Source of the DNA: Syntrophobotulus glycolicus DSM 8271
Lineage (GTDB): Bacteria > Bacillota > Desulfitobacteriia > Desulfitobacteriales > Syntrophobotulaceae
Assembly: GCF_000190635.1 (NCBI RefSeq)
Contig: NC_015172.1
Location: 62,001-126,000 of the forward strand
Direction: 5' to 3'
DNA: 64,000 nucleotides
This document shows positions 1 through 64,000 of this stretch, piece by piece. The position numbers and the translations under genes were made by a program. The notes below the pieces were generated by a model. That model was not told where the DNA came from. It was given only the letters and a program-made list of their open reading frames with translations, and searched no databases. Every line of letters starts with the position of its first letter. The first letter of the stretch is position 1.

Positions 1-175
1 AAAAATCCACAGTGCGGTTCACCGTAGACTCCTGATCCATGGTGTTGCTCAAAGCGGGAGCCGTCGCCGGGGGTGTGGATGGTTGGTTTTGTGTCTGTTT
101 TTTCTGCTCCTGTTCGGCCTGTGCCTTATTTTTTCCCTTGGCAAATGCCGGGGTATTTCTCTTTTTCCCTAACAT
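1..175 (-). CDS. CpaF/TadA-type secretion ATPase, N-terminal fragment
   Basis: Only the first 58 codons lie in the window; the gene continues beyond the left edge. The visible part begins MLGKKRNTPAFAKGK and is a lysine/glutamine/proline-rich, low-complexity stretch with no catalytic motif. The identification rests on order: TadZ/CpaE, CpaB and a prepilin peptidase lie immediately upstream on the same strand, and in Tad/Flp pilus clusters of Gram-positive conjugative elements the next gene is normally the CpaF hexameric ATPase that powers pilus assembly. The ATG overlaps the last codons of the TadZ-like gene by 7 nt, suggesting translational coupling. The function is inferred from context only. 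Confidence 0.5.
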   Translation of the reverse strand, partial: MLGKKRNTPAFAKGKNKAQAEQEQKKQTQNQPSTPPATAPALSNTMDQESTVNRTVDF

Positions 176-987
176 CCGAACACCTCCTTTGCAATTTTTT
201 CAATCTCCCTGCGGAACAAGCGGCTGTCTTTTAGGGACAAATCAGCCAGCAGATTTCCTGCAAGGTACTGTTCCTCCAGCTCCTGAGAATGGATGATGGT
301 AAAGGCTACCGAACCCAGCGCCTGACCGATCTGCTCCCTGGCCTGCTGGGGCTTTACGTTGCTGGCAACCTTGTATTGTTTATCAGCATCCCATTTGGAA
401 TCCCGAAGCAGAGGGAGCTGGCTGGAGAGATAACTCACAGACTTGAGGTCTGCATTGGCAAGGCGCAGGACGCTGTCTGCCTCCATGAGCGCCACGGCGG
501 AGAGAATGTCGTTGGCGATATAGCTGCCGCAGTCCACCACAACGAATGGGGCGATTTCCCGTAGTCCGTCCATCAGCTCCTGTGCCTGTAGCTGCTCATA
601 GGGCGGATAGGTGTACTCGTTCTCACCCTTTTTCATGCCGAGGATGGTCAGGTGGCTGTTTTTCTTGAGGGTCACCAGATTGTGCTTGATGAGGGCTTCG
701 GTCACATGGGTAGCGGCAAGGATACTGCCCAGCGAATGCTCACTCTCCAGATCGGAGGGAGGGCAGACACAGGGCAGCATGGGTGCGGTCATATCACAGA
801 GCAGAAGTACCACGTTTTTCTTCCGGTCCGCAAGATGCTTTGCAATCTTCACGGCGGTGACCGTCTTTCCGCTGCCGGGAGAGCCCCAAACGGCAAGAAT
901 GCCGCTCTGAGGCTCCTGCTCCGGTGGGGCATCTTCCCTGGCGGACTGGCGGGTGAAGATGCTCTTTTTCTTGAAATTCAGCATCAC
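169..987 (-). CDS. TadZ/CpaE-like ParA-family ATPase
   Basis: A 272-residue P-loop ATPase of the MinD/ParA group. A deviant Walker A motif (GSPGSGKTVTAVKIA) lies near residues 35-50, followed by a switch-like region (LLLCDMTAPMLP) and a hydrophobic strand ending in VVVDCG near residue 150. In Tad pilus systems such proteins (TadZ/CpaE) mark the pole or site where the pilus machine assembles. The start overlaps the stop of cpaB in an ATGA arrangement, and the next gene overlaps its end, so it belongs to a tightly packed operon. No receiver domain precedes the ATPase, unlike classical CpaE. Confidence 0.75.
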   Translation of the reverse strand: MMLNFKKKSIFTRQSAREDAPPEQEPQSGILAVWGSPGSGKTVTAVKIAKHLADRKKNVVLLLCDMTAPMLPCVCPPSDLESEHSLGSILAATHVTEALIKHNLVTLKKNSHLTILGMKKGENEYTYPPYEQLQAQELMDGLREIAPFVVVDCGSYIANDILSAVALMEADSVLRLANADLKSVSYLSSQLPLLRDSKWDADKQYKVASNVKPQQAREQIGQALGSVAFTIIHSQELEEQYLAGNLLADLSLKDSRLFRREIEKIAKEVFGC

Positions 988-1808
988 TGCACCTCGCTTT
1001 CCGCGGGTGTTTCGGATGCAGTGCTTTCCTCCGATTCCTGAGACTTGGGTTCAGATGAGCTGTCCTGTGGCACCTCCACAGGATACAGAGCGGCAATGAC
1101 TTTGTCCTGCGCCTCTGTAAACTTTGCGGTGTTGGCAGGCGTGCCACGGTAAACGAGGGCGAGGTGGAGCTTGCCGTCAGCCTCCAGCTCCGCCAACACT
1201 TTGCTCTGTTCGGGAGATACCAGCAGGGTTACGGTGGAGGGCAGCTCACGCTCATCCTTCTCGGATTTGGCCTCACCGGTGTTGGCGTCATAGCCGGAGG
1301 AGGCAGTCACGCTGATGACCTCCACATATTTCAGCTCGGCGGGGATGACGGTGGAGCCCTGTTTTTTGTGGTCGGCGGCAATGACCGACACTATATCGCC
1401 GCTCTGGAGCTTGCCGGACAGACCGTTTGCAAAGCTCTTGATGGTCACCGACATGGCCTGCTTGGTGCCGTCCAAATTGTAAAGATAGGCATTCTCCGCA
1501 GCGGGGGTGTCGGACAGCTTGGTGTTCAAGATATAATCACCGATGGAGAGGTCGGATTTGGCATACTTGCCGATGACCATTTCGCTCTGGCGGATGACGT
1601 TGTCGGGCAGACCGAAGCCACCTACCTCCACGGTCTGGACCGTATCCTTTGTGATCTCATCGCCTGCTTTGATTTCCTTAACCACGCGGACGATCTCGGT
1701 TTTCTGGCTGACGGACTTGTTGAACAGCGGCGTTACGCCGAAGCAGATAAGCAGGGACAAAAGGATGCAGATTACACCGACAACAGTGCGATTCTTAAAA
1801 AGACTCAT
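984..1808 (-). CDS. cpaB: Flp pilus assembly protein CpaB (SAF domain)
   Basis: A 274-residue protein with one N-terminal membrane segment (VVGVICILLSLLICFGV) and a SAF domain at about residues 40-105 (VVKEIKAGDEITKDTVQ and later KSDLSIGDYILNTKL). A second domain of the RcpC/CpaB type follows (SGKLQSGDIVSVIA), and the tail is Ser/Glu-rich and acidic. CpaB/RcpC is an envelope component of the Tad pilus machine. A GGAGG ribosome site sits about 6 nt before the ATG. It is the first large gene of the cpaB-tadZ-cpaF run; the short peptide gene and the prepilin peptidase lie just upstream. Confidence 0.8.
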   Translation of the reverse strand: MSLFKNRTVVGVICILLSLLICFGVTPLFNKSVSQKTEIVRVVKEIKAGDEITKDTVQTVEVGGFGLPDNVIRQSEMVIGKYAKSDLSIGDYILNTKLSDTPAAENAYLYNLDGTKQAMSVTIKSFANGLSGKLQSGDIVSVIAADHKKQGSTVIPAELKYVEVISVTASSGYDANTGEAKSEKDERELPSTVTLLVSPEQSKVLAELEADGKLHLALVYRGTPANTAKFTEAQDKVIAALYPVEVPQDSSSEPKSQESEESTASETPAESEVQ

Positions 1809-1836
1809 AGGATTTCCTCCTTTATTTCATTGTGAT

Positions 1837-1971
1837 TTAGAAGCTGACGGAGCTGTATTTGCGGTATTTCGCTGCTTTCACAGCCCCCGGAATAAGGGCG
1901 GCAGCCAGCGAAACGGCGGCGATACCGGCGATGAGAATGGTCTTTTTTCTGCTGATATGGATTCTTTTCAT
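1837..1971 (-). CDS. Small single-span membrane peptide
   Basis: A 44-residue peptide: basic N-terminus (MKRIHISRKK), one hydrophobic segment (ILIAGIAAVSLAAALIPGAV), then a short basic tail. Its ATG overlaps the stop codon of the prepilin peptidase (ATGA), with GGAGG 9 nt upstream, so it is very probably translated. It resembles no family I can name. Its position between the peptidase and cpaB suggests an accessory inner-membrane or pseudopilin-like role, but there is no clear prepilin cleavage motif. Confidence 0.6.
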   Translation of the reverse strand: MKRIHISRKKTILIAGIAAVSLAAALIPGAVKAAKYRKYSSVSF

Positions 1972-2420
1972 GAGATAACTCCTCCGATATTTAGAATGGT
2001 TATGGCAAGAAAGCCGAGGGACAAAAACGGCGCCATCGGCAGGGATGCCTGCGCCGCTTTCTGAGGCTCCAGTTTGCGGAGCCTTCTGATGGCTTGGGCC
2101 CAGAAATAAAAAAAGAGGGATGCCATCAGACCGAGTGTCAACCCGGCCGTGCATCCCCAAAATCCCAAAACAATGCCCGCGGTGGCAGTGAGCTTGATAT
2201 CCCCGCCGCCAATGCTGTCCGGTTTGTATAGGGCGGCAATGAGTAGCGGCAGCGCCGCAAGCACTCCCAAGAAATTGGCGGGGCTGAAATCAATCAGCCC
2301 CGCCAGTGCAATCAGGAGGCAGATGCTGTCCGGGATGATCCGTTTGCGGAGGTCCCACACAGAAGCCGCCAGAAGCAGAGAAGAAAAAAGCGCCGCCTGT
2401 GCGATGCCATTAGCCTCCAT
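1968..2420 (-). CDS. Prepilin peptidase, A24 family (TadV/CpaA type)
   Basis: A 150-residue polytopic membrane protein, about the size of the short TadV/CpaA peptidases that lack the methylase domain. Both aspartates expected of A24 aspartic peptidases are present: one in WDLRKRIIPD near residue 23 and one in the GGGDIKL motif near residue 73. It should cleave and mature Flp-type prepilins at the cytoplasmic membrane face. It overlaps the upstream prepilin-like gene by about 11 nt and the downstream 44-residue gene by 4 nt. The two prepilin-like peptides encoded nearby (2410-2640 and 9497-9760) are its likely substrates. Confidence 0.85.
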   Translation of the reverse strand: MEANGIAQAALFSSLLLAASVWDLRKRIIPDSICLLIALAGLIDFSPANFLGVLAALPLLIAALYKPDSIGGGDIKLTATAGIVLGFWGCTAGLTLGLMASLFFYFWAQAIRRLRKLEPQKAAQASLPMAPFLSLGFLAITILNIGGVIS

Positions 2421-2640
2421 AGTTGAACATTTCCTTGATTCTCTGTGTCAAGGTCGGCAGTACCGTTTCCCCAAACAGGGCATAAAGCCCTGCCAGAAGC
2501 AGAGCGCCGATGACAACCGCCAGCAGGATTTTAATGGCCGTATCAATGTAGCCCTCCCCGCGGTTTCCGGAAAGGGTGTTTCGGGTTCTGACTACGGCTG
2601 TGGCAGACTTGTTCTTCAGCTTGCAAATGAGAGATTTCAT
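2410..2640 (-). CDS. Prepilin-like small membrane protein, DUF6133 type (copy 1)
   Basis: A 76-residue protein with a basic N-terminal half and the motif GEGYIDTAIKILLAVVIGAL, which looks like a type IV/Flp prepilin junction (Gly-Glu before a hydrophobic helix). The C-terminus is amphipathic and ends TQRIKEMFNYGG. A strong AAGGAGG site lies 6 nt before the ATG and is formed partly by the stop region of the preceding surface-protein exon. It sits directly upstream of the prepilin peptidase, which suggests it is the pilin or a minor pilin. A second copy (9497-9760) has an identical core. The family name is my recollection; the pilin role is an inference. Confidence 0.7.
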   Translation of the reverse strand: MKSLICKLKNKSATAVVRTRNTLSGNRGEGYIDTAIKILLAVVIGALLLAGLYALFGETVLPTLTQRIKEMFNYGG

Positions 2641-2652
2641 AGATTTTCCTCC

Positions 2653-2702
2653 TTACTCGAAATGATAGGTTACGGAATACGTGATGTTGCTCTTGTTGTA
2701 GG
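2653..2702 (-). other. 3' exon of the SLH surface-protein gene, beyond the group II intron
   Basis: Reading leftward from the intron's 3' end there is an open stretch encoding YNKSNITYSVTYHFE and then a TAA at 2655-2653. Joining ...ATCGCTC (ending at 5163) to CCTACAACAAG (from 2702) restores one continuous frame with the large gene at 5155-9093. The AAGGAGG of the next gene follows immediately. This stretch is therefore the last 16 codons or so of the interrupted surface-protein gene. Confidence 0.75.
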
Positions 2703-2758
2703 GTAGGCAGCCAACGCCACGCCATATTTCTATGGCAGGTTTTTGTCTGCCCCCCTCC

Positions 2759-2792
2759 GAACCGTACGTACACCTTTCAATGTATACGGCTC
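2759..2792 (-). ncRNA. Group II intron domain V
   Basis: The minus strand reads GAGCCGTATAC, then a GAAA-containing loop region, then GTACGTACGGTTC. This is a 34-nt hairpin with the lower stem GAGCCGU/ACGGUUC, the 3'-side two-nucleotide bulge and a tetraloop, as in catalytic domain V of bacterial group II introns. The AGC triad is present. A domain VI-like stem (GGGGGGCAG against CTGCC) follows before the 3' end. Confidence 0.85.
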
Positions 2793-2808
2793 TCCAATTG
2801 TTTCTAAA

Positions 2809-4608
2809 TCATTTTCCGCCATGGATATCCCAGTGACAGTCTTTGCATACGATTAAGGTCTTTCTGTTCATTTTTGACATTATTAAAACCCAATTCGGTA
2901 TATGCCTGCCACGTTTTTTATACTTGTCTTTGATATCCTTAAGTTTTCTTACATGATGAACTTCAATATTTTCAGTACTTCCACACAATTCACATTTGTT
3001 TGCATTTAACCTTGTAATTAGCTGTGAGTTAAAGGAAATATCATATCCAAAGCTGTCATAAACTTTAGCCTCTGGAAAGTCTTTTTTCACAATCCGGTCA
3101 TTAAAGTACGTCATTGTTTTCTCGCCTTTTTTTGTATGGTATTTTACTCCAACAATCCGGCGTGTTCCTGTGCCATCTTTAACCGGCACATCAATTCCAT
3201 ATTTTTTAATGACCTTTTTTACAGATATATTTTCTTTTCTTGCAATAGTGTGCAACATACTGAAATAGTGATAATACTTAAATTTGTACAGCCTTTGACT
3301 TACATTGGTTGCCAGACAATAATAATTGTATAGCCCTCTGATTTCTGCGTTGTACTCGTTAATGATATCAAGTACAGGCAATTTTAGTCTTGGCTTAAAA
3401 ACACACGATTCGCCATATTGAGTGAATTCTCTGATTTTTTGACTGATTACTTTATGTGGCACTAATAATTGAATCTGACCATTTACAGAACGTTTTCTGT
3501 TCCCCTGTTTATCCTTACCCATTTTGGTGTTGCAGTGCGCTTTCGTAAATTCATAGCCTAGAAAGTTTGCTTTTTCATTTCCGAGATTCGTAATTAACGT
3601 TTTCTCTTGATTTAATTCAAGATTTAATTTTTCTTTCAGAAACGTAGCTACATCTTCCTTAATAGATTCTGCCATTTCTTTACTTCCAATTACCTCAATT
3701 ACAAAGTCATCGGCGTAACGCACATACTTTACCCTCGTAAAGTTACTGTCCATGGGGTCTAATGACGGTATGCTCTGTATCTCCTTTGTCAATCTTTTGA
3801 TTTCTTCAAGATTCCCTTTTTTTATTGCCGTATATCTTTTGCCGCGTAGTCTTTGATATTCAGGATTACTTCTTCTTTTCTTTCCCTTGGTATTTTTATT
3901 AATGATTTCGTCCATATATCTATCAAATTCGTTTAGATAGATATTCGATAAAATGGGACTAATAATTCCACCCTGGGGACAGCCTGACAAAGACCTGTGC
4001 ATTTGCTTAAATTCGAGGTATCCTGCTTTTAAAAACCGTCTGATTAACTCAATAAATCGGCCATCTTCTATCTTCTGAGATAAAATATTTAGTAAGATAG
4101 TGTGGTCAATGTTATCAAAGCACCCTGTAATGTCTCCCTCTATGACCCAGTTTGCACCTCTCATTGTGTTTTTTATTTGACACAAGGCGGTATGACAGCT
4201 TCTGTCCGGTCTGAACCCGTGTGAATTGTCACTAAAAATCGGTTCATAGATTGATTCCAGGAGTTGCCTAATGACTTCCTGCAACAGTTTGTCCTCAAAG
4301 CACGGTATACCAAGCGGCCTTGTCTTACCATTCTTTTTCGGAATATAGGTTCTTCTAACGGGTTTGGGGTAATACTGTTCAGTTTTTAGTTTTTCAATCA
4401 GAGTATCAATCATTTCATATTTAAAACCGTCAATGGTCCGGTTATCAACACCCTCTGTCATATTTCCTTCTTTGGATTGGATTCTGGCATAGGCATTGAC
4501 ATAAAATTCCCGGTTGTACAAATTCCTATATATTCTTTGGAATACATAGTGTTCATCATTCTGCGATTTCTGATTTAGCATTGATAAAATCGTGTTAGCG
4601 TTCTGCAT
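2809..4608 (-). CDS. ltrA: Group II intron reverse transcriptase/maturase with HNH endonuclease
   Basis: About 599 residues. The reverse transcriptase domain includes the GFRPDRSCHTAL and CPQGGIISPILSNIYL motifs and the catalytic YADD box near residues 300-303. A maturase (X) region follows (NEYNAEIRGLYNYYCLA). The C-terminus carries an HNH endonuclease: CELCGSTENIEVHH near residue 550, then CKDCHWDIH at the end. It promotes intron splicing and target-primed insertion into DNA. I chose the ATG at 4608 because GGAGG lies 8 nt upstream; an in-frame ATG five codons earlier has no such site. All motifs look intact, so the intron may be active. Confidence 0.93.
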   Translation of the reverse strand: MQNANTILSMLNQKSQNDEHYVFQRIYRNLYNREFYVNAYARIQSKEGNMTEGVDNRTIDGFKYEMIDTLIEKLKTEQYYPKPVRRTYIPKKNGKTRPLGIPCFEDKLLQEVIRQLLESIYEPIFSDNSHGFRPDRSCHTALCQIKNTMRGANWVIEGDITGCFDNIDHTILLNILSQKIEDGRFIELIRRFLKAGYLEFKQMHRSLSGCPQGGIISPILSNIYLNEFDRYMDEIINKNTKGKKRRSNPEYQRLRGKRYTAIKKGNLEEIKRLTKEIQSIPSLDPMDSNFTRVKYVRYADDFVIEVIGSKEMAESIKEDVATFLKEKLNLELNQEKTLITNLGNEKANFLGYEFTKAHCNTKMGKDKQGNRKRSVNGQIQLLVPHKVISQKIREFTQYGESCVFKPRLKLPVLDIINEYNAEIRGLYNYYCLATNVSQRLYKFKYYHYFSMLHTIARKENISVKKVIKKYGIDVPVKDGTGTRRIVGVKYHTKKGEKTMTYFNDRIVKKDFPEAKVYDSFGYDISFNSQLITRLNANKCELCGSTENIEVHHVRKLKDIKDKYKKRGRHIPNWVLIMSKMNRKTLIVCKDCHWDIHGGK

Positions 4609-5154
4609 TTCGCATACCTCCATTCTTTATCAATAAAACAATCTGCTTTCCTTCGCCATGTACAAGGCTTTCCCTTGCTCAGACTACTATGAAAGCTCCG
4701 TTGCCATATTAGATATTCAATGTCATCTCTCTTGGTTTTATCCTTGAGATTTATCACCATAAAGGCATTACATATAGCCGTTTTGACGGCATTCTAACTT
4801 AGGCAATCTCCGTTTAAACTCCATAATGCTTTTTGGCGCAACTTAGGCTTCCTTTTCGTTTCTTTTGCGTACTTATCGTACACCGAGATAAACCAAAGAG
4901 TATGAAGACAATGTACAGATATCTTCATAGATTTATCCTCAAACACATAAGTCAGAGTGTGTTTGCCCAACGTGTTAAAGCGAAGAAACTGGGATTGAAG
5001 CAGTATAGCTTTAGCCATATTGCGCTGTGGTCTTGCATATCTTGCTTCTTTCTGACTTCAAAACAAATATGCTTTTCCGACGTGCTTTGTTCCCATTGAC
5101 CTTTCGGCTACTGGTAAGTCGGCTGACCAATTAGATTTCTCTTTAATCTAATGC

Positions 5155-8100
5155 TCACACACGAGCGATACTATAGAGTCCTTGCGGACGCACATACATG
5201 CAGTCGTGATTGGTGTAATAATAGAATTCCAGCCTTGTGTATACGCCTGCGCCAAGGCTGCGAGTGAAAGTGATGCCGTTGGTGGTGGTACCGTAGTCAA
5301 GCTGATCCCACTGGCTGGTCAGCCTGTTGTATCCACGCACTCTGCCGAAGTCCGAGCCGCTGTGACCACTTACAGGAGGCACCGTAAAGGTATATTCTGT
5401 GATGGTGGCGCCTTCGAGCCCGTTTTCCATGATAACGGAGTCAGGCCCTGTTAAGACCATCCCACCACCGCCGTTTGAGTCCGCCACAAAGAAAACGATG
5501 GCAGCCCAAGGCGATTCAGCGCCTGCGGAGTCCACCGCTTTGACGCGGACCACGTTCTTTCCACGGGGATAGGTCTGTGTTTCAGCATTTCGGCCCTCCC
5601 AGACAAGGGTGACAGCATCGCCATCGGGGTCAGAGCTGGTTGCCTTAATGGTGACCGGCGTTCCCGGCGCTACGCTGTTGCCGTTTGGAGTTCGGCTGAT
5701 GACCGGCGCAGTCGGTGCAGAGTTTACGATGCTGAATGTTTTGGACACCCACTCCGAATACAGCCCGGTAGCATCTTTGGCACGAACACGGATGGTGTGC
5801 GTGCCAACGGCATAGTAGTTGTCAGCCGCCTTGTTGTCCCACTCCAGAGTGGTGGCATCGCCGTCCGAGTCAGCGGCTGTTGCGCTGATATTGACAAGGA
5901 ATTTGCCGTTATTCGCTGTTCGAGTGGGGGTTGCGGTCAGAGTTACAGTCGGTGCGGAGCTGGTGATGGTGAAAGTCTTTGATGCCCAAGGAGAATATGC
6001 TCCGGCAATATCTTTGGCACGGACGCGGATGGTGTGCGTGCCTGCGGCATAGTAGTTGTCAGCCGCCTTGTTGTCCCATTCCAGCGTGGTTGCATCGCCG
6101 TCCGCATCGGCGGCTGTCGCACTGATATTGACAAGGAACTTGCCGTCCTTGACAATGCGGGTTGGCTCGGCTGTCAGGGTAACAGTGGGGGCGGCATTGG
6201 TCACGGTGAAAGTTTTCTCGGTCCAGGTAGAGTAAGCCCCGGCAATATCCTTCGCCCTGACACGGATGGTGTGGGTACCCGGCGCATAGTAGCCGTCAGC
6301 CGCAGTGTCCGCATACTCCAAGGTCACCGCATCTCCATCGGGATCTGTGGCATTGGCGGTGATGTTGACGAGAAACTTTCCATCCTTGGCTGTACGGGTT
6401 GGAACGGCCTCTACCACAGGAGCATTCGGCGCCGTATTGGTTACCGTAATACTCTCCGCATGTGAGATTACACGTCCTGCGCTGTCGGTGATGGAAGCGG
6501 TCAGGGTAAAAGTGCCGATGTCACGGATGGCAATTCTACCGCCGTCATTGCCCAGGGTACCCTGATACTGTGCGGTATTGCCATCCTTTTGCAGTGTCCA
6601 GACCACAGCATAGCTGCCGATATGCCGAACATCCCTTGCGGCAACCTCAAACTCCGTACTGTAGTGAACAGTCTGCGGCATGGTGAAAGCATACTGCACC
6701 ACCGGCAGGATGCGGATGTTTTCGCTGTGGGAATAACTGCGTTTCAGATAGTCGGTCATGGCTGCGGTAAGAACATACTCGCCGCCGCCCTTAAAGGTAA
6801 TCTTGCCGCCCTGGGGGGTGAGGCTGCCGTCAAACGCCTCGGAGAGCGGAATGCTCTTGCCGTCCTTGCTGACGGACCACTCCACAGGCAGAACATTATT
6901 ATTGCCATGAGTTCTGAGGTCAATGGCGGTATCAGTGTAGGCAAAGGCAGGAAGTTCAAAGCCGATAGTCAGTACGGGAAGCACCTCGCACCTGTCCTTG
7001 CTTTCGTACAGAAAGACACGGCCGGTATCATCGGTGATTCTCGCTACCAGCTCATAGATGCCCGCTCTTTTGAAGCGGATGGTACCTCCGTCATTCGAGA
7101 GCTTTCCGTCCACATAAGTCGACCAATCTTGGAAACCGAATGTGTTATCCACCAGCCACTCAACGGCGAGACCGTCCAGATGGTTGGCTTCGGTTTTGAC
7201 CACGATATCGGTGTCGGTATGGGCGTGTTTTGGCAGGCCGTAGGTAAGGTTGGGCACGGGATAAACCTTGAAGCCCTGCTCATAGCGGTAGCTCCTGCCG
7301 CCATCATCGGTGAACTCCGCTTTCAGGATATAGCTGCCTTTGGAGCGGAACTTCAGCTCACCGCCGTTGTTGCCCAGCGTACCCTCCGCCGCATTGGTGA
7401 GGGATACCTCCTTGCCGTCATGCAGCAGGGACCATTTGGCGGTATGGCTGCCGATCTCTCCGAACACCGCTTCCACCACAACCGCTTTGTCGGTATGGAA
7501 GACTTCGGGCAAGTAGAATCCCGCCGAGCCCACCGGGTAGACCGTGATGCCTGCGCTACCGGCAAACACTCTGCCGGTAGCATCGGTAACGGAAGCGGTC
7601 AGCGCATAGACACCTTTTTCCTTGAATCGGATGCTGCCATGGTCGGGATCTCCTTCAATCCATGTGTCGATGTCAGCGGATTCTCCGTTGCGGGTCAGGG
7701 TGTAGGTTAGCGTGAGCCCATCCGTTTCTTTTGTTTCTGTTTTTAGCTGGGCGGTTTTATCGGTATGGGTAACTGCCGGCAGGGTGAGATTCACCTCCGC
7801 CACAGGGTAGACGGTAATGCTGCTCTGTGCGGTGACAACCTTGCCCAGCTCGTCTGTGATGGAGGCCGTGAGCGTATAGCTGCCCTTATCCTTGAACAGC
7901 ACCGTGCCGCCAGCAGCGGTCAGCTCTCCGGTGACGGCTTTCTCCATATCGGCGGCGGTTCCATCTTTTTGGAGGGACCACAGCACCGAATTGGAACCGA
8001 GATTCTCCGTGGAAAGCTCCACCGGCACGCCGGTATCGGTATGGGCGGTTTCGGGCAGTGTGAATGCCGCTGTCACCACCGGATAGATGCTGACCGTCTG

Positions 8101-9093
8101 CTCATGGGTCACCGTGGCGCCCCGGCTGTTTTTTGCCGTGGCAATGAGGGTGATGCTACCGGTATGCGTGAATTTCACCTTGCCGCCTGCAGCGGTCAGT
8201 TCGCCCTCTGTCAGCCCGGGAAGCTCGGCGGGCAGTCCGTTTTTAAGAATTGTCCATGTCACACCGCTCACATAGCGACTTTCCGGCTTAATCTCAATTT
8301 CATCGGCGGTGTAGGCGGTTTTGGGCAATGTGAAGCTGAACTGCGGAGCGGGAACATAAGAGGAACCACCACCGCCAGAACCGCCGCCACCGGAAGGCTT
8401 ATCCTCCGGCTTGGGTGTTACGGGCGGCTTCGGAGGTTCTTCTTTTTTGATCTGTTCCTTTGCTTTCTCCGTATCCACCAGCATTTCAAAGGCTTCCGCA
8501 CGGGTGGCTTTGCCTTCCGGCTTTACTGTACCGTCCGGGTAACCAGTCACAATGCCGTACTTTTTGCCTGTACAGATACAGGCTTTATCCCCATCAGCGA
8601 GTCCATCGTCATCGGAAAACCCGGTGACACAGGGGCAGGATACATCATGGTCGCCCTTGCCGATAGCCCTCACCAGCATTCGGATCATCTCCATGCGGGT
8701 GATTGGATCATTCGGCAGGAACTTCGTCCCGAAATCGTCCTTTTGGATAATTCCTGCAATGATGAGCGACTCTACATACTGCTCCGACCAGTGTCCGGCA
8801 ATGTCAGTAAAGCGAATGGTGACTTCACTTTCATCCGGTTCCGGCAGTTCCATAGTCCTGGCAATCAGGGCGGCAAACTCGCCTCTTGTAATGATTGCGT
8901 CGGGATGTGCGAGACCATCGGGATAGCCGCTGATGACGCCCTTATCCGTGAGGATTTGGATGGCTTCCTCCGCCCAATGGCCTTTGGCATCCTCAAAATA
9001 TCGGTTTACCGCATAGGCGCTGCCCGCAAGCAGGGCAACAACCATGCAGACCACGAGGAGGATGCTGAGAGGTCTTTTCATTTTCTCCTTCAT
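5155..9093 (-). CDS. SLH-domain surface protein with Ig-like repeats, 5' exon (interrupted by intron)
   Basis: A 1312-residue secreted protein. A signal peptide (residues 1-28, ending GSAYA) is followed by three SLH modules (about 32-215; for example FEDAKGHWAEEAIQ and FTDIAGHWSEQYV) that bind cell-wall polymer. Then come a Pro/Lys linker and a GGGGSGGGGSS hinge (about 235-250), at least seven Ig-like repeats of roughly 90 residues with the recurring element GKVKFTHTGSITL/GSYTLTASITD, and four or more cadherin/PKD-like repeats (TIRVRAKDIAGAYS, about 940-1200). The stop codon comes from the intron's 5' end (CGT GTG TGA); about 16 native codons lie beyond the intron at 2702-2653. The start has GGAGG 6 nt upstream. 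It is probably an adhesin presented on cells carrying this element. Confidence 0.85.
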   Translation of the reverse strand: MKEKMKRPLSILLVVCMVVALLAGSAYAVNRYFEDAKGHWAEEAIQILTDKGVISGYPDGLAHPDAIITRGEFAALIARTMELPEPDESEVTIRFTDIAGHWSEQYVESLIIAGIIQKDDFGTKFLPNDPITRMEMIRMLVRAIGKGDHDVSCPCVTGFSDDDGLADGDKACICTGKKYGIVTGYPDGTVKPEGKATRAEAFEMLVDTEKAKEQIKKEEPPKPPVTPKPEDKPSGGGGSGGGGSSYVPAPQFSFTLPKTAYTADEIEIKPESRYVSGVTWTILKNGLPAELPGLTEGELTAAGGKVKFTHTGSITLIATAKNSRGATVTHEQTVSIYPVVTAAFTLPETAHTDTGVPVELSTENLGSNSVLWSLQKDGTAADMEKAVTGELTAAGGTVLFKDKGSYTLTASITDELGKVVTAQSSITVYPVAEVNLTLPAVTHTDKTAQLKTETKETDGLTLTYTLTRNGESADIDTWIEGDPDHGSIRFKEKGVYALTASVTDATGRVFAGSAGITVYPVGSAGFYLPEVFHTDKAVVVEAVFGEIGSHTAKWSLLHDGKEVSLTNAAEGTLGNNGGELKFRSKGSYILKAEFTDDGGRSYRYEQGFKVYPVPNLTYGLPKHAHTDTDIVVKTEANHLDGLAVEWLVDNTFGFQDWSTYVDGKLSNDGGTIRFKRAGIYELVARITDDTGRVFLYESKDRCEVLPVLTIGFELPAFAYTDTAIDLRTHGNNNVLPVEWSVSKDGKSIPLSEAFDGSLTPQGGKITFKGGGEYVLTAAMTDYLKRSYSHSENIRILPVVQYAFTMPQTVHYSTEFEVAARDVRHIGSYAVVWTLQKDGNTAQYQGTLGNDGGRIAIRDIGTFTLTASITDSAGRVISHAESITVTNTAPNAPVVEAVPTRTAKDGKFLVNITANATDPDGDAVTLEYADTAADGYYAPGTHTIRVRAKDIAGAYSTWTEKTFTVTNAAPTVTLTAEPTRIVKDGKFLVNISATAADADGDATTLEWDNKAADNYYAAGTHTIRVRAKDIAGAYSPWASKTFTITSSAPTVTLTATPTRTANNGKFLVNISATAADSDGDATTLEWDNKAADNYYAVGTHTIRVRAKDATGLYSEWVSKTFSIVNSAPTAPVISRTPNGNSVAPGTPVTIKATSSDPDGDAVTLVWEGRNAETQTYPRGKNVVRVKAVDSAGAESPWAAIVFFVADSNGGGGMVLTGPDSVIMENGLEGATITEYTFTVPPVSGHSGSDFGRVRGYNRLTSQWDQLDYGTTTNGITFTRSLGAGVYTRLEFYYYTNHDCMYVRPQGLYSIARV

Positions 9094-9103
9094 CGTCTAC
9101 CTC

Positions 9104-9463
9104 CTACATCCCACCCATGACAGGCTGGCTTTGCTCCTGCTGGGGTTCGGGAGATTCCTGTTTCTGTACGGCGGTCTGCCCTTGGGTGAGCGCCTGCTGG
9201 TAGGCACCGATGACCGCCTTGTCAAATTCTGCTTTGGCTTCTTTGGTGCAAGGGAAGCAGATATCCTTGTACTCACCGTTTCCGGCTTTATAGCTGGGCA
9301 TGGAGACAAACAGCCCCTTGGAGCCGTCCATGATCTTGATGCCCCGCACGGCAAAATCACTGTAGATGTTAACCGAGGCGGTGGCCTTGCAGCTTCCCTC
9401 CGGGCGGATGGAATGGATTTTCACATCGTACTTGGGGACAGCCGGTGTTGTATTCTTAGGCAT
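9104..9463 (-). CDS. spoVG: SpoVG-family protein
   Basis: A 119-residue protein whose first ~85 residues fit SpoVG: a YDVKIHSIRPEG opening, ASVNIYSDFAVRGIKIMDG, then FVSMPSYKAGNGEYKDICFP. The last 35 residues are a Gln/Pro-rich tail not found in housekeeping SpoVG. SpoVG proteins bind nucleic acid and regulate many genes; copies are common on Gram-positive conjugative elements. AAGGAGG precedes the start. It is read together with the surface protein 11 nt downstream. Confidence 0.88.
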   Translation of the reverse strand: MPKNTTPAVPKYDVKIHSIRPEGSCKATASVNIYSDFAVRGIKIMDGSKGLFVSMPSYKAGNGEYKDICFPCTKEAKAEFDKAVIGAYQQALTQGQTAVQKQESPEPQQEQSQPVMGGM

Positions 9464-9496
9464 GGTTTTTCCTCCTTCTTAAAATTGCCGGTACTC

Positions 9497-9760
9497 TTAA
9501 CCGGCGTAGTTGAACATCTCCTTGATACGCTGAGTCAGAGTCGGCAGCACGGTTTCGCCAAACAGTGCGTAGAGCCCTGCAAGGAGCAGGGCGCCAATGA
9601 CAACGGCCAGCAGGATTTTAATGGCCGTGTCGATGTAGCCCTCCCCGGCACTCTCTGAGAGAATGCGCCTGCCGCGGAATGCAAGTCTGGCGGCGGTGTC
9701 CTTTGCCGCCGTCAGCTTATGAGAAACCGCAGCCTTTACTTTTTTGATAACATAAATCAT
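9497..9760 (-). CDS. Prepilin-like small membrane protein, DUF6133 type (copy 2)
   Basis: An 87-residue paralogue of the protein at 2410-2640. The N-terminal 38 residues differ, but from GEGYIDTAIKILLAVVIGAL to MFNY the two proteins are identical over nearly 50 residues. The DNA differs at many third codon positions, so the identity reflects selection rather than recent duplication. The ATG at 9760 is preceded by GGAGG 8 nt upstream and is preferred over an in-frame start 11 codons earlier. It is a likely substrate of the prepilin peptidase at 1968-2420. Confidence 0.7.
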   Translation of the reverse strand: MIYVIKKVKAAVSHKLTAAKDTAARLAFRGRRILSESAGEGYIDTAIKILLAVVIGALLLAGLYALFGETVLPTLTQRIKEMFNYAG

Positions 9761-9816
9761 ATGGTTTTCCTCCGTTCTATTGATGGCGGGCATAAGAAAA
9801 GACAGCCCAAGGCTGC

Positions 9817-10371
9817 CTACATACTCATGTCCATGGTTTGGATGGGTTCGGGTGATTCAAATTCGATCTGCCGGAATACCTTACGGTCCGCATAGTAGAA
9901 CTCGCTTCCGGCAGCGTTGTATAGCTCAATGATGTCTGACATGGAGAGTGGATTCCCTAAAAAGCCGGGAGGCTGCCGTATGCTGTACCGCTCGTAGATA
10001 GTTTCTGGATCATTGGTATCAAGCTGGCCGTCATAGGCGATACGGTAATTTCCGGGAGACGGTTCTCCGAACTTCCGCACCATTTCCTCATAGGAAATAA
10101 ATTTCATGTGGATATCCACGTCGGGCTTGAGCTGCCAGATGCGAACATTTTTCAGCGGAGCAGCAGTTTCGATACCACCCAGCCGTTCCCCGGCAAGAAG
10201 CCGCTCCATCACGCCATCCGTCCACTGCGGTGTTAGGGAACGGCTTTTCAGCCAAGCAGACAGCTCATTGCTCTGAAAGATGTTGTCCACAACTGCATTT
10301 TCTTTTTCTGTATAACCGGCCGGGTTTCCGTAATAAGAAATGAGGCCGTTTTTCAGGGAAATCCCCGGCAT
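9817..10371 (-). CDS. YodL-domain protein of conjugative elements
   Basis: 184 residues. The central and C-terminal part has the YodL/DUF4316 pattern seen in large accessory proteins of Firmicutes conjugative elements: YRIAYDGQLDTNDPETIYER, then PPGFLGNPLSMSDIIEL and EFYYADRKVFRQIEF. The biochemical role is unknown. GGGAGG lies 8 nt before the ATG at 10371, which I take as the start over an upstream TTG. It is part of the minus-strand operon between the AbrB-like gene and the second prepilin-like gene. Confidence 0.7.
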   Translation of the reverse strand: MPGISLKNGLISYYGNPAGYTEKENAVVDNIFQSNELSAWLKSRSLTPQWTDGVMERLLAGERLGGIETAAPLKNVRIWQLKPDVDIHMKFISYEEMVRKFGEPSPGNYRIAYDGQLDTNDPETIYERYSIRQPPGFLGNPLSMSDIIELYNAAGSEFYYADRKVFRQIEFESPEPIQTMDMSM

Positions 10372-10412
10372 ATTCTCACCTCCCAAGCGGTGTTTTGGAG
10401 AGCGAATACGGG

Positions 10413-10985
10413 TTATTTGCCATAGATGATGCTTTCCTGCATAATCAGTTCATCCAATGCCGCAAGGCAGATGCCGCTCTGCGCCAGCATTGAAAGAATG
10501 CAGGGAGGCACATCGTTGATGTCCTGCTGGATGTCCGCCTCCACCACCGTGATTTCACCGCTGTCCCCATCGGTATAGGCTTCCAGCTTGGCACCCTCGG
10601 GAATACCCGCTTCCTCCAGCAGATAGTCGGGAATATGGATGCTCTGGCTCTCGTCCAGCAGATCATGGCAGAGGGAGCAGTTAGCCACCCACTCGGCGGG
10701 GTTGTTGCCACAGCCGCATTCCGTACCAGCTTCAGGATTTTCATCGCCGCAGTTATTGCAGAGGCCGCAGGCTTTGGCGAGATGGATCGTCATATCGCTT
10801 GCCAGTTCACTGAGTGCGGTGATAACACGGATAAGCTCCAGCGCCGTCATCTTACCCTTGTGGATAACGCATACACCATCGGCAGCCATCACTGCAAGGG
10901 TTTCGGCATCGGTAAACCCGCACCGCTGCTGAATAACAAGAGGGATTTGCAGGGTCTGCTCGGTTTTCTTCTGATGATTTTTCAT
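10413..10985 (-). CDS. AbrB/SpoVT-like domain protein with a cysteine-rich centre
   Basis: 190 residues. A Cys-rich segment near residues 68-105 (CGLCNNCG, CGCG, CSLCHDLL) could bind zinc. It is followed by IHIPDYLLEEAGIPEGAKLEAY, which matches the swapped-hairpin AbrB DNA-binding pattern of a beta strand, acidic helix and Gly-rich turn. Proteins of this composition accompany YodL and SpoVG proteins on conjugative elements; a regulatory role is an inference. An AAGGAGG site precedes the start. Confidence 0.55.
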   Translation of the reverse strand: MKNHQKKTEQTLQIPLVIQQRCGFTDAETLAVMAADGVCVIHKGKMTALELIRVITALSELASDMTIHLAKACGLCNNCGDENPEAGTECGCGNNPAEWVANCSLCHDLLDESQSIHIPDYLLEEAGIPEGAKLEAYTDGDSGEITVVEADIQQDINDVPPCILSMLAQSGICLAALDELIMQESIIYGK

Positions 10986-11048
10986 GGTCTGTTCCTCCTT
11001 AAAATGTTTGCCCCTTGATATGGGGCGAATTTTGTTTTCTGCTTCCGG

Positions 11049-11879
11049 TCAGAGTTCAATCCCTCCGTCATCAAATAAGTTGAGCTGTGAAGGAGCCTCC
11101 CTCGTCCGTTCTCGCATATCGTAGTTGGCAATGAGGATTTCAGGGAACTGCGCCCCATTGTCATACCTTTGCTTGATGTTGTTGATTCGGGTATAGGAGT
11201 CGATTTGAATGCCCGGTGTATCATATAGCTCCCGGATAAATTCGCAGTCATTGTAGGACAGCAGGAATTTGCCCTCAATCCGCAGCAGTGCATCCCGCAG
11301 GCGGATATGGTCTTTTTCTGTAAAGCCATCCTCGCCTACGTTTTTGTAGTAGTTCTCTGTTTCAAAGTACGGCGGGTCACAGTAGAAGAAACTAACGGGG
11401 CGGTCATACTGCCCAATCAGCTTCTCAAAGTCCTTGTTTTCAACGACCACTTTGGCAAGCCGCCTGTGGGCCTGCTCAATCAGCGGAAAATTGGACCGAA
11501 TATCATGTGGCTGGCTGCCGTAGCTCGTCAGCCCCGATGCGTAGCTGTAGCGGATGAGCTGATAAAACCAAGCGGCTTTCTGCACATCCGAGGCAGGGCT
11601 GTCACGGGCAAGGGTATTTTTGACATGGTCAAAATCTGCACGGGCATTGAGAACATAACGCAGTGCGTCCATGAGTTCCTCTGGCTTATCCCGCACACAG
11701 CGGTAAAGATTGACCAATAACCCATTAAAATCGTTGTACACCTCAAAGTCATTGCCGGGGAACTTATGAAAAAGAATCCAGCCGCCCCCGCCGAATACCT
11801 CGATGTATCTTTCATAGTAGAGGGGAAAAAGGGTGACGATCAGCTCACGCAGGGATTTCTTGCCACCGATCCAAGACAT
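11049..11879 (-). CDS. D12-class (Dam-type) adenine-N6 DNA methyltransferase
   Basis: A 276-residue methylase with the SAM-binding motif region YIEVFGGGGWILF (residues 24-36) after a MSWIGGKKSLRELI opening, and the catalytic motif DPPYFETENYY near residue 168. It should methylate adenine in a short DNA target. No restriction endonuclease gene is adjacent, so this is probably an orphan methylase that protects or regulates the element, consistent with the ArdA-like antirestriction gene a few genes away. Confidence 0.88.
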   Translation of the reverse strand: MSWIGGKKSLRELIVTLFPLYYERYIEVFGGGGWILFHKFPGNDFEVYNDFNGLLVNLYRCVRDKPEELMDALRYVLNARADFDHVKNTLARDSPASDVQKAAWFYQLIRYSYASGLTSYGSQPHDIRSNFPLIEQAHRRLAKVVVENKDFEKLIGQYDRPVSFFYCDPPYFETENYYKNVGEDGFTEKDHIRLRDALLRIEGKFLLSYNDCEFIRELYDTPGIQIDSYTRINNIKQRYDNGAQFPEILIANYDMRERTREAPSQLNLFDDGGIEL

Positions 11880-11887
11880 AAAGCTGT

Positions 11888-12220
11888 TCAGGAGTCATCA
11901 CCTCCCTCCAGCGGCAGGCGTATCTGCGTATCGTCAAACGCCGTGAGGGAACGCTTGAGTCCGGTGATGGCGGCGCTGATTCCGCTGATACGGCTTTTCA
12001 TGTGCCGGATGGTCAGGCGCACTTCAGCCTCGGTCTTTGCGTAGAAATAGCCGCTTTGATCACTGGCAATGGGGATACCCTCACGGCGCAGGGCATTGAC
12101 AAGGTCACGCAGTTCCTTACCTGAAACGTGGAATGCGTATTCCATCATTTTGCTTGTGACGGCATTTTCGGCGCCGTGATGATAACGATGCAGATACTCC
12201 GCAAGCTGCTCCTTGAGCAT
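11888..12220 (-). CDS. Small winged-helix-like accessory protein
   Basis: 110 residues. It opens LKEQLAEYLHRYHHGAENAV and continues TSKMMEYAFHVSGKELRDLVNALRREGIPI ASDQSGYFYA, a pattern like a winged-helix domain in which the wing presents Gly-Tyr-Phe. A leucine-rich C-terminal helix follows. Such proteins occur beside methylases on conjugative elements and may bind DNA; the function is unknown. GGAGG is correctly spaced from the second of two adjacent ATGs, so I start at 12220. Confidence 0.55.
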   Translation of the reverse strand: MLKEQLAEYLHRYHHGAENAVTSKMMEYAFHVSGKELRDLVNALRREGIPIASDQSGYFYAKTEAEVRLTIRHMKSRISGISAAITGLKRSLTAFDDTQIRLPLEGGDDS

Positions 12221-12274
12221 CATTGCCTCCTTTCCGGTTGTTTCCCCGGAAAGGAAGTCAAGGCAAAAAGGGCA

Positions 12275-12317
12275 TAAAAAAACAGGGCCGCCTCCTGTCG
12301 GGGAAACGGCCTTGTTT
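12275..12317 (-). terminator. Rho-independent terminator candidate
   Basis: The minus strand reads ACAAGGCCG, a loop of about 18 nt, CGGCCCTGT, then TTTTTT. There is one mismatch in the 9-bp stem. Together with the hairpin at 12333-12361 it separates two transcription blocks of the element. Confidence 0.6.
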
Positions 12318-12332
12318 CTATATTGGGGGTCT

Positions 12333-12361
12333 AAAAAAGCACAGACATCATTGCCTGTGCT
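12333..12361 (-). terminator. Rho-independent terminator
   Basis: The minus strand reads AGCACAG, a 10-nt loop, CTGTGCT, then TTTTTT. The hairpin begins inside the stop codon of the gene at 12360-12647, so that gene ends its transcript here. Confidence 0.75.
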
Positions 12362-12647
12362 ACTTGATTACGCCAAGCTCCCTTAAAACTGTCACACAGT
12401 CCTTGGCGCCCTGGATGTACATATGCTGACTGTATTCGCCTAATAAAAGCTGCATGGCTTCAAAGTATGAGTCTGCGATCTGTTTCAGCTCATCATCGTA
12501 TTTGGGATGATCCTTTAACAGTATTGATGCCTCCAGTTGCTGTTTCATAGCATCTCGGACATCGGCGTTGGATTCCGCCAGCTCTGCAAATGCCGCATTG
12601 AGCCGATCATCCAGAGCAGTTTGCAGGGAGTCTTTCCATTGCTCCAT
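12360..12647 (-). CDS. Small alpha-helical protein of unknown function
   Basis: A 95-residue, mostly helical acidic protein (MEQWKDSLQTALDDRLN ... QLLLGEYSQHMYIQGAKDCV). It has no membrane segment and no catalytic motif that I recognise. AAGGAGG sits 8 nt upstream of the ATG at 12647. It is the last gene before the two terminators. Confidence 0.6.
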   Translation of the reverse strand: MEQWKDSLQTALDDRLNAAFAELAESNADVRDAMKQQLEASILLKDHPKYDDELKQIADSYFEAMQLLLGEYSQHMYIQGAKDCVTVLRELGVIK

Positions 12648-12725
12648 TCCGCTCACCTCCTTCAAGCACAACACCATGCCACAGATTTATGAAAATAGCT
12701 ATACCAAATGCAGACAAAGATTCTG

Positions 12726-14216
12726 CTATTTCATTTCCATGCCGTGGCTCTGGCTTGGACGGTTAAGGCATTGCTCCACCGTCCGACCATTTTGTTGTTC
12801 AAGCAGTCCATAAGGGGTTTCGGCAATGCCGTATTTCTCCATGAGATACCGCCCGTATCCTTCCAAGTTGCAGAATTGCTCCAAGCCATCGTCGCTTTCA
12901 AATGACATCATCCTCTGAACTTCCTTTTCAGCGTAATCGGCGGGAGAAGCAGTTTCGGACAGAATCTCAAATTCCCCCGTCAGAAAAGCAAGATCAAGCG
13001 CATCCTCTAACGAAATATCCGCAGGGGTTGTTTCCAGCATCGCTTTGTAGGTCAGGACACCATTTTCCTCTTTGATGTGGCGGAGCTGCTGTGCCAATTC
13101 ATTGACCAAGCCGTATCTGTCGCCCTCCGATTCATATAGGGAATCTTCGATTTTTTCAGTAAGGGAGGGTATCATGCAGTCCGCAGCGGAGAATACACAT
13201 TCCTCCGGTGATGCTGCTTTCACCGCTTCAACGGCTTGAGAGAGCATCTCATCATCCGCGGGGAGCTTCAGGAAAGCAACCAGATTGTTATCATATTGCG
13301 GATCGTTAAAATACCCTTTGGTGATACGGAGAAGCACGGTATAATCCGGTTTTTCCAAGGGGACGGCATCACCGCTATGGTAGGTCTGCGAAATCTCGCC
13401 ATTTTGGACCACATAGCCATGTGGAGTGAATACGCCACCCTCGCCCTCACGCATCTCTTTGCCAATTTTACCGAAGTCCAGGCATTCGTAAATTTCATCC
13501 GGCACATTTTCGAGTTCCGGCACAAAGTCGTTATCCGCATAAAATTTACCGAGGGTGCTGTCGTTATGGGCTTCATAGACGACATGGCAGTCCTTCATGC
13601 TGTGGGTCATGTTGATGAGGCGGTCTATTGCGATGGGGGAGTATTGGGTCCGGATGGTATCCATCATGACCATCCCCTCGAAGCAGTCCAGCTCCCATTC
13701 GTTTAATGAGGACAAACGCTCGGTCAGATGATTCAGCTCATATAGGTTCGCATTCGTGCCGATAAACTGAGGCAGATAGTCCAGCTCGCAGCCTATGATT
13801 TTCGTAGAATAGATGACACGTTTATCGGTGATGCGGGCCTTGTCCAGCGCATCCAATATTTGGTATGGTGTAGCAGGGAGCTTGAGAGTGGAGGAAGTCT
13901 CCGCACCAAATGAACCGGGGCGGCTAATTTCCACTTCAAAAATACGGCCGCCTTCCATGCCGGAATGCTCTTGTTGGGAAAGCTGGGGAACATTCCAGCC
14001 AAACAGCGCCCCTTGATGCATGGTATCGACCTGTTCGGCTGTAATGCCGTGCTTCTCATTGTAGCTGTTGACAATTACCTGGTTTGCCTTTCTATTCTCC
14101 GTGTTGAGTTCGGAGCGGCTGAATCCTGGCTTCCCATATTCAATGCGCATAATTTCGCCATTCGCATTCATGAACAGGCACTGTTCGGGAAGCCTATTCC
14201 TTGATTGTTTATCCAA
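12726..14216 (-). CDS. Antirestriction protein, ArdA-like, apparently two tandem domains
   Basis: A 496-residue acidic protein. Two regions share the ArdA-type layout of beta strands, a leucine-rich helix and an acidic helix: residues ~95-190 (RIFEVEISRPGSFGAE ... LKLPATPYQILDALD ... LYELNHLTERLSSL) and residues ~295-470 (YTVLLRITKGYFNDP ... FLKLPADDEM ... DISLEDALDLAFL). The tail QFCNLEGYGRYLMEKYG resembles the ArdA C-terminus. ArdA proteins mimic DNA and block type I restriction during conjugative entry. Translation starts at TTG, with GGGAGG 8 nt upstream, overlapping the DUF4314 gene by 8 nt. Confidence 0.65.
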   Translation of the reverse strand: MDKQSRNRLPEQCLFMNANGEIMRIEYGKPGFSRSELNTENRKANQVIVNSYNEKHGITAEQVDTMHQGALFGWNVPQLSQQEHSGMEGGRIFEVEISRPGSFGAETSSTLKLPATPYQILDALDKARITDKRVIYSTKIIGCELDYLPQFIGTNANLYELNHLTERLSSLNEWELDCFEGMVMMDTIRTQYSPIAIDRLINMTHSMKDCHVVYEAHNDSTLGKFYADNDFVPELENVPDEIYECLDFGKIGKEMREGEGGVFTPHGYVVQNGEISQTYHSGDAVPLEKPDYTVLLRITKGYFNDPQYDNNLVAFLKLPADDEMLSQAVEAVKAASPEECVFSAADCMIPSLTEKIEDSLYESEGDRYGLVNELAQQLRHIKEENGVLTYKAMLETTPADISLEDALDLAFLTGEFEILSETASPADYAEKEVQRMMSFESDDGLEQFCNLEGYGRYLMEKYGIAETPYGLLEQQNGRTVEQCLNRPSQSHGMEMK

Positions 14217-14937
14217 GATGCATTCCTCCCATTTGCTGGCTCATAGCCTCTAATTCATCCTTTGTCGTTATGCTCCAGTCCCTTGACGCCGTCCAAAGGC
14301 TGACATATAGTTCATCGCTGCCAATCTTAATCGGATGCTGCTCGAAGCCCTCACCGAAACCATCTGATGCCTGACCAGAAGCATAATCTTTGAGCTGCTC
14401 CAGCTCCGCATCATTCAAATCCCCTTGTACCCGGCATTCAGCCACACCCATCAGCTTGTTCCCAACTTGCTCCACTGTGAAAAAGAGGGACTTCACTTTC
14501 TGACTTACGCTGTCATCCCCGTGATAATATTCCATGAGTCCTCGTTCCGTTTCCTCCGGCATCCGCTCCTTGAGGATGGCGGCAAGGATTCGGTCGTGAT
14601 AGGAAAGTATCGTTCCCTGGTCGAGTTCCGAGGGGTATTCCTCCAAAGAGCCCCATTCATCGCGTTCATACTGCATCACAGCCAGAGGCATATACAGCTT
14701 TAGCGTTTGGAGGGGCTGTGGGATAACCGAAAATTTATCTACGCCTGGGATGAGAGCGAGGGATCGGCCGTTATCCCATTTCATGTGGAACTGGCCTGCA
14801 TCGTCAATAAAGTTAATTGTTCCCTCCATACCTGACGGCACAGGCGCATAGGGGTCTTGCATTTCTGTTAACCGAATGCGGGTGCCGGGCGGATACTGTT
14901 CTTTTATAAATTTCAGAAATTCTTGCTGATGTCTCAT
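14209..14937 (-). CDS. DUF4314-domain protein
   Basis: 242 residues. Residues 8-70 fit DUF4314: FIKEQYPPGTRIRLTEMQD, then DDAGQFHMKWDNGRSLALIP, a compact SH3-like beta domain common in Firmicutes conjugative elements. The remaining 170 residues are acidic and unassigned, including SELDQGTILSYHDRILAAIL. A role in the biology of the element is likely but undefined. Its start overlaps the stop of the preceding small gene (ATGA). Confidence 0.75.
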   Translation of the reverse strand: MRHQQEFLKFIKEQYPPGTRIRLTEMQDPYAPVPSGMEGTINFIDDAGQFHMKWDNGRSLALIPGVDKFSVIPQPLQTLKLYMPLAVMQYERDEWGSLEEYPSELDQGTILSYHDRILAAILKERMPEETERGLMEYYHGDDSVSQKVKSLFFTVEQVGNKLMGVAECRVQGDLNDAELEQLKDYASGQASDGFGEGFEQHPIKIGSDELYVSLWTASRDWSITTKDELEAMSQQMGGMHLG

Positions 14938-15167
14938 GTGAGTTCCTCCTTTTTCTGCTTATTTCTACTGTGAATCCTCTGCATATCTGTTCTTAGGCAG
15001 TCACCCTCGGAGCCGTAACAGATAAATCCATGCGAGGGATATGGGCAGTTGCCACAGCTCTTGAACGGGCCGTGGGGCCGCTCGTCAGGCGGTATTCTGC
15101 CTGTTGTTATGATGGAATCCGAATCATAACAAGCTGGTTTTTTATTTTTCTTGTAATGCACTAACAT
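14934..15167 (-). CDS. Small Cys-containing protein of the element
   Basis: A 77-residue, very basic protein with a cluster of cysteines (CGNCPYPSHGFICYGSEGDC) that could be a small zinc site. GGGAGG precedes the ATG at 15167; longer in-frame versions have no ribosome site. It overlaps the DUF4314 gene by 4 nt. I do not recognise a named family. Confidence 0.55.
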   Translation of the reverse strand: MLVHYKKNKKPACYDSDSIITTGRIPPDERPHGPFKSCGNCPYPSHGFICYGSEGDCLRTDMQRIHSRNKQKKEELT

Positions 15168-15186
15168 GATTTCCTCCCTTCTGAAA

Positions 15187-15239
15187 AACAAAAAAAGCCG
15201 GGGAATTGAAGCGCATTCTGCACTCCGATTCTCCGGCTC
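15187..15239 (-). terminator. Rho-independent terminator
   Basis: The minus strand reads AGCCGGAGAAT, a loop of about 31 nt, ATTCCCCGGCT, then a run of seven T. It lies just after the stop of the HTH gene at 15257, so that gene may form its own transcript. Confidence 0.65.
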
Positions 15240-15256
15240 TTTAACTGGATAATTGA

Positions 15257-15847
15257 TTATGAGGTTTTTCGACATTCAGTCGGTGTCTGTCCAACTTGGT
15301 ACTGTTGTATCAAGTCCATATGCTTCTTTGATTTCTGAGTGATGCGGTGAGCTTTGGTTGCCATGTATTCTATCAGGCAGTCCTTTGGTATCAAGTATTT
15401 GTTGTAGTACCACACTCCGAATAATTTCTCTTTGGATATCCATTGTGATACTGCGGTTTGGCTGTAGCCCGTCATTTTTATGACATCGCCCACGGTAAGG
15501 GCATCCGGAAAGCTGCTCCACTTTTTCTTTAGCATCTCCATGAATTTACCCGCATCTATTTGAACCTCTGCCCGACGCTTGGGTCTATATTTTATTCCGC
15601 TTGAAAAAATTCCGGGAGGTGTCAGCAGGGACTCCGGAGAATCTTCTAAGCGGGTAAGGTATTCTACCACATCCGTTATCCGGATTTTGAACCTACGGGT
15701 CTTTTTCCCTGTATCCTCGCAGGGGATATACCCGTTCTCTAAAAGCCATGTGGCTTTTCGTTTGCTTATTCTGCAAATTCTGTAAAATTGGTCGTGACAT
15801 ATCTTTTCCGGGTATTCAGCCAGAAGGTGAGAGTAGTCAGTTGCCAT
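15257..15847 (-). CDS. HTH DNA-binding protein with two excisionase-like domains
   Basis: 196 residues with two MerR/excisionase-like helix-turn-helix segments: RICRISKRKATWLLENGYIP (residues ~25-45) and LTVGDVIKMTGYSQTAVSQW (residues ~115-140), each followed by a wing-like stretch (RRFKIRITDVVEYL; YNKYLIPKDCLIEYM). It is the first gene at this end of the element and lies about 330 bases from the attachment site, so it may control excision or transfer genes. GGAGGG fits the ATG at 15847. Tandem HTH units of this kind are unusual. Confidence 0.6.
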   Translation of the reverse strand: MATDYSHLLAEYPEKICHDQFYRICRISKRKATWLLENGYIPCEDTGKKTRRFKIRITDVVEYLTRLEDSPESLLTPPGIFSSGIKYRPKRRAEVQIDAGKFMEMLKKKWSSFPDALTVGDVIKMTGYSQTAVSQWISKEKLFGVWYYNKYLIPKDCLIEYMATKAHRITQKSKKHMDLIQQYQVGQTPTECRKTS

Positions 15848-16175
15848 GTCCATCCCTCCAATGCATTGATGGTGCAGACAGATATCAGCTCTGTCTGTTT
15901 TGCGTTATTCAGTTTTAATCAATGTCAATGGTAGGGTTCGCTGTGGTTTATGTTTTTATAAATGCCAGGAAACTAAAGTATCTTAAGGTTATTTCGCTGG
16001 TTGTTTTTCTACGCTTTTTCTACACTTTGATCTGAAAACCGTAAAATTCGGGGGTTGAGCCGAAGCGTGGCAACTTCATGGTTTTCGCCCGAAAAGCCTT
16101 GATTCATGCGGGTTTGCTGGATTTCAAGGTGTCTCAAAGTCACCTTGATAATCTCATCGGAACTTGCCCTCAAAT
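15848..16175. other. Non-coding end region of the left element
   Basis: No gene is visible. The region falls between the HTH gene and the tRNA-Ser half. It contains an inverted repeat, TCAAGGTG at 16124 and CACCTTGA at 16141, only 29 bases from the tRNA sequence, which is a plausible integrase or excisionase arm site. Confidence 0.5.
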
Positions 16176-16237
16176 AACTCGAAATCTCGTAGGCCGGTAA
16201 CCCCGGTGCGTGGGTTCGACTCCCACCTCCTCCGCCA
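16176..16237 (+). other. tRNA-Ser(CGA) 3' half A: attachment site
   Basis: The sequence runs from the anticodon loop CTCGAAA (16178-16184) through a Ser-type long variable arm (GGCCGGTAACCCCGG), a T arm (GTGGGTTCGACTCCCAC) and the acceptor 3' strand to CCA at 16237. The anticodon stem has no 5' partner (AATAA against TCTCG) and no D arm or 5' acceptor precedes it. It is therefore a 3' half left at an att junction, not a functional tRNA. An integrase gene ends 14 bases further right. Confidence 0.8.
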
Positions 16238-16251
16238 TGGGGCTGCTAATC

Positions 16252-17550
16252 TTACCGATTAGCAGCCCCTGCCATTTTTAACGGCAGGGATTCAGCAATG
16301 ATATTTGCTGTTTCCTTTTTGGACTTATACTCCAGATGCCCATAGATGTTTGCGGTTGTACGGATGTCACTGTGTCCTACCCAATCCCTGATACGTTCTA
16401 ATGGCACTTCGTTTGCCATCATCAGTCCGACACAGGAATGCCGTAAATCGTGAAAACGGACATGGGGCAGCCCGGCCTTCTCCAGCATCCTTTTATGCCG
16501 AGTGGTAATATAGTCCGGGTCGAGGATTTTACCAAGCTGATTTACACATAAATACCCGAGCCAGTCATTACAATAGGAGTTCCCGCAAAGTTTCCGCATT
16601 TCCCTGTTCTCTTCGATTTTTGCTTTTATACGCTGTTCCACATAATCAATCAGCGGATAGGTACGATTGCTTGTGTCCGTTTTCAGCTTATCGGATGGTA
16701 CATATATCTCCACTCCGTCTATCTTGACCTTTACGACGGTGTGGTTTGCCCGGAAAAATCCATGCCGAAAGTCAAACTGCGACTCCCGAAGTCCGACACA
16801 CTCGCTGCGTCGCATCCCATAAAAACCGCCAAACAGAACCGGGATTTCAATAATGTCACTCTGGATAAATTCAAGGTACTGCTGCATCTGATCGGCGTTC
16901 AGTGTTGCGGCGTTGTATTTTTCGAGCTTTCCGAGCGTGATGGCGGTATTGGGGTTAACTGTTATCAATTTTTTGCCGATAGCGTAGTTCAATGCCTGGT
17001 TGATAACCGTATAGTCTTTCGTCACACTTGACTTTTTGAGCCCTTTGCTCAACTTCATGCCGTAGTATTCCGAAAGATTTTCAGGTGTAATATCCTGAAC
17101 CGTATACTCATATTCCCGGAATACAGCAGAAAGCAGTTCAACCTTTTCCAGATATCCCGCCCATGTTTTGAGAGTAATTTTCTTGCCAAAGTTAAAATCC
17201 TTGTCCACAATCACTTTACACGGATCGCGGGATTGAACCCATTCCTCAAGCACATCAGCAAAAAGAGGTTTTTCGTTAGGGGGAGTAGGAATGCTTGGGT
17301 TATGTATCCCCGGGAGCATTTCATTAAGCTTGTTTTCATATTCTTCAATCGTGTCGTCCAACATGCTTTCTGCTCTTTTCTTATTACCCTTGACCGGCAA
17401 GCCCGTAGTCAGACTTTTACGATCCCGCTTTTTCTGTCCGGGCATTTGCCAACTTAACTTCATATGCCAGTAGCCGCGTACTGCTTCAATATGACCGGCA
17501 ACGTCCACTTTGCTTTGTAGATGATCTGTATTCAAGCTCATTTCCTCCAT
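16252..17550 (-). CDS. int: Tyrosine recombinase (site-specific integrase)
   Basis: 432 residues. An N-terminal AP2-like/arm-binding region and a core SAM-like domain precede the catalytic domain, which has the Arg of GGFYGMRRSECVGL (~245), HDLRHSC with the His/Arg pair (~372), WVGHSDIRTTANIYGH (His and the nucleophile Tyr near the C-terminus, ~405). It cuts and rejoins DNA at the tRNA-Ser site that lies 14 bases beyond its stop. The start is uncertain by a few codons: ATG at 17550, ATG at 17541 or a TTG better spaced from GGAGG. The excisionase-like gene is directly upstream. Confidence 0.93.
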   Translation of the reverse strand: MEEMSLNTDHLQSKVDVAGHIEAVRGYWHMKLSWQMPGQKKRDRKSLTTGLPVKGNKKRAESMLDDTIEEYENKLNEMLPGIHNPSIPTPPNEKPLFADVLEEWVQSRDPCKVIVDKDFNFGKKITLKTWAGYLEKVELLSAVFREYEYTVQDITPENLSEYYGMKLSKGLKKSSVTKDYTVINQALNYAIGKKLITVNPNTAITLGKLEKYNAATLNADQMQQYLEFIQSDIIEIPVLFGGFYGMRRSECVGLRESQFDFRHGFFRANHTVVKVKIDGVEIYVPSDKLKTDTSNRTYPLIDYVEQRIKAKIEENREMRKLCGNSYCNDWLGYLCVNQLGKILDPDYITTRHKRMLEKAGLPHVRFHDLRHSCVGLMMANEVPLERIRDWVGHSDIRTTANIYGHLEYKSKKETANIIAESLPLKMAGAANR

Positions 17551-17626
17551 TCATACAGATAGACTTCACCCACCATTGACAGTACCAGTGTAGCAATCGT
17601 GGGTGAATGATTCTATAAGTGTTGCA

Positions 17627-17842
17627 CTATTTTTTGCTACCCTGGTCAACTTCAAGAAATTCAAGAATGAAAGGTTTTGGGAAACGGTATTCCCTCCCCA
17701 CCTTCAAGCATTGAATTTTACCGCTTTTAACTATTCCATATGTAGTCTTGGCACTGATTTGAAGCAATTCAGTAAGCTGCTTCACATTTAAGACATCGGG
17801 ATAGCTTTCCAAAAACCTTGCTCGATACTCCTGTTTTTCCAT
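17627..17842 (-). CDS. xis: Excisionase-like HTH protein
   Basis: A 71-residue MerR/Xis-type protein: DVLNVKQLTELLQISAKTTY, then GIVKSGKIQCLKVGREYRFP, the standard helix-turn-helix and wing of helix_turn_helix_17 excisionases. It lies upstream of the integrase on the same strand and should bias recombination toward excision. The ATG at 17842 fits better than one ten codons earlier. A close relative, truncated, is at 31201-31422. Confidence 0.75.
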   Translation of the reverse strand: MEKQEYRARFLESYPDVLNVKQLTELLQISAKTTYGIVKSGKIQCLKVGREYRFPKPFILEFLEVDQGSKK

Positions 17843-18039
17843 AAAAACACCCTCTTTCTGGCATATTAGCACTAGCTGTGCAGTACTGATTTTAACCAGA
17901 AGAGAGGGTGTTTGTGAAATTTTAGGTTGTAAGCTTTCTATCGTTGTTTTGTTTTGCGACTTAATGATTATTTCATTATTAAAAATGCAATAATTGAAAA
18001 GGAACAGTTAGACCCAATTTTATTATAAAATTAGCTTGT

Positions 18040-18057
18040 ATATTATTCCGATATAAT
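18040..18057 (+). promoter_or_regulatory. Putative operator of fic copy 1
   Basis: ATATTAT-TCCG-ATATAAT is an almost perfect dyad about 55 bases before the fic start. The fic copies at 34720 and 42089 carry the perfect form ATATTAT-N4-ATAATAT at the same place in an otherwise similar leader. It overlaps TATAAT-like sequence, so binding should affect transcription. Confidence 0.5.
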
Positions 18058-18110
18058 GCTATAATTAATTTTATGGAAAACTCTGTCATCTTGATATGAG
18101 GTGTATCGAT

Positions 18111-19034
18111 ATGGAATATATGAAAGTCAAAGAAGCCGCTGAAAAATGGGGGCTTACCGATCGGCGCGTGCGTATCTTGTGCGAACAGGAACGAATTAAC
18201 GGAGTTATAAAAAAAGGCCGTTCTTATTTGATCCCTGCAGATACTGAAAAACCCATAGACGGCAGAAAACTGCGGGGTAAAGCAGTGCCGGCACAGTACC
18301 GTTCACTGTTTACTCGAATTGATTTAAAAAAAGAGAAGCTTGATGCCTGTAGGCCTCTGACGCCGGGCGAAACGGCCCGTTTACGTGATGAATTTATGGT
18401 TGAGTTCACTTATAACTCGAATGCGATTGAAGGTAATACCCTTACGCTCCAGGAGACAGCTTTGGTTTTAGAGGGCATTACCATTGACCAGAAACCGTTG
18501 AAAGACCATTTAGAGGCTGTGGGGCATCGAGATGCTTTTGTATATGTACGACAGCTTGTAAGTAATAAAGTTCCTTTAGAAGAAAGGATTATAAAAGAAA
18601 TACACTCCCTTGTACTGATGGATCGGCCTGAAGATAAGGGAATATATCGCCGCATTCCGGTTCGCATCATGGGTGCCACCCATGAGCCGCCGCAGCCTTA
18701 TATTATTCCGAAGAAGATGGAGCGATTAATTGAGGATTGTAACAAAAAAAGAGGAGCAATGCATCCTCTTGAGAGAATCGCATGGTTCCATCTCATTTTT
18801 GAAGGCATCCATCCTTTTATTGATGGCAATGGACGAACAGGTAGGCTAATTATGAATTTTGACTTGATGCAAAATGGCTATCCACCGGTTAATATTAAAT
18901 TTATAGACCGAAAGCGGTATTACGATGCGTTCGATTTCTACTATCGAGATGGAAGCGCAGATTCAATGGTGATGATGATCGGCCAATATGTGGAGGAACG
19001 ACTGGATCGCTACCTGGAAGTATTATCTAAATAG
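18111..19034 (+). CDS. fic: Fic-family AMP-transferase with N-terminal HTH (copy 1, intact)
   Basis: 307 residues. The N-terminal MerR-like HTH (MKVKEAAEKWGLTDRRVRIL) is followed by the class II Fic inhibitory helix motif SNAIEGN (~108) and the catalytic HPFIDGNGRTGR loop (~240-251). Fic enzymes usually attach AMP to a Ser/Thr/Tyr hydroxyl of a target protein; with the inhibitory glutamate present the enzyme is expected to be autoinhibited. GAGGTG lies 8 nt before the ATG at 18111. It is the first cargo gene of the island, just upstream of the Gabija-type genes. Two further copies, both damaged, lie at 34720 and 42089. Confidence 0.9.
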   Translation: MEYMKVKEAAEKWGLTDRRVRILCEQERINGVIKKGRSYLIPADTEKPIDGRKLRGKAVPAQYRSLFTRIDLKKEKLDACRPLTPGETARLRDEFMVEFTYNSNAIEGNTLTLQETALVLEGITIDQKPLKDHLEAVGHRDAFVYVRQLVSNKVPLEERIIKEIHSLVLMDRPEDKGIYRRIPVRIMGATHEPPQPYIIPKKMERLIEDCNKKRGAMHPLERIAWFHLIFEGIHPFIDGNGRTGRLIMNFDLMQNGYPPVNIKFIDRKRYYDAFDFYYRDGSADSMVMMIGQYVEERLDRYLEVLSK

Positions 19035-19192
19035 TGGGAACTACAGAAACCTATTGGAGAGAGTTAGGATAGGTACTGATAACGTCTTTCTAAAAAAGCA
19101 TTTTAAGTTACTTGAGTTGTATAATTTGTTTATAATGCGAAGCTCAATCGGATTCATAAGAATATTTTTGTATAACATTTGGGGGATTAGAA

Positions 19193-21370
19193 ATGTATTT
19201 GAGTGGTTTGCAGTTAATAAATTTTCGCAATTTCGAATCAGCTTGTTTCATATTTAACGAAGGCCCAAACACAATTATTGGCGAAAACGATTCTGGAAAA
19301 TCAAATGCTATAACTGGCTTAAGATTTTTATTAGATGATTCCTTTCTTTACAATACTAAGCGCTTGAAAGAAAGTGATTTTTCATATGCCCTTAATAATT
19401 GGAAAGGTCATTGGATAATAATTTCTGCTACTTTTAGCAATATAACAAGTACCGAAAAAGAAAGTGACATATGCGCTAGTCTAATAGTAGATGATGAAGA
19501 AAATATCGCTTCTATGAGTTCTCTGATTAGCACCGACAATAGAGATCATGGCGTTGTCACGTTGTTTATAAGGCCACAAAGAGGTATTAGAAAAAAACTC
19601 TTTGATGCTTCTGGAGACGAGGAGATCTTTAATGAGATACGCAATTCAATAAGATTAGTTGACTATGAATTCTGTTTTACATCGAAATCAAAAGCGGACT
19701 TTTGTAATGATAACATGTATAAAAGTATCGTAGGAGATATTGATTCATTTGAAGCCACTAATCCTGAAGATGATGATACAAGTATCCTTGGTCATCGCAT
19801 AACTGTAGCTGATGTACAAAATCATATATCATTGGTTTATATTGACGCTCTTAGAGATGTTCTTAGAGAGATGCATATACCAAGAAACCCAATCAGAAGA
19901 ATAATTGAAACGATTGAAGCCGGCATTGATCCCGCTCATATCACAACGGTAAAAGATAAAATCAAAGACCTTAATGATGCAATAACGAATATAGGTGAAA
20001 TCGGCGTAATAGGTCAGGGGCTAAATAAAAAGCTTTTGGATATTTTAGGTGTGGTATACTCTCCAGAAATCAGCTTATCATCTGAATTATCTGATGAAAT
20101 AAATTCACTATCAAAATTTATTGCCATGAAACCAAAGAACGAAGATGATCTTGATTTATTGGGTCTAGGGCATCTTAACATGATTTACCTTGCACTTAAA
20201 ATTGTTGAATTTGAAACATGCCGTTCCAGAGAGTTACTAAATATTATGGTTATAGAGGAGCCAGAAGCGCATATTCATGCACATATCCAAAAAACGCTAT
20301 TTAACAATTTGAGTGTAACAAATAATTATACTCAAGTATTGATGACAACACATTCCGTACATTTAGCTGAGGCATCTGAAATATCCAGGATGAACATATT
20401 GAAAACTCTCAATCAGACATCAATTGCAATGCAACCCATCCGTCAACTTGACCAATACGGAAAAGATAATCTGAATAAGAAAAGCCTATCTCTGACCAAC
20501 TGTATTGAACGGTATTTGGATGCAAAAAGAAATGTTTTGCTATTTTCCAAAGGTGTTTTATTAGTTGAAGGCGATGCGGAGGAGATATTGATACCCAACA
20601 TGGCTAAAGCCGCCTATGGAATAAGTCTTGATGAAATCGGGGTAGGATTAGTTAATGTTGGGAGCACTGCCTTTGAATATGTTGCAAGTTTATTTGACCA
20701 ATTAAGAATACAGCGATATTGCGCTATTCTATCTGATTTGGACAAGCAAGCAGTTGACCCATCAAGCACATACTATAAGTCAAATGCCGAGAAAAAGGGG
20801 CAGGAACGTAAAGAAAAACTTAATCGATTATATTCAAGTAACTTATGGGTTGATATGTTTTATGCTGACCATACATTCGAAATAGAATTCGTTAATTGCG
20901 GTGACAATTTTAAGTATGTATCTGCTGCAATAAAAAAAATATATACGCAAAAAGCTGTTATTACAAGCCACCAGGAAGAAATCAACAATGAAAATAGCCG
21001 GAACGAAGAAATGCTTATGCTTTCGGAAAAAGAAGGCAAGGGATGGTTGGCTACAATAGTATCTGGTGAATTGAATTATAATATTAGAATTCCTGAGTAT
21101 ATTGTATATGCTCTAGCATTTGCTTCCCAAGAAACAATGTCGTTGCAGATCTATGCTAAAATGCTCAATTATACTCTTGCTTTATATGATGATGAAAAAG
21201 CTAAGCATTATTTGGATTTATTACGTAATTCCAGAGATAATGTATCTCTCTCGGAAGCTATTAACGAAATACTTGAAGATACCTATCTTGAAGAAGATGT
21301 CGTTTTCGAGTTTATTAAGTTTTGTGAACAATTTCAGCAGCGAATAGGTCTTGGTGATGACGATGAATGA
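19193..21370 (+). CDS. gajA: GajA-like OLD-family ATPase/TOPRIM nuclease (Gabija)
   Basis: 725 residues. An ABC-type ATPase starts with LINFRNF and Walker A GENDSGKSN (~30-38); Walker B EEPEAHIHAH is near 355 and a TTHS H-loop follows. A TOPRIM domain has VEGDAEE (~458) and SDLD (~513). With the UvrD-like gene overlapping its end this is the class 2 OLD/Gabija arrangement, in which GajA is a nucleotide-sensing DNA endonuclease and GajB a helicase partner; together they stop phage growth. It is longer than the ~580-residue founding GajA, mainly after the TOPRIM domain, so it is a divergent variant. Confidence 0.83.
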   Translation: MYLSGLQLINFRNFESACFIFNEGPNTIIGENDSGKSNAITGLRFLLDDSFLYNTKRLKESDFSYALNNWKGHWIIISATFSNITSTEKESDICASLIVDDEENIASMSSLISTDNRDHGVVTLFIRPQRGIRKKLFDASGDEEIFNEIRNSIRLVDYEFCFTSKSKADFCNDNMYKSIVGDIDSFEATNPEDDDTSILGHRITVADVQNHISLVYIDALRDVLREMHIPRNPIRRIIETIEAGIDPAHITTVKDKIKDLNDAITNIGEIGVIGQGLNKKLLDILGVVYSPEISLSSELSDEINSLSKFIAMKPKNEDDLDLLGLGHLNMIYLALKIVEFETCRSRELLNIMVIEEPEAHIHAHIQKTLFNNLSVTNNYTQVLMTTHSVHLAEASEISRMNILKTLNQTSIAMQPIRQLDQYGKDNLNKKSLSLTNCIERYLDAKRNVLLFSKGVLLVEGDAEEILIPNMAKAAYGISLDEIGVGLVNVGSTAFEYVASLFDQLRIQRYCAILSDLDKQAVDPSSTYYKSNAEKKGQERKEKLNRLYSSNLWVDMFYADHTFEIEFVNCGDNFKYVSAAIKKIYTQKAVITSHQEEINNENSRNEEMLMLSEKEGKGWLATIVSGELNYNIRIPEYIVYALAFASQETMSLQIYAKMLNYTLALYDDEKAKHYLDLLRNSRDNVSLSEAINEILEDTYLEEDVVFEFIKFCEQFQQRIGLGDDDE

Positions 21371-23144
21371 AGACCTTGAATTGTTATTAGATAAATTAAA
21401 CGAACAACAAAAAACTATTGTTATGTCAAACGATAATATACTTGTCACTGCCTGCCCCGGCAGCGGGAAAACAAGGGTTTTGACATATAAACTTGCTTAT
21501 ACAGCTCTGTCGAATCCGCATTCCAATAGAAAAATAATCGCAATAACATACACAAATAGAGCCGCAGATGAGATAAAGGATCGATTAGAATTATTGGATA
21601 TTGACCAGTCAGCTATCTGGGCTGGGACAATTCATCAGTTTTGCTTAGAATACATTATTTATCCATACGCCATGTCATTACCTAGGCTATGTAAAGGTTT
21701 TACAATCATAGATGAATATGTGCATGATCAATATATCCAGCAAATTTTAGACAAGTTCAGCATTAATATTCCTTCATATCAGAAAAGTAAGATTATAACA
21801 ATGTTAAACAATGATATGGAAATTATTGAAACCCAATTTCCACAGGTAGTTAAAGGCTATCATGATCTATTAATACAAAATAAAGAGATTGATTTTGACC
21901 TAATATTAAGCCTTTCCTATCAGATTCTCAGAAACCACCCGATCGCATCAGTAAATATCGCTGGCATAATAAGAAGTGTTTGTGTTGACGAATATCAGGA
22001 TACAAACGAACTACAATATCAAATTATCGGGATTCTGACAAAAACTAATAATAGGATTAAGGTAATGTTTGTCGGAGATACAGATCAAGCAATTTACACG
22101 AGCCTAGGGGGTATTGCTAAAAGCATCAAAGAAATCGAAGAAATAACAGCCTTGAGGTTTACAAGAGAAACCTTAAACGGATGTTATCGTTCTACGCAAA
22201 GAGTCATTGATTATTATTCTTATTTTCAAAAGGAATCTTATAAAATTATTAGTCTTGCTACTCACGCAGAATTGAAAGGGATTATTTATTTAAACACATC
22301 TATTCATAAAGACGATATCTATGATTGTATTGCAGAACTCATCCGACATAAAATCGATCAAAACGTTCTTCCAGAAGAGATATGCGTAATTGCTCCGCAA
22401 TGGTTTTTACTCTATCCCTTAAGCAGAAAATTACGAGAGCTCTTACCAGATATATCATTTGATGCTCCAGATATATCTCCCATCAAAGCAGACGATATGA
22501 ATGTCTTTTATAAACTGGCACGACTAATATTCACAGAGCCAGGAAAAAAGGTCCCTCGCCGAAAGAGAATAGCTACTGAGATAATTAAAGTTTTATCAGA
22601 AGAATATAATATTTTGCTTAATGAGCATATTGACTGTTTTTGGATATTGCAAAAAATCAATAGTATACATCCAAATGCAGGTAATGGCGTTGACTACTAC
22701 AAACATGTTATAGAAGAACTTTTTTCTTCCTGTGGCATCAATAGAGAGGATAACTCATCACTGTATTCTCTATATGATAACTTTATTGGCAAAACAGAAG
22801 AAAGGATAAAAAGACATTCCCTTTCAGATGATCTATCTGCTTTTTATAAGATGTTCAGAGAAAAAACCGGCGTGGTAATTACTACTTGCCATAAAATCAA
22901 AGGTGAAGAATACAATACGGTAATTGCTTTTGGAATTTTTTACGGAATGATCCCCCATTGGGATTCGATTTTCAGCCCGGTAATTTCAGAAGTTAACGAA
23001 GCGAAAAAAATGTTATATGTTATAGCATCCAGAGCGAAAGAATCATTGTATTTATTTGCTGAGCAGGGGCGAACAACAAGTAATGGGGCGGTGTATGCAT
23101 TAACGGATATTTTGAAAACATACTCATATGATTACGATACTTAA
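21363..23144 (+). CDS. gajB: GajB-like UvrD/Rep-type helicase (Gabija)
   Basis: 593 residues of a superfamily 1A helicase: Q-motif LNEQQKTIV, Walker A CPGSGKT (~31-37), motif Ia ITYTNRAADEI, motif II VDEYQDT (~208-214), motif III VGDTDQAIY, and C-terminal TTCHKIKGEEYNTVI and YVIASRAKESLYLF. In Gabija the helicase senses DNA ends and activates GajA. The ATG overlaps the gajA stop by 8 nt, implying translational coupling. It is about 100 residues longer than the first described GajB. Confidence 0.83.
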   Translation: MNEDLELLLDKLNEQQKTIVMSNDNILVTACPGSGKTRVLTYKLAYTALSNPHSNRKIIAITYTNRAADEIKDRLELLDIDQSAIWAGTIHQFCLEYIIYPYAMSLPRLCKGFTIIDEYVHDQYIQQILDKFSINIPSYQKSKIITMLNNDMEIIETQFPQVVKGYHDLLIQNKEIDFDLILSLSYQILRNHPIASVNIAGIIRSVCVDEYQDTNELQYQIIGILTKTNNRIKVMFVGDTDQAIYTSLGGIAKSIKEIEEITALRFTRETLNGCYRSTQRVIDYYSYFQKESYKIISLATHAELKGIIYLNTSIHKDDIYDCIAELIRHKIDQNVLPEEICVIAPQWFLLYPLSRKLRELLPDISFDAPDISPIKADDMNVFYKLARLIFTEPGKKVPRRKRIATEIIKVLSEEYNILLNEHIDCFWILQKINSIHPNAGNGVDYYKHVIEELFSSCGINREDNSSLYSLYDNFIGKTEERIKRHSLSDDLSAFYKMFREKTGVVITTCHKIKGEEYNTVIAFGIFYGMIPHWDSIFSPVISEVNEAKKMLYVIASRAKESLYLFAEQGRTTSNGAVYALTDILKTYSYDYDT

Positions 23145-23208
23145 AAATCTCACCTATTCATATATACAAAATGTGGATGTTACAATAAATATTAATAGGA
23201 GAGAACCG

Positions 23209-23958
23209 ATGAATAAACACATACTGACCATATCAAATAATATTAAAGAAGATGATTGCCTATTCAGATATATTTCTTTGGCACAATTTATTTCCATGAT
23301 AGAGAATAGAAAATTGTTTCTTAGAAAAGTTAAATTGTGGGACGATCCATGGGAAGCACCAGATGATCAGCTTCCTTTAATAAGTGATGACGGTACGGAA
23401 ATTTATTCAGAATCCTTGTTAGCTGCATCTACAGTTGGTCAATGCTGGACATATGAGAAAGATTCTGATGCAATGTGGAGGATATATTCCGGAGATAGAC
23501 AAGGGATAATGATAGAAACAATTGCCAAAAATTTTGCTTCCATCGATAATCTGAGAAAAGCAGTACTATCAAAAGTTATCTATTATAATACCGGCAATTA
23601 TATTGATTGTAGAAGAGAAGTTGAAAATAATCCAAGCTATTCTTTTGCTGGTGACATGGTATTAAAAAGAGAAACATTTAAACACGAAAATGAAGTTCGG
23701 TTACTCGTATGCTTACAAGCATACCCAAAAGAAATAGATCATATATGGGATATACCTATTGTTGGGTTTGGAATTGAACCAGAAATTTTTATTAAAAGTA
23801 TTACCTTTGATCCGCGTGCTGATGATTGGTATGTAGAGACGATGAAAAAATATTGCTTTTCTAAAAACTTAAATTGTCCTATTGAAAAATCCACATTATA
23901 TAAAAAGGATTTTTTTGCATCTGCAAATATTGTAAGGAAATATGAATTAGTCAAATAA
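23209..23958 (+). CDS. DUF2971-domain protein, possible toxin or effector
   Basis: 249 residues matching the DUF2971 pattern: FRYISLAQFISMIENRKLFL then LWDDPWEAP (the usual N/D-DPFE site), QCWTYEKDSDAMWRIYS (usual C-x-W-...-MW-x-Y), and KRETFKHENEVRLLV (usual K-x-x-W-x-x-E-x-E-x-R). The reaction is not established to my knowledge. GGAGA fits the ATG at 23209, only 64 bases after gajB and 92 before the NACHT-type gene, so it probably belongs to one defence transcript. Whether it serves Gabija or the next gene cannot be told from sequence. Confidence 0.8.
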   Translation: MNKHILTISNNIKEDDCLFRYISLAQFISMIENRKLFLRKVKLWDDPWEAPDDQLPLISDDGTEIYSESLLAASTVGQCWTYEKDSDAMWRIYSGDRQGIMIETIAKNFASIDNLRKAVLSKVIYYNTGNYIDCRREVENNPSYSFAGDMVLKRETFKHENEVRLLVCLQAYPKEIDHIWDIPIVGFGIEPEIFIKSITFDPRADDWYVETMKKYCFSKNLNCPIEKSTLYKKDFFASANIVRKYELVK

Positions 23959-24050
23959 AGAGGAGTATTTTTATAAACATTCCTTTATGAGAATAACATA
24001 TGTGCTAATTTCCCATTATCCATTATATATATTTGAGAAGGAATAATACT

Positions 24051-27000
24051 ATGTATAATTATGAATTAACAAAAATACAATCTGAAGTTGTTTCTAAGAC
24101 AATGCAAGCACTGCATATGGCTGAGCTTGAAAATCATAAAAAAATCGGTATTATTTCAATGGTGACAGGTAGCGGAAAAACGGTATGTATACTTCAAATC
24201 GCAGCTGAAATGATACATGAGGGAAAAACTGTTTTATTACTATCTGATAGAGCAGTTCTATTAGATCAGTATTATGAAACCAGCAAGAACCTTAATTTGG
24301 GGATACAGCAACTCTATTTGCCAAAGACAGGATTTGAATTGCATTCTTTACTCGATGAAAAAAACATTATAATATTATCAACGCTACAAAAATTATCTTT
24401 ATGCCAAAGCAAACGATATTATGATCAACCTATAAATCCAGTTTACCGAGACGATATTATAATTATTATAGACGAAGCCCAACAGAGTATGTTTGGGCGT
24501 ATGATGAATGAGTTGTTAGCTCTATTGCCAAACGCTTATTATTTAGCTTTTACATCGTTTGAGATAGGCTATGAAACGAAACCGATAAAGGAAGTGTTCG
24601 GCGATGTCATATATCAGTATAGTTATTCAGAAGCTGTAGGAAATGGACAATTATTACCAATAAGGTATACAAGCGTTAGTTTTAACTTTCATGGCGCTTA
24701 TGATGCTTTTGACGTTTATAGTAAAAGAAGGTTAGTATACGAAAAACCCTCCGGGTTTGTAGAAAAAATCGCGGATCAAATTTTAGAATATTGCCATGAA
24801 CAACCAGGAAATAGAAAGGCCATTGTTGTCAATCAAAGTATCACCGAAGCAGAGCTATTATGTGAAGCACTACAGAGACGCTTACCCCCTTCAGCAGTGG
24901 GGGTATTGACGTCTCGCATGTTTCCCCGTCATCGCGAGGAGGTGAGCGAAGAGTTTACTGACACTGATAGCAAGCTTCGTATTCTCTTGGTTGTATCTGC
25001 TCTTATAATGCCCATATTCCCGCCTAATTTGGATACAATTTTTCTGCTTAAAAAAATAAGTCGAATTGAAATTCAGAGTTTAGCTGGGAAGGCTGCACGG
25101 CTATATCCGGGCAAAACATGTGTGGATTTATATGATTTTGTGAACAATCGCATTAGTGATGAGCTAGAGATAGCCTCAACTGTTGAGGAAGATGTGCCTT
25201 TGGAAAATAATAAAAGTCTCCTTCATGCTCTAAGCACCTGTTTGGCTAAAGAGGATTTTACTTATGCGCAGTCCACTTTCACAGAAATAAATGAGCCATT
25301 ATATCAAAAACTAAAAAAGGAACTTCCATTTTTAGAAGAATCTACAGATACGTTTTGGCCGACAAATATGGATGCAACTAAAATATTCAGCCACTTGTGG
25401 AATTATTTTTCGATTAACTCAGTTTTTGAACCTGATATAGAAATGATTGGACAGGTATCCAAAGAACAGCTTCAGCCGAAATTGCGTCAAGGGATGAATG
25501 AAGTAAAAACGCAGATTTTAAAGCCATATGAAAAAGGGAAATTGCTCGAAACAGACATATTAAAACTGCTTAAAGCCTTCTTTCTGATAGACGATGATAC
25601 CGGCGATTATATCCTGAAAACTCTAAGAAAACAGCAGGGCGGTATGCAGAATGGATTTGATATTGATTTTACTTATCGCAATCATGCTGGCGAGTCAGTC
25701 CGCTGCGTTATGGAATGTAAAAATAAAAAAACGCCAATCACTACGGAGGATATCCTCGATAAACTTGAAGATTGCAGACAACGGGCATACCAGGTTGAAC
25801 ATTGGATTCTGATCAGTCCATGTGCAAATGTTGAGAATAAACTCAATGAATACATAAAAATATGGGAATATGAGGATCGTTGGGAACCCATTAAAAAAGT
25901 ACAATTCTGGACTCCGGATGAAGCCGTAGAAGAATTTCTTGGAATCGAATCAAAAATCTATGATCACTATTACCCATCAAAATATGATTCGGAAGACCAT
26001 CCAAGACATTGGAGTGAGGAACACAGGAATGCTATTATTGCAAAATGGAAAGAGAAATTGAAAACGGTTCCTTCACTTCCGAAATCATGGAGAGAGTATA
26101 TACGCAATCCGCACTATATTCTATTGAGTAATGAAACTGATAGTCTAACCCGTGAAAAATACGAATCGCTTTATGGTAAACATATTGAAATAAAAGCCTT
26201 GGATGAAGCGGGCATGCTTAAACACCAGTCAATGCGGCAATATCTCAATGAGTGGCTGAAAAGTGATTGCAGATGTATGCTGCTCCTTGGTGATTTTGGC
26301 GACGGTAAAACTTATTTCACTTATGCCTATACCCGCCGACTAAGTGAGGAATATGTGCAATTTCCGGAAACAGGATGGCTTTCGATACGGTTCTGTCTGC
26401 GTGACTACAAACCAGGGGATACTCCTCAGGAATTTGTCGAGCGCCGTTTAAAAGCATTTAATTCTAACTTAAGAGATTGGAATGATATCAGAAACAAAAG
26501 AGTTCTTGTTATTTTAGATGGGTTTGACGAAATGTCTACTTGTATCGGCGATAAAAATATTAATAACAATTTGAAAGAACTCGTAGCCCTTTATCATTTT
26601 TTTGCCGGTATGAAAGTCTTGATTACATCACGCAAACATTTTCTGTACCATGCACTCAATAAAGAGTATTTACTCGAACGGTTAGACTCCCCTGAAATTG
26701 TTCAATTAGCGTCTTTTTCCCGAAAAGAAGCAACGGACTATCTTGAGGCAGTCGCGGAGAAAGCCGGGGTAAAAAGGCAGATGAACCAAATAAAACGCAC
26801 TAAGGATGTGGTAGGTCTCGCCGCCAAACCTTTATTTTTACAAATGGTCCGAGATACCATGCTCAGCGGGAGGAAAATAAGCGAGTGGAATACGATTACG
26901 CTTTATGAAAGTTATATCAGCAATTGTATCGACCGTAAATTCGAATACCAGCTCGAATCTCCGGAATTGCACCTGCGTGTAAGAACGAAGCAGAATCTGT

Positions 27001-28577
27001 TGCGCATTTTGGAGGATCTGGCCTGGGTAATACAAGAAAGTAACGGTGAATCCATCAGTATAGAGCAATTCAGACAATATACTAGCGAAGAGCAAATTGA
27101 CAAGCTATTATGGAATCTGTCAAATTCGGATGAAGACACTCTTAGCGATGCCAAAAACCGCATTTCTATTCGTTCTTTATTAAAATTGAATTCCGAACAA
27201 TTGGAGTTTTGCCATCGGTCCATGAGAGAGTATTTTGTAGCACGGGGACTTGCCAGAAATCTGTGCAGTGATGGCTATGAAAAAGCAAAAGAATTTCTTG
27301 CTAATCATTCTTTATCAACAGAAATCATCTACTTTTCGGCAGAATATATCAAGGAAACTCTTTCTGAAAAAGAGAAAGTCTTTATTGCGGACCGGTTAAT
27401 ATATGCGGTTCGCCACTTATTAAGCGGACAAAAATGCAACAGTTTAGATTTGCTTTATCAGTTGTTAGGAGAGTTACCAGGTGATTCCTGGAATGGTTTG
27501 CATCTTGACTATGCCCATTTGCCCCACGCGGATTTATCCGGTAAAAATTTCTCCTACACCTCGCTTCGCTTTGCAGTGATGGATAATGTAAACTTTAGAA
27601 ATGCCGATTTTTCATATGCGGATTTGACAGGTGTAAGATTAGAAGAGACTTCTCCGGTAACTGCCATATATACTAACCCCCATGACGAATATTTTTATGC
27701 TGAATATGAAGATAAATGCATACGAAGGTGGAATGAAATTAATGCAAGCGATATGCAGTCATACAAACTAAAGGCAAATGCCCAGCCGGCAACATTTATA
27801 ATTCCATTTAGCAATGGTGTGATAAGAATAAATAATCGAATTTGCTGCATGATGGAAAAAGGGGATGATGGTTTACAACCAAAAGCTCAGTTTCGGGTGC
27901 GAGCAGGAATGATACCCCTGGAATTACGTGACAACATGTTACTATATAAAGAAAATGGGGATGATGAGAGCGAATTATTGTATCTAGCGGATTTGAAAAC
28001 ATCAAAAATACTTAATTATTCTCAAGTGCCTGTGAAATCGACTTGTTCGTTTTTAGATTCCGGGACCTTTATAGTTTACACAGAAGACATTGGAGCCACA
28101 TTGGTTTGCAGGGACAGAGATCCGCTAGTCATCCTAGATGAAAAGGGTATAACCTGCCTGTGTGTAACATCAAACACAGAGCGGCATTTACGGCTTGCGT
28201 TTGGATTTCGTCACGGCAAAATTATGCTGTTTGATTTGTTTTTAGAAGAGGAATGGCGTGTCAAACACTATATCGCAATTGAAGGCTGCCACTTCTACAT
28301 TAAGTCGGTCGATATGTTGAACCATGATGAAATTCTGGTTTCAGACTTAATTGGCAATATTTTTGTTCTGCCTGTAAAATCGCGCTTTGAAAATGACGAA
28401 GTCCGTAAATACAGCTTGCAACTTATATGTTCTGGTATGAAAATTGACCATTTGAAGTCTGATAAAGAATACAGTGTATTAAAAGGACTAATAGAGCCCT
28501 CCGAAAGTGAACTACTAAGACAGTACAAATTAAGAGAAGCCAATGCGCTTGGGGTAAGGCCTCAAAACTTAAGCTGA
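24051..28577 (+). CDS. Helicase-nuclease-NACHT-pentapeptide-propeller fusion protein, candidate defence NTPase
   Basis: 1508 residues. From the N-terminus: an SF2 helicase (Walker A MVTGSGKT ~37-44; DEAQ box IIDEAQQ ~140; second RecA domain ~250-370); a PD-(D/E)xK nuclease-like domain (GFDIDF ... VMECKNKK, ~537-557); a NACHT/STAND NTPase (GDFGDGKT ~747; VLVILDGFDEM ~818; TSRKHFL sensor); a helical region; a short pentapeptide-repeat block (YAHLPHADLSGKNF, NVNFRNADFSYADL, ~1155-1195); and ~300 residues of beta-rich, propeller-like sequence. GAGAAGGA precedes the ATG at 24051. STAND proteins detect phage parts with the C-terminal sensor and fire an effector. I know no described system with this exact fusion. 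Confidence 0.8.
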   Translation: MYNYELTKIQSEVVSKTMQALHMAELENHKKIGIISMVTGSGKTVCILQIAAEMIHEGKTVLLLSDRAVLLDQYYETSKNLNLGIQQLYLPKTGFELHSLLDEKNIIILSTLQKLSLCQSKRYYDQPINPVYRDDIIIIIDEAQQSMFGRMMNELLALLPNAYYLAFTSFEIGYETKPIKEVFGDVIYQYSYSEAVGNGQLLPIRYTSVSFNFHGAYDAFDVYSKRRLVYEKPSGFVEKIADQILEYCHEQPGNRKAIVVNQSITEAELLCEALQRRLPPSAVGVLTSRMFPRHREEVSEEFTDTDSKLRILLVVSALIMPIFPPNLDTIFLLKKISRIEIQSLAGKAARLYPGKTCVDLYDFVNNRISDELEIASTVEEDVPLENNKSLLHALSTCLAKEDFTYAQSTFTEINEPLYQKLKKELPFLEESTDTFWPTNMDATKIFSHLWNYFSINSVFEPDIEMIGQVSKEQLQPKLRQGMNEVKTQILKPYEKGKLLETDILKLLKAFFLIDDDTGDYILKTLRKQQGGMQNGFDIDFTYRNHAGESVRCVMECKNKKTPITTEDILDKLEDCRQRAYQVEHWILISPCANVENKLNEYIKIWEYEDRWEPIKKVQFWTPDEAVEEFLGIESKIYDHYYPSKYDSEDHPRHWSEEHRNAIIAKWKEKLKTVPSLPKSWREYIRNPHYILLSNETDSLTREKYESLYGKHIEIKALDEAGMLKHQSMRQYLNEWLKSDCRCMLLLGDFGDGKTYFTYAYTRRLSEEYVQFPETGWLSIRFCLRDYKPGDTPQEFVERRLKAFNSNLRDWNDIRNKRVLVILDGFDEMSTCIGDKNINNNLKELVALYHFFAGMKVLITSRKHFLYHALNKEYLLERLDSPEIVQLASFSRKEATDYLEAVAEKAGVKRQMNQIKRTKDVVGLAAKPLFLQMVRDTMLSGRKISEWNTITLYESYISNCIDRKFEYQLESPELHLRVRTKQNLLRILEDLAWVIQESNGESISIEQFRQYTSEEQIDKLLWNLSNSDEDTLSDAKNRISIRSLLKLNSEQLEFCHRSMREYFVARGLARNLCSDGYEKAKEFLANHSLSTEIIYFSAEYIKETLSEKEKVFIADRLIYAVRHLLSGQKCNSLDLLYQLLGELPGDSWNGLHLDYAHLPHADLSGKNFSYTSLRFAVMDNVNFRNADFSYADLTGVRLEETSPVTAIYTNPHDEYFYAEYEDKCIRRWNEINASDMQSYKLKANAQPATFIIPFSNGVIRINNRICCMMEKGDDGLQPKAQFRVRAGMIPLELRDNMLLYKENGDDESELLYLADLKTSKILNYSQVPVKSTCSFLDSGTFIVYTEDIGATLVCRDRDPLVILDEKGITCLCVTSNTERHLRLAFGFRHGKIMLFDLFLEEEWRVKHYIAIEGCHFYIKSVDMLNHDEILVSDLIGNIFVLPVKSRFENDEVRKYSLQLICSGMKIDHLKSDKEYSVLKGLIEPSESELLRQYKLREANALGVRPQNLS

Positions 28578-28789
28578 TATAGAGAATTAAGTAGATCACC
28601 ATAGGCTGGGGAGACAGCATTTTGACATTAGCATTACACACGTATATTTTTTCTTGATGATTATACTGGTTCTCTATTGATAGCTCACCAATTTACCTTA
28701 TAGAAGTGTATTTTTTTAACAAAAAGAGCTTATGTTAAGGGAAAAAATAATTATATTAAATTATGTGTGAAGGGTGTAAGCAGTCAAGC
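28578..28789. other. Non-coding spacer
   Basis: AT-rich sequence after the NACHT-type gene up to the IS21 left end. I see no gene and no clear terminator. Confidence 0.5.
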
Positions 28790-28826
28790 AAAATACAGAG
28801 TTTTTCGCCACAAAGTGCAGAGTTTT

Positions 28827-29558
28827 TCAGGTAATGCTTTTGCGGTGCTCTAAGCGGTAACTGTTGCCCGTCATGTTGAGGATCTCGCAGCGGTGAATCA
28901 GACGGTCTAGGATAGCGGTTGTAATGGTCGCATCGCCAAGGAACTCGGCCCACTCGTCAAACCCTTTGTTGGATGTAATAATCAGCGAAGTGCGCTCGGC
29001 CATGGAAGATACAAAGCTAAAGAACAGATTGGCCTCTGCTGGCGAGAGCGGCATAAAACCCACTTCATCAACAATTACCAGCGCAGCCTTGCTTAGATAT
29101 TTGAGCCGCCGTTTGCTGGCCCCGGAGATTTCGGCCGTCTTGAGAATCTTCATCAGGTTGTCTAAGGTTTCAAAGGCCACCGCATAGCCCAAGTCCAGCC
29201 CCTTCACAGCCAGGGACAGAGCAAGATGTGTTTTTCCAACGCCGGGAGGCCCCAGAAAACAAACGTTGTACGCTTGCTCAACCCAAGTCATATCGCTCAG
29301 TCGCAGCATCTGCTCCTTGGAAACACTGCGCTGGAATCCAAAGTCAAACGAATCCATGGTTTTCTCAGCCGGTAAGTTGGCTCTGCGGCAGCGCAACAGA
29401 TTTTGCTTTTGTATCCGAAGCCGTTGCTGTTCCTGCAAAAACAGCTCTACGCTTTCCACGGGGGTCAAGGTGTTCTTCCCAGCAAAAAGTGCTTCAAAAT
29501 CTATGGGGTTCATGCGCAAGTCGGAAAGCAGTCCACTTACCCGGTCAATGGGGCGCAT
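28827..29558 (-). CDS. istB: IS21-family helper ATPase IstB
   Basis: 243 residues of the DnaC/IstB AAA+ family: Walker [17 protein letters not shown] (~98), Walker [12 protein letters not shown] (~155), sensor [11 protein letters not shown] (~195) and the arginine-finger region [12 protein letters not shown]. It loads and regulates the IstA transposase on target DNA. Its ATG overlaps the istA stop by one base (TAATG), with GGAGGTG just upstream. Confidence 0.95.
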
Positions 29559-31066
29559 TATTTAGCACCTCCCGCCTTGGCATAGACGCTAAGGGAGCGC
29601 TTTTGCGTTGTCACATGGTATTTTGCACTGCTCACCGGAAGGAGCAGCGCTGGCGGTTCGGGCTGTTTAGGGACCCTGTGCTCCAGATAGCCTTTTATGT
29701 AGTTGGCACTGTAGAGTTTGCTGTCATGACAAAAATCAGCCGCTTCCAGGACAGCCTCAATACCATACTGGTCGCAGAGTGTGTGGATCAGTTTAAACTG
29801 GTCTCTGGCATACCGGGATTTCTCGGTACGGATCTCCTGGAGGAAATCATCCGCCTTGCCAAGCAGAAGCACGCCTAGTGCAGCTTGCATCTGATCCAGG
29901 GAACTGGTCCTATCGCGTTGGTGGCTTGTACTTTGGATAAGCAGACCTCTCCCGCTGGAAAGGCGGTGCTCGCAGATTGGCTCTCCAAAAACCGTCTGGA
30001 TGAATAACATGCCGTCCTTAGGCACAATGCAAACCTCTTTCTGCCTGTTGTAAGTGCCAAGCGGAACGGAATATCGGTTGCTGTCATAAAGAATGGTATT
30101 GTCCTTGCGGACCGTTCTGCAAAGGGTGGCGCCATGAGTTTCTGCGCACTCGACCAGTGGACGCAGGTGTTCCCGTTCTTCGGCAAAGACTTCCGCAGGA
30201 ACGCGCTTGGTTGTTCCGTGGATTTTGGCATTGGCGGTACGTTCCAGCCAATCCAGGCAGCTGCTGTTTAGGATATCATCATCCACGTAGAGTCGGTTTT
30301 CCAGGAAATTGCCCTTCACATATTTTACGGTGCTTTCTATCTTGCCTTTGCTTTCCGGGTCGGCGCCACGGCACATATAAATGCTCAGTTTGCATTCCTG
30401 CCGGAGTTTTTCAAACTCATAGGTATGGATGATATCGCCAGCATTTTCTGCCACACAAACGATACTGTCCTGGTCTAAGACCAGTTCTTGCGGGATTCCC
30501 CCCATATACCGAAAGCAGTGGTGGCAGGCTCGCACTAAATCGGTAGCGGCGTAGGGGCGACTCTGCAGCTCGGCATATTTAAAACGGGAGTGGGCCAGAA
30601 CAAAGGCGGCTGTATAGACCTTGGTGCGGCCACTGCCTACGTTTTTCAACCACTTCTCGCCAAAATCCACTTGCAGCTGCTGCCCCATGGGCAATTCCGG
30701 AACGGCTGCATAGTCTCGTGGATTGGGGGCTTTGCGGAGATCATACGTGTTGCGCAGGTCTTTCACATATCGGGAGACCGTGCGTTCGCTAAAGGTCGCT
30801 TTGTAGTGTTCTTTTAACCAATCACAAACCTGAGCCGCACTCAGTGTGGGATAATCCCGCAGCCAGCAGACGATGGTGTCCTGGTAATCGTCCAGCAGTC
30901 TGACCTTGCACACGCTGGCTGTGTTGGTTTCATACTCATCTACGGTCATCTTCCAATAGCGGTCCACCGTTCTCCAGTTAAGGCCAAGGCTTTTTGCCAC
31001 GGCATCTTTTCGGAATCCTTGTTCTTTGAGTTGCTGTATTTTACTATACACAGAATATCCCTTCAT
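29558..31066 (-). CDS. istA: IS21-family transposase IstA
   Basis: 502 residues: N-terminal HTH domains ([34 protein letters not shown]) and an RNase H-like DDE core with [10 protein letters not shown] (first Asp), LVLDQDSIV (second Asp) and [15 protein letters not shown] (Glu). Length and domain order are normal, so the transposase seems intact. Confidence 0.95.
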
Positions 31067-31200
31067 TTCTCACAGCCTCCATCCTCAGCCTGTTTCCATT
31101 GTATCAGCTGGCTGAAAACTGTGTAGTTGTTGGCGAAAAACTGTGTACTTTGTGGCGAGAAAGTCTGTAGTTCTATTGGCTTAAAACTCTGTACTTTAGT

Positions 31201-31422
31201 TTACCATTTACAAAGGGAAATTCTCAAATATTTTATTACATTTATCTTTGGAATTCTATATGCCCGCCCTACTTTAATACAAAGGATTTTCCCATCATTT
31301 ATAATTTTATAACCCGTTTTAGTGCTGACGCCAAGCATTGCACTCATTTGATCTACGTCCAAAATGTCGGGGTAATCCTTAAACATTTGATCATATGCAT
31401 TATTTATAGTTGATTTTTTCAT
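31201..31422 (-). pseudogene. Excisionase-like gene cut at its 3' end by IS21
   Basis: Encodes 73 residues similar to the excisionase at 17627-17842 (DILDVDQMSAMLGVSTKTGY; INDGKILCIKVGRAYRIP). After KINVIKYL the reading frame runs into sequence next to the IS21 right end and stops after a few unrelated residues (SLCKW). The integrase expected downstream is absent. It is probably a leftover of another integrative element. Confidence 0.6.
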
Positions 31423-31550
31423 GTTTAACAGCTCCTTTCATGGATTTCATTTTCTGATATGTTCCAATAGCTTCCGTCAACTTCTAAAAGTTTTTACTTT
31501 TAAATTATAATAAATTCCACTAACCTCTCCTAACTTCCGACTAAGGCTCA

Positions 31551-31612
31551 CCACTCGAAATGCATTTGCCGGGTTCACTGGCACGTGGGTTCGAATCCCA
31601 CTCGCTCCGCCA
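31551..31612 (+). other. tRNA-Ser(CGA) 3' half B: attachment site
   Basis: The anticodon loop CTCGAAA (31554-31560) is followed by a different variable arm (TTGCCGGGTTCACTGGCA), the T arm GTGGGTTCGAATCCCAC and the acceptor strand ending CCA at 31612. No pairing 5' half precedes it. An integrase remnant ends 6 bases further right, the same geometry as site A. Confidence 0.8.
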
Positions 31613-31618
31613 GACATT

Positions 31619-31970
31619 TCACAGCGACATGGAACCAAACTCCATGTCGTTGTTTTGTTCTCTGTCCATAAAAGCATCAGTCATATTCTTATGTTTCAGT
31701 GATGGCCGAGTGATGCATTGACCTTTGATGTAGTTAGGGTGAAACAGCTTGCCCATCTCATCCACACAAACATAGTCGGCGTAGGTATTATCGTAGTTTT
31801 TCTTAAACAGTTCTGGACTTTGTTTTCAACTTGCCCTCTGCGTAAATCACCTTTTGTCCCTCGGCTTTGCCTTCCGTAACTTTGTGGTTTATGGAGATGT
31901 AAGAATAGATGTCGCTTTTCTGAGTCAACAGCGGCATCAGATATATTTCTTTATAAATGTTTGATTTTCC
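31619..31970 (-). pseudogene. Remnant of a tyrosine integrase
   Basis: On the minus strand two pieces of an integrase survive in different frames. One encodes SYISINHKVTEGKAEGQKV and AEGKLKTKS, typical of the region between the core and catalytic domains. The other encodes YDNTYADYVCVDEMGKLF, which precedes the HDLRH box in Tn916/phage-type integrases. The HxLRH and Tyr segments are missing. The stop is 6 bases from tRNA half B, so this was the integrase of the element that used that site. Confidence 0.7.
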
Positions 31971-32024
31971 CAGCTTATCGGCTATAATAATATTATATAT
32001 TAAATCAGCCAGAGGGGTGAGCGT

Positions 32025-33251
32025 ATGTATATCAAACGGCACATGGAAGATACCGTGAAAAAAATCGAGAAGATGTTTGGTGCTGTCATTGTGACCGGTC
32101 CCAGGCAGGTAGGCAAAACCACCTTGCTGAAAGAGATCAAACCGGATATCCCATACCTGACGCTGGATGACCCGATTATGCTTCGGACTGCGGTAGAGGA
32201 ATCCGGCACCTTTTTCAAGGCGTCGCCGCCACCGGTTTTCGTTGACGAAATTCAATATGCGCCCAACCTTTTTCCATATATTAAAATGGCTCTGGATCAA
32301 AGCCATAAGAAAGGTCAGTTTTATCTGTCGGGATCACAGCAATTCAAGCTGATGAAAAATGTCAGTGAATCACTGGCGGGCCGCATCGGGATCATGAATC
32401 TGCTTGGGCTTTCCCTGCGTGAAATTAGCGGGATTTCGTTTAGCAATCCTTTCATCCCAACGCCGGAATACTTCGCCGAACGCAAACAGGAATTGGTCGA
32501 CACCGACTATCAAAACATCTGGAAAACCATTCATCGCGGAAGTATGCCGGAAATGTACGCGGGCGGCGAGGCTATGGACTGGCAGCTGTTCTATGGCGCT
32601 TATACCAAGGCCTATATAGAACGGGATGTCCGAGAGCTTACGCAGGTCGGTGACGAGGTCAAGTTCATTAATTTCATGACTTCAATAGCAAGCTGCACAG
32701 GACAGCTCTTGAACCTGGCTTCAGTTGCCCGAGATGTAGGCATCAGTCAGCCCACAGCCGACCGTTGGCTGTCGGTTCTGCGCGCCTCTAATATCGTTTG
32801 TCTGCTCCAGCCTTACTTCAACAATGTCGCAAAACGGGCTATAAAAACACCTAAGCTTTATTTCCTGGATACCGGCCTTGCTGCCTATCTGACCCGTTGG
32901 AACACGCCAGAGGTCCTGCAAAACGGAGCTATGGCCGGGGCTTTTTTTGAAACCTTCGTTATCTCCGAAATAATCAAAAGCTACTATAACGCGGGCATGC
33001 TTGAGCCGCCGCTCTATTACTACAGGGATAAGGAACAGAATGAGATTGACCTGATGATTTATCAGGATATGACCTTATACCCGATCGAGATTAAAAAGCA
33101 TGCTGACCCAAAGCGGGATGACATTGCGGCGTTCAATATGCTGGATAAGCTGGGCAACGTGAAACGCGGCCCCGGAGGTGTGGTGTGCATGTATGACAAG
33201 CTCCTGCCATTTGGCGGGGACGATATGGTTATCCCGCTGAAGTATTTATAA
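32025..33251 (+). CDS. AAA ATPase with DUF4143 domain
   Basis: 408 residues. An AAA_14 domain has Walker A GPRQVGKTTLL (~25-35), Walker B PPVFVDEIQYAP (~70) and sensor LSGSQQF. A C-terminal DUF4143 domain contains YIERDVREL, KLYFLDTGLAAYL and a nuclease-like REKEQNEIDLMI/IEIKK pattern (here RDKEQNEIDLMIY ... YPIEIKKH). These proteins are widespread, often on mobile DNA, with unproven function. It is the only intact gene of the small island between halves B and C. GAGGGGTGAGCGT precedes the ATG. Confidence 0.85.
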   Translation: MYIKRHMEDTVKKIEKMFGAVIVTGPRQVGKTTLLKEIKPDIPYLTLDDPIMLRTAVEESGTFFKASPPPVFVDEIQYAPNLFPYIKMALDQSHKKGQFYLSGSQQFKLMKNVSESLAGRIGIMNLLGLSLREISGISFSNPFIPTPEYFAERKQELVDTDYQNIWKTIHRGSMPEMYAGGEAMDWQLFYGAYTKAYIERDVRELTQVGDEVKFINFMTSIASCTGQLLNLASVARDVGISQPTADRWLSVLRASNIVCLLQPYFNNVAKRAIKTPKLYFLDTGLAAYLTRWNTPEVLQNGAMAGAFFETFVISEIIKSYYNAGMLEPPLYYYRDKEQNEIDLMIYQDMTLYPIEIKKHADPKRDDIAAFNMLDKLGNVKRGPGGVVCMYDKLLPFGGDDMVIPLKYL

Positions 33252-33573
33252 AGCATCAACTTTTGATGACCGGTCTATAGATACAAAAGAAGCACTGTTG
33301 AGTTTAAAGAGGAAACACCTTGGGAAATAAGTATTCAGTAAAATTACTGCCTCGTGCATACCGCAATACGATACGGTATTCGAGAAACCAGCTTTAAGAG
33401 TTCGATGCTCACATCCTGCTCACGAATATCCGAAAAACGTGCTTGGGTGAGCATTTTCTCCAAAGCCTCTCGCCGCAAGCATAACAGCCCTCAAACCAGC
33501 ATAAATACGCCATTTTTCCCGCTCGGAGCAACACCAAAAAGCACCACGAAACCCCTCGCGAACCCTCATTACC
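33252..33573. other. Non-coding end region of the small island
   Basis: I find no gene. Open frames here on both strands run across the tRNA half and have no ribosome site. It is expected to contain the right end of the element. Confidence 0.5.
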
Positions 33574-33640
33574 AACGACTCGAAATCGTTCGGTCGGCTT
33601 TTAAACCGGCCCGTGGGTTCGAATCCCACCGCTTCTGCCA
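33574..33640 (+). other. tRNA-Ser(CGA) 3' half C: attachment site
   Basis: Anticodon stem-loop AACGA-CTCGAAA-TCGTT (33574-33590), variable arm GGTCGGCTTTTAAACCGGCC, T arm GTGGGTTCGAATCCCAC, acceptor strand and CCA at 33640. The anticodon stem pairs here, but no D arm and no 5' acceptor strand (expected AGAAGCG-like) precede it. It is the third, again different, Ser 3' half in the same orientation. Confidence 0.75.
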
Positions 33641-33821
33641 AGTAAACAGACCTGTTTTACAGAATACCGGAGAAATCCGGGCTTCGGTCAGAGAGATAGT
33701 GTGGAACACGAAGGGTATGATAAAGCGTTGAGCACAGACGGACGGGAAAACTCGCACGGGCAGGATATTACGATTTTCCTGCGCGATACGAGTCTCTGCG
33801 GAAATTGCACTTATGCGATTA

Positions 33822-33854
33822 AACCGCCGTATACCGAACGGTACGTACGGTTGT
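33822..33854 (+). ncRNA. Possible group II intron domain V remnant
   Basis: CGCCGTATACC-GAAC-GGTACGTACGG folds as a stem with a two-base bulge (CG) on the 3' side, five pairs below and four above, the shape of domain V, and ends with the typical ACGTACGGTT. No reverse transcriptase gene is near and the tetraloop is not GNRA, so this may be a truncated intron end or a coincidence. Confidence 0.35.
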
Positions 33855-34012
33855 GGTGTGCTGCGAAAGCTGGATCGGAGATGGAGGAAGGCCCTCCGGC
33901 AGGGACTGGTCAGGCGGACCTGCCAAACAACCTTCTGCTGCTGTAGCCAAAAGCTATGGTAGCGAGCGACGAAGGAAAAGTCCATAAAAAAAATGGGCAT
34001 GTAAGTTCTATT

Positions 34013-34249
34013 GATGTCCCGATTGCAGGATGATTCAATCGCGCGGCTGGCTAAGTTGCTCTCCATACTGGCATACACCAGTATCTTCATCATTGTGACG
34101 GGATTTGTTGCCGGGGGGCGGCCTGTGCGCTTGTATGCTCTAAAAAGCTCCGTGTAATCCATCTCCTCCATGATTTCATCTAAGAGCCGCACACTGTCGT
34201 CTTCCGGAATTACTTTCCCGGCATAAAACTCGTCGATTTTTAGTTGCAT
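34013..34249 (-). pseudogene. IS1182-family transposase, N-terminal fragment
   Basis: About 79 codons match the N-terminus of IS1182-type transposases (EDDSVRLLDEIMEEMDYTEL; RPPATNPVTMMKILVYA; SRAIESSCNRDIN). After that the frame runs into unrelated sequence, with no DDE domain. The ATG is at 34249 and the rest of the element is gone. Confidence 0.7.
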
Positions 34250-34312
34250 ATTCCGTTTTCCTGTGCCATAATTTTGTTGGTGTATTATGTTTTTCATCAA
34301 TTCAAGTATACC

Positions 34313-34363
34313 AAAAACAGAGCCCTTGTGCCTGCTTTCGCAGTCACTTTGGCTCTGTTTTTT
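34313..34363. terminator. Bidirectional terminator hairpin
   Basis: AAAAA, CAGAGCC, an inner CTGC-TTTC-GCAG stem, GGCTCTG, TTTTTT. It could end transcripts on either strand and probably formed part of the IS1182 element's upstream end. Confidence 0.6.
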
Positions 34364-34647
34364 AGGCTGTTTTGCTATAGCCCCTTATTTTATTTCACTT
34401 AGCACTGGTGGCAATCGTAATTGTGGAGCTGTTGGTTCAAACGTTAACAGAGAGAAGCCTTGTCAATCCATGTCATGGCGTTAGCTGGTGCCAATGGTTC
34501 ACTTTTCACCAGGCGTACTGATATCTTGTATCCTAAAGTGGAATAAAAAGAAAAGAACATTTATTCGCTCTGAGATTGGTATGCAAGATTTTAACATGCT
34601 AAATTAAAAGGAATAATTGAGTCCAGTTTATTGTGAAAATGGCTTGT
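34364..34647. other. Non-coding; contains a leader repeat shared with fic copy 3
   Basis: From about 34544 the sequence GAGATTGGTATGCAAGATTT and its flanks are nearly identical to 41920-42000, upstream of the ruined third fic copy. This shows that fic copies 2 and 3 were duplicated together with some 170 bases of leader. No gene is visible. Confidence 0.6.
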
Positions 34648-34665
34648 ATATTATTCCGATAATAT
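34648..34665 (+). promoter_or_regulatory. Putative operator of fic copy 2
   Basis: Perfect dyad ATATTAT-TCCG-ATAATAT about 55 bases before the ATG of fic copy 2. It is the same element as at 18040 and 42017. Confidence 0.55.
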
Positions 34666-34826
34666 GCTACCATATAAATGTCTGGAAAAACATGTCATCT
34701 TAATATGAGGTGTATCGGTATGGAATACATGAAAGTCAAAGAAGCCGCTGCAAAATATAATGCTCCCCATTGTCAAGACACGGAACTGAAAAATTTAAGT
34801 TAGTTCTCCTCTCCGTGTTGATTTTA

Positions 34827-35753
34827 TTAAGCAGCCACAATGCGCTTACTTTTTGAGTAGACATCTAAGGGACAGACCCCAGCTAATGAAGAATGGGGAC
34901 GATAGGTATTGTAGGTTTTCATGTATTCGTTGAGCATCTGTCTGAGTTCCCGCGGCGTCGCGTATTCATTGACGTATATTCTGTCATATTTCAACGTTCT
35001 GAAGAATCTCTCGGTTCGGGCATTATCAAGGCATTGCCCTCGGCCATCCATGGAAATTTTCACGCCGGCGCTTTCGAGCAGCAAAATATAATCTGGATTC
35101 GTGAAATGGCCCCCCTGGTCACTGTTGATAATTTCGGGCTTTCTATGACTCATGGCACGTTTTAAGCAACTCAGGACAAAAGATTTATCAAGCGTACTGG
35201 ACAGTTCGTAGTCAACAATATAGCGGCTGTACCAATCGATAATGACGAATAGGTACATGAATCCTTTTTTCATTCGAATATATGTAATGTCTATCCCCCA
35301 CACCTGATCCGGCCGGTTGATTTCCAGCTTGCGCAACAAGTACGGCCGGATGTATTGGGAATGGTACCGTTTGCTTAGATTGGGTTTCGGATAAATTGTG
35401 TAAATCCCCATATCCCGCAGGATGCGGCGAACTCGTTTTCTGTTGATAAGCAAGCCATAGTCTCTTCTCAGGATTGTTGTAATGGTTCGGTAGCCCCAGG
35501 TTGGCTCACCCGTGTGGATCTCATCGATCCGGCGCATCACAAATAATTCCGCATCGGAAAGGGTCTTCTGCTCAGAAATACGGCGGTAAACACTGCTGCG
35601 GTTAATGCTCAGCAATTGCGCCTGGCGCTTAACGCTAATTCGGGGATTGTCCCGGTCAACGAAACTTTTTCTGCCAGTCGGCTCCGACAATTTGCTCAGA
35701 TTTTTTTTTGAGCCAGTCCACCTCGTAGGTGAGCTGACCAACCTTGCGTTCAA
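34827..35753 (-). CDS. IS3-family transposase OrfB (DDE integrase core)
   Basis: 308 residues in the open frame. The genuine OrfB part begins around SKKNLSKLSE and includes the HTH_21 segment (LFVMRRIDEIHTGEPTWGYR) and the rve core: WGIDITYIRMKKGFMYL (first Asp), INSDQGGHFTNPDY (second Asp) and the Glu of NARTERFFRTLK. It is made as an OrfAB fusion by frameshifting at a run of nine A (35701-35709, minus strand) where orfA and orfB overlap. Confidence 0.92.
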   Translation of the reverse strand: MNARLVSSPTRWTGSKKNLSKLSEPTGRKSFVDRDNPRISVKRQAQLLSINRSSVYRRISEQKTLSDAELFVMRRIDEIHTGEPTWGYRTITTILRRDYGLLINRKRVRRILRDMGIYTIYPKPNLSKRYHSQYIRPYLLRKLEINRPDQVWGIDITYIRMKKGFMYLFVIIDWYSRYIVDYELSSTLDKSFVLSCLKRAMSHRKPEIINSDQGGHFTNPDYILLLESAGVKISMDGRGQCLDNARTERFFRTLKYDRIYVNEYATPRELRQMLNEYMKTYNTYRPHSSLAGVCPLDVYSKSKRIVAA

Positions 35754-35979
35754 GTTCTGCTACGTGACGCTGCTGTTTATCAAGTTCTTTCTCGGCATCC
35801 GAAGGCCCTTTCTTAAATACCTCCGCGGCTCGTTCCAGAAACTCTTGCTTCCAGCGGCTGATAACAACAGGACTGATACCGTACTTTGCGGCAATTTCAT
35901 TGACGGTGGAGGCTTCCTGTATTACCTCCAGGACTACCTTGGTTTTAAACTCGGCTGGATAATGGTTTCGCTTATTCAT
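35656..35979 (-). CDS. IS3-family OrfA (HTH protein)
   Basis: 107 residues: HTH_Tnp_1 domain (YPAEFKTKVVLEVIQEASTV; ISPVVISRWKQEFLERA) then a leucine-zipper-like coiled coil (LDKQQRHVAELERKVGQLTY). It binds the inverted repeats and is fused to OrfB by -1 frameshifting at the A9 run near its end. Confidence 0.92.
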   Translation of the reverse strand: MNKRNHYPAEFKTKVVLEVIQEASTVNEIAAKYGISPVVISRWKQEFLERAAEVFKKGPSDAEKELDKQQRHVAELERKVGQLTYEVDWLKKKSEQIVGADWQKKFR

Positions 35980-36957
35980 GTTTTCAGTATAACTTATTTT
36001 TCCCTGCTTTGTGTCTCATCCTATGGGAGCATTATAAAATGGGGGCTTACTGATCGGCGCGTGCGTATCTTGTGCGAACAGGAACGAATTAACGGCGTGA
36101 TAAAAAAAGGCCGTTCCTATTTGATCCCTGCAGATGCTGAAAAGCCCATAGACGGGAGAAAACTGCGAGGTAAAGCGGTGCCTGTACTGTACCGTTCACT
36201 GTTTACGAGAATTGACTTAAAAAAAGAGAAGCTTGATGCCTGTAGGCCACTGACGCCGGGTGAAACAGCCCGTTTACGCGATGAATTTATGATTGAGTTT
36301 ACTTATAACTCGAATGCGATTGAGGGTAATACCCTGACGCTTCAGGAGACAGCTTTGGTTTTAGAGGGCATTACCATTGACCAGAAACCGCTGAAAGACC
36401 ATTTGGAGGTTGTGGGGCATCGGGATGCTTTTGTCTATGTGCAACAGCTTGTAGGCAATAAAGTTCCTTTAGAAGAAAGGATTATAAAAGAAATCCATTC
36501 CCTTGTACTGATGGATCGGCCTGAAGATAAGGGTGTGTATCGTCGTATTCCGGTTCGCATCATGGGGGCAGCCCATGAGCCGTCGCAGCCTTATATGATT
36601 CCAAAGAAGATGGAACAGTTGATTGAGGATTGTAACAAAAAAAGAGGAACAATGCATCCCCTTGAGAGAATCGCATGGTTCCATCTCATTTTTGAAGGCA
36701 TCCATCCTTTTATTGATGGCAATGGACGAACAGGCAGGCTGATTATGAATTTTGACATGATGCAAAACGGCTACCCACCGGTTAATATTAAATTTACAGA
36801 CCGAAAACGGTATTATGATGCCTTCGATGATTACTACCAGGATGGAAATGCAGACTCAATGGTGTTGATGATCGGCCAATATGTGGAGGAGCGACTGGAT
36901 CGCTATCTGGAAATATTATCTAAATAGTAGGAGTTACAGTAATTTATTGGAGAGTAT

Positions 36958-36994
36958 AAAAAGGGCTTGAACCTCAGTGGCTCAAGTCCTTTTT
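36958..36994. terminator. Bidirectional terminator hairpin
   Basis: AAAAAGGGCTTGA, loop, TCAAGTCCTTTTT. It sits between the convergent fic copy 2 and anti-sigma-like gene and can serve both. Confidence 0.75.
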
Positions 36995-37052
36995 ACAATG
37001 GATGACGGGACGATTGCTCTACCGTCAACTTTGCTTTTGTTCCGGATTACGG

Positions 37053-38156
37053 TTATTTCGCCTTCTTTACTGCTCTGCCTGTGACGACGCCGTTTTCATC
37101 TTTGGAAAACTGAATGGCGGTTTCTTCTTTTCCATCCCCGATTACGCTGACTGTTTTCCATACGCCTGTTTCCCCATCTTTAAACAGGCCATCCAGAGAA
37201 GTTTTCAAATCACCGCTATCATGCTGATAGCAGGCCAATCCGCTCTCGTCATAAGTAACTTTCTTTATGGACTCGGGCAGGACAATACCGTCGGCAAATT
37301 CTTTGTCCCAGTCGATGGCCGGTTCCGTACTTGTTGGCGGTTCAGGCACAGGATTTAATAATTCCTTAAGATACTTTTCAGCTTTTTCATGGTCGGATTT
37401 TTTCACGTCAAGCGGCAAATCAAAAAGGGCATTGGCTTCTTTATTATTTGCATTCGTTGTGATTTCACCGGTTTTTTCATTGTAGCTTACCGTTCGATTA
37501 TTGATGAAGCTTCCGGTACCGGCATAAAGATACACCCCTCTGTCGGCAAACATTTCAATGCTGTCACATTCAATCATTCTGTATATGATCCCGTCGACGA
37601 CGCATTCGCTGTATCCGCCATTCATAGTGAATATATTTACCTGCCAGGGTTTTTGTCCCTTTATCAGGGGAGAGATGATAAATGTAGTCTGACCGTAACG
37701 TTCATCACTGGGTCCGGGCATCGGGCTCCCATCTTCCTTTGCAATTGAGACGACGGCATAGGTCCTGTCAGGGTGGATATCCTCTACGGAACTTTTCATA
37801 TCGCTTAAGTTCTTGCCTGAGGTGATTCCAAGCAATGTAAAGGTATAATCACCCGAAGTTATGGATTTATTAATTAGAATTGCATTTTCACGATCAAAAG
37901 CCTTCGCAAGAGTTTTATCTCCCAGGTTTTCAGCAACCTGTTTTGGGCTGAGAAACTGCCAGGCTGCAAGTGCCGAGGTCGACATCAGCAGAACGATAGC
38001 AGTAATCAGGGCAACTGCCATTCTTTTTCGGGCTGGTTTCATAGTTTTATTCTCCTTTAGTTTGGATTTGATTTTTTGGTTTAGAGCTTCACCGGGTTCA
38101 GCTGTCGAGGAAAGAGCCTGCTTTAGCAATTGCTCCAGTTGTTCGTATTTTTCCAT
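37053..38156 (-). CDS. Membrane anti-sigma-factor-like protein (DUF4179 type)
   Basis: 367 residues. About 45 cytoplasmic residues are followed by one membrane helix (MAVALITAIVLLMSTSALAA, ~46-65) and a large extracellular part with SGDYTFTLLGITSGKNLSDM and DRTYAVVSIAKEDGSPM, resembling the DUF4179 ectodomains of anti-sigma proteins paired with ECF sigma factors. It starts 2 bases after the stop of the sigma gene at 38159. It probably holds that sigma inactive until an envelope signal arrives. Confidence 0.7.
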   Translation of the reverse strand: MEKYEQLEQLLKQALSSTAEPGEALNQKIKSKLKENKTMKPARKRMAVALITAIVLLMSTSALAAWQFLSPKQVAENLGDKTLAKAFDRENAILINKSITSGDYTFTLLGITSGKNLSDMKSSVEDIHPDRTYAVVSIAKEDGSPMPGPSDERYGQTTFIISPLIKGQKPWQVNIFTMNGGYSECVVDGIIYRMIECDSIEMFADRGVYLYAGTGSFINNRTVSYNEKTGEITTNANNKEANALFDLPLDVKKSDHEKAEKYLKELLNPVPEPPTSTEPAIDWDKEFADGIVLPESIKKVTYDESGLACYQHDSGDLKTSLDGLFKDGETGVWKTVSVIGDGKEETAIQFSKDENGVVTGRAVKKAK

Positions 38157-38158
38157 AC

Positions 38159-38677
38159 TTAACCAACCTCCAAAGCATTTTTTAGAGTCTTACGAGCCTT
38201 GTAAAGCCTGCTTTTTACGGTACCCTGCGGAATCCTAAGTGCTGATGCGATATCTTCAACGGACATTTCCGCAGTGTAATACATGTACAGGGGTATTTTA
38301 AGCTTGTCATTCAGCTTATCCGCTGCAGTCCGCACTACTGCGCAGCGTTCTTTCAATAGGAGGATCTCTTCGGGCGTTGATGGATTGACGAACATGAAGC
38401 TGCTGACGCTCTCTTCGTTCAGTTCTTCCTCGGGTGCTATTCTTTGCCGTCTAAGATATTTGCGGCGATTGTTCTTCCATAGCCCAACTGCAAGGGAAAT
38501 GAGAAATCCTTTCGGATTATTGCCTTTATCAATTTTGGTGCACAGTTCCATCGCTTTTAGGAAGGTCTCCTGATACAGGTCATCTGCATCGTTTTTGTTT
38601 TTCGCAAGCCTTAGGCAGAATCCGTAAACGGCTTTACCATACAGCATCACAAGATTATCAATATCCATATTGTCCAA
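38159..38677 (-). CDS. ECF-type RNA polymerase sigma factor
   Basis: 172 residues. Region 2: LYGKAVYGFCLRLAKNKNDADDLYQETFLKAM. Region 4: MSVEDIASALRIPQGTVKSRLYKARKTL, with the helix-turn-helix that reads the -35 element. The linker is a short acidic stretch. It is cotranscribed with the membrane protein 2 bases downstream, a normal sigma/anti-sigma arrangement. Confidence 0.92.
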   Translation of the reverse strand: MDNMDIDNLVMLYGKAVYGFCLRLAKNKNDADDLYQETFLKAMELCTKIDKGNNPKGFLISLAVGLWKNNRRKYLRRQRIAPEEELNEESVSSFMFVNPSTPEEILLLKERCAVVRTAADKLNDKLKIPLYMYYTAEMSVEDIASALRIPQGTVKSRLYKARKTLKNALEVG

Positions 38678-39129
38678 AACTCTTCTCCTTTTCGCAGGGT
38701 ACGACCTCTTCGCTGATTTTTCCCGCTACGGCTTTCTGTAATGGGATATTGTAATAGGTGATTTTAAAGGAAACATGGTAGGATCGATCACATTCACCTG
38801 AAATAGCTATTCAATTATATATCGTCATTAACTTGTCAATCGGTTCATTCTTGGATGGAGAAAGAGACGTTACTCCTTTCGGGGTAATGACCAGGTTCGT
38901 ATTCTTCAAAATCGGGAGGATATTGTTTTTTCAGGATACTGGACCTATTTGATTGGAATGTCAAAAACCCAAATTGTTCTTGACATGGGGTACACAATAA
39001 AATCCAACGCTATTGTAGTGACATGGCGAGTGAGATGTTTTAAAGCTTTATGCATAAATTTTGGCCGAATGATTGAAAATTAGGTTTGAGTAAATTTCTT
39101 GGCAAGACTTAATACGAGGGGGGTAGGTT
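38678..39129. other. Non-coding divergent spacer
   Basis: About 450 bases between the sigma gene and the GNAT gene, AT-rich, without a convincing gene. Promoters for both divergent genes must lie here but I cannot place them. Confidence 0.4.
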
Positions 39130-39609
39130 ATGTTAGAAATATATTATCCAAATAATTCTGAGGATATTAGAAATGTAAGATTTCTTTTTGAAGACTATGC
39201 AAATTCAATGGGTTTTGATTTAGATTATCAGAATTTCAACGAAGAACTTGAGGAATTACCCGGGAAGTACTCGCTACCACACGGTTTTCTTTTACTTGCA
39301 AAATTCAACAATAACGCAGTAGGATGCGTAGCTATTAAGAAAATAGGCAAAAAAACTTGTGAAATGAAAAGGCTATATGTAATACCTTCTTATAGAAGAT
39401 AGAAGATAGGAAAACTGCTTGCAAAATCGATAATGGAGAAGGCAACAGAACTAAACTATAATATTATGAAATTAGATACATTGAAAACTATGACTGAAGC
39501 CGTTTGTCTTTATAAGTCGCTTGGCTTTAGGGAAACTAACGCATATACATATAATCCATCAAAAGATGTAGTATACATGGAGTTAATACTTAATAACTTA
39601 ATTTCCTAA
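39130..39609 (+). pseudogene. GNAT acetyltransferase with an internal amber stop
   Basis: The 90 residues before the stop include the acceptor half of a GNAT fold ending KKTCEMKRLYVIPSYRR, and then TAG at 39400-39402. The same frame continues KIGKLLAKSIMEKATELNYN, DTLKTMTEAVCLYKSLGF and YMELILNN to a TAA at 39607. The stop falls just at the start of the acetyl-CoA pyrophosphate loop (normally R-G-x-G-I-G). The local repeat AGAAGATAGAAGATAG suggests slippage created it. A good GGGGGG site precedes the start. Confidence 0.8.
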
Positions 39610-39858
39610 GATTTAAAAGGCTGACTGAACTTTGCCTTCCTTGGTATTATTCAATGAAGACAATGAAAAATTGTATAATATTATTCAATTACCAAGCAAC
39701 AAAGAAATAATAGCCCTCAATTACTTGATGGAGGCTTATTAATATTGACGCGGAGGCTATCCTTCACGTCTTTTATGTAAAATATTAATGTGCTTGCTGC
39801 GAATCAAGACACCCCTATATAAGGCTTATCGTTTTCGTGAACCATGAGGAGAAATCGA

Positions 39859-40968
39859 ATGAAAAAAGTCATATCAAAAAGAAAGAAAATATTAAGATAT
39901 GTGGTCATCTCCGTTTTGGCAGTGGTGCTTGCTTTTGGTATTTTTACGGCGATTGCGGCATATCGGATGAGCCTGATACCGTCAATGACCTTTCAGAAGA
40001 TGTTAAACTATACGACAAAGGATAATAAAGATGCCGTAATCACTGTTGGCATTATTAAAGGAGCGTCAATGTCTTATACTGTTTACGGCAAAAGCGGAAC
40101 CATTTTGCCCAGCAAAGAGTATACGTATGAAATCGGCTCAGCTACAAAAACATTCACTTGCTCATTATTGTGTAAGGCCATTTCAGAGGGAAGAGTTAAA
40201 CTGACTGATTCGATTGATAGATATATATCGTTACCGGAAAGCAATTATTATCCGACCTTCGGAAAACTTGTGACACATACATCCGGATATAAAGGCTATT
40301 ATTTTAATTGGCAAATGGTAAATAATTTTTTCCACAGACAAAAAAACGATTTTTACGGCATCAGTGAAGAAACACTCGCCAAACAAATATCGATGCATAT
40401 TGTTCGGGATAAGGAATACCCTTTTTATTACTCGAATTTTGGAATTTCCGTTGTTGGAATTGCCTTATCCCATATATACGGTAAAGACTATACTTCAGCG
40501 ATGAATGATTTTATTGTTTCCGACTTAAGCCTTGAGCACACAAAAATAGCTGACGGCTCAGGAGACCTGAAGGGATATTGGAATTGGAAATCCGATGACG
40601 GATATATTCCGGCAGGAGCAATAACATCTACAATTGGAGATATGTTAGAATATGTGGATTTGCACATGACGGAGAGCATACCATATTTGGCTTTGGGTCA
40701 CCAGGAGGTGGCCAAAATTAACGCGACCCAAAAGCAGTATGAAAAAATGAACATCAGAACGGATGCTGCCGGCATCGGTTGGATGATCGATAAACAGAAC
40801 AACATAATCTGGCATAACGGCGGGACAAGCAACTTTAACAGTTACATCGCGTTTGATCCCAAGGACCAGGTTGGTGTTGTTATTCTTTCAAACCTTTCTC
40901 CTAATTACAGAATTCCTGCAACCGTCATGGGTGCAAGACTTATGCTTGACCTGCAAAGTAAACCATGA
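39859..40968 (+). CDS. Serine hydrolase of the beta-lactamase/class C PBP family
   Basis: 369 residues with an N-terminal membrane anchor (YVVISVLAVVLAFGIFTAIA). Catalytic motifs: SATK (nucleophile Ser and Lys, ~93), YSN (~196) and HNGG (~317), the last in place of KTG as usual for esterase-like members. It should act outside the membrane on a peptide or ester, but the substrate is unknown. GAGGAGA fits the ATG at 39859. It stands alone, with a hairpin terminator downstream at 41131. Confidence 0.85.
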   Translation: MKKVISKRKKILRYVVISVLAVVLAFGIFTAIAAYRMSLIPSMTFQKMLNYTTKDNKDAVITVGIIKGASMSYTVYGKSGTILPSKEYTYEIGSATKTFTCSLLCKAISEGRVKLTDSIDRYISLPESNYYPTFGKLVTHTSGYKGYYFNWQMVNNFFHRQKNDFYGISEETLAKQISMHIVRDKEYPFYYSNFGISVVGIALSHIYGKDYTSAMNDFIVSDLSLEHTKIADGSGDLKGYWNWKSDDGYIPAGAITSTIGDMLEYVDLHMTESIPYLALGHQEVAKINATQKQYEKMNIRTDAAGIGWMIDKQNNIIWHNGGTSNFNSYIAFDPKDQVGVVILSNLSPNYRIPATVMGARLMLDLQSKP

Positions 40969-41130
40969 AAAATTGCATCAAGGCCCGATTATGTTCATGC
41001 GCATCTTTTTTGTACACCCAACGCATGTGGAAACAGTAATTCTGATGACGTATAGTGGCCCAAAGGGCAAATAAGATGGTTTGAACCCATATATAGCGTT
41101 TGGAAGCAAAAATAAAGTAAGAATAGAGTA

Positions 41131-41169
41131 AAAAACGGTCAAAAAAGAGCATTTTTTGACCCGTTTTTG
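41131..41169. terminator. Strong hairpin, probable terminator
   Basis: AAAAACGGTCAAAAAA, GAGCA, TTTTTTGACCCGTTTTT: a 16-bp stem with one bulged C. It lies directly before the RND fragment and ends in T5. Confidence 0.6.
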
Positions 41170-41793
41170 AATAAGCTGGACAGCGAACTGCCCATACCCC
41201 AGGGGATAAGCTTCAGTTCGGGAAGTGAGCAGGAAAGTGCAGGTAGCCTGATACAAGCGGTGCTGCTGGGGATTCTCTTCATCTTCTTAATTCTGGCTGC
41301 ACAGTTTGAAAGCTTTATGGATCCATTGGCAATTATGTTTTCGCTGCCTTTGGCCATAATTGGAGCCTTAATAGCCTTATTTGTGACCGGCAGCGGATTC
41401 AGTATGGTTGGAGGAATCGGGATGATCTTTCTTTTATCTCTGGTTACTAAAAATGGAATCTTACTGGTTGATTTTATTAAACAGAGACGCCGGGAAGGAA
41501 CCGAGCGTAAGGAAGCCATTCTGCAAGCGGCATCAATTCGGTTAAGGCCGATCCTGATGACTTCTTTAGCCATGATTTTTGGCATGATTCCTTCAGCAGT
41601 GGCTTCTGGAACAGGAGCCGAGTTAAGGCAACCTATGGCTGTTGCTATCATTGGAGGCCTGATTTCCTCAACCTTGCTCACTTTGCTGGTTGTGCCAGTT
41701 ATTTATACACTATTGGATGACATTAAAGGCTTATTTAAAAGATTATCAAAGAGGCATTTGAATATCCGGTCAAAAGAAGGTAAATTTTTTTAA
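41170..41793 (+). pseudogene. RND efflux pump, C-terminal fragment
   Basis: About 205 residues equal the last fifth of an AcrB/MexB-type RND permease: FLILAAQFESFMDPLAIMFS, GGIGMIFLLSLVTKNGILLV, RRREGTERKEAILQAASIRL RPILMTS and SSTLLTLLVVPVIYTLL. Everything before transmembrane helix 9 or so is missing and there is no ribosome site, so this is a truncated relic. Confidence 0.85.
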
Positions 41794-42016
41794 CATTTAA
41801 ACAAGAAGTGCATAGACAAAACAAACTCCGGTATCAATGTATACAAATTTTGCCGGGGTTTCGTCATTGTATTCAATGTTTCGTGTTTCGGCATAATGAA
41901 CATAAAGCAGAATAGGAAGAAAAGAGCATCTCTTCGCTCTGAGATTGGTATGCAAGATTTTAACATGCTAAATTAAAAAGAATAATTGAGCCCAGCTTAT
42001 TGGGAAAATAGCTTGT
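41794..42016. other. Non-coding; leader repeat of fic copy 3
   Basis: Contains the ~90-base repeat (GAGATTGGTATGCAAGATTT) also found at 34551-34640. No gene. Confidence 0.5.
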
Positions 42017-42034
42017 ATATTATTCCCATAATAT
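42017..42034 (+). promoter_or_regulatory. Putative operator of fic copy 3
   Basis: Perfect dyad ATATTAT-TCCC-ATAATAT about 55 bases before the relic start codon, the third occurrence of this element. Confidence 0.5.
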
Positions 42035-42088
42035 GCTACCATATAAATATCTGGAAAAACATGTTATCTTAATATGAGGTGTATCAGT

Positions 42089-42279
42089 ATGGAATACATA
42101 AAGGTCAAAGAAGCCGCTGAAAAATGGGGCTTACTGATCGGTGCGTGCGTATCCCTGCAGAGAGGTCTTTAACACCGGGCGAAACGGCCCGTTTACGCGC
42201 AATAAGGTTCCTTTAGAACAAAGGATTATAAAAGAAATACATTCCCTGATGGATCGGCATGAAGATAAGGGAGTGTAAT
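42089..42279 (+). pseudogene. Fic-family gene copy 3, heavily deleted relic
   Basis: ATG, GAATACATAAAGGTCAAAGA and the HTH beginning match copies 1 and 2, then internal deletions fuse short pieces: the part around CGGGCGAAACGGCCCGTTTA, then AGGTTCCTTTAGAA, then ATGGATCGGC and GAAGATAAGGGAGTGTA. The frame is broken within about 30 codons and the catalytic motif is absent. Confidence 0.85.
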
Positions 42280-42717
42280 CCGGAGTACTTTGGGCCACTG
42301 TTTCAGTGAGGAATATGAAGGTTTTCCGCTTAATAGACGTTGAGGGGGTCACAGAGCAGGAACGGGTGTGCCCCTAAAACGGCTATTTTGATTTTGGGCG
42401 CTCCACCTGTATTGTACAAGTTCTTCCCACTCAGACTTTCTGGATAAATTTGGGTGGAATTGCTTTCTGGACTTCCAATATAATACTGAGCGAAAAATAG
42501 GCTATAATTTGTTACAGTTTGTTAAAAAAATTCTAAAAAAAATGTAATTTTACCAGTTTAATGTAATGTAAAGATATGAAGGGGGAAATCAAAATATAAT
42601 CTAGAACTAAAATGTACGCCAATCACGTAAAAAATAAACAGCACTGGCTAGCCGATGAAAAAATTAATACGGTTAGCTACATAGAGAAATAAAACAGAAG
42701 GGAAGAGGAATAGTAAA
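42280..42717. other. Non-coding spacer
   Basis: About 440 bases with no supportable gene. The first 130 bases might be scrap of an older insertion sequence, but I cannot identify it. The remainder is very AT-rich and must contain the promoter of the sigma gene at 42718. Confidence 0.4.
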
Positions 42718-43290
42718 ATGTATCTTTTAATTATTTTAGCTATTGAAAATGATGAAGATAGATATTTCATAGCACAGTTGTATAAGCAGTATTATCCTCT
42801 TATGAAGAAAAAAGCTTATGAAATTTTACATGATTACAGTGTTATTGATGACCTCATTAATGATGCCTTTATAAAATTAATCGGAAAAATTTCAATTTTA
42901 AGGTCCTTAGAGTGTTACAAAAGAACTTCTTACATTGTCAATACAATTAGAAATATTTCCATTAACTATAATAAGCAATATGCTGCAAAATCCGAAAAAA
43001 TGTTTTTGGGCATGTCCGATGATTTGATGGAGTCTATTCCTGATATGAAATTTGCAATGCAAGAAATTTGTTCAACAAAAGATGATTATATAGAATTAGG
43101 AGAAGCAATGGAACAATTGTCGAAAAGAGATAGGGATTTACTATACAATAAATATAATCTTGAGTTAAGCGATAAAGAAATAGCAGATATTATGGGCATT
43201 TCGTTAAACAACATTCGGGAATACTTAACGCGTGCCCGGCGAAGAGCTTTCAAAATTTTGACAAGGAGGGAAGACGAAAATGAAAAATGA
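42718..43290 (+). CDS. Sigma-70-like (ECF-type) sigma factor
   Basis: 190 residues. Region 2 is divergent (FIAQLYKQYYPLMKKKAYEI; DLINDAFIKLIGKI) but region 4 is clear (QLSKRDRDLLYNKYNLELSD; IADIMGISLNNIREYLTRAR). A DUF4367 membrane protein gene overlaps its end by 11 nt. Two genes downstream share a promoter motif that this sigma may read. AGGGAAGAGGA precedes the ATG. Confidence 0.85.
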   Translation: MYLLIILAIENDEDRYFIAQLYKQYYPLMKKKAYEILHDYSVIDDLINDAFIKLIGKISILRSLECYKRTSYIVNTIRNISINYNKQYAAKSEKMFLGMSDDLMESIPDMKFAMQEICSTKDDYIELGEAMEQLSKRDRDLLYNKYNLELSDKEIADIMGISLNNIREYLTRARRRAFKILTRREDENEK

Positions 43291-44047
43291 TAATGAACCA
43301 CTTAACAGGGATAAATTAACAGATGAATATGAAGAAGCGTTAATAAAGCTTGCCATGGCAAGTTATGCAGAGCATGAGGGAAAAATTCTTATGCAACAAA
43401 ATGAAGAACTGAAAAATGATCCGGTTTATCAGCCAACTACTGAAGCAAAACGCAAGTTCAAGAAAATCCTAAACCGCCAATACTATAAGCAAAAAACTAA
43501 GAATTGTTTCCAAGCATCATATCGATATTTGAATAAGGCTGCTATCATTTTTCTTTTTATCATTATTTTGCTTTCAATTTCAGTAGTAACGATTGAGGCT
43601 GTTCGGATAAAAGTATTAAACTTATTCATTAATATGCAGGAGAAGTACACGGAAATACGCCTTGAAGACAGGGGCGGGGAAAATATTGCAGGCAACAATA
43701 TCTATATCAATTGGGATAATGCTTATGCTCCAACAGATATTCCATTGGGCTATTCTATCAGTAACTTACTAAATAACAAAAGCTTTAAAACCATCGAATA
43801 TACAAATGATAACAATGGAATTATTATCTTTCAACAATTTGATGACGATGTTATATCAAATGTAGATACAGAAAATGCAGATAGTATTGAAAAAATTAAG
43901 ATTCAAGGTCACGAAGGGCTGTTTGTCAATAAAGATGGCAAACAGACAATTACATGGGGTAATGATACGTATATATTTTCAATCACAACAAATCTACAAA
44001 AAGAAGACATTATAAAAATAGCTGAAAGTGTGAATTTGATAAAATAA
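43280..44047 (+). CDS. DUF4367-type membrane anti-sigma-like protein
   Basis: 255 residues: ~90 cytoplasmic residues, one membrane helix (AAIIFLFIIILLSISVVTI, ~88-107) and a C-terminal DUF4367-like ectodomain (YAPTDIPLGYSISNLL; GIIIFQQF; DGKQTITWGNDTYIFSI). The gene overlaps the sigma gene, so the pair is coupled. It probably keeps the sigma at the membrane. Confidence 0.75.
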   Translation: MKNDNEPLNRDKLTDEYEEALIKLAMASYAEHEGKILMQQNEELKNDPVYQPTTEAKRKFKKILNRQYYKQKTKNCFQASYRYLNKAAIIFLFIIILLSISVVTIEAVRIKVLNLFINMQEKYTEIRLEDRGGENIAGNNIYINWDNAYAPTDIPLGYSISNLLNNKSFKTIEYTNDNNGIIIFQQFDDDVISNVDTENADSIEKIKIQGHEGLFVNKDGKQTITWGNDTYIFSITTNLQKEDIIKIAESVNLIK

Positions 44048-44055
44048 TTTAACAG

Positions 44056-44094
44056 GGTGTTGCAAAAGGTGACTTTAGATTGTCTTTGTATATA
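44056..44094 (+). promoter_or_regulatory. ECF-type promoter, copy 1
   Basis: GGTGTTGCAAA, 14 nt, TGTCTTTGTATATA, in front of the secreted-protein gene at 44119. The same two blocks with identical spacing precede the next gene at 44566. The -35 block resembles the TGCAAC-like ECF pattern and TGTC the CGTC-like -10. Confidence 0.6.
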
Positions 44095-44118
44095 AGAATA
44101 CTATAGGGAGGTTTTCAG

Positions 44119-44559
44119 ATGAAAAAAAGAATCGTTACTATGGTACTTGCCCTATTATTAGCATTGGCTGCATGTGTTCCTGCTTTTGCGAATAGTCAGA
44201 TTCCGGTTAATGACGTTAATGTCAATGGGCAGCAGCAGATTAACTATGTATACCTTTCTTCCATTGGGTCGGGTCTTTCTATAAAAAATGGATATGCAAC
44301 TTGTTCAGGTTACTTGAATTTATTGGAAAATTATAATTCTTCCATAACCATTAGACTCCAGCGCTCGACAATTAGCAGTGGTTGGGCTGACGTAAAGTCA
44401 TGGTCGAGCTCTTTTTCGGGCGTTGGTTCACATAGCCTTGAAAAGGGTTATTATGTAAGCTCCGGTTATACTTATCGCGTAATGACTATAGCACAAGTTA
44501 AAAGCGGTTCTACAGTTTTAGAAACTGCTACATGCTATTCGCCGAAAAAAGAGTATTAG
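44119..44559 (+). CDS. Small secreted protein (DUF6147-like)
   Basis: 146 residues with a signal peptide (MKKRIVTMVLALLLALAAC ... AFA) and a mature beta-rich part containing two Cys (ATCSGYLNL and ETATCYS), SWSSSFSGVGSHSLEKGYYV and SSGYTYRVMTIAQVKSG. It resembles small secreted proteins I recall as DUF6147; the role is unknown. GGGAGG precedes the ATG, and the ECF-type promoter is 25 bases upstream. It may be a secreted peptide or antimicrobial handled by the transporter genes downstream, but that is inference. Confidence 0.65.
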   Translation: MKKRIVTMVLALLLALAACVPAFANSQIPVNDVNVNGQQQINYVYLSSIGSGLSIKNGYATCSGYLNLLENYNSSITIRLQRSTISSGWADVKSWSSSFSGVGSHSLEKGYYVSSGYTYRVMTIAQVKSGSTVLETATCYSPKKEY

Positions 44560-44565
44560 AATCTA

Positions 44566-44604
44566 GGTGTTGCAAATTTTAGTTAAAAATTGTCTTTATA
44601 TATG
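44566..44604 (+). promoter_or_regulatory. ECF-type promoter, copy 2
   Basis: GGTGTTGCAAA, 14 nt, TGTCTTTATATATG: the same motif and spacing as at 44056, before the gene at 44643. Outside these blocks the two leaders differ, which argues for function rather than simple duplication. Confidence 0.6.
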
Positions 44605-44642
44605 GGTGGATATGCCAGATATTTGTAAGGAGGTTTTTAAAT

Positions 44643-45047
44643 ATGTTGAAAAAAGTGTCTTCTAAGTTTTTGTTGGTTGGGACCTTAGGTCTTACCATGA
44701 TAGCACCAACGGTAGCATTTGCAGATTATCAAGGGTACCAGGCATATGCTTTATACAGTTTTCAGCGTGACAATTATACAAACACACATGATAAGGAAAC
44801 TAATGAGGATTATATTAAAAACCATGTGATAACTTTAACTGACACCGACAAGGCGATTTTTTGGGCAGCTAAGCCTGATAACACAAAAATTTCAAATAAC
44901 TATACTCAAAATCAAGGAAATACAACTAACATTAATTTCAAAAGCGGTTTTAATCTTAGCCAAAACGATCAAGTGAAAATGGGCCTAAAGAATGCCCATT
45001 TAAAAACATCTAACGCCTTTGTCACTGGAGAAGTTGATTTCAAGTAA
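44643..45047 (+). CDS. Small secreted protein (possibly DUF2712-like)
   Basis: 134 residues: signal peptide (FLLVGTLGLTMIAPTVAFA) then a soluble Asn/Thr/Lys-rich mature part (YQGYQAYALYSFQRDNYTNT; NYTQNQGNTTNINFKSGF). No Cys. GGAGG precedes the ATG. Its similarity to DUF2712 proteins of bacilli is tentative. It shares promoter type with the preceding gene and leads into the ABC genes. Confidence 0.6.
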   Translation: MLKKVSSKFLLVGTLGLTMIAPTVAFADYQGYQAYALYSFQRDNYTNTHDKETNEDYIKNHVITLTDTDKAIFWAAKPDNTKISNNYTQNQGNTTNINFKSGFNLSQNDQVKMGLKNAHLKTSNAFVTGEVDFK

Positions 45048-45154
45048 GCTGTTCTAAAAGACTGTGACGGAGCATATCCACCCTTTTTTATATTAGCTGA
45101 AAGGGAGAGCGTGATAGAAGAATTAATTACTCAGATAGAATTATGAGGTAAGAG

Positions 45155-45985
45155 ATGAAAAATATATTGCGATTGGAATTTAAAAATTGTATGCACCGCA
45201 AAGAATCTAAAATTATCTTTATGGTCTTGCTTTTTTTATCCATAGGAAGCTATGGCATTGATTGTTATAAATTCTTCGGACAAGAGTTAAGTTTCATTAG
45301 GTCTTCTTATGAGGTCAGTATCATACAAAGTGTACAATCCTATTTTTTATTAACAACCGAGATACTTTTACTGCCTTTGATGGCCATGATGATTTATTCT
45401 GATTCTTATTATACAGAATGCAAAATGGGAGTTTACAAAAGCATCGTAACAAGGGTAGACAAGAAGAAATACATCATTGCGAAGGGTGTTGCTATTTTTA
45501 CAGCAACCTTTGTCGTGTTCTTTATCCCTTTAATTGTTAATCAATTGTTATGTTTTATAGCTTTTCCTATTGAGGGGTTCGATAACAATCAATCCCTTCC
45601 CCCCTACGACATAGGATTTCAAAATTTCCATATGGAAAACCGTTTTGATTTTCTTAGAGTACAAGCTCCTCTCCTCTATAATTTGCTGCATATGGTGATT
45701 ATCAGTTTATTTGCTTCCTTATTTGCCTTACTGGGATATGCCTTATATTTTATTTATAAAAAAGGCAGGTTGTCGGTGATGGCCGGAATATTTATTGTCT
45801 ACCTTGTATTGGAAGTTGCCTTAAGCTTTACCGGGGGTGGAAAGAATAGTATCATCAGACTGTTAATTGCCGGAGGGACAGGCTCCGTTGCCATGTTGAT
45901 CTTATGGATTGTTTCCTTATTGATTTTGAGCATAGCTGTCATTATACATAAATCGTTTGCGGACGAGCCTGAAATACAGTCCTGA
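45155..45985 (+). CDS. ABC-2-like membrane permease subunit
   Basis: 276 residues with about six membrane segments (IIFMVLLFLSIGSYGI; VAIFTATFVVFFIPLIV; LLHMVIISLFASLFALLGYA; SVAMLILWIVSLLILSIAVI) and a cytoplasmic loop (YTECKMGVYKSIVTRVDKKK) like those that contact an ATPase in ABC-2 exporters. The first of three membrane proteins before the ATPase gene at 47594. Confidence 0.65.
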   Translation: MKNILRLEFKNCMHRKESKIIFMVLLFLSIGSYGIDCYKFFGQELSFIRSSYEVSIIQSVQSYFLLTTEILLLPLMAMMIYSDSYYTECKMGVYKSIVTRVDKKKYIIAKGVAIFTATFVVFFIPLIVNQLLCFIAFPIEGFDNNQSLPPYDIGFQNFHMENRFDFLRVQAPLLYNLLHMVIISLFASLFALLGYALYFIYKKGRLSVMAGIFIVYLVLEVALSFTGGGKNSIIRLLIAGGTGSVAMLILWIVSLLILSIAVIIHKSFADEPEIQS

Positions 45986-46031
45986 CATTATTGTGCTATA
46001 AGCTTGGAGAAAGGGGCTATATCAAAATCAT

Positions 46032-46769
46032 ATGAAATCAATCCACAAGATACTGTGTAAAAGTCTCTTTTCTTCACGTAGGCTTTACCTGCTCCTGCTT
46101 CCTCTTGTGGGAATAGGTGCATGGTATTCTTATGAATACAGCAAGGTAGCTAATCAAGCCCAAGACGGAGGTCAGCTTTCTTTTGCAATCTATCATAGCA
46201 TTTTTCAAAGCATCATCGTATTGTGTATAATCATACCATCCTTTTTGGTCATAATAGAGTTCATTAATGTGAATTTGGATAAATGTGAAGTGCTATTAAA
46301 GTATAAAAATATAAGGAAATGGTGGGCGGACAAAAATTGGGGAATATGTCTTTTCTCCCTGATCTACATTGTTATAATCAATGCCATTGTTATCGCAGTG
46401 ATTATATTTAGCGGTCATGGCTCCCAATTGAATGTAAACTTTTTGAGATATATGTTTTTAGGCGGCTTGTTTCAGTTCTTGGGATTTTTGATCTTGGGGA
46501 ATATCTACAGCATCGCTTTACTGCAAATCCAGCACCCGTCTGCCGGTTTTTTTATCGCTTATGCAGTGATCGTTCTGCTGGACATTATCAGGGACGTTTC
46601 AGAATCTTTGCTGACATTTGATTTTGTCACTTTGGAAGAGTATATGTTTCTTATGTCAAATAAGGTGAATCTCTGGCATGGACTGTGGCTTCTGCTCATT
46701 TTTATGCTGCTGTATCAATTAGGATTATCCATCAGTCGGGGTAAAGACATTTATTGGGGGGAGCGATAA
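46032..46769 (+). CDS. Polytopic membrane protein of the ABC cluster
   Basis: 245 residues, about six membrane helices (LYLLLLPLVGIGAWYSY; SIIVLCIIIPSFLVIIEFI; FSLIYIVIINAIVIAVIIF; LWLLLIFMLLYQLGLSI). No recognised motif. It overlaps the next gene by 16 nt, so the two are coupled. It probably forms part of the same exporter or immunity complex. Confidence 0.6.
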   Translation: MKSIHKILCKSLFSSRRLYLLLLPLVGIGAWYSYEYSKVANQAQDGGQLSFAIYHSIFQSIIVLCIIIPSFLVIIEFINVNLDKCEVLLKYKNIRKWWADKNWGICLFSLIYIVIINAIVIAVIIFSGHGSQLNVNFLRYMFLGGLFQFLGFLILGNIYSIALLQIQHPSAGFFIAYAVIVLLDIIRDVSESLLTFDFVTLEEYMFLMSNKVNLWHGLWLLLIFMLLYQLGLSISRGKDIYWGER

Positions 46770-47566
46770 TGCCGTTAAACATATGGTCTTTTATAAGAAA
46801 AGCTCTGCTGGGGGTGCCTTTGGCAGTTTTTTTTGGTATATATTATACAAATCTGATGGAAGTCTATGGGAATAAAACATTGGAGGAACTATTACTATTA
46901 TCTTATGCTTCTTTGGAACTGGAGAGTATGATATACATAGTTCCGGTCATCTTTTGGATTTTACCTCAGCTTCATTTGACCTATCTTTTAAAAGATTATA
47001 TTCCCGATAACCTTGAGAACAGCGCGGTGTATGTGTTTACAAGAACAAAAAAGAAAGGGAGATGGCTGTTGACAAAAATATGGCATCTGTTTTTCTATGT
47101 CGTAATCTATTATTTTATACAGTTTATCTCTGTTGCCGTCATAGGAATGCTTGAAGGACTTTCCTTCAGTCACGGCCATATCGGGCTGTTCCTTGTTTTG
47201 ACTGAATTTGCCCTGGTGTGCTTATTAAACTTCTTCTATGTCATTTTCATTAATATTGGAGCTTTGAAAATAAAAGTAATCCATAGTTATTTTTTCACGG
47301 TCTTTATTAACATAATTTTGGTCCTGTTTGCTGGATTCTTGTATGAGTTTGAAATACAAAAAATATTTTTATTAAAATATCTGCCGCCAAGCCAGAGTAT
47401 TCTTGCCTGGCATTCCCTTGAAGGAATAGCAGGCAATTATCCGGATGTATTTCGGTTTACTATCCAGAACTTTTCCATAGGTTTTTCAATGCTCTATCTC
47501 ATTGGCTTCTCAATAATTATAATCTTATACGGCAATTATAGACTGAAGAATATGGATATATTTTAG
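46754..47566 (+). CDS. Polytopic membrane protein of the ABC cluster (DUF2705-like)
   Basis: 270 residues with about six membrane helices and a short cytoplasmic loop FTRTKKKGRWLLTKIWHLFF. The general layout is that of DUF2705-type proteins found beside ABC ATPases in bacilli, a tentative match. It ends 27 bases before the ATPase gene. Confidence 0.6.
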   Translation: MGGAIMPLNIWSFIRKALLGVPLAVFFGIYYTNLMEVYGNKTLEELLLLSYASLELESMIYIVPVIFWILPQLHLTYLLKDYIPDNLENSAVYVFTRTKKKGRWLLTKIWHLFFYVVIYYFIQFISVAVIGMLEGLSFSHGHIGLFLVLTEFALVCLLNFFYVIFINIGALKIKVIHSYFFTVFINIILVLFAGFLYEFEIQKIFLLKYLPPSQSILAWHSLEGIAGNYPDVFRFTIQNFSIGFSMLYLIGFSIIIILYGNYRLKNMDIF

Positions 47567-47593
47567 AAAAGTAAAAAAGGAGGGCCATTCTCC

Positions 47594-48235
47594 ATGAAGT
47601 TTATTGAAATAATTGATTTAAACAAAATCGTTAAAGGGAATGAAATATTAAAAAATATCAATCTTTCCTTGGAGAAAGGAAAAATATATGGTTTTTGCGG
47701 AAGAAACGGCTCCGGAAAAACCATGCTTTTCAGAGCTATCTGTGGCTTAATTAAGCCAACATCCGGTGAGGTCAGGATGAATAACAAAGTCTTACACAAA
47801 GACATATCATTTCCTGAAAGTGTGGGAGCCATCATTGAATCCCCCGGCTTTTGGAACGATTATACCGGCTATACTAATTTAAAAACACTGGCGGCAATCA
47901 AGAACATTATCTCAGATACGGATATCAAGAATTCACTGAAAAAGGTAGGATTGAATCCAGAAGATAGGCGGACATATAAAAAATATTCTTTAGGAATGAA
48001 ACAGAGATTAGGCATCGCTCAGGCCATTATGGAAAAACCGGATTTGATCATTTTAGATGAGCCTACAAATGCCCTGGACAAAGAAGGTGTTTTGATGGTC
48101 AGAAACCTTTTGCTGGAGGAAAAGGCCCGGGGAGCAACGATCCTAATAGCAAGCCACAATCCGCAGGATATAGAAATTTTAGCTGATCACATTTATGAAA
48201 TGCGTGATGGAGAATTGTTCTCTGATCATATTTAG
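47594..48235 (+). CDS. ABC transporter ATP-binding protein
   Basis: 213 residues with Walker A GRNGSGKTMLF (~37), Q-loop, signature YSLGMKQRLGIAQ (~133), Walker B LIILDEPTNALD (~155) and H-loop IASHNPQ. It resembles BcrA/lantibiotic-immunity-type ATPases. With the membrane genes upstream it should form an exporter or self-protection pump for a peptide. GGAGGG precedes the ATG. Confidence 0.93.
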   Translation: MKFIEIIDLNKIVKGNEILKNINLSLEKGKIYGFCGRNGSGKTMLFRAICGLIKPTSGEVRMNNKVLHKDISFPESVGAIIESPGFWNDYTGYTNLKTLAAIKNIISDTDIKNSLKKVGLNPEDRRTYKKYSLGMKQRLGIAQAIMEKPDLIILDEPTNALDKEGVLMVRNLLLEEKARGATILIASHNPQDIEILADHIYEMRDGELFSDHI

Positions 48236-48254
48236 GATAGAAAGCAGGGGTTTT

Positions 48255-48944
48255 ATGAAACACAAAAATAGGATTTTGATGCTGACCATAATTGTCACTC
48301 TGCTTGTCTGTGCGGCAGGAGGGATATTGACGAGGAGCTCCTATGTGAATAATGTCGATGTACAAGGGATTCCTGATAAAGTAAGCGGGTATGAGATTGC
48401 GTTGGAAGAAGAGAGCTGGCTGTCCAAAATATATTTTGATCATCACATCCAAAGCTTTTCCGAATTGAAAGATAAATCGGACATTATTGTCAAAGTGAAA
48501 CCCACGGAAGAGAGAAAAGTACTCAATCAGTCGCTTTTTTCCCAAGTGCAAATTTTAGAGATATATAAAGGCAGCGATCTGAAAACAGATGAAAATATCT
48601 ATATTTATGAGCCAGCCTCTTTAGGAAATGATCAAATTTATATGCCGGATGGATATATTATGCAGCTTGATGATCAGGAGTATATTTTCTTTTTAAAAAG
48701 ACTTAAGGCTCCTGAGGGGTATCAATACAAAGGCAAGGAAAAAATCAGCTATATGCCTGTTTCAACTACCTTTGGAAAGTATTCGGTGAAAGAAACAAAT
48801 ACATCGGTAATACCTAGCGAGGAAATAAAGAAAGGCCTTCATTTTAGTGAAATAAAGCATATGGATATCATTACGACAAATGCCCAGACCCTGGAAAGGT
48901 ATCTTAAAATTAAAAGTAATGTGGGAAAAATGGTTCAGGAGTGA
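48255..48944 (+). CDS. Membrane-anchored extracellular protein of the ABC cluster
   Basis: 229 residues: one N-terminal membrane segment (RILMLTIIVTLLVCAAGGIL) and a soluble part with VQILEIYKGSDLKTDENIYI and YIMQLDDQEYIFFLKRL, a pattern seen in small lipoprotein-like surface proteins of unknown role. I start at the ATG at 48255 (AGCAGGGG upstream), giving a 19-base gap from the ATPase gene. It is the last gene of the cluster. Confidence 0.6.
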   Translation: MKHKNRILMLTIIVTLLVCAAGGILTRSSYVNNVDVQGIPDKVSGYEIALEEESWLSKIYFDHHIQSFSELKDKSDIIVKVKPTEERKVLNQSLFSQVQILEIYKGSDLKTDENIYIYEPASLGNDQIYMPDGYIMQLDDQEYIFFLKRLKAPEGYQYKGKEKISYMPVSTTFGKYSVKETNTSVIPSEEIKKGLHFSEIKHMDIITTNAQTLERYLKIKSNVGKMVQE

Positions 48945-49193
48945 CAACGGGAGGATTCTTCAATGAAGGTCATTGCAAAATAATTTACAACGAATTAGGG
49001 ATTGCTTATCCTTTATTTTTTGTGTTATGGTGGGGATAAGAGAAGAATAGCAATATTTACCTGCGGCCAGGATCAACGAATCGTTCATACGATGGCTGTC
49101 TTTAAAAGGTTTTCACCTATAGCAATTATTCTACTACAGAAGATTACGGTTTATTGTTAACAAGTAAATGCGAAGGAGAGGAAATAAAACCTA

Positions 49194-50080
49194 TGGATCA
49201 TTATATACTAAGCTGCTGTTCCACCGCTGATTTAACGGAAGAGCATTTTAGGCAAAGAGATATTCACTATGTTTGTTTCCACTTTTCGCTGAATGATAAG
49301 CAATATGATGATGATCTCGGCAAGTCGATACCTTATGACATATTTTATAAGGCAATGGCTAACGGTGCGGAAACCAAAACATCTCAGGTCAATGTTGATG
49401 AATTTATGGACTATTTTACGCCTTTTCTGGAAAAGGGGATGGACATCCTTCATATATGCCTTTCTTCCGGCCTTTCCGGTGTCTATAACTCCGCGAATAT
49501 CGCTAAAAATGATCTGCTGAAAAAATATCCGGACAGAAAGATTTACATCGTTGATTCCCTGGGGGCATCTTCCGGCTATGGACTGTTTATGGATGAACTG
49601 GCCGATCTACGGGATGACAACATGGAGATCAGGCAATTGTACGATTGGGCAAATGAGCACAGGTTGGAATTGCATCACTGGTTCTTTTCCACCGACTTGT
49701 CTTTTTATGTAAAAGGCGGACGTATTTCCAAAGCTGCCGGGTGGTTTGGAACCGTTCTGAATCTTTGTCCGCTTTTGAACATGGATCATAGGGGGCGGCT
49801 TATTCCGCGTTTCAAGATAAGAGGGAAGAAAAGAGTGATTGCAGAAATCGTCAATCAAATGGAGCAACATGTGCGGCTTGGTCTTGATTATGATGGGAAA
49901 TGCTATATTTCCAATGCCGGCTGTCATGATGATGCAAAGGCTGTCGCAAAGCTGGTGGAAAGCCGCTTTGCCAAATTAAATGGGCGGGTGGAAATTAATA
50001 GCGTGGGTACCACAATCGGCAGTCATACCGGGCCGGGTACTATCGCATTGTTTTTCTGGGGTGATCAAAGAAATGACTAA
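49194..50080 (+). CDS. DegV-family fatty-acid-binding protein
   Basis: 295 residues. DegV features: CCSTADLTEEHF at the N-terminus, TSQVNVDEFMDYF, HICLSSGLSGVYNSA (the lipid-carboxylate binding loop) and STDLSFYVKGGRISKAAGW, then SHTGPGTIALFFWG at the end. Members such as FakB carry a fatty acid to the FakA kinase. GGAGAGG fits the ATG at 49194. No fakA is adjacent. Confidence 0.9.
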
Positions 50081-50209
50081 AATAAAAATCATACCGGCAG
50101 CTCAGAACAAAGCTTTCCTAGATTAAAATAATTACAAAAACGCGGGCATGGAGATGATAATGAAAATCGCTGAAGACAAAGTATAGATTTTTCGAGTGTG
50201 AGGAGAAAA

Positions 50210-50641
50210 ATGATGATCAGGGAAATGATACCGGATGACATAATTGGTCTTGCACAACTATATAAACAATTTTGGGGCGAAGACTCTTGCATTGAAACAA
50301 TGGATAAGCAATTCCGCAAACTTCAAAAAACGAATTCACATATATTATTAAGCGCTATTGAAAATAACACGTTAATTGGTTCTGCTATGGGAGTAATTTG
50401 TGAGGAACTCTATGGTGATTGCAGGCCTTTTTTAGTCCTTGAAAACATGATTGTGGATAGAAACTGCAGGAACAAAGGTGTGGGGAAAGCATTGATCTCT
50501 AAACTTGAAGAAATTGCTGCCAATAAGAATTGTACGCAAATAATACTCGTGACGGAAAGCAATAGGGCTGATGCGTGCAAATTTTATGAATCGGCAGGAT
50601 ATAGCCCTTATGCGCACAAGGGGTTCAAAAAGAAGCTTTAA
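50210..50641 (+). CDS. GNAT-family acetyltransferase
   Basis: 143 residues. GNAT motif A is clear (LVLENMIVDRNCRNKGVGKALISKLEE, of which RNKGVGKAL binds acetyl-CoA), as is motif B (CKFYESAGYSP). The substrate is unknown. GAGGAG lies just upstream of two adjacent ATGs (50210, 50213). It stands alone, with a probable terminator at 50685. Confidence 0.85.
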   Translation: MMIREMIPDDIIGLAQLYKQFWGEDSCIETMDKQFRKLQKTNSHILLSAIENNTLIGSAMGVICEELYGDCRPFLVLENMIVDRNCRNKGVGKALISKLEEIAANKNCTQIILVTESNRADACKFYESAGYSPYAHKGFKKKL

Positions 50642-50684
50642 ATAATTATTTGATGTCATACAATATTTCTGTGCCATTAATGTA

Positions 50685-50724
50685 GCGGGCTATGGGCGTT
50701 CAGTTCAAAGCTCGCGTGTTTTTT
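50685..50724 (+). terminator. Probable terminator of the GNAT gene
   Basis: GCGGGCT, a long loop, AGCTCGC, GTG, then TTTTTT. The stem is 7 bp with a wobble and the loop is large, so it is a moderate candidate. Confidence 0.45.
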
Positions 50725-50913
50725 ATTTAATGCATAATTTTATTATATTTTTTTATTTTTTCCGGAATTCTCCTATAAGGGATTGACGGAACATAAAACT
50801 AAATGTACCATTTTTTTTAGAGCATCACAATAACTATGGATTTAGTATACTTTGATTCAGGGAGTCATATTAAGAGAAGAGAAAATATCAACGAATTGAG
50901 GAGATGATATATT

Positions 50914-51384
50914 TTGGATAGGAACCGTAAGCTATGGCTGAAATATGCGGGTTATCTTGCAATAATAATTTTATTTGTTTTTATACACATTGATATTGTA
51001 AGTAGAATATCAGATCCTTCCAAAGAATATGATACTGCCAACATGAATTTTCGAATTATGGTGATTATTTTCTTAAATGTCCTATTTGGCGCTATTATCG
51101 GTTTGGAAACTTTTATCAGTGAATTAAATAAACGGGGGGCTTGGAAATGCAATATTCCTAAACTCGTTCTTCTGGGAGCTCCACTTTTATATGTTTGTAT
51201 AGGGTATGCTTTATTCTACACGTTTAATCATTCCGCAGTGTTTTTTACAGGCCCTCTTAGTCTGTTATCACTTACAGTGCCGAATTATAATTTTTCTTCA
51301 ATGTTGCAATTCCTTCAAATATTTCTCGGTTACACCATAATAACAAGCTTTCATAAAGCGGATAAAGAGGCAACAGAAGAATAA
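50914..51384 (+). CDS. Four-helix membrane protein of unknown function
   Basis: 156 residues with four membrane segments (YLAIIILFVFIHIDIV; IMVIIFLNVLFGAIIGLETFI; LLGAPLLYVCIGYALFYTF; FLQIFLGYTIITSF). It starts at TTG, with GAGGAG 8 nt upstream. Convergent with feoB, whose stop lies 36 bases away. No family recognised. Confidence 0.65.
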   Translation: MDRNRKLWLKYAGYLAIIILFVFIHIDIVSRISDPSKEYDTANMNFRIMVIIFLNVLFGAIIGLETFISELNKRGAWKCNIPKLVLLGAPLLYVCIGYALFYTFNHSAVFFTGPLSLLSLTVPNYNFSSMLQFLQIFLGYTIITSFHKADKEATEE

Positions 51385-51420
51385 GATTAAGATGAAATTG
51401 GCATGTCTTGGGAATCATAA

Positions 51421-53460
51421 TCAGTTCAGTCCGCATAACCGGCCGACCTGAAAAATCATCAAGGCAATGATCCAGGCAGCTGTTGTTTGATAGGCGACCG
51501 CGAACAGCGTCCATTTCCAGGAATTCATTTCCCTTTTGATTGTTGCAAAAGCGGCCATGCAAGGAAGGTAGAGAACAGTAAAGGCCATAAAAGCATAAGC
51601 TTTCAGCGGGGTGAAAGTCGTTTGCAGCGAGACGATCAAGGCTGCGGAATCTTCTCCGACCTCTCCTAAGCCATGCAGGATACCTAATGTTGCCACAACT
51701 GCTTCCTTGGCGATAAAACCGGTAAGCAAAGCCACCGAGGATTGCCAGTCGTCGAAACCTAACGGCGCAAAAACAGGGGCAATAAGCCCGCCGATCAAGC
51801 CCAGCATACTTTGTGCCGGGTCCTCTACCATTTGCAGGTCAAAGCTGAAAGTTTGGGTCAGCCAAATTAAGACGGTTGCGATAAAGATAATGGTTCCCGC
51901 TTTGATCATGAAACGTTTTCCTCTGTCCCACATGTGAATCAGTATTCCTTTGGGCGTCGGGAAGCGGTAAGGCGGTAATTCCATGACAAAAGGCGCCGGT
52001 TCTCCTTTAAAGATTGTCTGCTTAAAAAGAATTCCGGATAGAATGGCCACCGCAATCCCCAAGAGGTAGATCGAGAAGATCACCAGACCTTGATTTTGGC
52101 TGAAAAACGCTGCCGTAAACAAGGCGTACACCGGCAGTCTCGCTCCGCAAGACATAAAAGGTGTCAAAATAATCGTTAACCTCCGGTCCTTTTCATTTTC
52201 CAGGGTTCTGGCGGCCATCACCGCCGGTACGCTGCAGCCGAATCCGATGATCATTGGAATAAAGGATTTGCCGCTTAACCCTAACTTGCGCAAAAGACGG
52301 TCCATGACAAAGGCCACTCTGGCCATATAGCCGGAATCCTCCAACAGGGAAATAAAGAAAAATAAGATCATAATCTGCGGGACAAAGACCATAAAGCTTC
52401 CCAGACCGGCGATAATTCCGTCCACGACCAGGGATTGCAGCCATGCGGCCACATGAGCTGACTGTAATAAGCCAGAAATAAAGCCGCCAATCGTTTCATT
52501 GATTAAGACATCTATCAGATCAATGGTAGAAGAACCGACCACGCCAAACGTGATTGCAAAGACGATATACATGACCAATAAAAATAAAGGGATCGCCACG
52601 ATCCTGTTAGTGACGACCATATCGATTTTATCGGAGGTTGTCAGCCTGCCTTCGGCGGCCTTAGATACTGCTTTAGCCGTAGTCCTGCCGATATAGCGGT
52701 ACCTGTTGTCGGCAATGACCGTCTCGATGTCGTTATCATATTCTTTCTCAATTTTTTGCTGCCAGGTCAAAGTTTCCGCTTGCAGCTCAGTAGGAATTTG
52801 GAGATCCGCCGCAACTTTTTCATCTCCCTCCAGCAGCCTTAAGGCAGTCCACCTGAGGTTCAGCGGTTTATTTTCCCGGATCCGGCCAAGATGTTCGACG
52901 ATACTCGCTATGGCATTTTCTATGGATTCGTCATAAATTTTCAGCCGGGGTGCGGCCTGCCCCACTGCTGCCGTTTCGGCCAGGGCCACCGCCTGCTGCA
53001 TCAGTTCGTCAATCCCGCGGTTTTTAGTAGCGGAAATGCCGATAAACGGTACTCCGTATTGTTTGCTCAACAAATTCAGATTAAATTTGTCTCCTCTGGC
53101 TTCAGCCTCGTCCATCATGTTGAGGGCAACCAGCAGCGGTGTTCCCAGTTCAATGAGCTGAAGGGTGAGATATAGATTTCGTTCAAGATTTGTTCCGTCC
53201 ACGATATTGATAACCAGATCCGGTTTCTCGTTCAGGATATATTCTCTGGAAATGACTTCCTCCAGGGAGTAAGGGGACAAAGAATAGATTCCCGGCAAAT
53301 CGATAATCCGGATATTCGCATGCTTTCTGACCTTGCCTTCTTTTTTTTCTACCGTGACTCCCGGCCAGTTTCCCGCATACTGAAAACTTCCGGTGAGGGT
53401 ATTAAACAACGTAGTCTTGCCTGCATTGGGATTTCCCGCCAGGGCAAATGTTAAAGACAT
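51421..53460 (-). CDS. feoB: Ferrous iron transporter FeoB
   Basis: 679 residues. A GTPase domain has G1 GNPNAGKTTLFNTLTG (residues 8-23), G2 region TVEKKEGK, G3 DLPGIYSLSP and G4 NMMDEAE. A helical GDI-like region (~150-250) precedes the membrane part with two Gate motifs (FVPQIMILFFFISLLEDSGY MARVAF and PFMSCGARLPVYALF). It imports Fe2+ across the membrane. It is the last gene of a feoA-feoA-feoB run on the minus strand. Confidence 0.96.
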   Translation of the reverse strand: MSLTFALAGNPNAGKTTLFNTLTGSFQYAGNWPGVTVEKKEGKVRKHANIRIIDLPGIYSLSPYSLEEVISREYILNEKPDLVINIVDGTNLERNLYLTLQLIELGTPLLVALNMMDEAEARGDKFNLNLLSKQYGVPFIGISATKNRGIDELMQQAVALAETAAVGQAAPRLKIYDESIENAIASIVEHLGRIRENKPLNLRWTALRLLEGDEKVAADLQIPTELQAETLTWQQKIEKEYDNDIETVIADNRYRYIGRTTAKAVSKAAEGRLTTSDKIDMVVTNRIVAIPLFLLVMYIVFAITFGVVGSSTIDLIDVLINETIGGFISGLLQSAHVAAWLQSLVVDGIIAGLGSFMVFVPQIMILFFFISLLEDSGYMARVAFVMDRLLRKLGLSGKSFIPMIIGFGCSVPAVMAARTLENEKDRRLTIILTPFMSCGARLPVYALFTAAFFSQNQGLVIFSIYLLGIAVAILSGILFKQTIFKGEPAPFVMELPPYRFPTPKGILIHMWDRGKRFMIKAGTIIFIATVLIWLTQTFSFDLQMVEDPAQSMLGLIGGLIAPVFAPLGFDDWQSSVALLTGFIAKEAVVATLGILHGLGEVGEDSAALIVSLQTTFTPLKAYAFMAFTVLYLPCMAAFATIKREMNSWKWTLFAVAYQTTAAWIIALMIFQVGRLCGLN

Positions 53461-53491
53461 TCTTTCTCCTTCTTTTTAAAAAAATATTTTT

Positions 53492-53716
53492 TTAATTGAC
53501 TAATATTTGTTTCGCATCCTCTTTTCTTAAGGTTAATTCATAGCTCCGGATATTGACTTCAATGGGATCACCCAATGGTGCGACTTTTCTGACCAGAATA
53601 TCCGTGCCGGAAGTAATGCCCATGTCCGTCAGCCTTCTTTTTACCGGTCCTTTACCGCTGATTTTAATGATCACCGATCTCTCTCCCGGTTTCAGGTCGT
53701 TCAATGTCCTTGCCAA
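53492..53716 (-). CDS. feoA: FeoA-like SH3 protein (copy nearest feoB)
   Basis: 74 residues of the FeoA fold: LNDLKPGERSVIIKISGKG, then RRLTDMGITSGTDILVRKVA, IEVNIRSYELTLRKEDAKQI. It is a small cytosolic partner thought to regulate FeoB. AAGGAGG precedes the start. Confidence 0.92.
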   Translation of the reverse strand: MARTLNDLKPGERSVIIKISGKGPVKRRLTDMGITSGTDILVRKVAPLGDPIEVNIRSYELTLRKEDAKQILVN

Positions 53717-53729
53717 AATATTTTCCTCC

Positions 53730-53951
53730 TTATCGGTTTTGTCGAATGATTAATTGCTGGGCCAGGCCTTTGCTGAGAGCGATTCTTGCTCCTTTGACGC
53801 TTAGGATGATGTTCCCGTTGATTTCATTGATAATGGAAACCGTCACTCCCGGAACAATCCCCAGGTTTTCCAGAAACCTTTTGCTGGATTCCTGAGCCCG
53901 GCATTCCACAATAAGACCTTCTTCTCCCGGATTTAACATGGTTAGAGGCAT
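53730..53951 (-). CDS. feoA: FeoA-like SH3 protein (first copy)
   Basis: 73 residues: MLNPGEEGLIVECRAQESSK, RFLENLGIVPGVTVSIINEI, ILSVKGARIALSKGLAQQLI. It is only distantly related to the other FeoA, so the duplication is old. It lies 36 bases after the diguanylate cyclase stop, which suggests one four-gene transcript. Confidence 0.9.
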   Translation of the reverse strand: MPLTMLNPGEEGLIVECRAQESSKRFLENLGIVPGVTVSIINEINGNIILSVKGARIALSKGLAQQLIIRQNR

Positions 53952-53987
53952 GGTGTCACATCCTGTTCAACAATTTCCGTTTCTTTG

Positions 53988-55097
53988 TCAGGCGCTATCG
54001 TCCGTAATCTGAACCAGTTCAGGAGAACACAGAATCCGGTTCTTTCCCTGTCCTTTTGCCTGATAAAGGAGCTGGTCAACACAGGTAAAGAGCTCATTGT
54101 TCTTATAGCGGGGCTCCATGCAGATTCCTCCCGCAACGCCGCCGCTGATCGTTACCTGGATGATTTGGTTGTCAAACACGAATTCATGCCCCGCGATTAG
54201 GTTCCGAATCCTTTCACAGACCGCGTTCCCGATTTCGGGCAGAGTATCGGGGAAGATGATCGCAAATTCTTCTCCGCCGTAACGGGCGGCCACATCGTTT
54301 TTGCGCACATTGGCCTGAATCAGAGCGGAAATCTTTTGCAAAACCTGATCTCCGGCCAGGTGTCCATATGTATCGTTGATTTTTTTAAAGTTATCGATGT
54401 CCAGAAGGGCCAGGCTCAAAGAATTCTGGGATTCATAAGAACGGGTAATGATTTCCTTGTAATAGATATAAAAGGTTTTGTGATTATATAGGCTGGTTAA
54501 ATAGTCCTTGCTTACCATTTCGTTGAGCAGGGAGTTCTTATGCTCCAAATCTTCATTCATATAGCATAATCTGCCGACAAGCCGGTTGATCTCATGATTG
54601 ACAACCCCCATGATATAACCCAGTAAAAAAAACAGCAGAATCTGGACAATCACAACCGGTGTAAACAAAGCTGTACGGTCCTGCAGCACGGCCACAGAGA
54701 CATAACACAAGGCCACAAAAGAACTGCAGGCCAAGGGACGCTTGTGCTGAAAAAGGATAATCAGTAAAACAAGATAGATGCAGAACATTTGCGCCAGGAT
54801 CGGGAAAAGATCCCGGGCAAAATATAAAAAAGCACTCAGGAAGATTCCGTCAATCAGAATACTCCAGAGAAACGGCCGAAAGTTTTTTTCCTCTTTTTTA
54901 AAGTAAACTTTGTTCACAAAACAGATTACTTTGAGAACGACAAGCACAGTATAGACAGCCATAAAAACCAAATAAGGGATATGATCATTCTGAAGCAAAT
55001 ACAGATAAAAAACAACGGTACCAAAGATCGTCATAACCTGAAGAAAGAGATAGAATTCCAAAATCGCTTTCAAACGGAATTCTTGAATACTATTCAA
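53988..55097 (-). CDS. Membrane diguanylate cyclase (GGDEF)
   Basis: About 369 residues: six membrane helices (~20-190, e.g. YLVFMAVYTVLVVLKVICFV), a short coiled linker (NEDLEHKNSLLNEMVSK) and a GGDEF domain (YLTSLYNHKTFYIYY ... LLDIDNFKKINDTYGHLAGD) with the active signature GGEEF and an RKND inhibitory site five residues before it. It makes c-di-GMP. I prefer the TTG at 55097 because AGGAG is well spaced; a TTG nine codons earlier is possible. Its promoter (TTGACA 55193-55188, TATAAT 55171-55166) overlaps a 30-bp palindrome. Likely cotranscribed with feoA-feoA-feoB. Confidence 0.9.
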   Translation of the reverse strand: MNSIQEFRLKAILEFYLFLQVMTIFGTVVFYLYLLQNDHIPYLVFMAVYTVLVVLKVICFVNKVYFKKEEKNFRPFLWSILIDGIFLSAFLYFARDLFPILAQMFCIYLVLLIILFQHKRPLACSSFVALCYVSVAVLQDRTALFTPVVIVQILLFFLLGYIMGVVNHEINRLVGRLCYMNEDLEHKNSLLNEMVSKDYLTSLYNHKTFYIYYKEIITRSYESQNSLSLALLDIDNFKKINDTYGHLAGDQVLQKISALIQANVRKNDVAARYGGEEFAIIFPDTLPEIGNAVCERIRNLIAGHEFVFDNQIIQVTISGGVAGGICMEPRYKNNELFTCVDQLLYQAKGQGKNRILCSPELVQITDDSA

Positions 55098-55142
55098 ATT
55101 CTCATCTCCTATCTCTATCCTCAAATGACGGATTCATATCCA

Positions 55143-55172
55143 TTATAATGTTAGACCTTTCTAACATTATAA
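55143..55172. promoter_or_regulatory. Operator palindrome over the promoter of the cyclase-feo operon
   Basis: TTATAATGTTAGA-CCTT-TCTAACATTATAA, two perfect 13-base arms. On the minus strand TATAAT inside it is a -10 box, 16 bases from TTGACA. The core GTTAGA-N4-TCTAAC recurs in the same position at the divergent promoter, so a dimeric repressor is expected; a DtxR/MntR-type metal regulator would fit the iron genes. Confidence 0.7.
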
Positions 55173-55251
55173 CTCTTTTTCTCTTGCTGTCAAGTCAATA
55201 TTCTACTTTATTCATTTCCTTTTTACTTCTAGTGACAGGCAAATGATTATG

Positions 55252-55274
55252 TTATAATGTTAGATATATCTAAC
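55252..55274 (+). promoter_or_regulatory. Operator over the promoter of the EAL gene
   Basis: TTATAATGTTAGA-TATA-TCTAAC. TATAAT at 55253-55258 is the -10 box with GTGACA about 15 bases before it. The half-sites GTTAGA/TCTAAC and their spacing equal those at 55150-55165. Confidence 0.65.
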
Positions 55275-55288
55275 CCGGGAGGATAGCT

Positions 55289-57106
55289 TTGAATAACCGT
55301 TCTAGCCGTGCGTCACAAAAATTGACCGAGCAATCCGACCCTGGCGGAAGCAATGCTGAACAGATCAGACAAAACAGCATACAACCGGACATGATTTCAA
55401 TGATCCTCCAAATTGCAGGTATTTATTATCATGCGGCCAGGGCTTATGTTGTTGAATTTTCAGAATGGGACGGGTCTGTCGTCAACATTTACTCCTGGTG
55501 CGGAGCCGGTGTCGCCCCAGATCTATCCCAGCTGAGAAATTGCACGACTGAAGACTGGGAGAGGCATATGCAGCGCTTCAATGATCAAGGAATTTATATC
55601 GGCTACTTTCCTCCGGACGCCGGTATTCTTTCTTGCGAAGCAACCTTTTCCCTCCAATGCGCTATTAGGAATCAGCAGCGGCTTTTAGGGCTGATCATAC
55701 TTGGTGATTATACGCCAAGCCGGACCTGGACCAGACATCAGACCGATACCCTGGTCGTTATCTCCAAAATCATCAGCGATCATTTCATTCATCTGCAAAC
55801 CCTGCAAAAACTTCAAAAGGTTGCTTCTACCGATATTTTGACCGGTGTGCATAATTTTGAAGCTTTTCACACAGAAATGGAAAAGTTAATCAGCCGGCAT
55901 AAAGAAAAAAAATATGCGATCATTACCTGTGACATCGAACAATTCAAGGATATTAATGATACGCTCGGCCATGATAATGGAGACAGGGTGATTAGGAACC
56001 TGGCCTGCTCCATCCGAGACGGGCTGACTGATGTTGAACTGATCGGCCGGGTTTCAGGAGATATTTTTATGGTTCTGGCCGAATATGAAAGCCAGGCTAC
56101 CTTTCTGAAACGCCTGAAGCAGTGGCATAATGGCTTCGCGGCGTTGAACCGTTCTCTGCAGCCGGCGGTGGAAATATGTGTCGCGGTGGGCATTTATCTG
56201 ATCCAACCGGAGGATACGGTGATCTCCTCTCTGATCGATAAAGCCAATGCGGCCCGCAAATTAGCCAAAGGCAATAGAAAAAGTACGCTTTTCTTTTATA
56301 ACGCCTCCTTGCATCAGCAGCTGATGCTGGTCAAAGAGTTGGAACTTTCCATGCTCTCATCTTTGCAAAACGGGAACTTTATGATTTTCCTGCAACCCAA
56401 ATACAAGCTTAGCGGGCGGACAATCGAAGGAGCGGAGGCGCTGGTGCGTTGGGATCATCCAAACCTGGGCTTTCTTTTGCCTGCCGATTTCATTCCTCAT
56501 TTGGAAAAAAACAGGTTTATTCTGGATCTCGATTTTTATGTTTTTGAAAAAATTTGCTTGCTGCTGAAAACCTGGATTGCCGGCCATAAACCTGTCATTC
56601 CCATTTCCGTCAACTTTTCCAGGCTCCATTTGCTTACCCGCGATTTCACGGCCCGGCTGATCAGCATCATGCAAAGCTACGGAATTCCGCCTAATCTTTT
56701 GGAAATTGAGCTGACAGAAAGCGCTTTTATCGACCAATCTGTTGATCTCCTCAAGGTGGCCTATAGCTTAAAAAAGCAGGGAATGACTATTTCTATGGAT
56801 GATTTTGGCTCAGGGTACTCTTCATTGCTTGCGCTAAAGGACCTGCCGGTTGACGTATTAAAGCTGGATAAGGGATTTTTCAGTAAGGGTTTAATCACGA
56901 ATAAAGATGAGATTATTATCCGGGGCTTCGTAAAAATGGCCAAGCAATTGCATCTGCGTGTGGTCTCTGAGGGAATTGAAACCGCGAAGCAGGCTGATTT
57001 TTTAGAAGAGATTGGCTGTGACCTGGCTCAAGGATATTACTTTTCCAAACCGCTTCCGGTCAGGGGATTTGAAGCGCTGCTGGCGAATGAACTGCTCACG
57101 TCATAA
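55289..57106 (+). CDS. EAL-domain c-di-GMP phosphodiesterase with a degenerate GGDEF domain
   Basis: 605 residues. A GAF-like sensor (~30-180, cytoplasmic) is followed by a GGDEF domain whose signature is SGDIF instead of GGDEF (~255), so it cannot make c-di-GMP and may bind GTP as regulator. The EAL domain (~345-600) has GAEALVRWDHP, NFSRLHLL, ELTESAF, SMDDFGSGYSSL and KLDKGFF, with all metal and catalytic residues expected. It should cleave c-di-GMP. Starts at TTG with GGGAGG 7 nt upstream. Divergent from the cyclase and under the same operator. Confidence 0.9.
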   Translation: MNNRSSRASQKLTEQSDPGGSNAEQIRQNSIQPDMISMILQIAGIYYHAARAYVVEFSEWDGSVVNIYSWCGAGVAPDLSQLRNCTTEDWERHMQRFNDQGIYIGYFPPDAGILSCEATFSLQCAIRNQQRLLGLIILGDYTPSRTWTRHQTDTLVVISKIISDHFIHLQTLQKLQKVASTDILTGVHNFEAFHTEMEKLISRHKEKKYAIITCDIEQFKDINDTLGHDNGDRVIRNLACSIRDGLTDVELIGRVSGDIFMVLAEYESQATFLKRLKQWHNGFAALNRSLQPAVEICVAVGIYLIQPEDTVISSLIDKANAARKLAKGNRKSTLFFYNASLHQQLMLVKELELSMLSSLQNGNFMIFLQPKYKLSGRTIEGAEALVRWDHPNLGFLLPADFIPHLEKNRFILDLDFYVFEKICLLLKTWIAGHKPVIPISVNFSRLHLLTRDFTARLISIMQSYGIPPNLLEIELTESAFIDQSVDLLKVAYSLKKQGMTISMDDFGSGYSSLLALKDLPVDVLKLDKGFFSKGLITNKDEIIIRGFVKMAKQLHLRVVSEGIETAKQADFLEEIGCDLAQGYYFSKPLPVRGFEALLANELLTS

Positions 57107-57152
57107 AAGGAGTGTATCCGAAATATAGATTGGCAAAACCATAAGTCTGAAA

Positions 57153-57186
57153 AATAAAAAACCCCAGAGCAGTCAGGCTCCAGGGT
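57153..57186 (-). terminator. Terminator of the ferritin-like gene
   Basis: The minus strand reads ACCC-TG-GAGC, loop, GCTC-TG-GGGT, then TTTTTT. It sits 37 bases beyond the stop at 57223. Confidence 0.7.
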
Positions 57187-57222
57187 ATCGGTCGTCTTTG
57201 GCCGTTTCATAAAAGCTTACGA

Positions 57223-57534
57223 CTACGACTTGTCTTTTAATTGATCAATCTCTTCCTCAACTTCCTCGGCCCCTTCCAAATAGAAATTTTCTTCGTCGGG
57301 AGCAAGCTCTTTCAATAGTCTTAAAAATTCTCCCGCATGAACTCTTTCTTCATCGGCGATATCTTTTAAAACCTCTATAGCCAATTTGTTATCGGTTGAT
57401 TCAGCCAGCTGCATATAAAGCTGGATCGCTTCATATTCCGCAGAAACCATAAAACGAATCGCTCGGATTAATTCTTGTTCAGTGAGCTTGCGGTCGTTAG
57501 CAAGACCGGAAAATGGGTTACCGAAATCAGGCAT
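57223..57534 (-). CDS. Ferritin-like protein, encapsulin-cargo type
   Basis: 103 residues: LTEQELIRAIRFMVSAEYEA then IADEERVHAGEFLRLL, giving the E-x-x-H pattern of the ferritin-like four-helix family, and an acidic C-terminal tail. It resembles the ferritin-like domain fused to or packed in archaeal and clostridial encapsulins, which oxidises and stores iron. AAGGAGG is best spaced from the ATG at 57534. No encapsulin gene is in the window. It fits the iron theme of the neighbourhood. Confidence 0.8.
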   Translation of the reverse strand: MPDFGNPFSGLANDRKLTEQELIRAIRFMVSAEYEAIQLYMQLAESTDNKLAIEVLKDIADEERVHAGEFLRLLKELAPDEENFYLEGAEEVEEEIDQLKDKS

Positions 57535-57739
57535 GGCCATTCCTCCTTGATATATTATTTTCCTTAAGCCAAATCCTGAAGACATGGCTAAGGGTTTATC
57601 ACCGGTTTCTTTTTCTAAAGAAAACAGGTCGATTCTTTAGAAAATAAAATGATTACCGTTCTTGATTTTGTGGTTTTTTGATATTATTGTATAATGTTTA
57701 TCCTATAACGTCAATTTGTCTGAGTGTTATGATCGTGTC

Positions 57740-57769
57740 TTGAAAATTACGCGCAATATAGAGTATACT
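57740..57769 (+). promoter_or_regulatory. SigA-type promoter of the chemotaxis receptor gene
   Basis: TTGAAA at 57740, 18 bases, TATACT at 57764. It lies 72 bases before the ATG. Confidence 0.5.
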
Positions 57770-57840
57770 AAATACGCTAAAGGCAACAAAGACGTTGAGC
57801 AAACATCTTGGGCCTTTTTTTAATTTTTGGGGGGAGAGAA

Positions 57841-59361
57841 ATGATTATACTTTATTTATCAGCAATCATTTTCATCATTTTCATATTAGGGATTTGGCTG
57901 AAAAAACAAATCAAGTTGCTCAACTGTTTACTGCAGGAACTGGTTAAGGGGAATTATACATACGAGCTGAAAATAGAGAAAAATAACTTTGTATTCAAAC
58001 GTTCTCTTCCTCTGATAGATGAACTTAAAGCGAAACTCTTGTCCCATAGTTTTGAGGTTCAGGTAGCATCTACCCAAATCGATGCAGTATCCCGGCAATT
58101 GTCAACAAATCTGACGGAATGCAACTCATTTGCGCAGCAGCTCTATGCTCAGGCGGATTATACTGTGCAAAACAATGAAAACAGTCAGGAAAAGCTTCAT
58201 ATGGTTCTGAATTCTGTAAAAACCCTTATTCAGAGACTGGAGAATGTTAAGGAAACATCAGCCGAAATGTTAACAACGAGTAATGAATCTGAACAAGTAA
58301 TTGTTGATGGGTTACAGGGGGTAATGGAGATTGTTCAAATCATTAATCGCGTTAACCAGTCCAGTCTGGTTCTGATATCCAATATTAATGAATTTAAAAA
58401 GACCTTTCAGGATATCTCCAACATATTACAGGCGGTAGATGAGATCGCTAATCAGACTAATTTACTATCTTTAAATGCAGCCATAGAGTCCGCTAGAGCA
58501 GGTGAACATGGCAGGGGCTTTAGTGTTGTTGCTGAGGAGATCCGCAAATTATCTGATCATAGTAAAACAGCAGTATCCCAAATCACCGGTCTGATTTCTA
58601 AAATGGATATGGATGTGAGAGATGTCACCAATACAATGGATGCCAACAGAAATGATGTCAATACGGGCGTAACACTTTCAGAGGAGATTGAAAAGAGCCT
58701 GCACCAAATCCAGGAATCATACAGTAAGGTACATCGCCTGATTCAGTCTGTGATTAATATTACGGATGAGGAATATAAGAACGCTTCAACGATCGGGAAG
58801 AATGTCGATGAGGTCGAAAGTACGGTAGAACAAGTGAATTTGGGTTTTAAAGGGATTTATGATGCGATTCAAAAGCAATCTGAAAGCATCAATGAAATTA
58901 ACCTGCTGTCCAATAATCTTCTGGAATCCCAAGATGGGCTATCCAAATTGGTAGAATCAAGCCAGTATTCATTAGAGCTTGACCGGGAAGGCTTCAAGGA
59001 AAATGGAGCTACGATCATAAAAATGATTAAGGAAGAAATCTTAGATCAGACGCAAATCCAAATGGAACAACCTATAGTAAAGAATATACTGGATAATTTT
59101 TTAGGAAAACATGTTAATCTGGAAGCAATCTGGATTAATGATGAGCAGGGGAAGTTTCTTTACTCTAATCCTCCTGCGAAAATAGCCAATGCCAAGATCC
59201 GTGAATGGTTTCAAAAAAGTATCCGCGGGGAGGAGTTTATTTCAGATATCTATGTATCTGCCATTACCAAGAATCCATGCTTAACAGTATCACTACCGGT
59301 AAAGAATCAAACCGGAGAATATATTGGAGTGATTGGAGCCGATCTGGGCCTGCAGCGCTAA
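57841..59361 (+). CDS. Methyl-accepting chemotaxis protein with a C-terminal sensor-like domain
   Basis: 506 residues. One N-terminal membrane helix ([18 protein letters not shown]), no periplasmic domain, then the MA signalling domain with the hairpin tip [29 protein letters not shown]-type sequence (here [20 protein letters not shown], ~200-220). After the hairpin comes a ~100-residue C-terminal domain ([38 protein letters not shown]) that looks like the membrane-distal half of a Cache sensor. Having the sensor behind the signalling domain and in the cytoplasm is unusual. GGGGGGAGAG fits the ATG at 57841. Confidence 0.9.
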
Positions 59362-59760
59362 AAACACGCAAGATAAAGCGTTAATGAAAATAAGGACTTT
59401 CCCCTTGTCGGATATCATTAAATCGATCCTGGGGCATCCTCGCAGGGGTTGTTTGTAGTATAGATAAAAATGAATTTGATCGAAATACTGGATTTGAACC
59501 TGTCTCATGGGATAATTTATCATTAACAATCAAAAATTTGTTGACCCAGACAAATGGAGTCAACTCAATACAATGTTCATAGATTTAGTCTGGTGTATTT
59601 CAGCTTAACGTTTATTTCTTTAGTCCCTAAATGACTTTATTCCCGGATAGGGATCTGTTTTCTCATGGCTTTCTTGTGAAGAAATGAACTGGTCTGAGGA
59701 AGTTTGTGCGAAGGCTTCATAGGGGCAGACAAGTCGAAAAAAAGGCATTAGTCCAGATAT
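59362..59760. other. Non-coding spacer
   Basis: About 400 bases after the receptor gene with no gene I can support. I see no clear terminator or riboswitch. Confidence 0.4.
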
Positions 59761-59817
59761 ATAGTCTAAAAAATAATAATAATGACTTTTATAGACGTTC
59801 GTAAAATATTATAGACT
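59761..59817. promoter_or_regulatory. TATAGAC repeats before the recombinase-like gene
   Basis: ATAGTCTA at 59761 (inverted), TATAGAC at 59790 and TATAGAC at 59810, the last two in direct orientation 20 bases apart. They lie 47-100 bases before the ATG of the recombinase-like gene and resemble the short repeated sites bound by resolvases. Confidence 0.4.
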
Positions 59818-59863
59818 TTTTTGGCCTCTTTTGGTAAGATCAAAGAAAACAATGAGGTATTCT

Positions 59864-60490
59864 ATGGAAAAGAACTATTATTATACTCAGGTATCGATTT
59901 TGGATCAGGGCTTTGAAAAACAAATGGCAATAATACATCAAATGGGAATTGCTGAAACAGAGGTTTTTATTGATTACAAGGATGAAAACGGTGTTGAGCG
60001 GGAGAACTATTTTAAGTTAAAACAGCTTCTGCGGCCTGAGGATATTCTAAATATTGACTCCATAAATGCTTTAGGGGAAAATCTCGGAGAAATCGTCCGG
60101 GAATGGCAGGAAATAACCTTAAACGGAATAAACATTAGAGTACTGGATATGCCCTTGATTGATACAACTCTGTATAAAGGATTAACCGGAAATTATATCA
60201 GTGAAGTTGTTGTTCAGCTATTTACCTATTTTTTAGAACAAGAAAAGGAACAGGTGAAAAACAAGCAGGCTAAAGGAATTCAAAAGGCCAGGAAGAATGG
60301 AGTGATTCTGGGCAGACCAAAGGCCCAGCTCCCGCCTAATTTTAACCAAGTATATTTTAAGTGGAAGAATATGCAGATTACTGCCGTAGAAGCAATGAAA
60401 CAGCTAGGCTTAAAAAAAAGCACTTTTTATAAATTGATCAAACAGTATGAAGATAATTTTAAGAAAAGTAAATTGGGGACCGGAAAATAG
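59864..60490 (+). CDS. Serine-recombinase-like DNA-binding protein, probably catalytically dead
   Basis: 208 residues with the resolvase domain order: YTQVSILDQGFEKQMAIIHQ (normally Y-x-R-V-S-T), INALGENLGEIVREW (normally D-R-L-x-R), then QEKEQVKNKQAKGIQKARKN GVILGRPKA and an HTH (ITAVEAMKQLGLKKSTFYKL). The serine nucleophile remains but the arginines usually at positions 8, 68 and 71 are Q, A and E. It may therefore work only as a DNA-binding regulator. GAGG precedes the ATG at 59864. It precedes the hyf operon on the same strand. Confidence 0.75.
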   Translation: MEKNYYYTQVSILDQGFEKQMAIIHQMGIAETEVFIDYKDENGVERENYFKLKQLLRPEDILNIDSINALGENLGEIVREWQEITLNGINIRVLDMPLIDTTLYKGLTGNYISEVVVQLFTYFLEQEKEQVKNKQAKGIQKARKNGVILGRPKAQLPPNFNQVYFKWKNMQITAVEAMKQLGLKKSTFYKLIKQYEDNFKKSKLGTGK

Positions 60491-60791
60491 GCTGATCTGT
60501 CAGGACGATTCCCCCAAAGATCAGAAAAATAATCTGAAAATTAAGAAATTTGATGCAGGAATTAGAAGAAATTTGTTGAATATTTCATTAATTATTTTTG
60601 AATGAGGCTCTTATTTGTAAAAGGAAGCAATATTTAGACGAATGATACTACTAATTGCCGATAAGGCTCTTTCGTCAATAAATATGAGAAGGAGTCAATA
60701 ATTATGAGCCGTATAGTTGTTTGACGAGTGGTTTCTGGAAGGGTAAACTTAAAAGACTTTGAATTTTTATGATAAGGGAGTATTCGTCCCG
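60491..60791. other. Spacer upstream of the hyf operon
   Basis: 300 bases, AT-rich, presumably containing the hyf promoter. The only visible coding potential is a six-codon leader at 60704. Confidence 0.4.
60704..60724 (+). other. Possible leader peptide (MSRIVV)
   Basis: AAGGAG stands 9 bases before ATG AGC CGT ATA GTT GTT TGA. The ribosome site is good but the frame is only six codons; it could be a leader or the leftover start of a lost gene. Confidence 0.25.
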
Positions 60792-62840
60792 ATGTTGAAC
60801 GCAAATGGATTGTTTTTTATTGCTGTAGTTTTATTTTTATTAGGGGGATTACTCTCCTTAATTGTCCATAAACAGGCTCGCTTAAGTATAAGCGTAGCCT
60901 TTACTTTTGCCTTGGCAGCCTGTTTTTCCGCCTTGCTATGCGGAGTGAATGTATTGCTGAAGCAGGAAACAGTCAATCTTAGTATTCCGGCGGGGACGTT
61001 CTTGGGGTTGGACTATACTGTGCATATAGACAATTTAAGCGCTTTTTTTATGATTGTGATTGCGGTAGTCTCTCTGGCCGTATCAATCTATTCCTTTTCT
61101 TATGTTAAAGAATATGTCGGCCAATACAATATTGGTCTTTTAGGTCTGCTTTACCACCTTTTTCTCTTATCCATGTTTCTGGTTGTGGTCAGTGGCAGCT
61201 TTTTTATGTTTTTGTTTTGCTGGGAACTGATGTCCCTCATCTCTTGTTGCCTGGTTGTCTTTGACCATCGGGACGATCATGCGCGCAAGGCCGGGTTTAT
61301 CTATATGATTATGACGCATTTAGGGACTCTTTTTATTGTGGCGGCTTTTCTACTGCTGTACAAAGAAACGGGCAGCTTTAGTTTTGCTCAGGCAGCCGCA
61401 GTTGGTCCGGCTTTGCCGCAGGGCTTGAAAACAGCCATTTTTTTCATGGTTACCTTTGGTTTCGGAATGAAAGCCGGTCTTGTTCCCCTTCATATCTGGC
61501 TGCCCCGGGCTCATCCTGCCGCACCTAGTAATATATCGGCCTTAATGTCCGGAGTAATGCTGAAAACGGCAATTTATGGGTTTATCAGGGTTGTGATTGA
61601 CATTTTAGGTGGCGGTCCAATCTGGTGGGGGATACTGATTCTGGTTCTGGGCGTGGTATCGGCTTTGTTGGGGGTGATGTACGCCTTGATGGAGCACGAT
61701 GTAAAAAGAATGCTGGCTTATTGCAGTGTGGATAATATGGGGATTATCTTAATGGGTCTTGGAGTATCATTAATTTTTATGAGCAGTGGACATCCTGAGT
61801 TAGCCGTTGTCGGCTTAATGGCCGGACTGTTTCATGTCTTTAATCATGCGGTGTTTAAAGGGCTTTTGTTCATGGGAGCAGGTGCGGTTCATTTTGCTGC
61901 CCACACTCGTAATATGGAGGAAATGGGCGGTTTGCTGAAAAGGATGCCTTGGACCGGACTCTTTTTTTTAATTGGAGCGGTTTCCATTTCAGCAATTCCG
62001 CCATGTAATGGTTTTATCAGTGAATGGATGACCTTTCAGTCCATATTAATGCTGGCGTCCAGTCCCGTCAATATCATCCTAAAGGTTCTTTGTCCTGTGT
62101 TTGCCGCGTTATTGGCATTGACCGGAGCGCTGGCCGCGGCATGCTTTGTCAAAGCATTTGGGATCCAATTTTTAGCTCAACCACGCAGTGAGAAAGCTGA
62201 AAGGGCAAGGGAAGTTCCCTTAAGCATGCGCATCGGGATGTCTATTCTGGCTTTCATCAGTCTCCTAACCGGGATTTTTCCTTATTTGATACTGAAGCCG
62301 TTGGATTCAGTGGCAGCCGGTCTCCTGAATATTGAGAACAGTGTCATGGCCGGAGATAAGCGGTGGCTGAATCTGCACTGGGCCTCCGGCGCTGAGACAA
62401 GTCCGGGAATCACCGTTTCCCCTCTTTTAATCACGGTACTTTTATTGATGGCTTTTGGGATTACTTTTGCGGTTCTTAAACGAATTGGCCGGGGGGGAAA
62501 AGTCAGAATTGAGGAAACCTGGAATTGCGGGGAGGAGCTGACGCCAAAGATGCAATATACAGCAACCTCTTTCTCCAAGCCCTTGAGGATTATTTTTCGC
62601 TTCGTTCTTTTTCCGGTCAGAAAGGTTGAGCGGGAATATGAGCTTAAACCGTACTTTACGCGTCGGATCAGTTATCAAGGAGATCTGAAACCGGTATTTG
62701 AAGATCTGATTTATCATCCGGCGACCAATTTCTTCATCAAAATCGCGGGCAAAATGCGGTCCATGCAATCGGGAAGCATTCATTTATATTTAGGGTATAT
62801 TCTGATTACTTTAGTCATTTTGCTTATTTATACGAGATAG
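60792..62840 (+). CDS. hyfB: Hydrogenase-4 subunit B-like, proton-pumping antiporter-type protein
   Basis: 682 residues of the NuoL/NuoN/MrpA-like family with about 15 membrane helices. Typical motifs: CWELMSLISCCLVVFDH (conserved Glu), FGFGMKAGLVPLHIWLPRAHP (conserved Lys and His) and EHDVKRMLAYCSVDNMGIIL (conserved Lys), FNHAVFKGLLFMGAG, IPPCNGFISEW. The long soluble tail (EETWNCGEELTPKMQYTATS FSKPLR) is specific to HyfB/HycC-type subunits. It carries protons in a membrane-bound [NiFe]-hydrogenase or formate-hydrogenlyase-like complex. First gene of the operon. Confidence 0.9.
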   Translation: MLNANGLFFIAVVLFLLGGLLSLIVHKQARLSISVAFTFALAACFSALLCGVNVLLKQETVNLSIPAGTFLGLDYTVHIDNLSAFFMIVIAVVSLAVSIYSFSYVKEYVGQYNIGLLGLLYHLFLLSMFLVVVSGSFFMFLFCWELMSLISCCLVVFDHRDDHARKAGFIYMIMTHLGTLFIVAAFLLLYKETGSFSFAQAAAVGPALPQGLKTAIFFMVTFGFGMKAGLVPLHIWLPRAHPAAPSNISALMSGVMLKTAIYGFIRVVIDILGGGPIWWGILILVLGVVSALLGVMYALMEHDVKRMLAYCSVDNMGIILMGLGVSLIFMSSGHPELAVVGLMAGLFHVFNHAVFKGLLFMGAGAVHFAAHTRNMEEMGGLLKRMPWTGLFFLIGAVSISAIPPCNGFISEWMTFQSILMLASSPVNIILKVLCPVFAALLALTGALAAACFVKAFGIQFLAQPRSEKAERAREVPLSMRIGMSILAFISLLTGIFPYLILKPLDSVAAGLLNIENSVMAGDKRWLNLHWASGAETSPGITVSPLLITVLLLMAFGITFAVLKRIGRGGKVRIEETWNCGEELTPKMQYTATSFSKPLRIIFRFVLFPVRKVEREYELKPYFTRRISYQGDLKPVFEDLIYHPATNFFIKIAGKMRSMQSGSIHLYLGYILITLVILLIYTR

Positions 62841-62852
62841 GAGATTAAGATA

Positions 62853-63797
62853 ATGGCCGGGGTCTTCTTCACAATTTTTCAAATGCTTTTGATGCTGGCG
62901 CTGGCTCCCTTGCTTGCAGGCATCATCAAAAAAATAAAAGCCTTTTTTCAAAACAGGCGGGGACCAAGGATTTGTCAGCCTTATTATGATCTGTATAAGT
63001 ATCTGCAGAAGGAAACTGTAGTTTCTGAGCATACTTCGTGGATTTTTACGGCCACACCTTATCTTTATTTCGGGGCGATGCTGGTTATTGCCATGCTGGT
63101 ACCGGCAGTAACTGTCGCCGGTCCTTTAGCTTTTGGCGGAGACATTATATTAATCGTATATTTATTGGCGTTAGCCCGTTTCTTTTTGGCGTTAGCGGGT
63201 CTGGATGCCGGAAGCGCTTTTGGGGGTATGGCAAGCAGCAGAGAGATGGCTCTTTCTTCAGTAGTGGAACCGGCAATGATGCTGCCATTATTTACGGTCT
63301 CCCTTGCAGCGGGGACGACAAATCTCTCCCAGATTGTGACAGAAGTAGCGAAGACGGGTCCGGCAGTCTTTACCCCATCCCATTTCATCTCCTTTCTGGC
63401 ACTTTTTGTGGTTGCCATTGCGGAGACGGGGCGGATCCCCGTTGATAATCCGGACACCCATTTAGAATTGACGATGATCCACGAAGGGATGCTTTTGGAG
63501 TATTCAGGCAAACCATTGGCACTCTTGACTCTGGGAGCCTATCTGAAACAGGTTTTAATCTTTACTTTTTTGGCAAATATCTTTTTTCCCTGGGGAATTG
63601 CCTTTAGCTTAAATGCGGCTTCTGTTTTCGGGGGGATATTATTTTTTCTCGGGAAATTAGTATTTCTGGGGATAGTGATGGCGGTAATCGAAACATCCAT
63701 GTCAAAAATGAGATTGTTCAAAGTACCGGAACTGTTATTTGGGGCATTTTTGTTGGGCCTATTGGGTCTGATTTGTGATTTATTGCTTAGGGGGTAA
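62853..63797 (+). CDS. hyfC: Hydrogenase-4 subunit C-like (NuoH/complex I subunit 1 family)
   Basis: 314 residues with eight or so membrane helices. The family-specific segment GPRICQPYYDLYKYLQKETV is near the N-terminus and ETGRIPVDNPDTHLELTMIHEGMLLEY in the second half holds the acidic residues that link quinone/iron-sulfur chemistry to proton movement. It anchors the hydrogenase module to the membrane arm. It starts 12 bases after hyfB. Confidence 0.92.
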   Translation: MAGVFFTIFQMLLMLALAPLLAGIIKKIKAFFQNRRGPRICQPYYDLYKYLQKETVVSEHTSWIFTATPYLYFGAMLVIAMLVPAVTVAGPLAFGGDIILIVYLLALARFFLALAGLDAGSAFGGMASSREMALSSVVEPAMMLPLFTVSLAAGTTNLSQIVTEVAKTGPAVFTPSHFISFLALFVVAIAETGRIPVDNPDTHLELTMIHEGMLLEYSGKPLALLTLGAYLKQVLIFTFLANIFFPWGIAFSLNAASVFGGILFFLGKLVFLGIVMAVIETSMSKMRLFKVPELLFGAFLLGLLGLICDLLLRG

Positions 63798-63801
63798 AGA
63801 A

Positions 63802-64000
63802 ATGGCTTATGATAATTTAGGAATCAGCAATCTGATGATTACTTTGGTCCTCTGTACCTGTTTTATGATTTTAGTCGCGCGGTTTTTAGATACGGTTATT
63901 GCAATCATTGTGGCCCAGGCAGTTTTATTGGCGGGGTTAAGTTTAAGCTTGGGGTATGTGACAGGAATCCATGAGATGTATTTCGCGGCCCTGCTGACAT
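63802..64000 (+). CDS. hyfE: Hydrogenase-4 subunit E-like (NuoK family), truncated by window end
   Basis: The first 66 codons lie in the window: MAYDNLGISNLMITLVLC then hydrophobic helices (IAIIVAQAVLLAGLSLSLGY). This matches the HyfE/NuoK-like small membrane subunit that follows hyfC in such operons when hyfD is missing. It starts 2 bases after the hyfC stop. Confidence 0.8.
   Translation, partial: MAYDNLGISNLMITLVLCTCFMILVARFLDTVIAIIVAQAVLLAGLSLSLGYVTGIHEMYFAALLT

Follow-up and report, generated by a model that had tools for sequence, protein, structure and literature searches.

Links between the Fur regulator and cyclic di-GMP (c-di-GMP) are known in proteobacteria, and in Vibrio cholerae Fur acts directly on cdgD and vieSAB (PMC7641913). 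For the DtxR family, the single-dimer half site of IdeR is TTAGG-N4-CCTAA; IdeR tolerates a C1-to-T change, and the resulting TCTAA repeats (TTAGA) are bound with a KD of about 70 nM (PMC8464063). A DtxR-type regulator tied to a diguanylate cyclase (DGC) was not found in the literature searched, outside which lie most subscription journals.

In the window, the whole analysed stretch of 64,000 nt from the anaerobic sludge bacterium Syntrophobotulus glycolicus DSM 8271, two genes for predicted c-di-GMP enzymes face away from each other, and each promoter is followed by a putative operator. The corresponding features are as follows:
55150..55165, operator 1, GTTAGACCTTTCTAAC, exact GTTAGA-N4-TCTAAC
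55259..55274, operator 2, GTTAGATATATCTAAC, exact GTTAGA-N4-TCTAAC
55166..55193, minus strand, predicted promoter of the DGC-feo genes, sigma-A type, TTGACA-N16-TATAAT, 12/12 match
55232..55258, plus strand, predicted phosphodiesterase promoter, GTGACA-N15-TATAAT, weak -35, TGn extended -10
53988..55097, minus strand, diguanylate cyclase with GGEEF domain, TTG start after AGGAG, reading frame opening at 55124
53730..53951, minus strand, first feoA, starting 36 nt past the DGC stop
53492..53716, minus strand, second feoA
51421..53460, minus strand, feoB
55289..57106, plus strand, c-di-GMP phosphodiesterase with degenerate GGDEF (SGDIF) and EAL domains, TTG start after GGGAGG

The first-pass annotation had proposed that the two divergent promoters carry GTTAGA-N4-TCTAAC, and both copies are indeed exact; the perfect 13-nt arms that it described for one site belong to operator 1 (55143-55155 and 55160-55172). 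It had also placed the motif at the same position over the -10 box of both promoters. The position is the same in both, but the motif starts at the base next to the -10 box rather than over it: the leftward -10 ends at 55166 and is directly abutted by operator 1, while the rightward extended -10 TGTTATAAT occupies 55250-55258 and operator 2 begins at the next base. Both operators run across the predicted +1. No third copy with up to one mismatch occurs in the 64 kb, where chance would give 0.005 exact copies (P about 1e-5 for a pair). A positional weight matrix (PWM) built from the other 24 boxes of the genome scores operator 1 at 25.4 and operator 2 at 20.8, the best non-box site in the window reaching 4.6. 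Overlap with the promoter accounts for the departure of the window operators from the usual A/T flank. The stretch TTATAATGTTAGA-N4-TCTAAC is 87% identical between sites 1 and 2 and looks as if it had been copied from one to the other.

Both enzymes are predicted to be active. The cyclase, which has a hydrophobic multi-helix N-terminal region, combines the GGEEF signature, invariant in four orthologues, with an RKND I-site (RxxD). The rightward gene had been annotated as a phosphodiesterase, which agrees with its degenerate-GGDEF and EAL architecture: aligned with the solved structure 4rni, the EAL domain has the EAL motif together with the catalytic Asn, Glu, Asp-Asp, Lys, Glu and Gln residues. 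The N-terminal region of the phosphodiesterase has no Pfam match, and structure models of the DGC and of this N-terminal region (mean pLDDT 47 and 41, respectively) are too poor for use. No orthologue of the EAL protein occurs among 60 relatives (best identity 29%). Near the phosphodiesterase gene lie a rubrerythrin-like protein (57223-57585, minus strand) and a methyl-accepting chemotaxis protein with a C-terminal Cache-like domain (57808-59361, plus strand), both without an iron box. Elsewhere in the window, Rfam group II intron matches are located at 33883-34001 (plus strand) and 2698-2794 (minus strand).

A scan of the S. glycolicus genome (labelled G000; 3,406,739 bp) revealed 14 exact copies of GTTAGA-N4-TCTAAC, compared with 0.26 expected and none for the reversed control, so that the motif is not distributed at random. 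The looser pattern GTTAG-N6-CTAAC occurs 26 times (3.7 expected; reversed control, 5), and by simple ORF calls all 26 boxes are intergenic, the coding fraction of the genome being 87.8% (PMC3156405). Read from the loci around the boxes, the targets include feoAB at three loci besides the window (a fourth feoAB locus follows a variant box) and ahpC-ahpF (AhpC/AhpF). Others encode secreted NEAT-like proteins and CWB2 surface proteins, of which one contains a Shr haem-binding module (Shr-HID). Transport is represented by a NikA/CntA-like metallophore-type importer, oligopeptide-type permeases, ECF S components with CbiO, and pairs of ABC exporters whose neighbours are TetR or AraC regulators. Judged by its sequence distribution, the motif is a real regulon box and the box set is an iron regulon of which the DGC and phosphodiesterase promoters are both members. 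The proposal of a DtxR-family-type operator common to both promoters, within an iron-acquisition regulon, is thereby supported. In Desulfosporosinus (G050) and in G021, G031 and G049, this box also stands upstream of genes for ECF transporters and ABC exporters, of metallophore-type genes and of feoA and feoB, these targets being named by sequence resemblance only. The 38 copies of GTTAG-N6-CTAAC in G031 were set aside, being mostly GTTAGC-N4-GCTAAC, a different element.

The variant box, GTTAGCCTGGGCTAAC, is located at genome positions 2944633-2944648 (L069 6634), upstream of a further feoA-feoB pair in the vicinity of an MntR-like gene. G032 also contains sequences of this kind, and G031 has many in the form GTTAGC-N4-GCTAAC; they are possibly sites of another regulator or a repeat element. 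Three tandem genes for NEAT-like/surface proteins (genome 1483354, 1485223 and 1486404; L022 12356-12545, 14225-14405 and 15405-15625) each have an iron box and, after it, a leader of ~190 nt. These leaders have a CTCCGGAGC-like element in common, and no Rfam family matches them at the gathering threshold.

Five DtxR-family matches were identified in the S. glycolicus genome, along with three Fur-family proteins. Two of the former are candidates for the repressor:
1505462-1505839 (genome), DtxR-family protein, 125/127-aa pair
1598578-1598961 (genome), DtxR-family protein, 125/127-aa pair

Both candidates contain DACAIEH, which supplies the Cys, Glu and His of the DtxR primary metal site, carry Asn at the DtxR Met10 position, and end after the dimerisation domain, the C-terminal SH3-like domain being absent. 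Their genes come last in runs preceded by a box, ahpC-ahpF-dtxR (box 1508421) and ABC-ABC-dtxR for the paralogue (box 1594794), and a box also stands before the orthologous dtxR in D. hippei, Desulfosporosinus sp. SRJS8 and G040; thus, the candidate genes are apparently autoregulated. Among 61 genomes, whose members are relatives and not independent, the exact motif is found in 6 of the 11 that encode this DtxR (at least 60% identity) vs 4 of the 50 that do not (Fisher P=0.001); this co-occurrence counts as support and not as proof. The first-pass annotation had left the metal as iron or manganese. The other box targets and the Cys/Glu/His metal site of the candidate favour iron. Given this regulon and the Cys ligand, we infer that iron is the effector.

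Within the genome collection, proteins closely related to the cyclase (58-61% identity) are encoded only in D. hippei, D. fructosivorans and D. sp. SRJS8, in each case at an iron locus. In D. hippei the gene order is dtxR (divergent), box, DGC, feoA, (box), feoB, and the promoter-operator unit of the window is preserved before the orthologous cyclase: TTGACA-N17-TAAAAT abuts GTTAGACAGATCTAAC, with GTTAGA-N4-TCTAAC directly after the -10 box. None of the other scanned boxes has its best -10 match at this abutting offset. The D. hippei box, about 180 nt before DGC, is the sole exact motif in a genome of 4.9 Mb. D. fructosivorans (6.1 Mb) likewise has a single exact motif, 0.86 kb upstream of DGC and between a DtxR gene and a gene that comes ahead of DGC, so that one gene separates box from cyclase. 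In SRJS8, 1.8 kb separate the DGC gene from feoB and about 7 kb separate it from dtxR; there is no good DtxR box at this DGC and instead the locus contains Fur-box-like sites:
L068 4068-4082, Fur-box-like site
L068 4284-4298, Fur-box-like site
L068 5411-5431, Fur-box-like site

Ahead of the gene cluster whose last member is DGC stand two single-mismatch Fur boxes (0.01 expected per 12 kb), with a weaker site immediately upstream of DGC itself; the iron regulator has possibly been swapped for the same cyclase. At the D. hippei DGC-feo locus, a perfect 7-1-7 Fur box (TGATAATAATTATCA; L066 3535-3549) is also present near a NifX-like gene. The window feoB and the feoB near DGC in D. hippei and SRJS8 are separate paralogues (38-39% identity), which implies that the cyclase became linked with iron genes on more than one occasion or moved among them. 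By this comparison of loci, the conserved target is the cyclase, and the phosphodiesterase is a species-specific addition.

The nature of the box and of its binding protein allows several readings. That the sites are chance or purely structural palindromes (a hairpin or terminator) that no regulator binds has almost nothing to recommend it beyond the perfect 13-bp stem of site 1, given the genome-wide excess, the intergenic placement before iron genes, the conserved promoter geometry and the divergent promoters, between which a terminator would have no role. A TetR- or AraC-type regulator, reporting siderophore or haem rather than iron itself, is encoded next to about half of the boxes. It is, however, a very improbable binder: the window, the NEAT cluster and the feoB box at 1548908 all lack such a gene next to them, the box recurs before dtxR and feo in other genera, and its layout is that of DtxR sites. 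TetR/AraC proteins were rejected as the binder since they are not common to the boxes. A manganese-responsive (MntR-type) repressor, under which both enzymes and feo would follow Mn2+, is an improbable but more serious candidate. For the candidate regulators, the highest-scoring models are those of E. coli-type MntR, although below the cut-off, and their Asn at the Met10 position is shared with TroR, a regulator that responds to both Mn and Fe (PMC2628430). Nevertheless, the box targets are haem, siderophore and Fe2+ systems, the DACAIEH Cys stands in the metal site as in iron-type DtxR, and separate MntR-like proteins with Glu at the Cys place are encoded at genome 1512022 and 2941610, one of them beside a Mn/Zn-type ABC transporter. 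Manganese is thus placed below iron.

The extent of the leftward transcription unit is a separate matter. The cyclase and feoAAB could be independent units, with the operator controlling the cyclase only and the short gap between them accidental; the adjoining feoB is not the orthologue of the DGC-linked feoB in D. hippei and SRJS8, and the D. hippei feoB has its own box. We regard this arrangement as unlikely. The interval of 36 bases that had been noted between the cyclase and feoA-feoA-feoB is exact (DGC stop at 53988, feoA ATG at 53951) and contains neither a promoter-like site nor a box, only a weak 9/12 promoter match precedes the second feoA, and the order DGC-feoA-feoB recurs in D. hippei. 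A single DGC-feoA-feoA-feoB transcript is plausible, no internal promoter being seen.

Taken as operators of a DtxR-family iron repressor, the two sites likely bring both genes under DtxR-type iron repression. Under iron sufficiency, a metal-loaded repressor dimer, presumably one of the 125/127-aa proteins with Fe2+ as corepressor, would occupy TTAGA-N4-TCTAA downstream of each -10 box, over the transcription start, and would block RNA polymerase. When iron falls, the repressor would be released and the membrane DGC made alongside other iron-uptake systems, probably on one transcript with feoA-feoA-feoB. The same release would allow synthesis of the EAL phosphodiesterase from the facing promoter, and this enzyme may limit or localise the signal. 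Because the cyclase and the phosphodiesterase are under the same operator, the direction of a net change in c-di-GMP is not predictable; it could be of either sign or nil, and the earlier statement that metal status sets the c-di-GMP level is too strong.

The S. glycolicus genome contains ten c-di-GMP-I riboswitches, whose neighbours include HD-GYP, CWB2, cellulase-like and kinase genes. Their presence indicates that c-di-GMP is in use and would make the output readable directly. At the gathering threshold, no c-di-GMP riboswitch was detected before window or box-bearing genes in the six loci scanned. The nearest one, c-di-GMP-I(-GGC) at genome 1516492-1516575 (L122 493-576), is 4.6 kb from an iron box; it lies before a CWB2/peptidase M15 surface protein gene and behind a Mn/Zn-type ABC transporter.

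On balance, we favour the view that, in anaerobic Bacillota, a feo-operonic cyclase and a c-di-GMP-degrading enzyme are under the direct, joint control of a DtxR-type iron regulator acting via a duplicated promoter-operator unit. On this view, selection has favoured iron control of the cyclase, which persists in Desulfosporosinus through the promoter-operator unit or, as it appears for one strain, through Fur boxes. The switch held in common with the iron-uptake genes suggests that iron supply feeds into the c-di-GMP signal. If true, this would assign a specific signal to two members of the large set of GGDEF/EAL genes with unknown inputs, and would extend iron control of c-di-GMP from Fur and proteobacteria to a DtxR-type regulator and Gram-positive anaerobes.

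Both window sites contain the TTAGR-N4-YCTAA dyad of a single-dimer DtxR-type site. The boxes are non-random, intergenic and located before metal-uptake genes, and the genome encodes a DtxR-family gene that is apparently autoregulated and co-occurs with the motif in relatives. The system resembles the actinobacterial DtxR/IdeR iron box in its TTAG(R) half-site dyad with 4-nt spacing, in its iron uptake genes and in its cognate DtxR-family gene. It differs in having only the single-dimer dyad, with A/T for a G/C pair: across the 26 boxes, the outer TTAGG/CCTAA repeat of the canonical 19-bp two-dimer box TTAGGTTAGSCTAACCTAA is not conserved. The candidate protein, in turn, differs from DtxR/IdeR in its missing SH3 domain and in Asn for Met10. 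As short two-domain DtxR-family proteins, the candidates are similar in length to MntR of Bacillus subtilis and E. coli; however, MntR has Asp/Glu manganese ligands and Mn transporter targets, whereas the candidates have Cys at the Glu99/Cys102 place. The V. cholerae Fur case is alike in regulator type (an iron-sensor family) and in that the regulator targets a GGDEF gene and an EAL-encoding operon directly. Fur, however, is not of the DtxR family, and it acts there on separate loci with opposite signs, reportedly independently of iron, without a link to feo; in S. glycolicus, by contrast, divergent promoters carry a duplicated operator and the cyclase is joined to feo.
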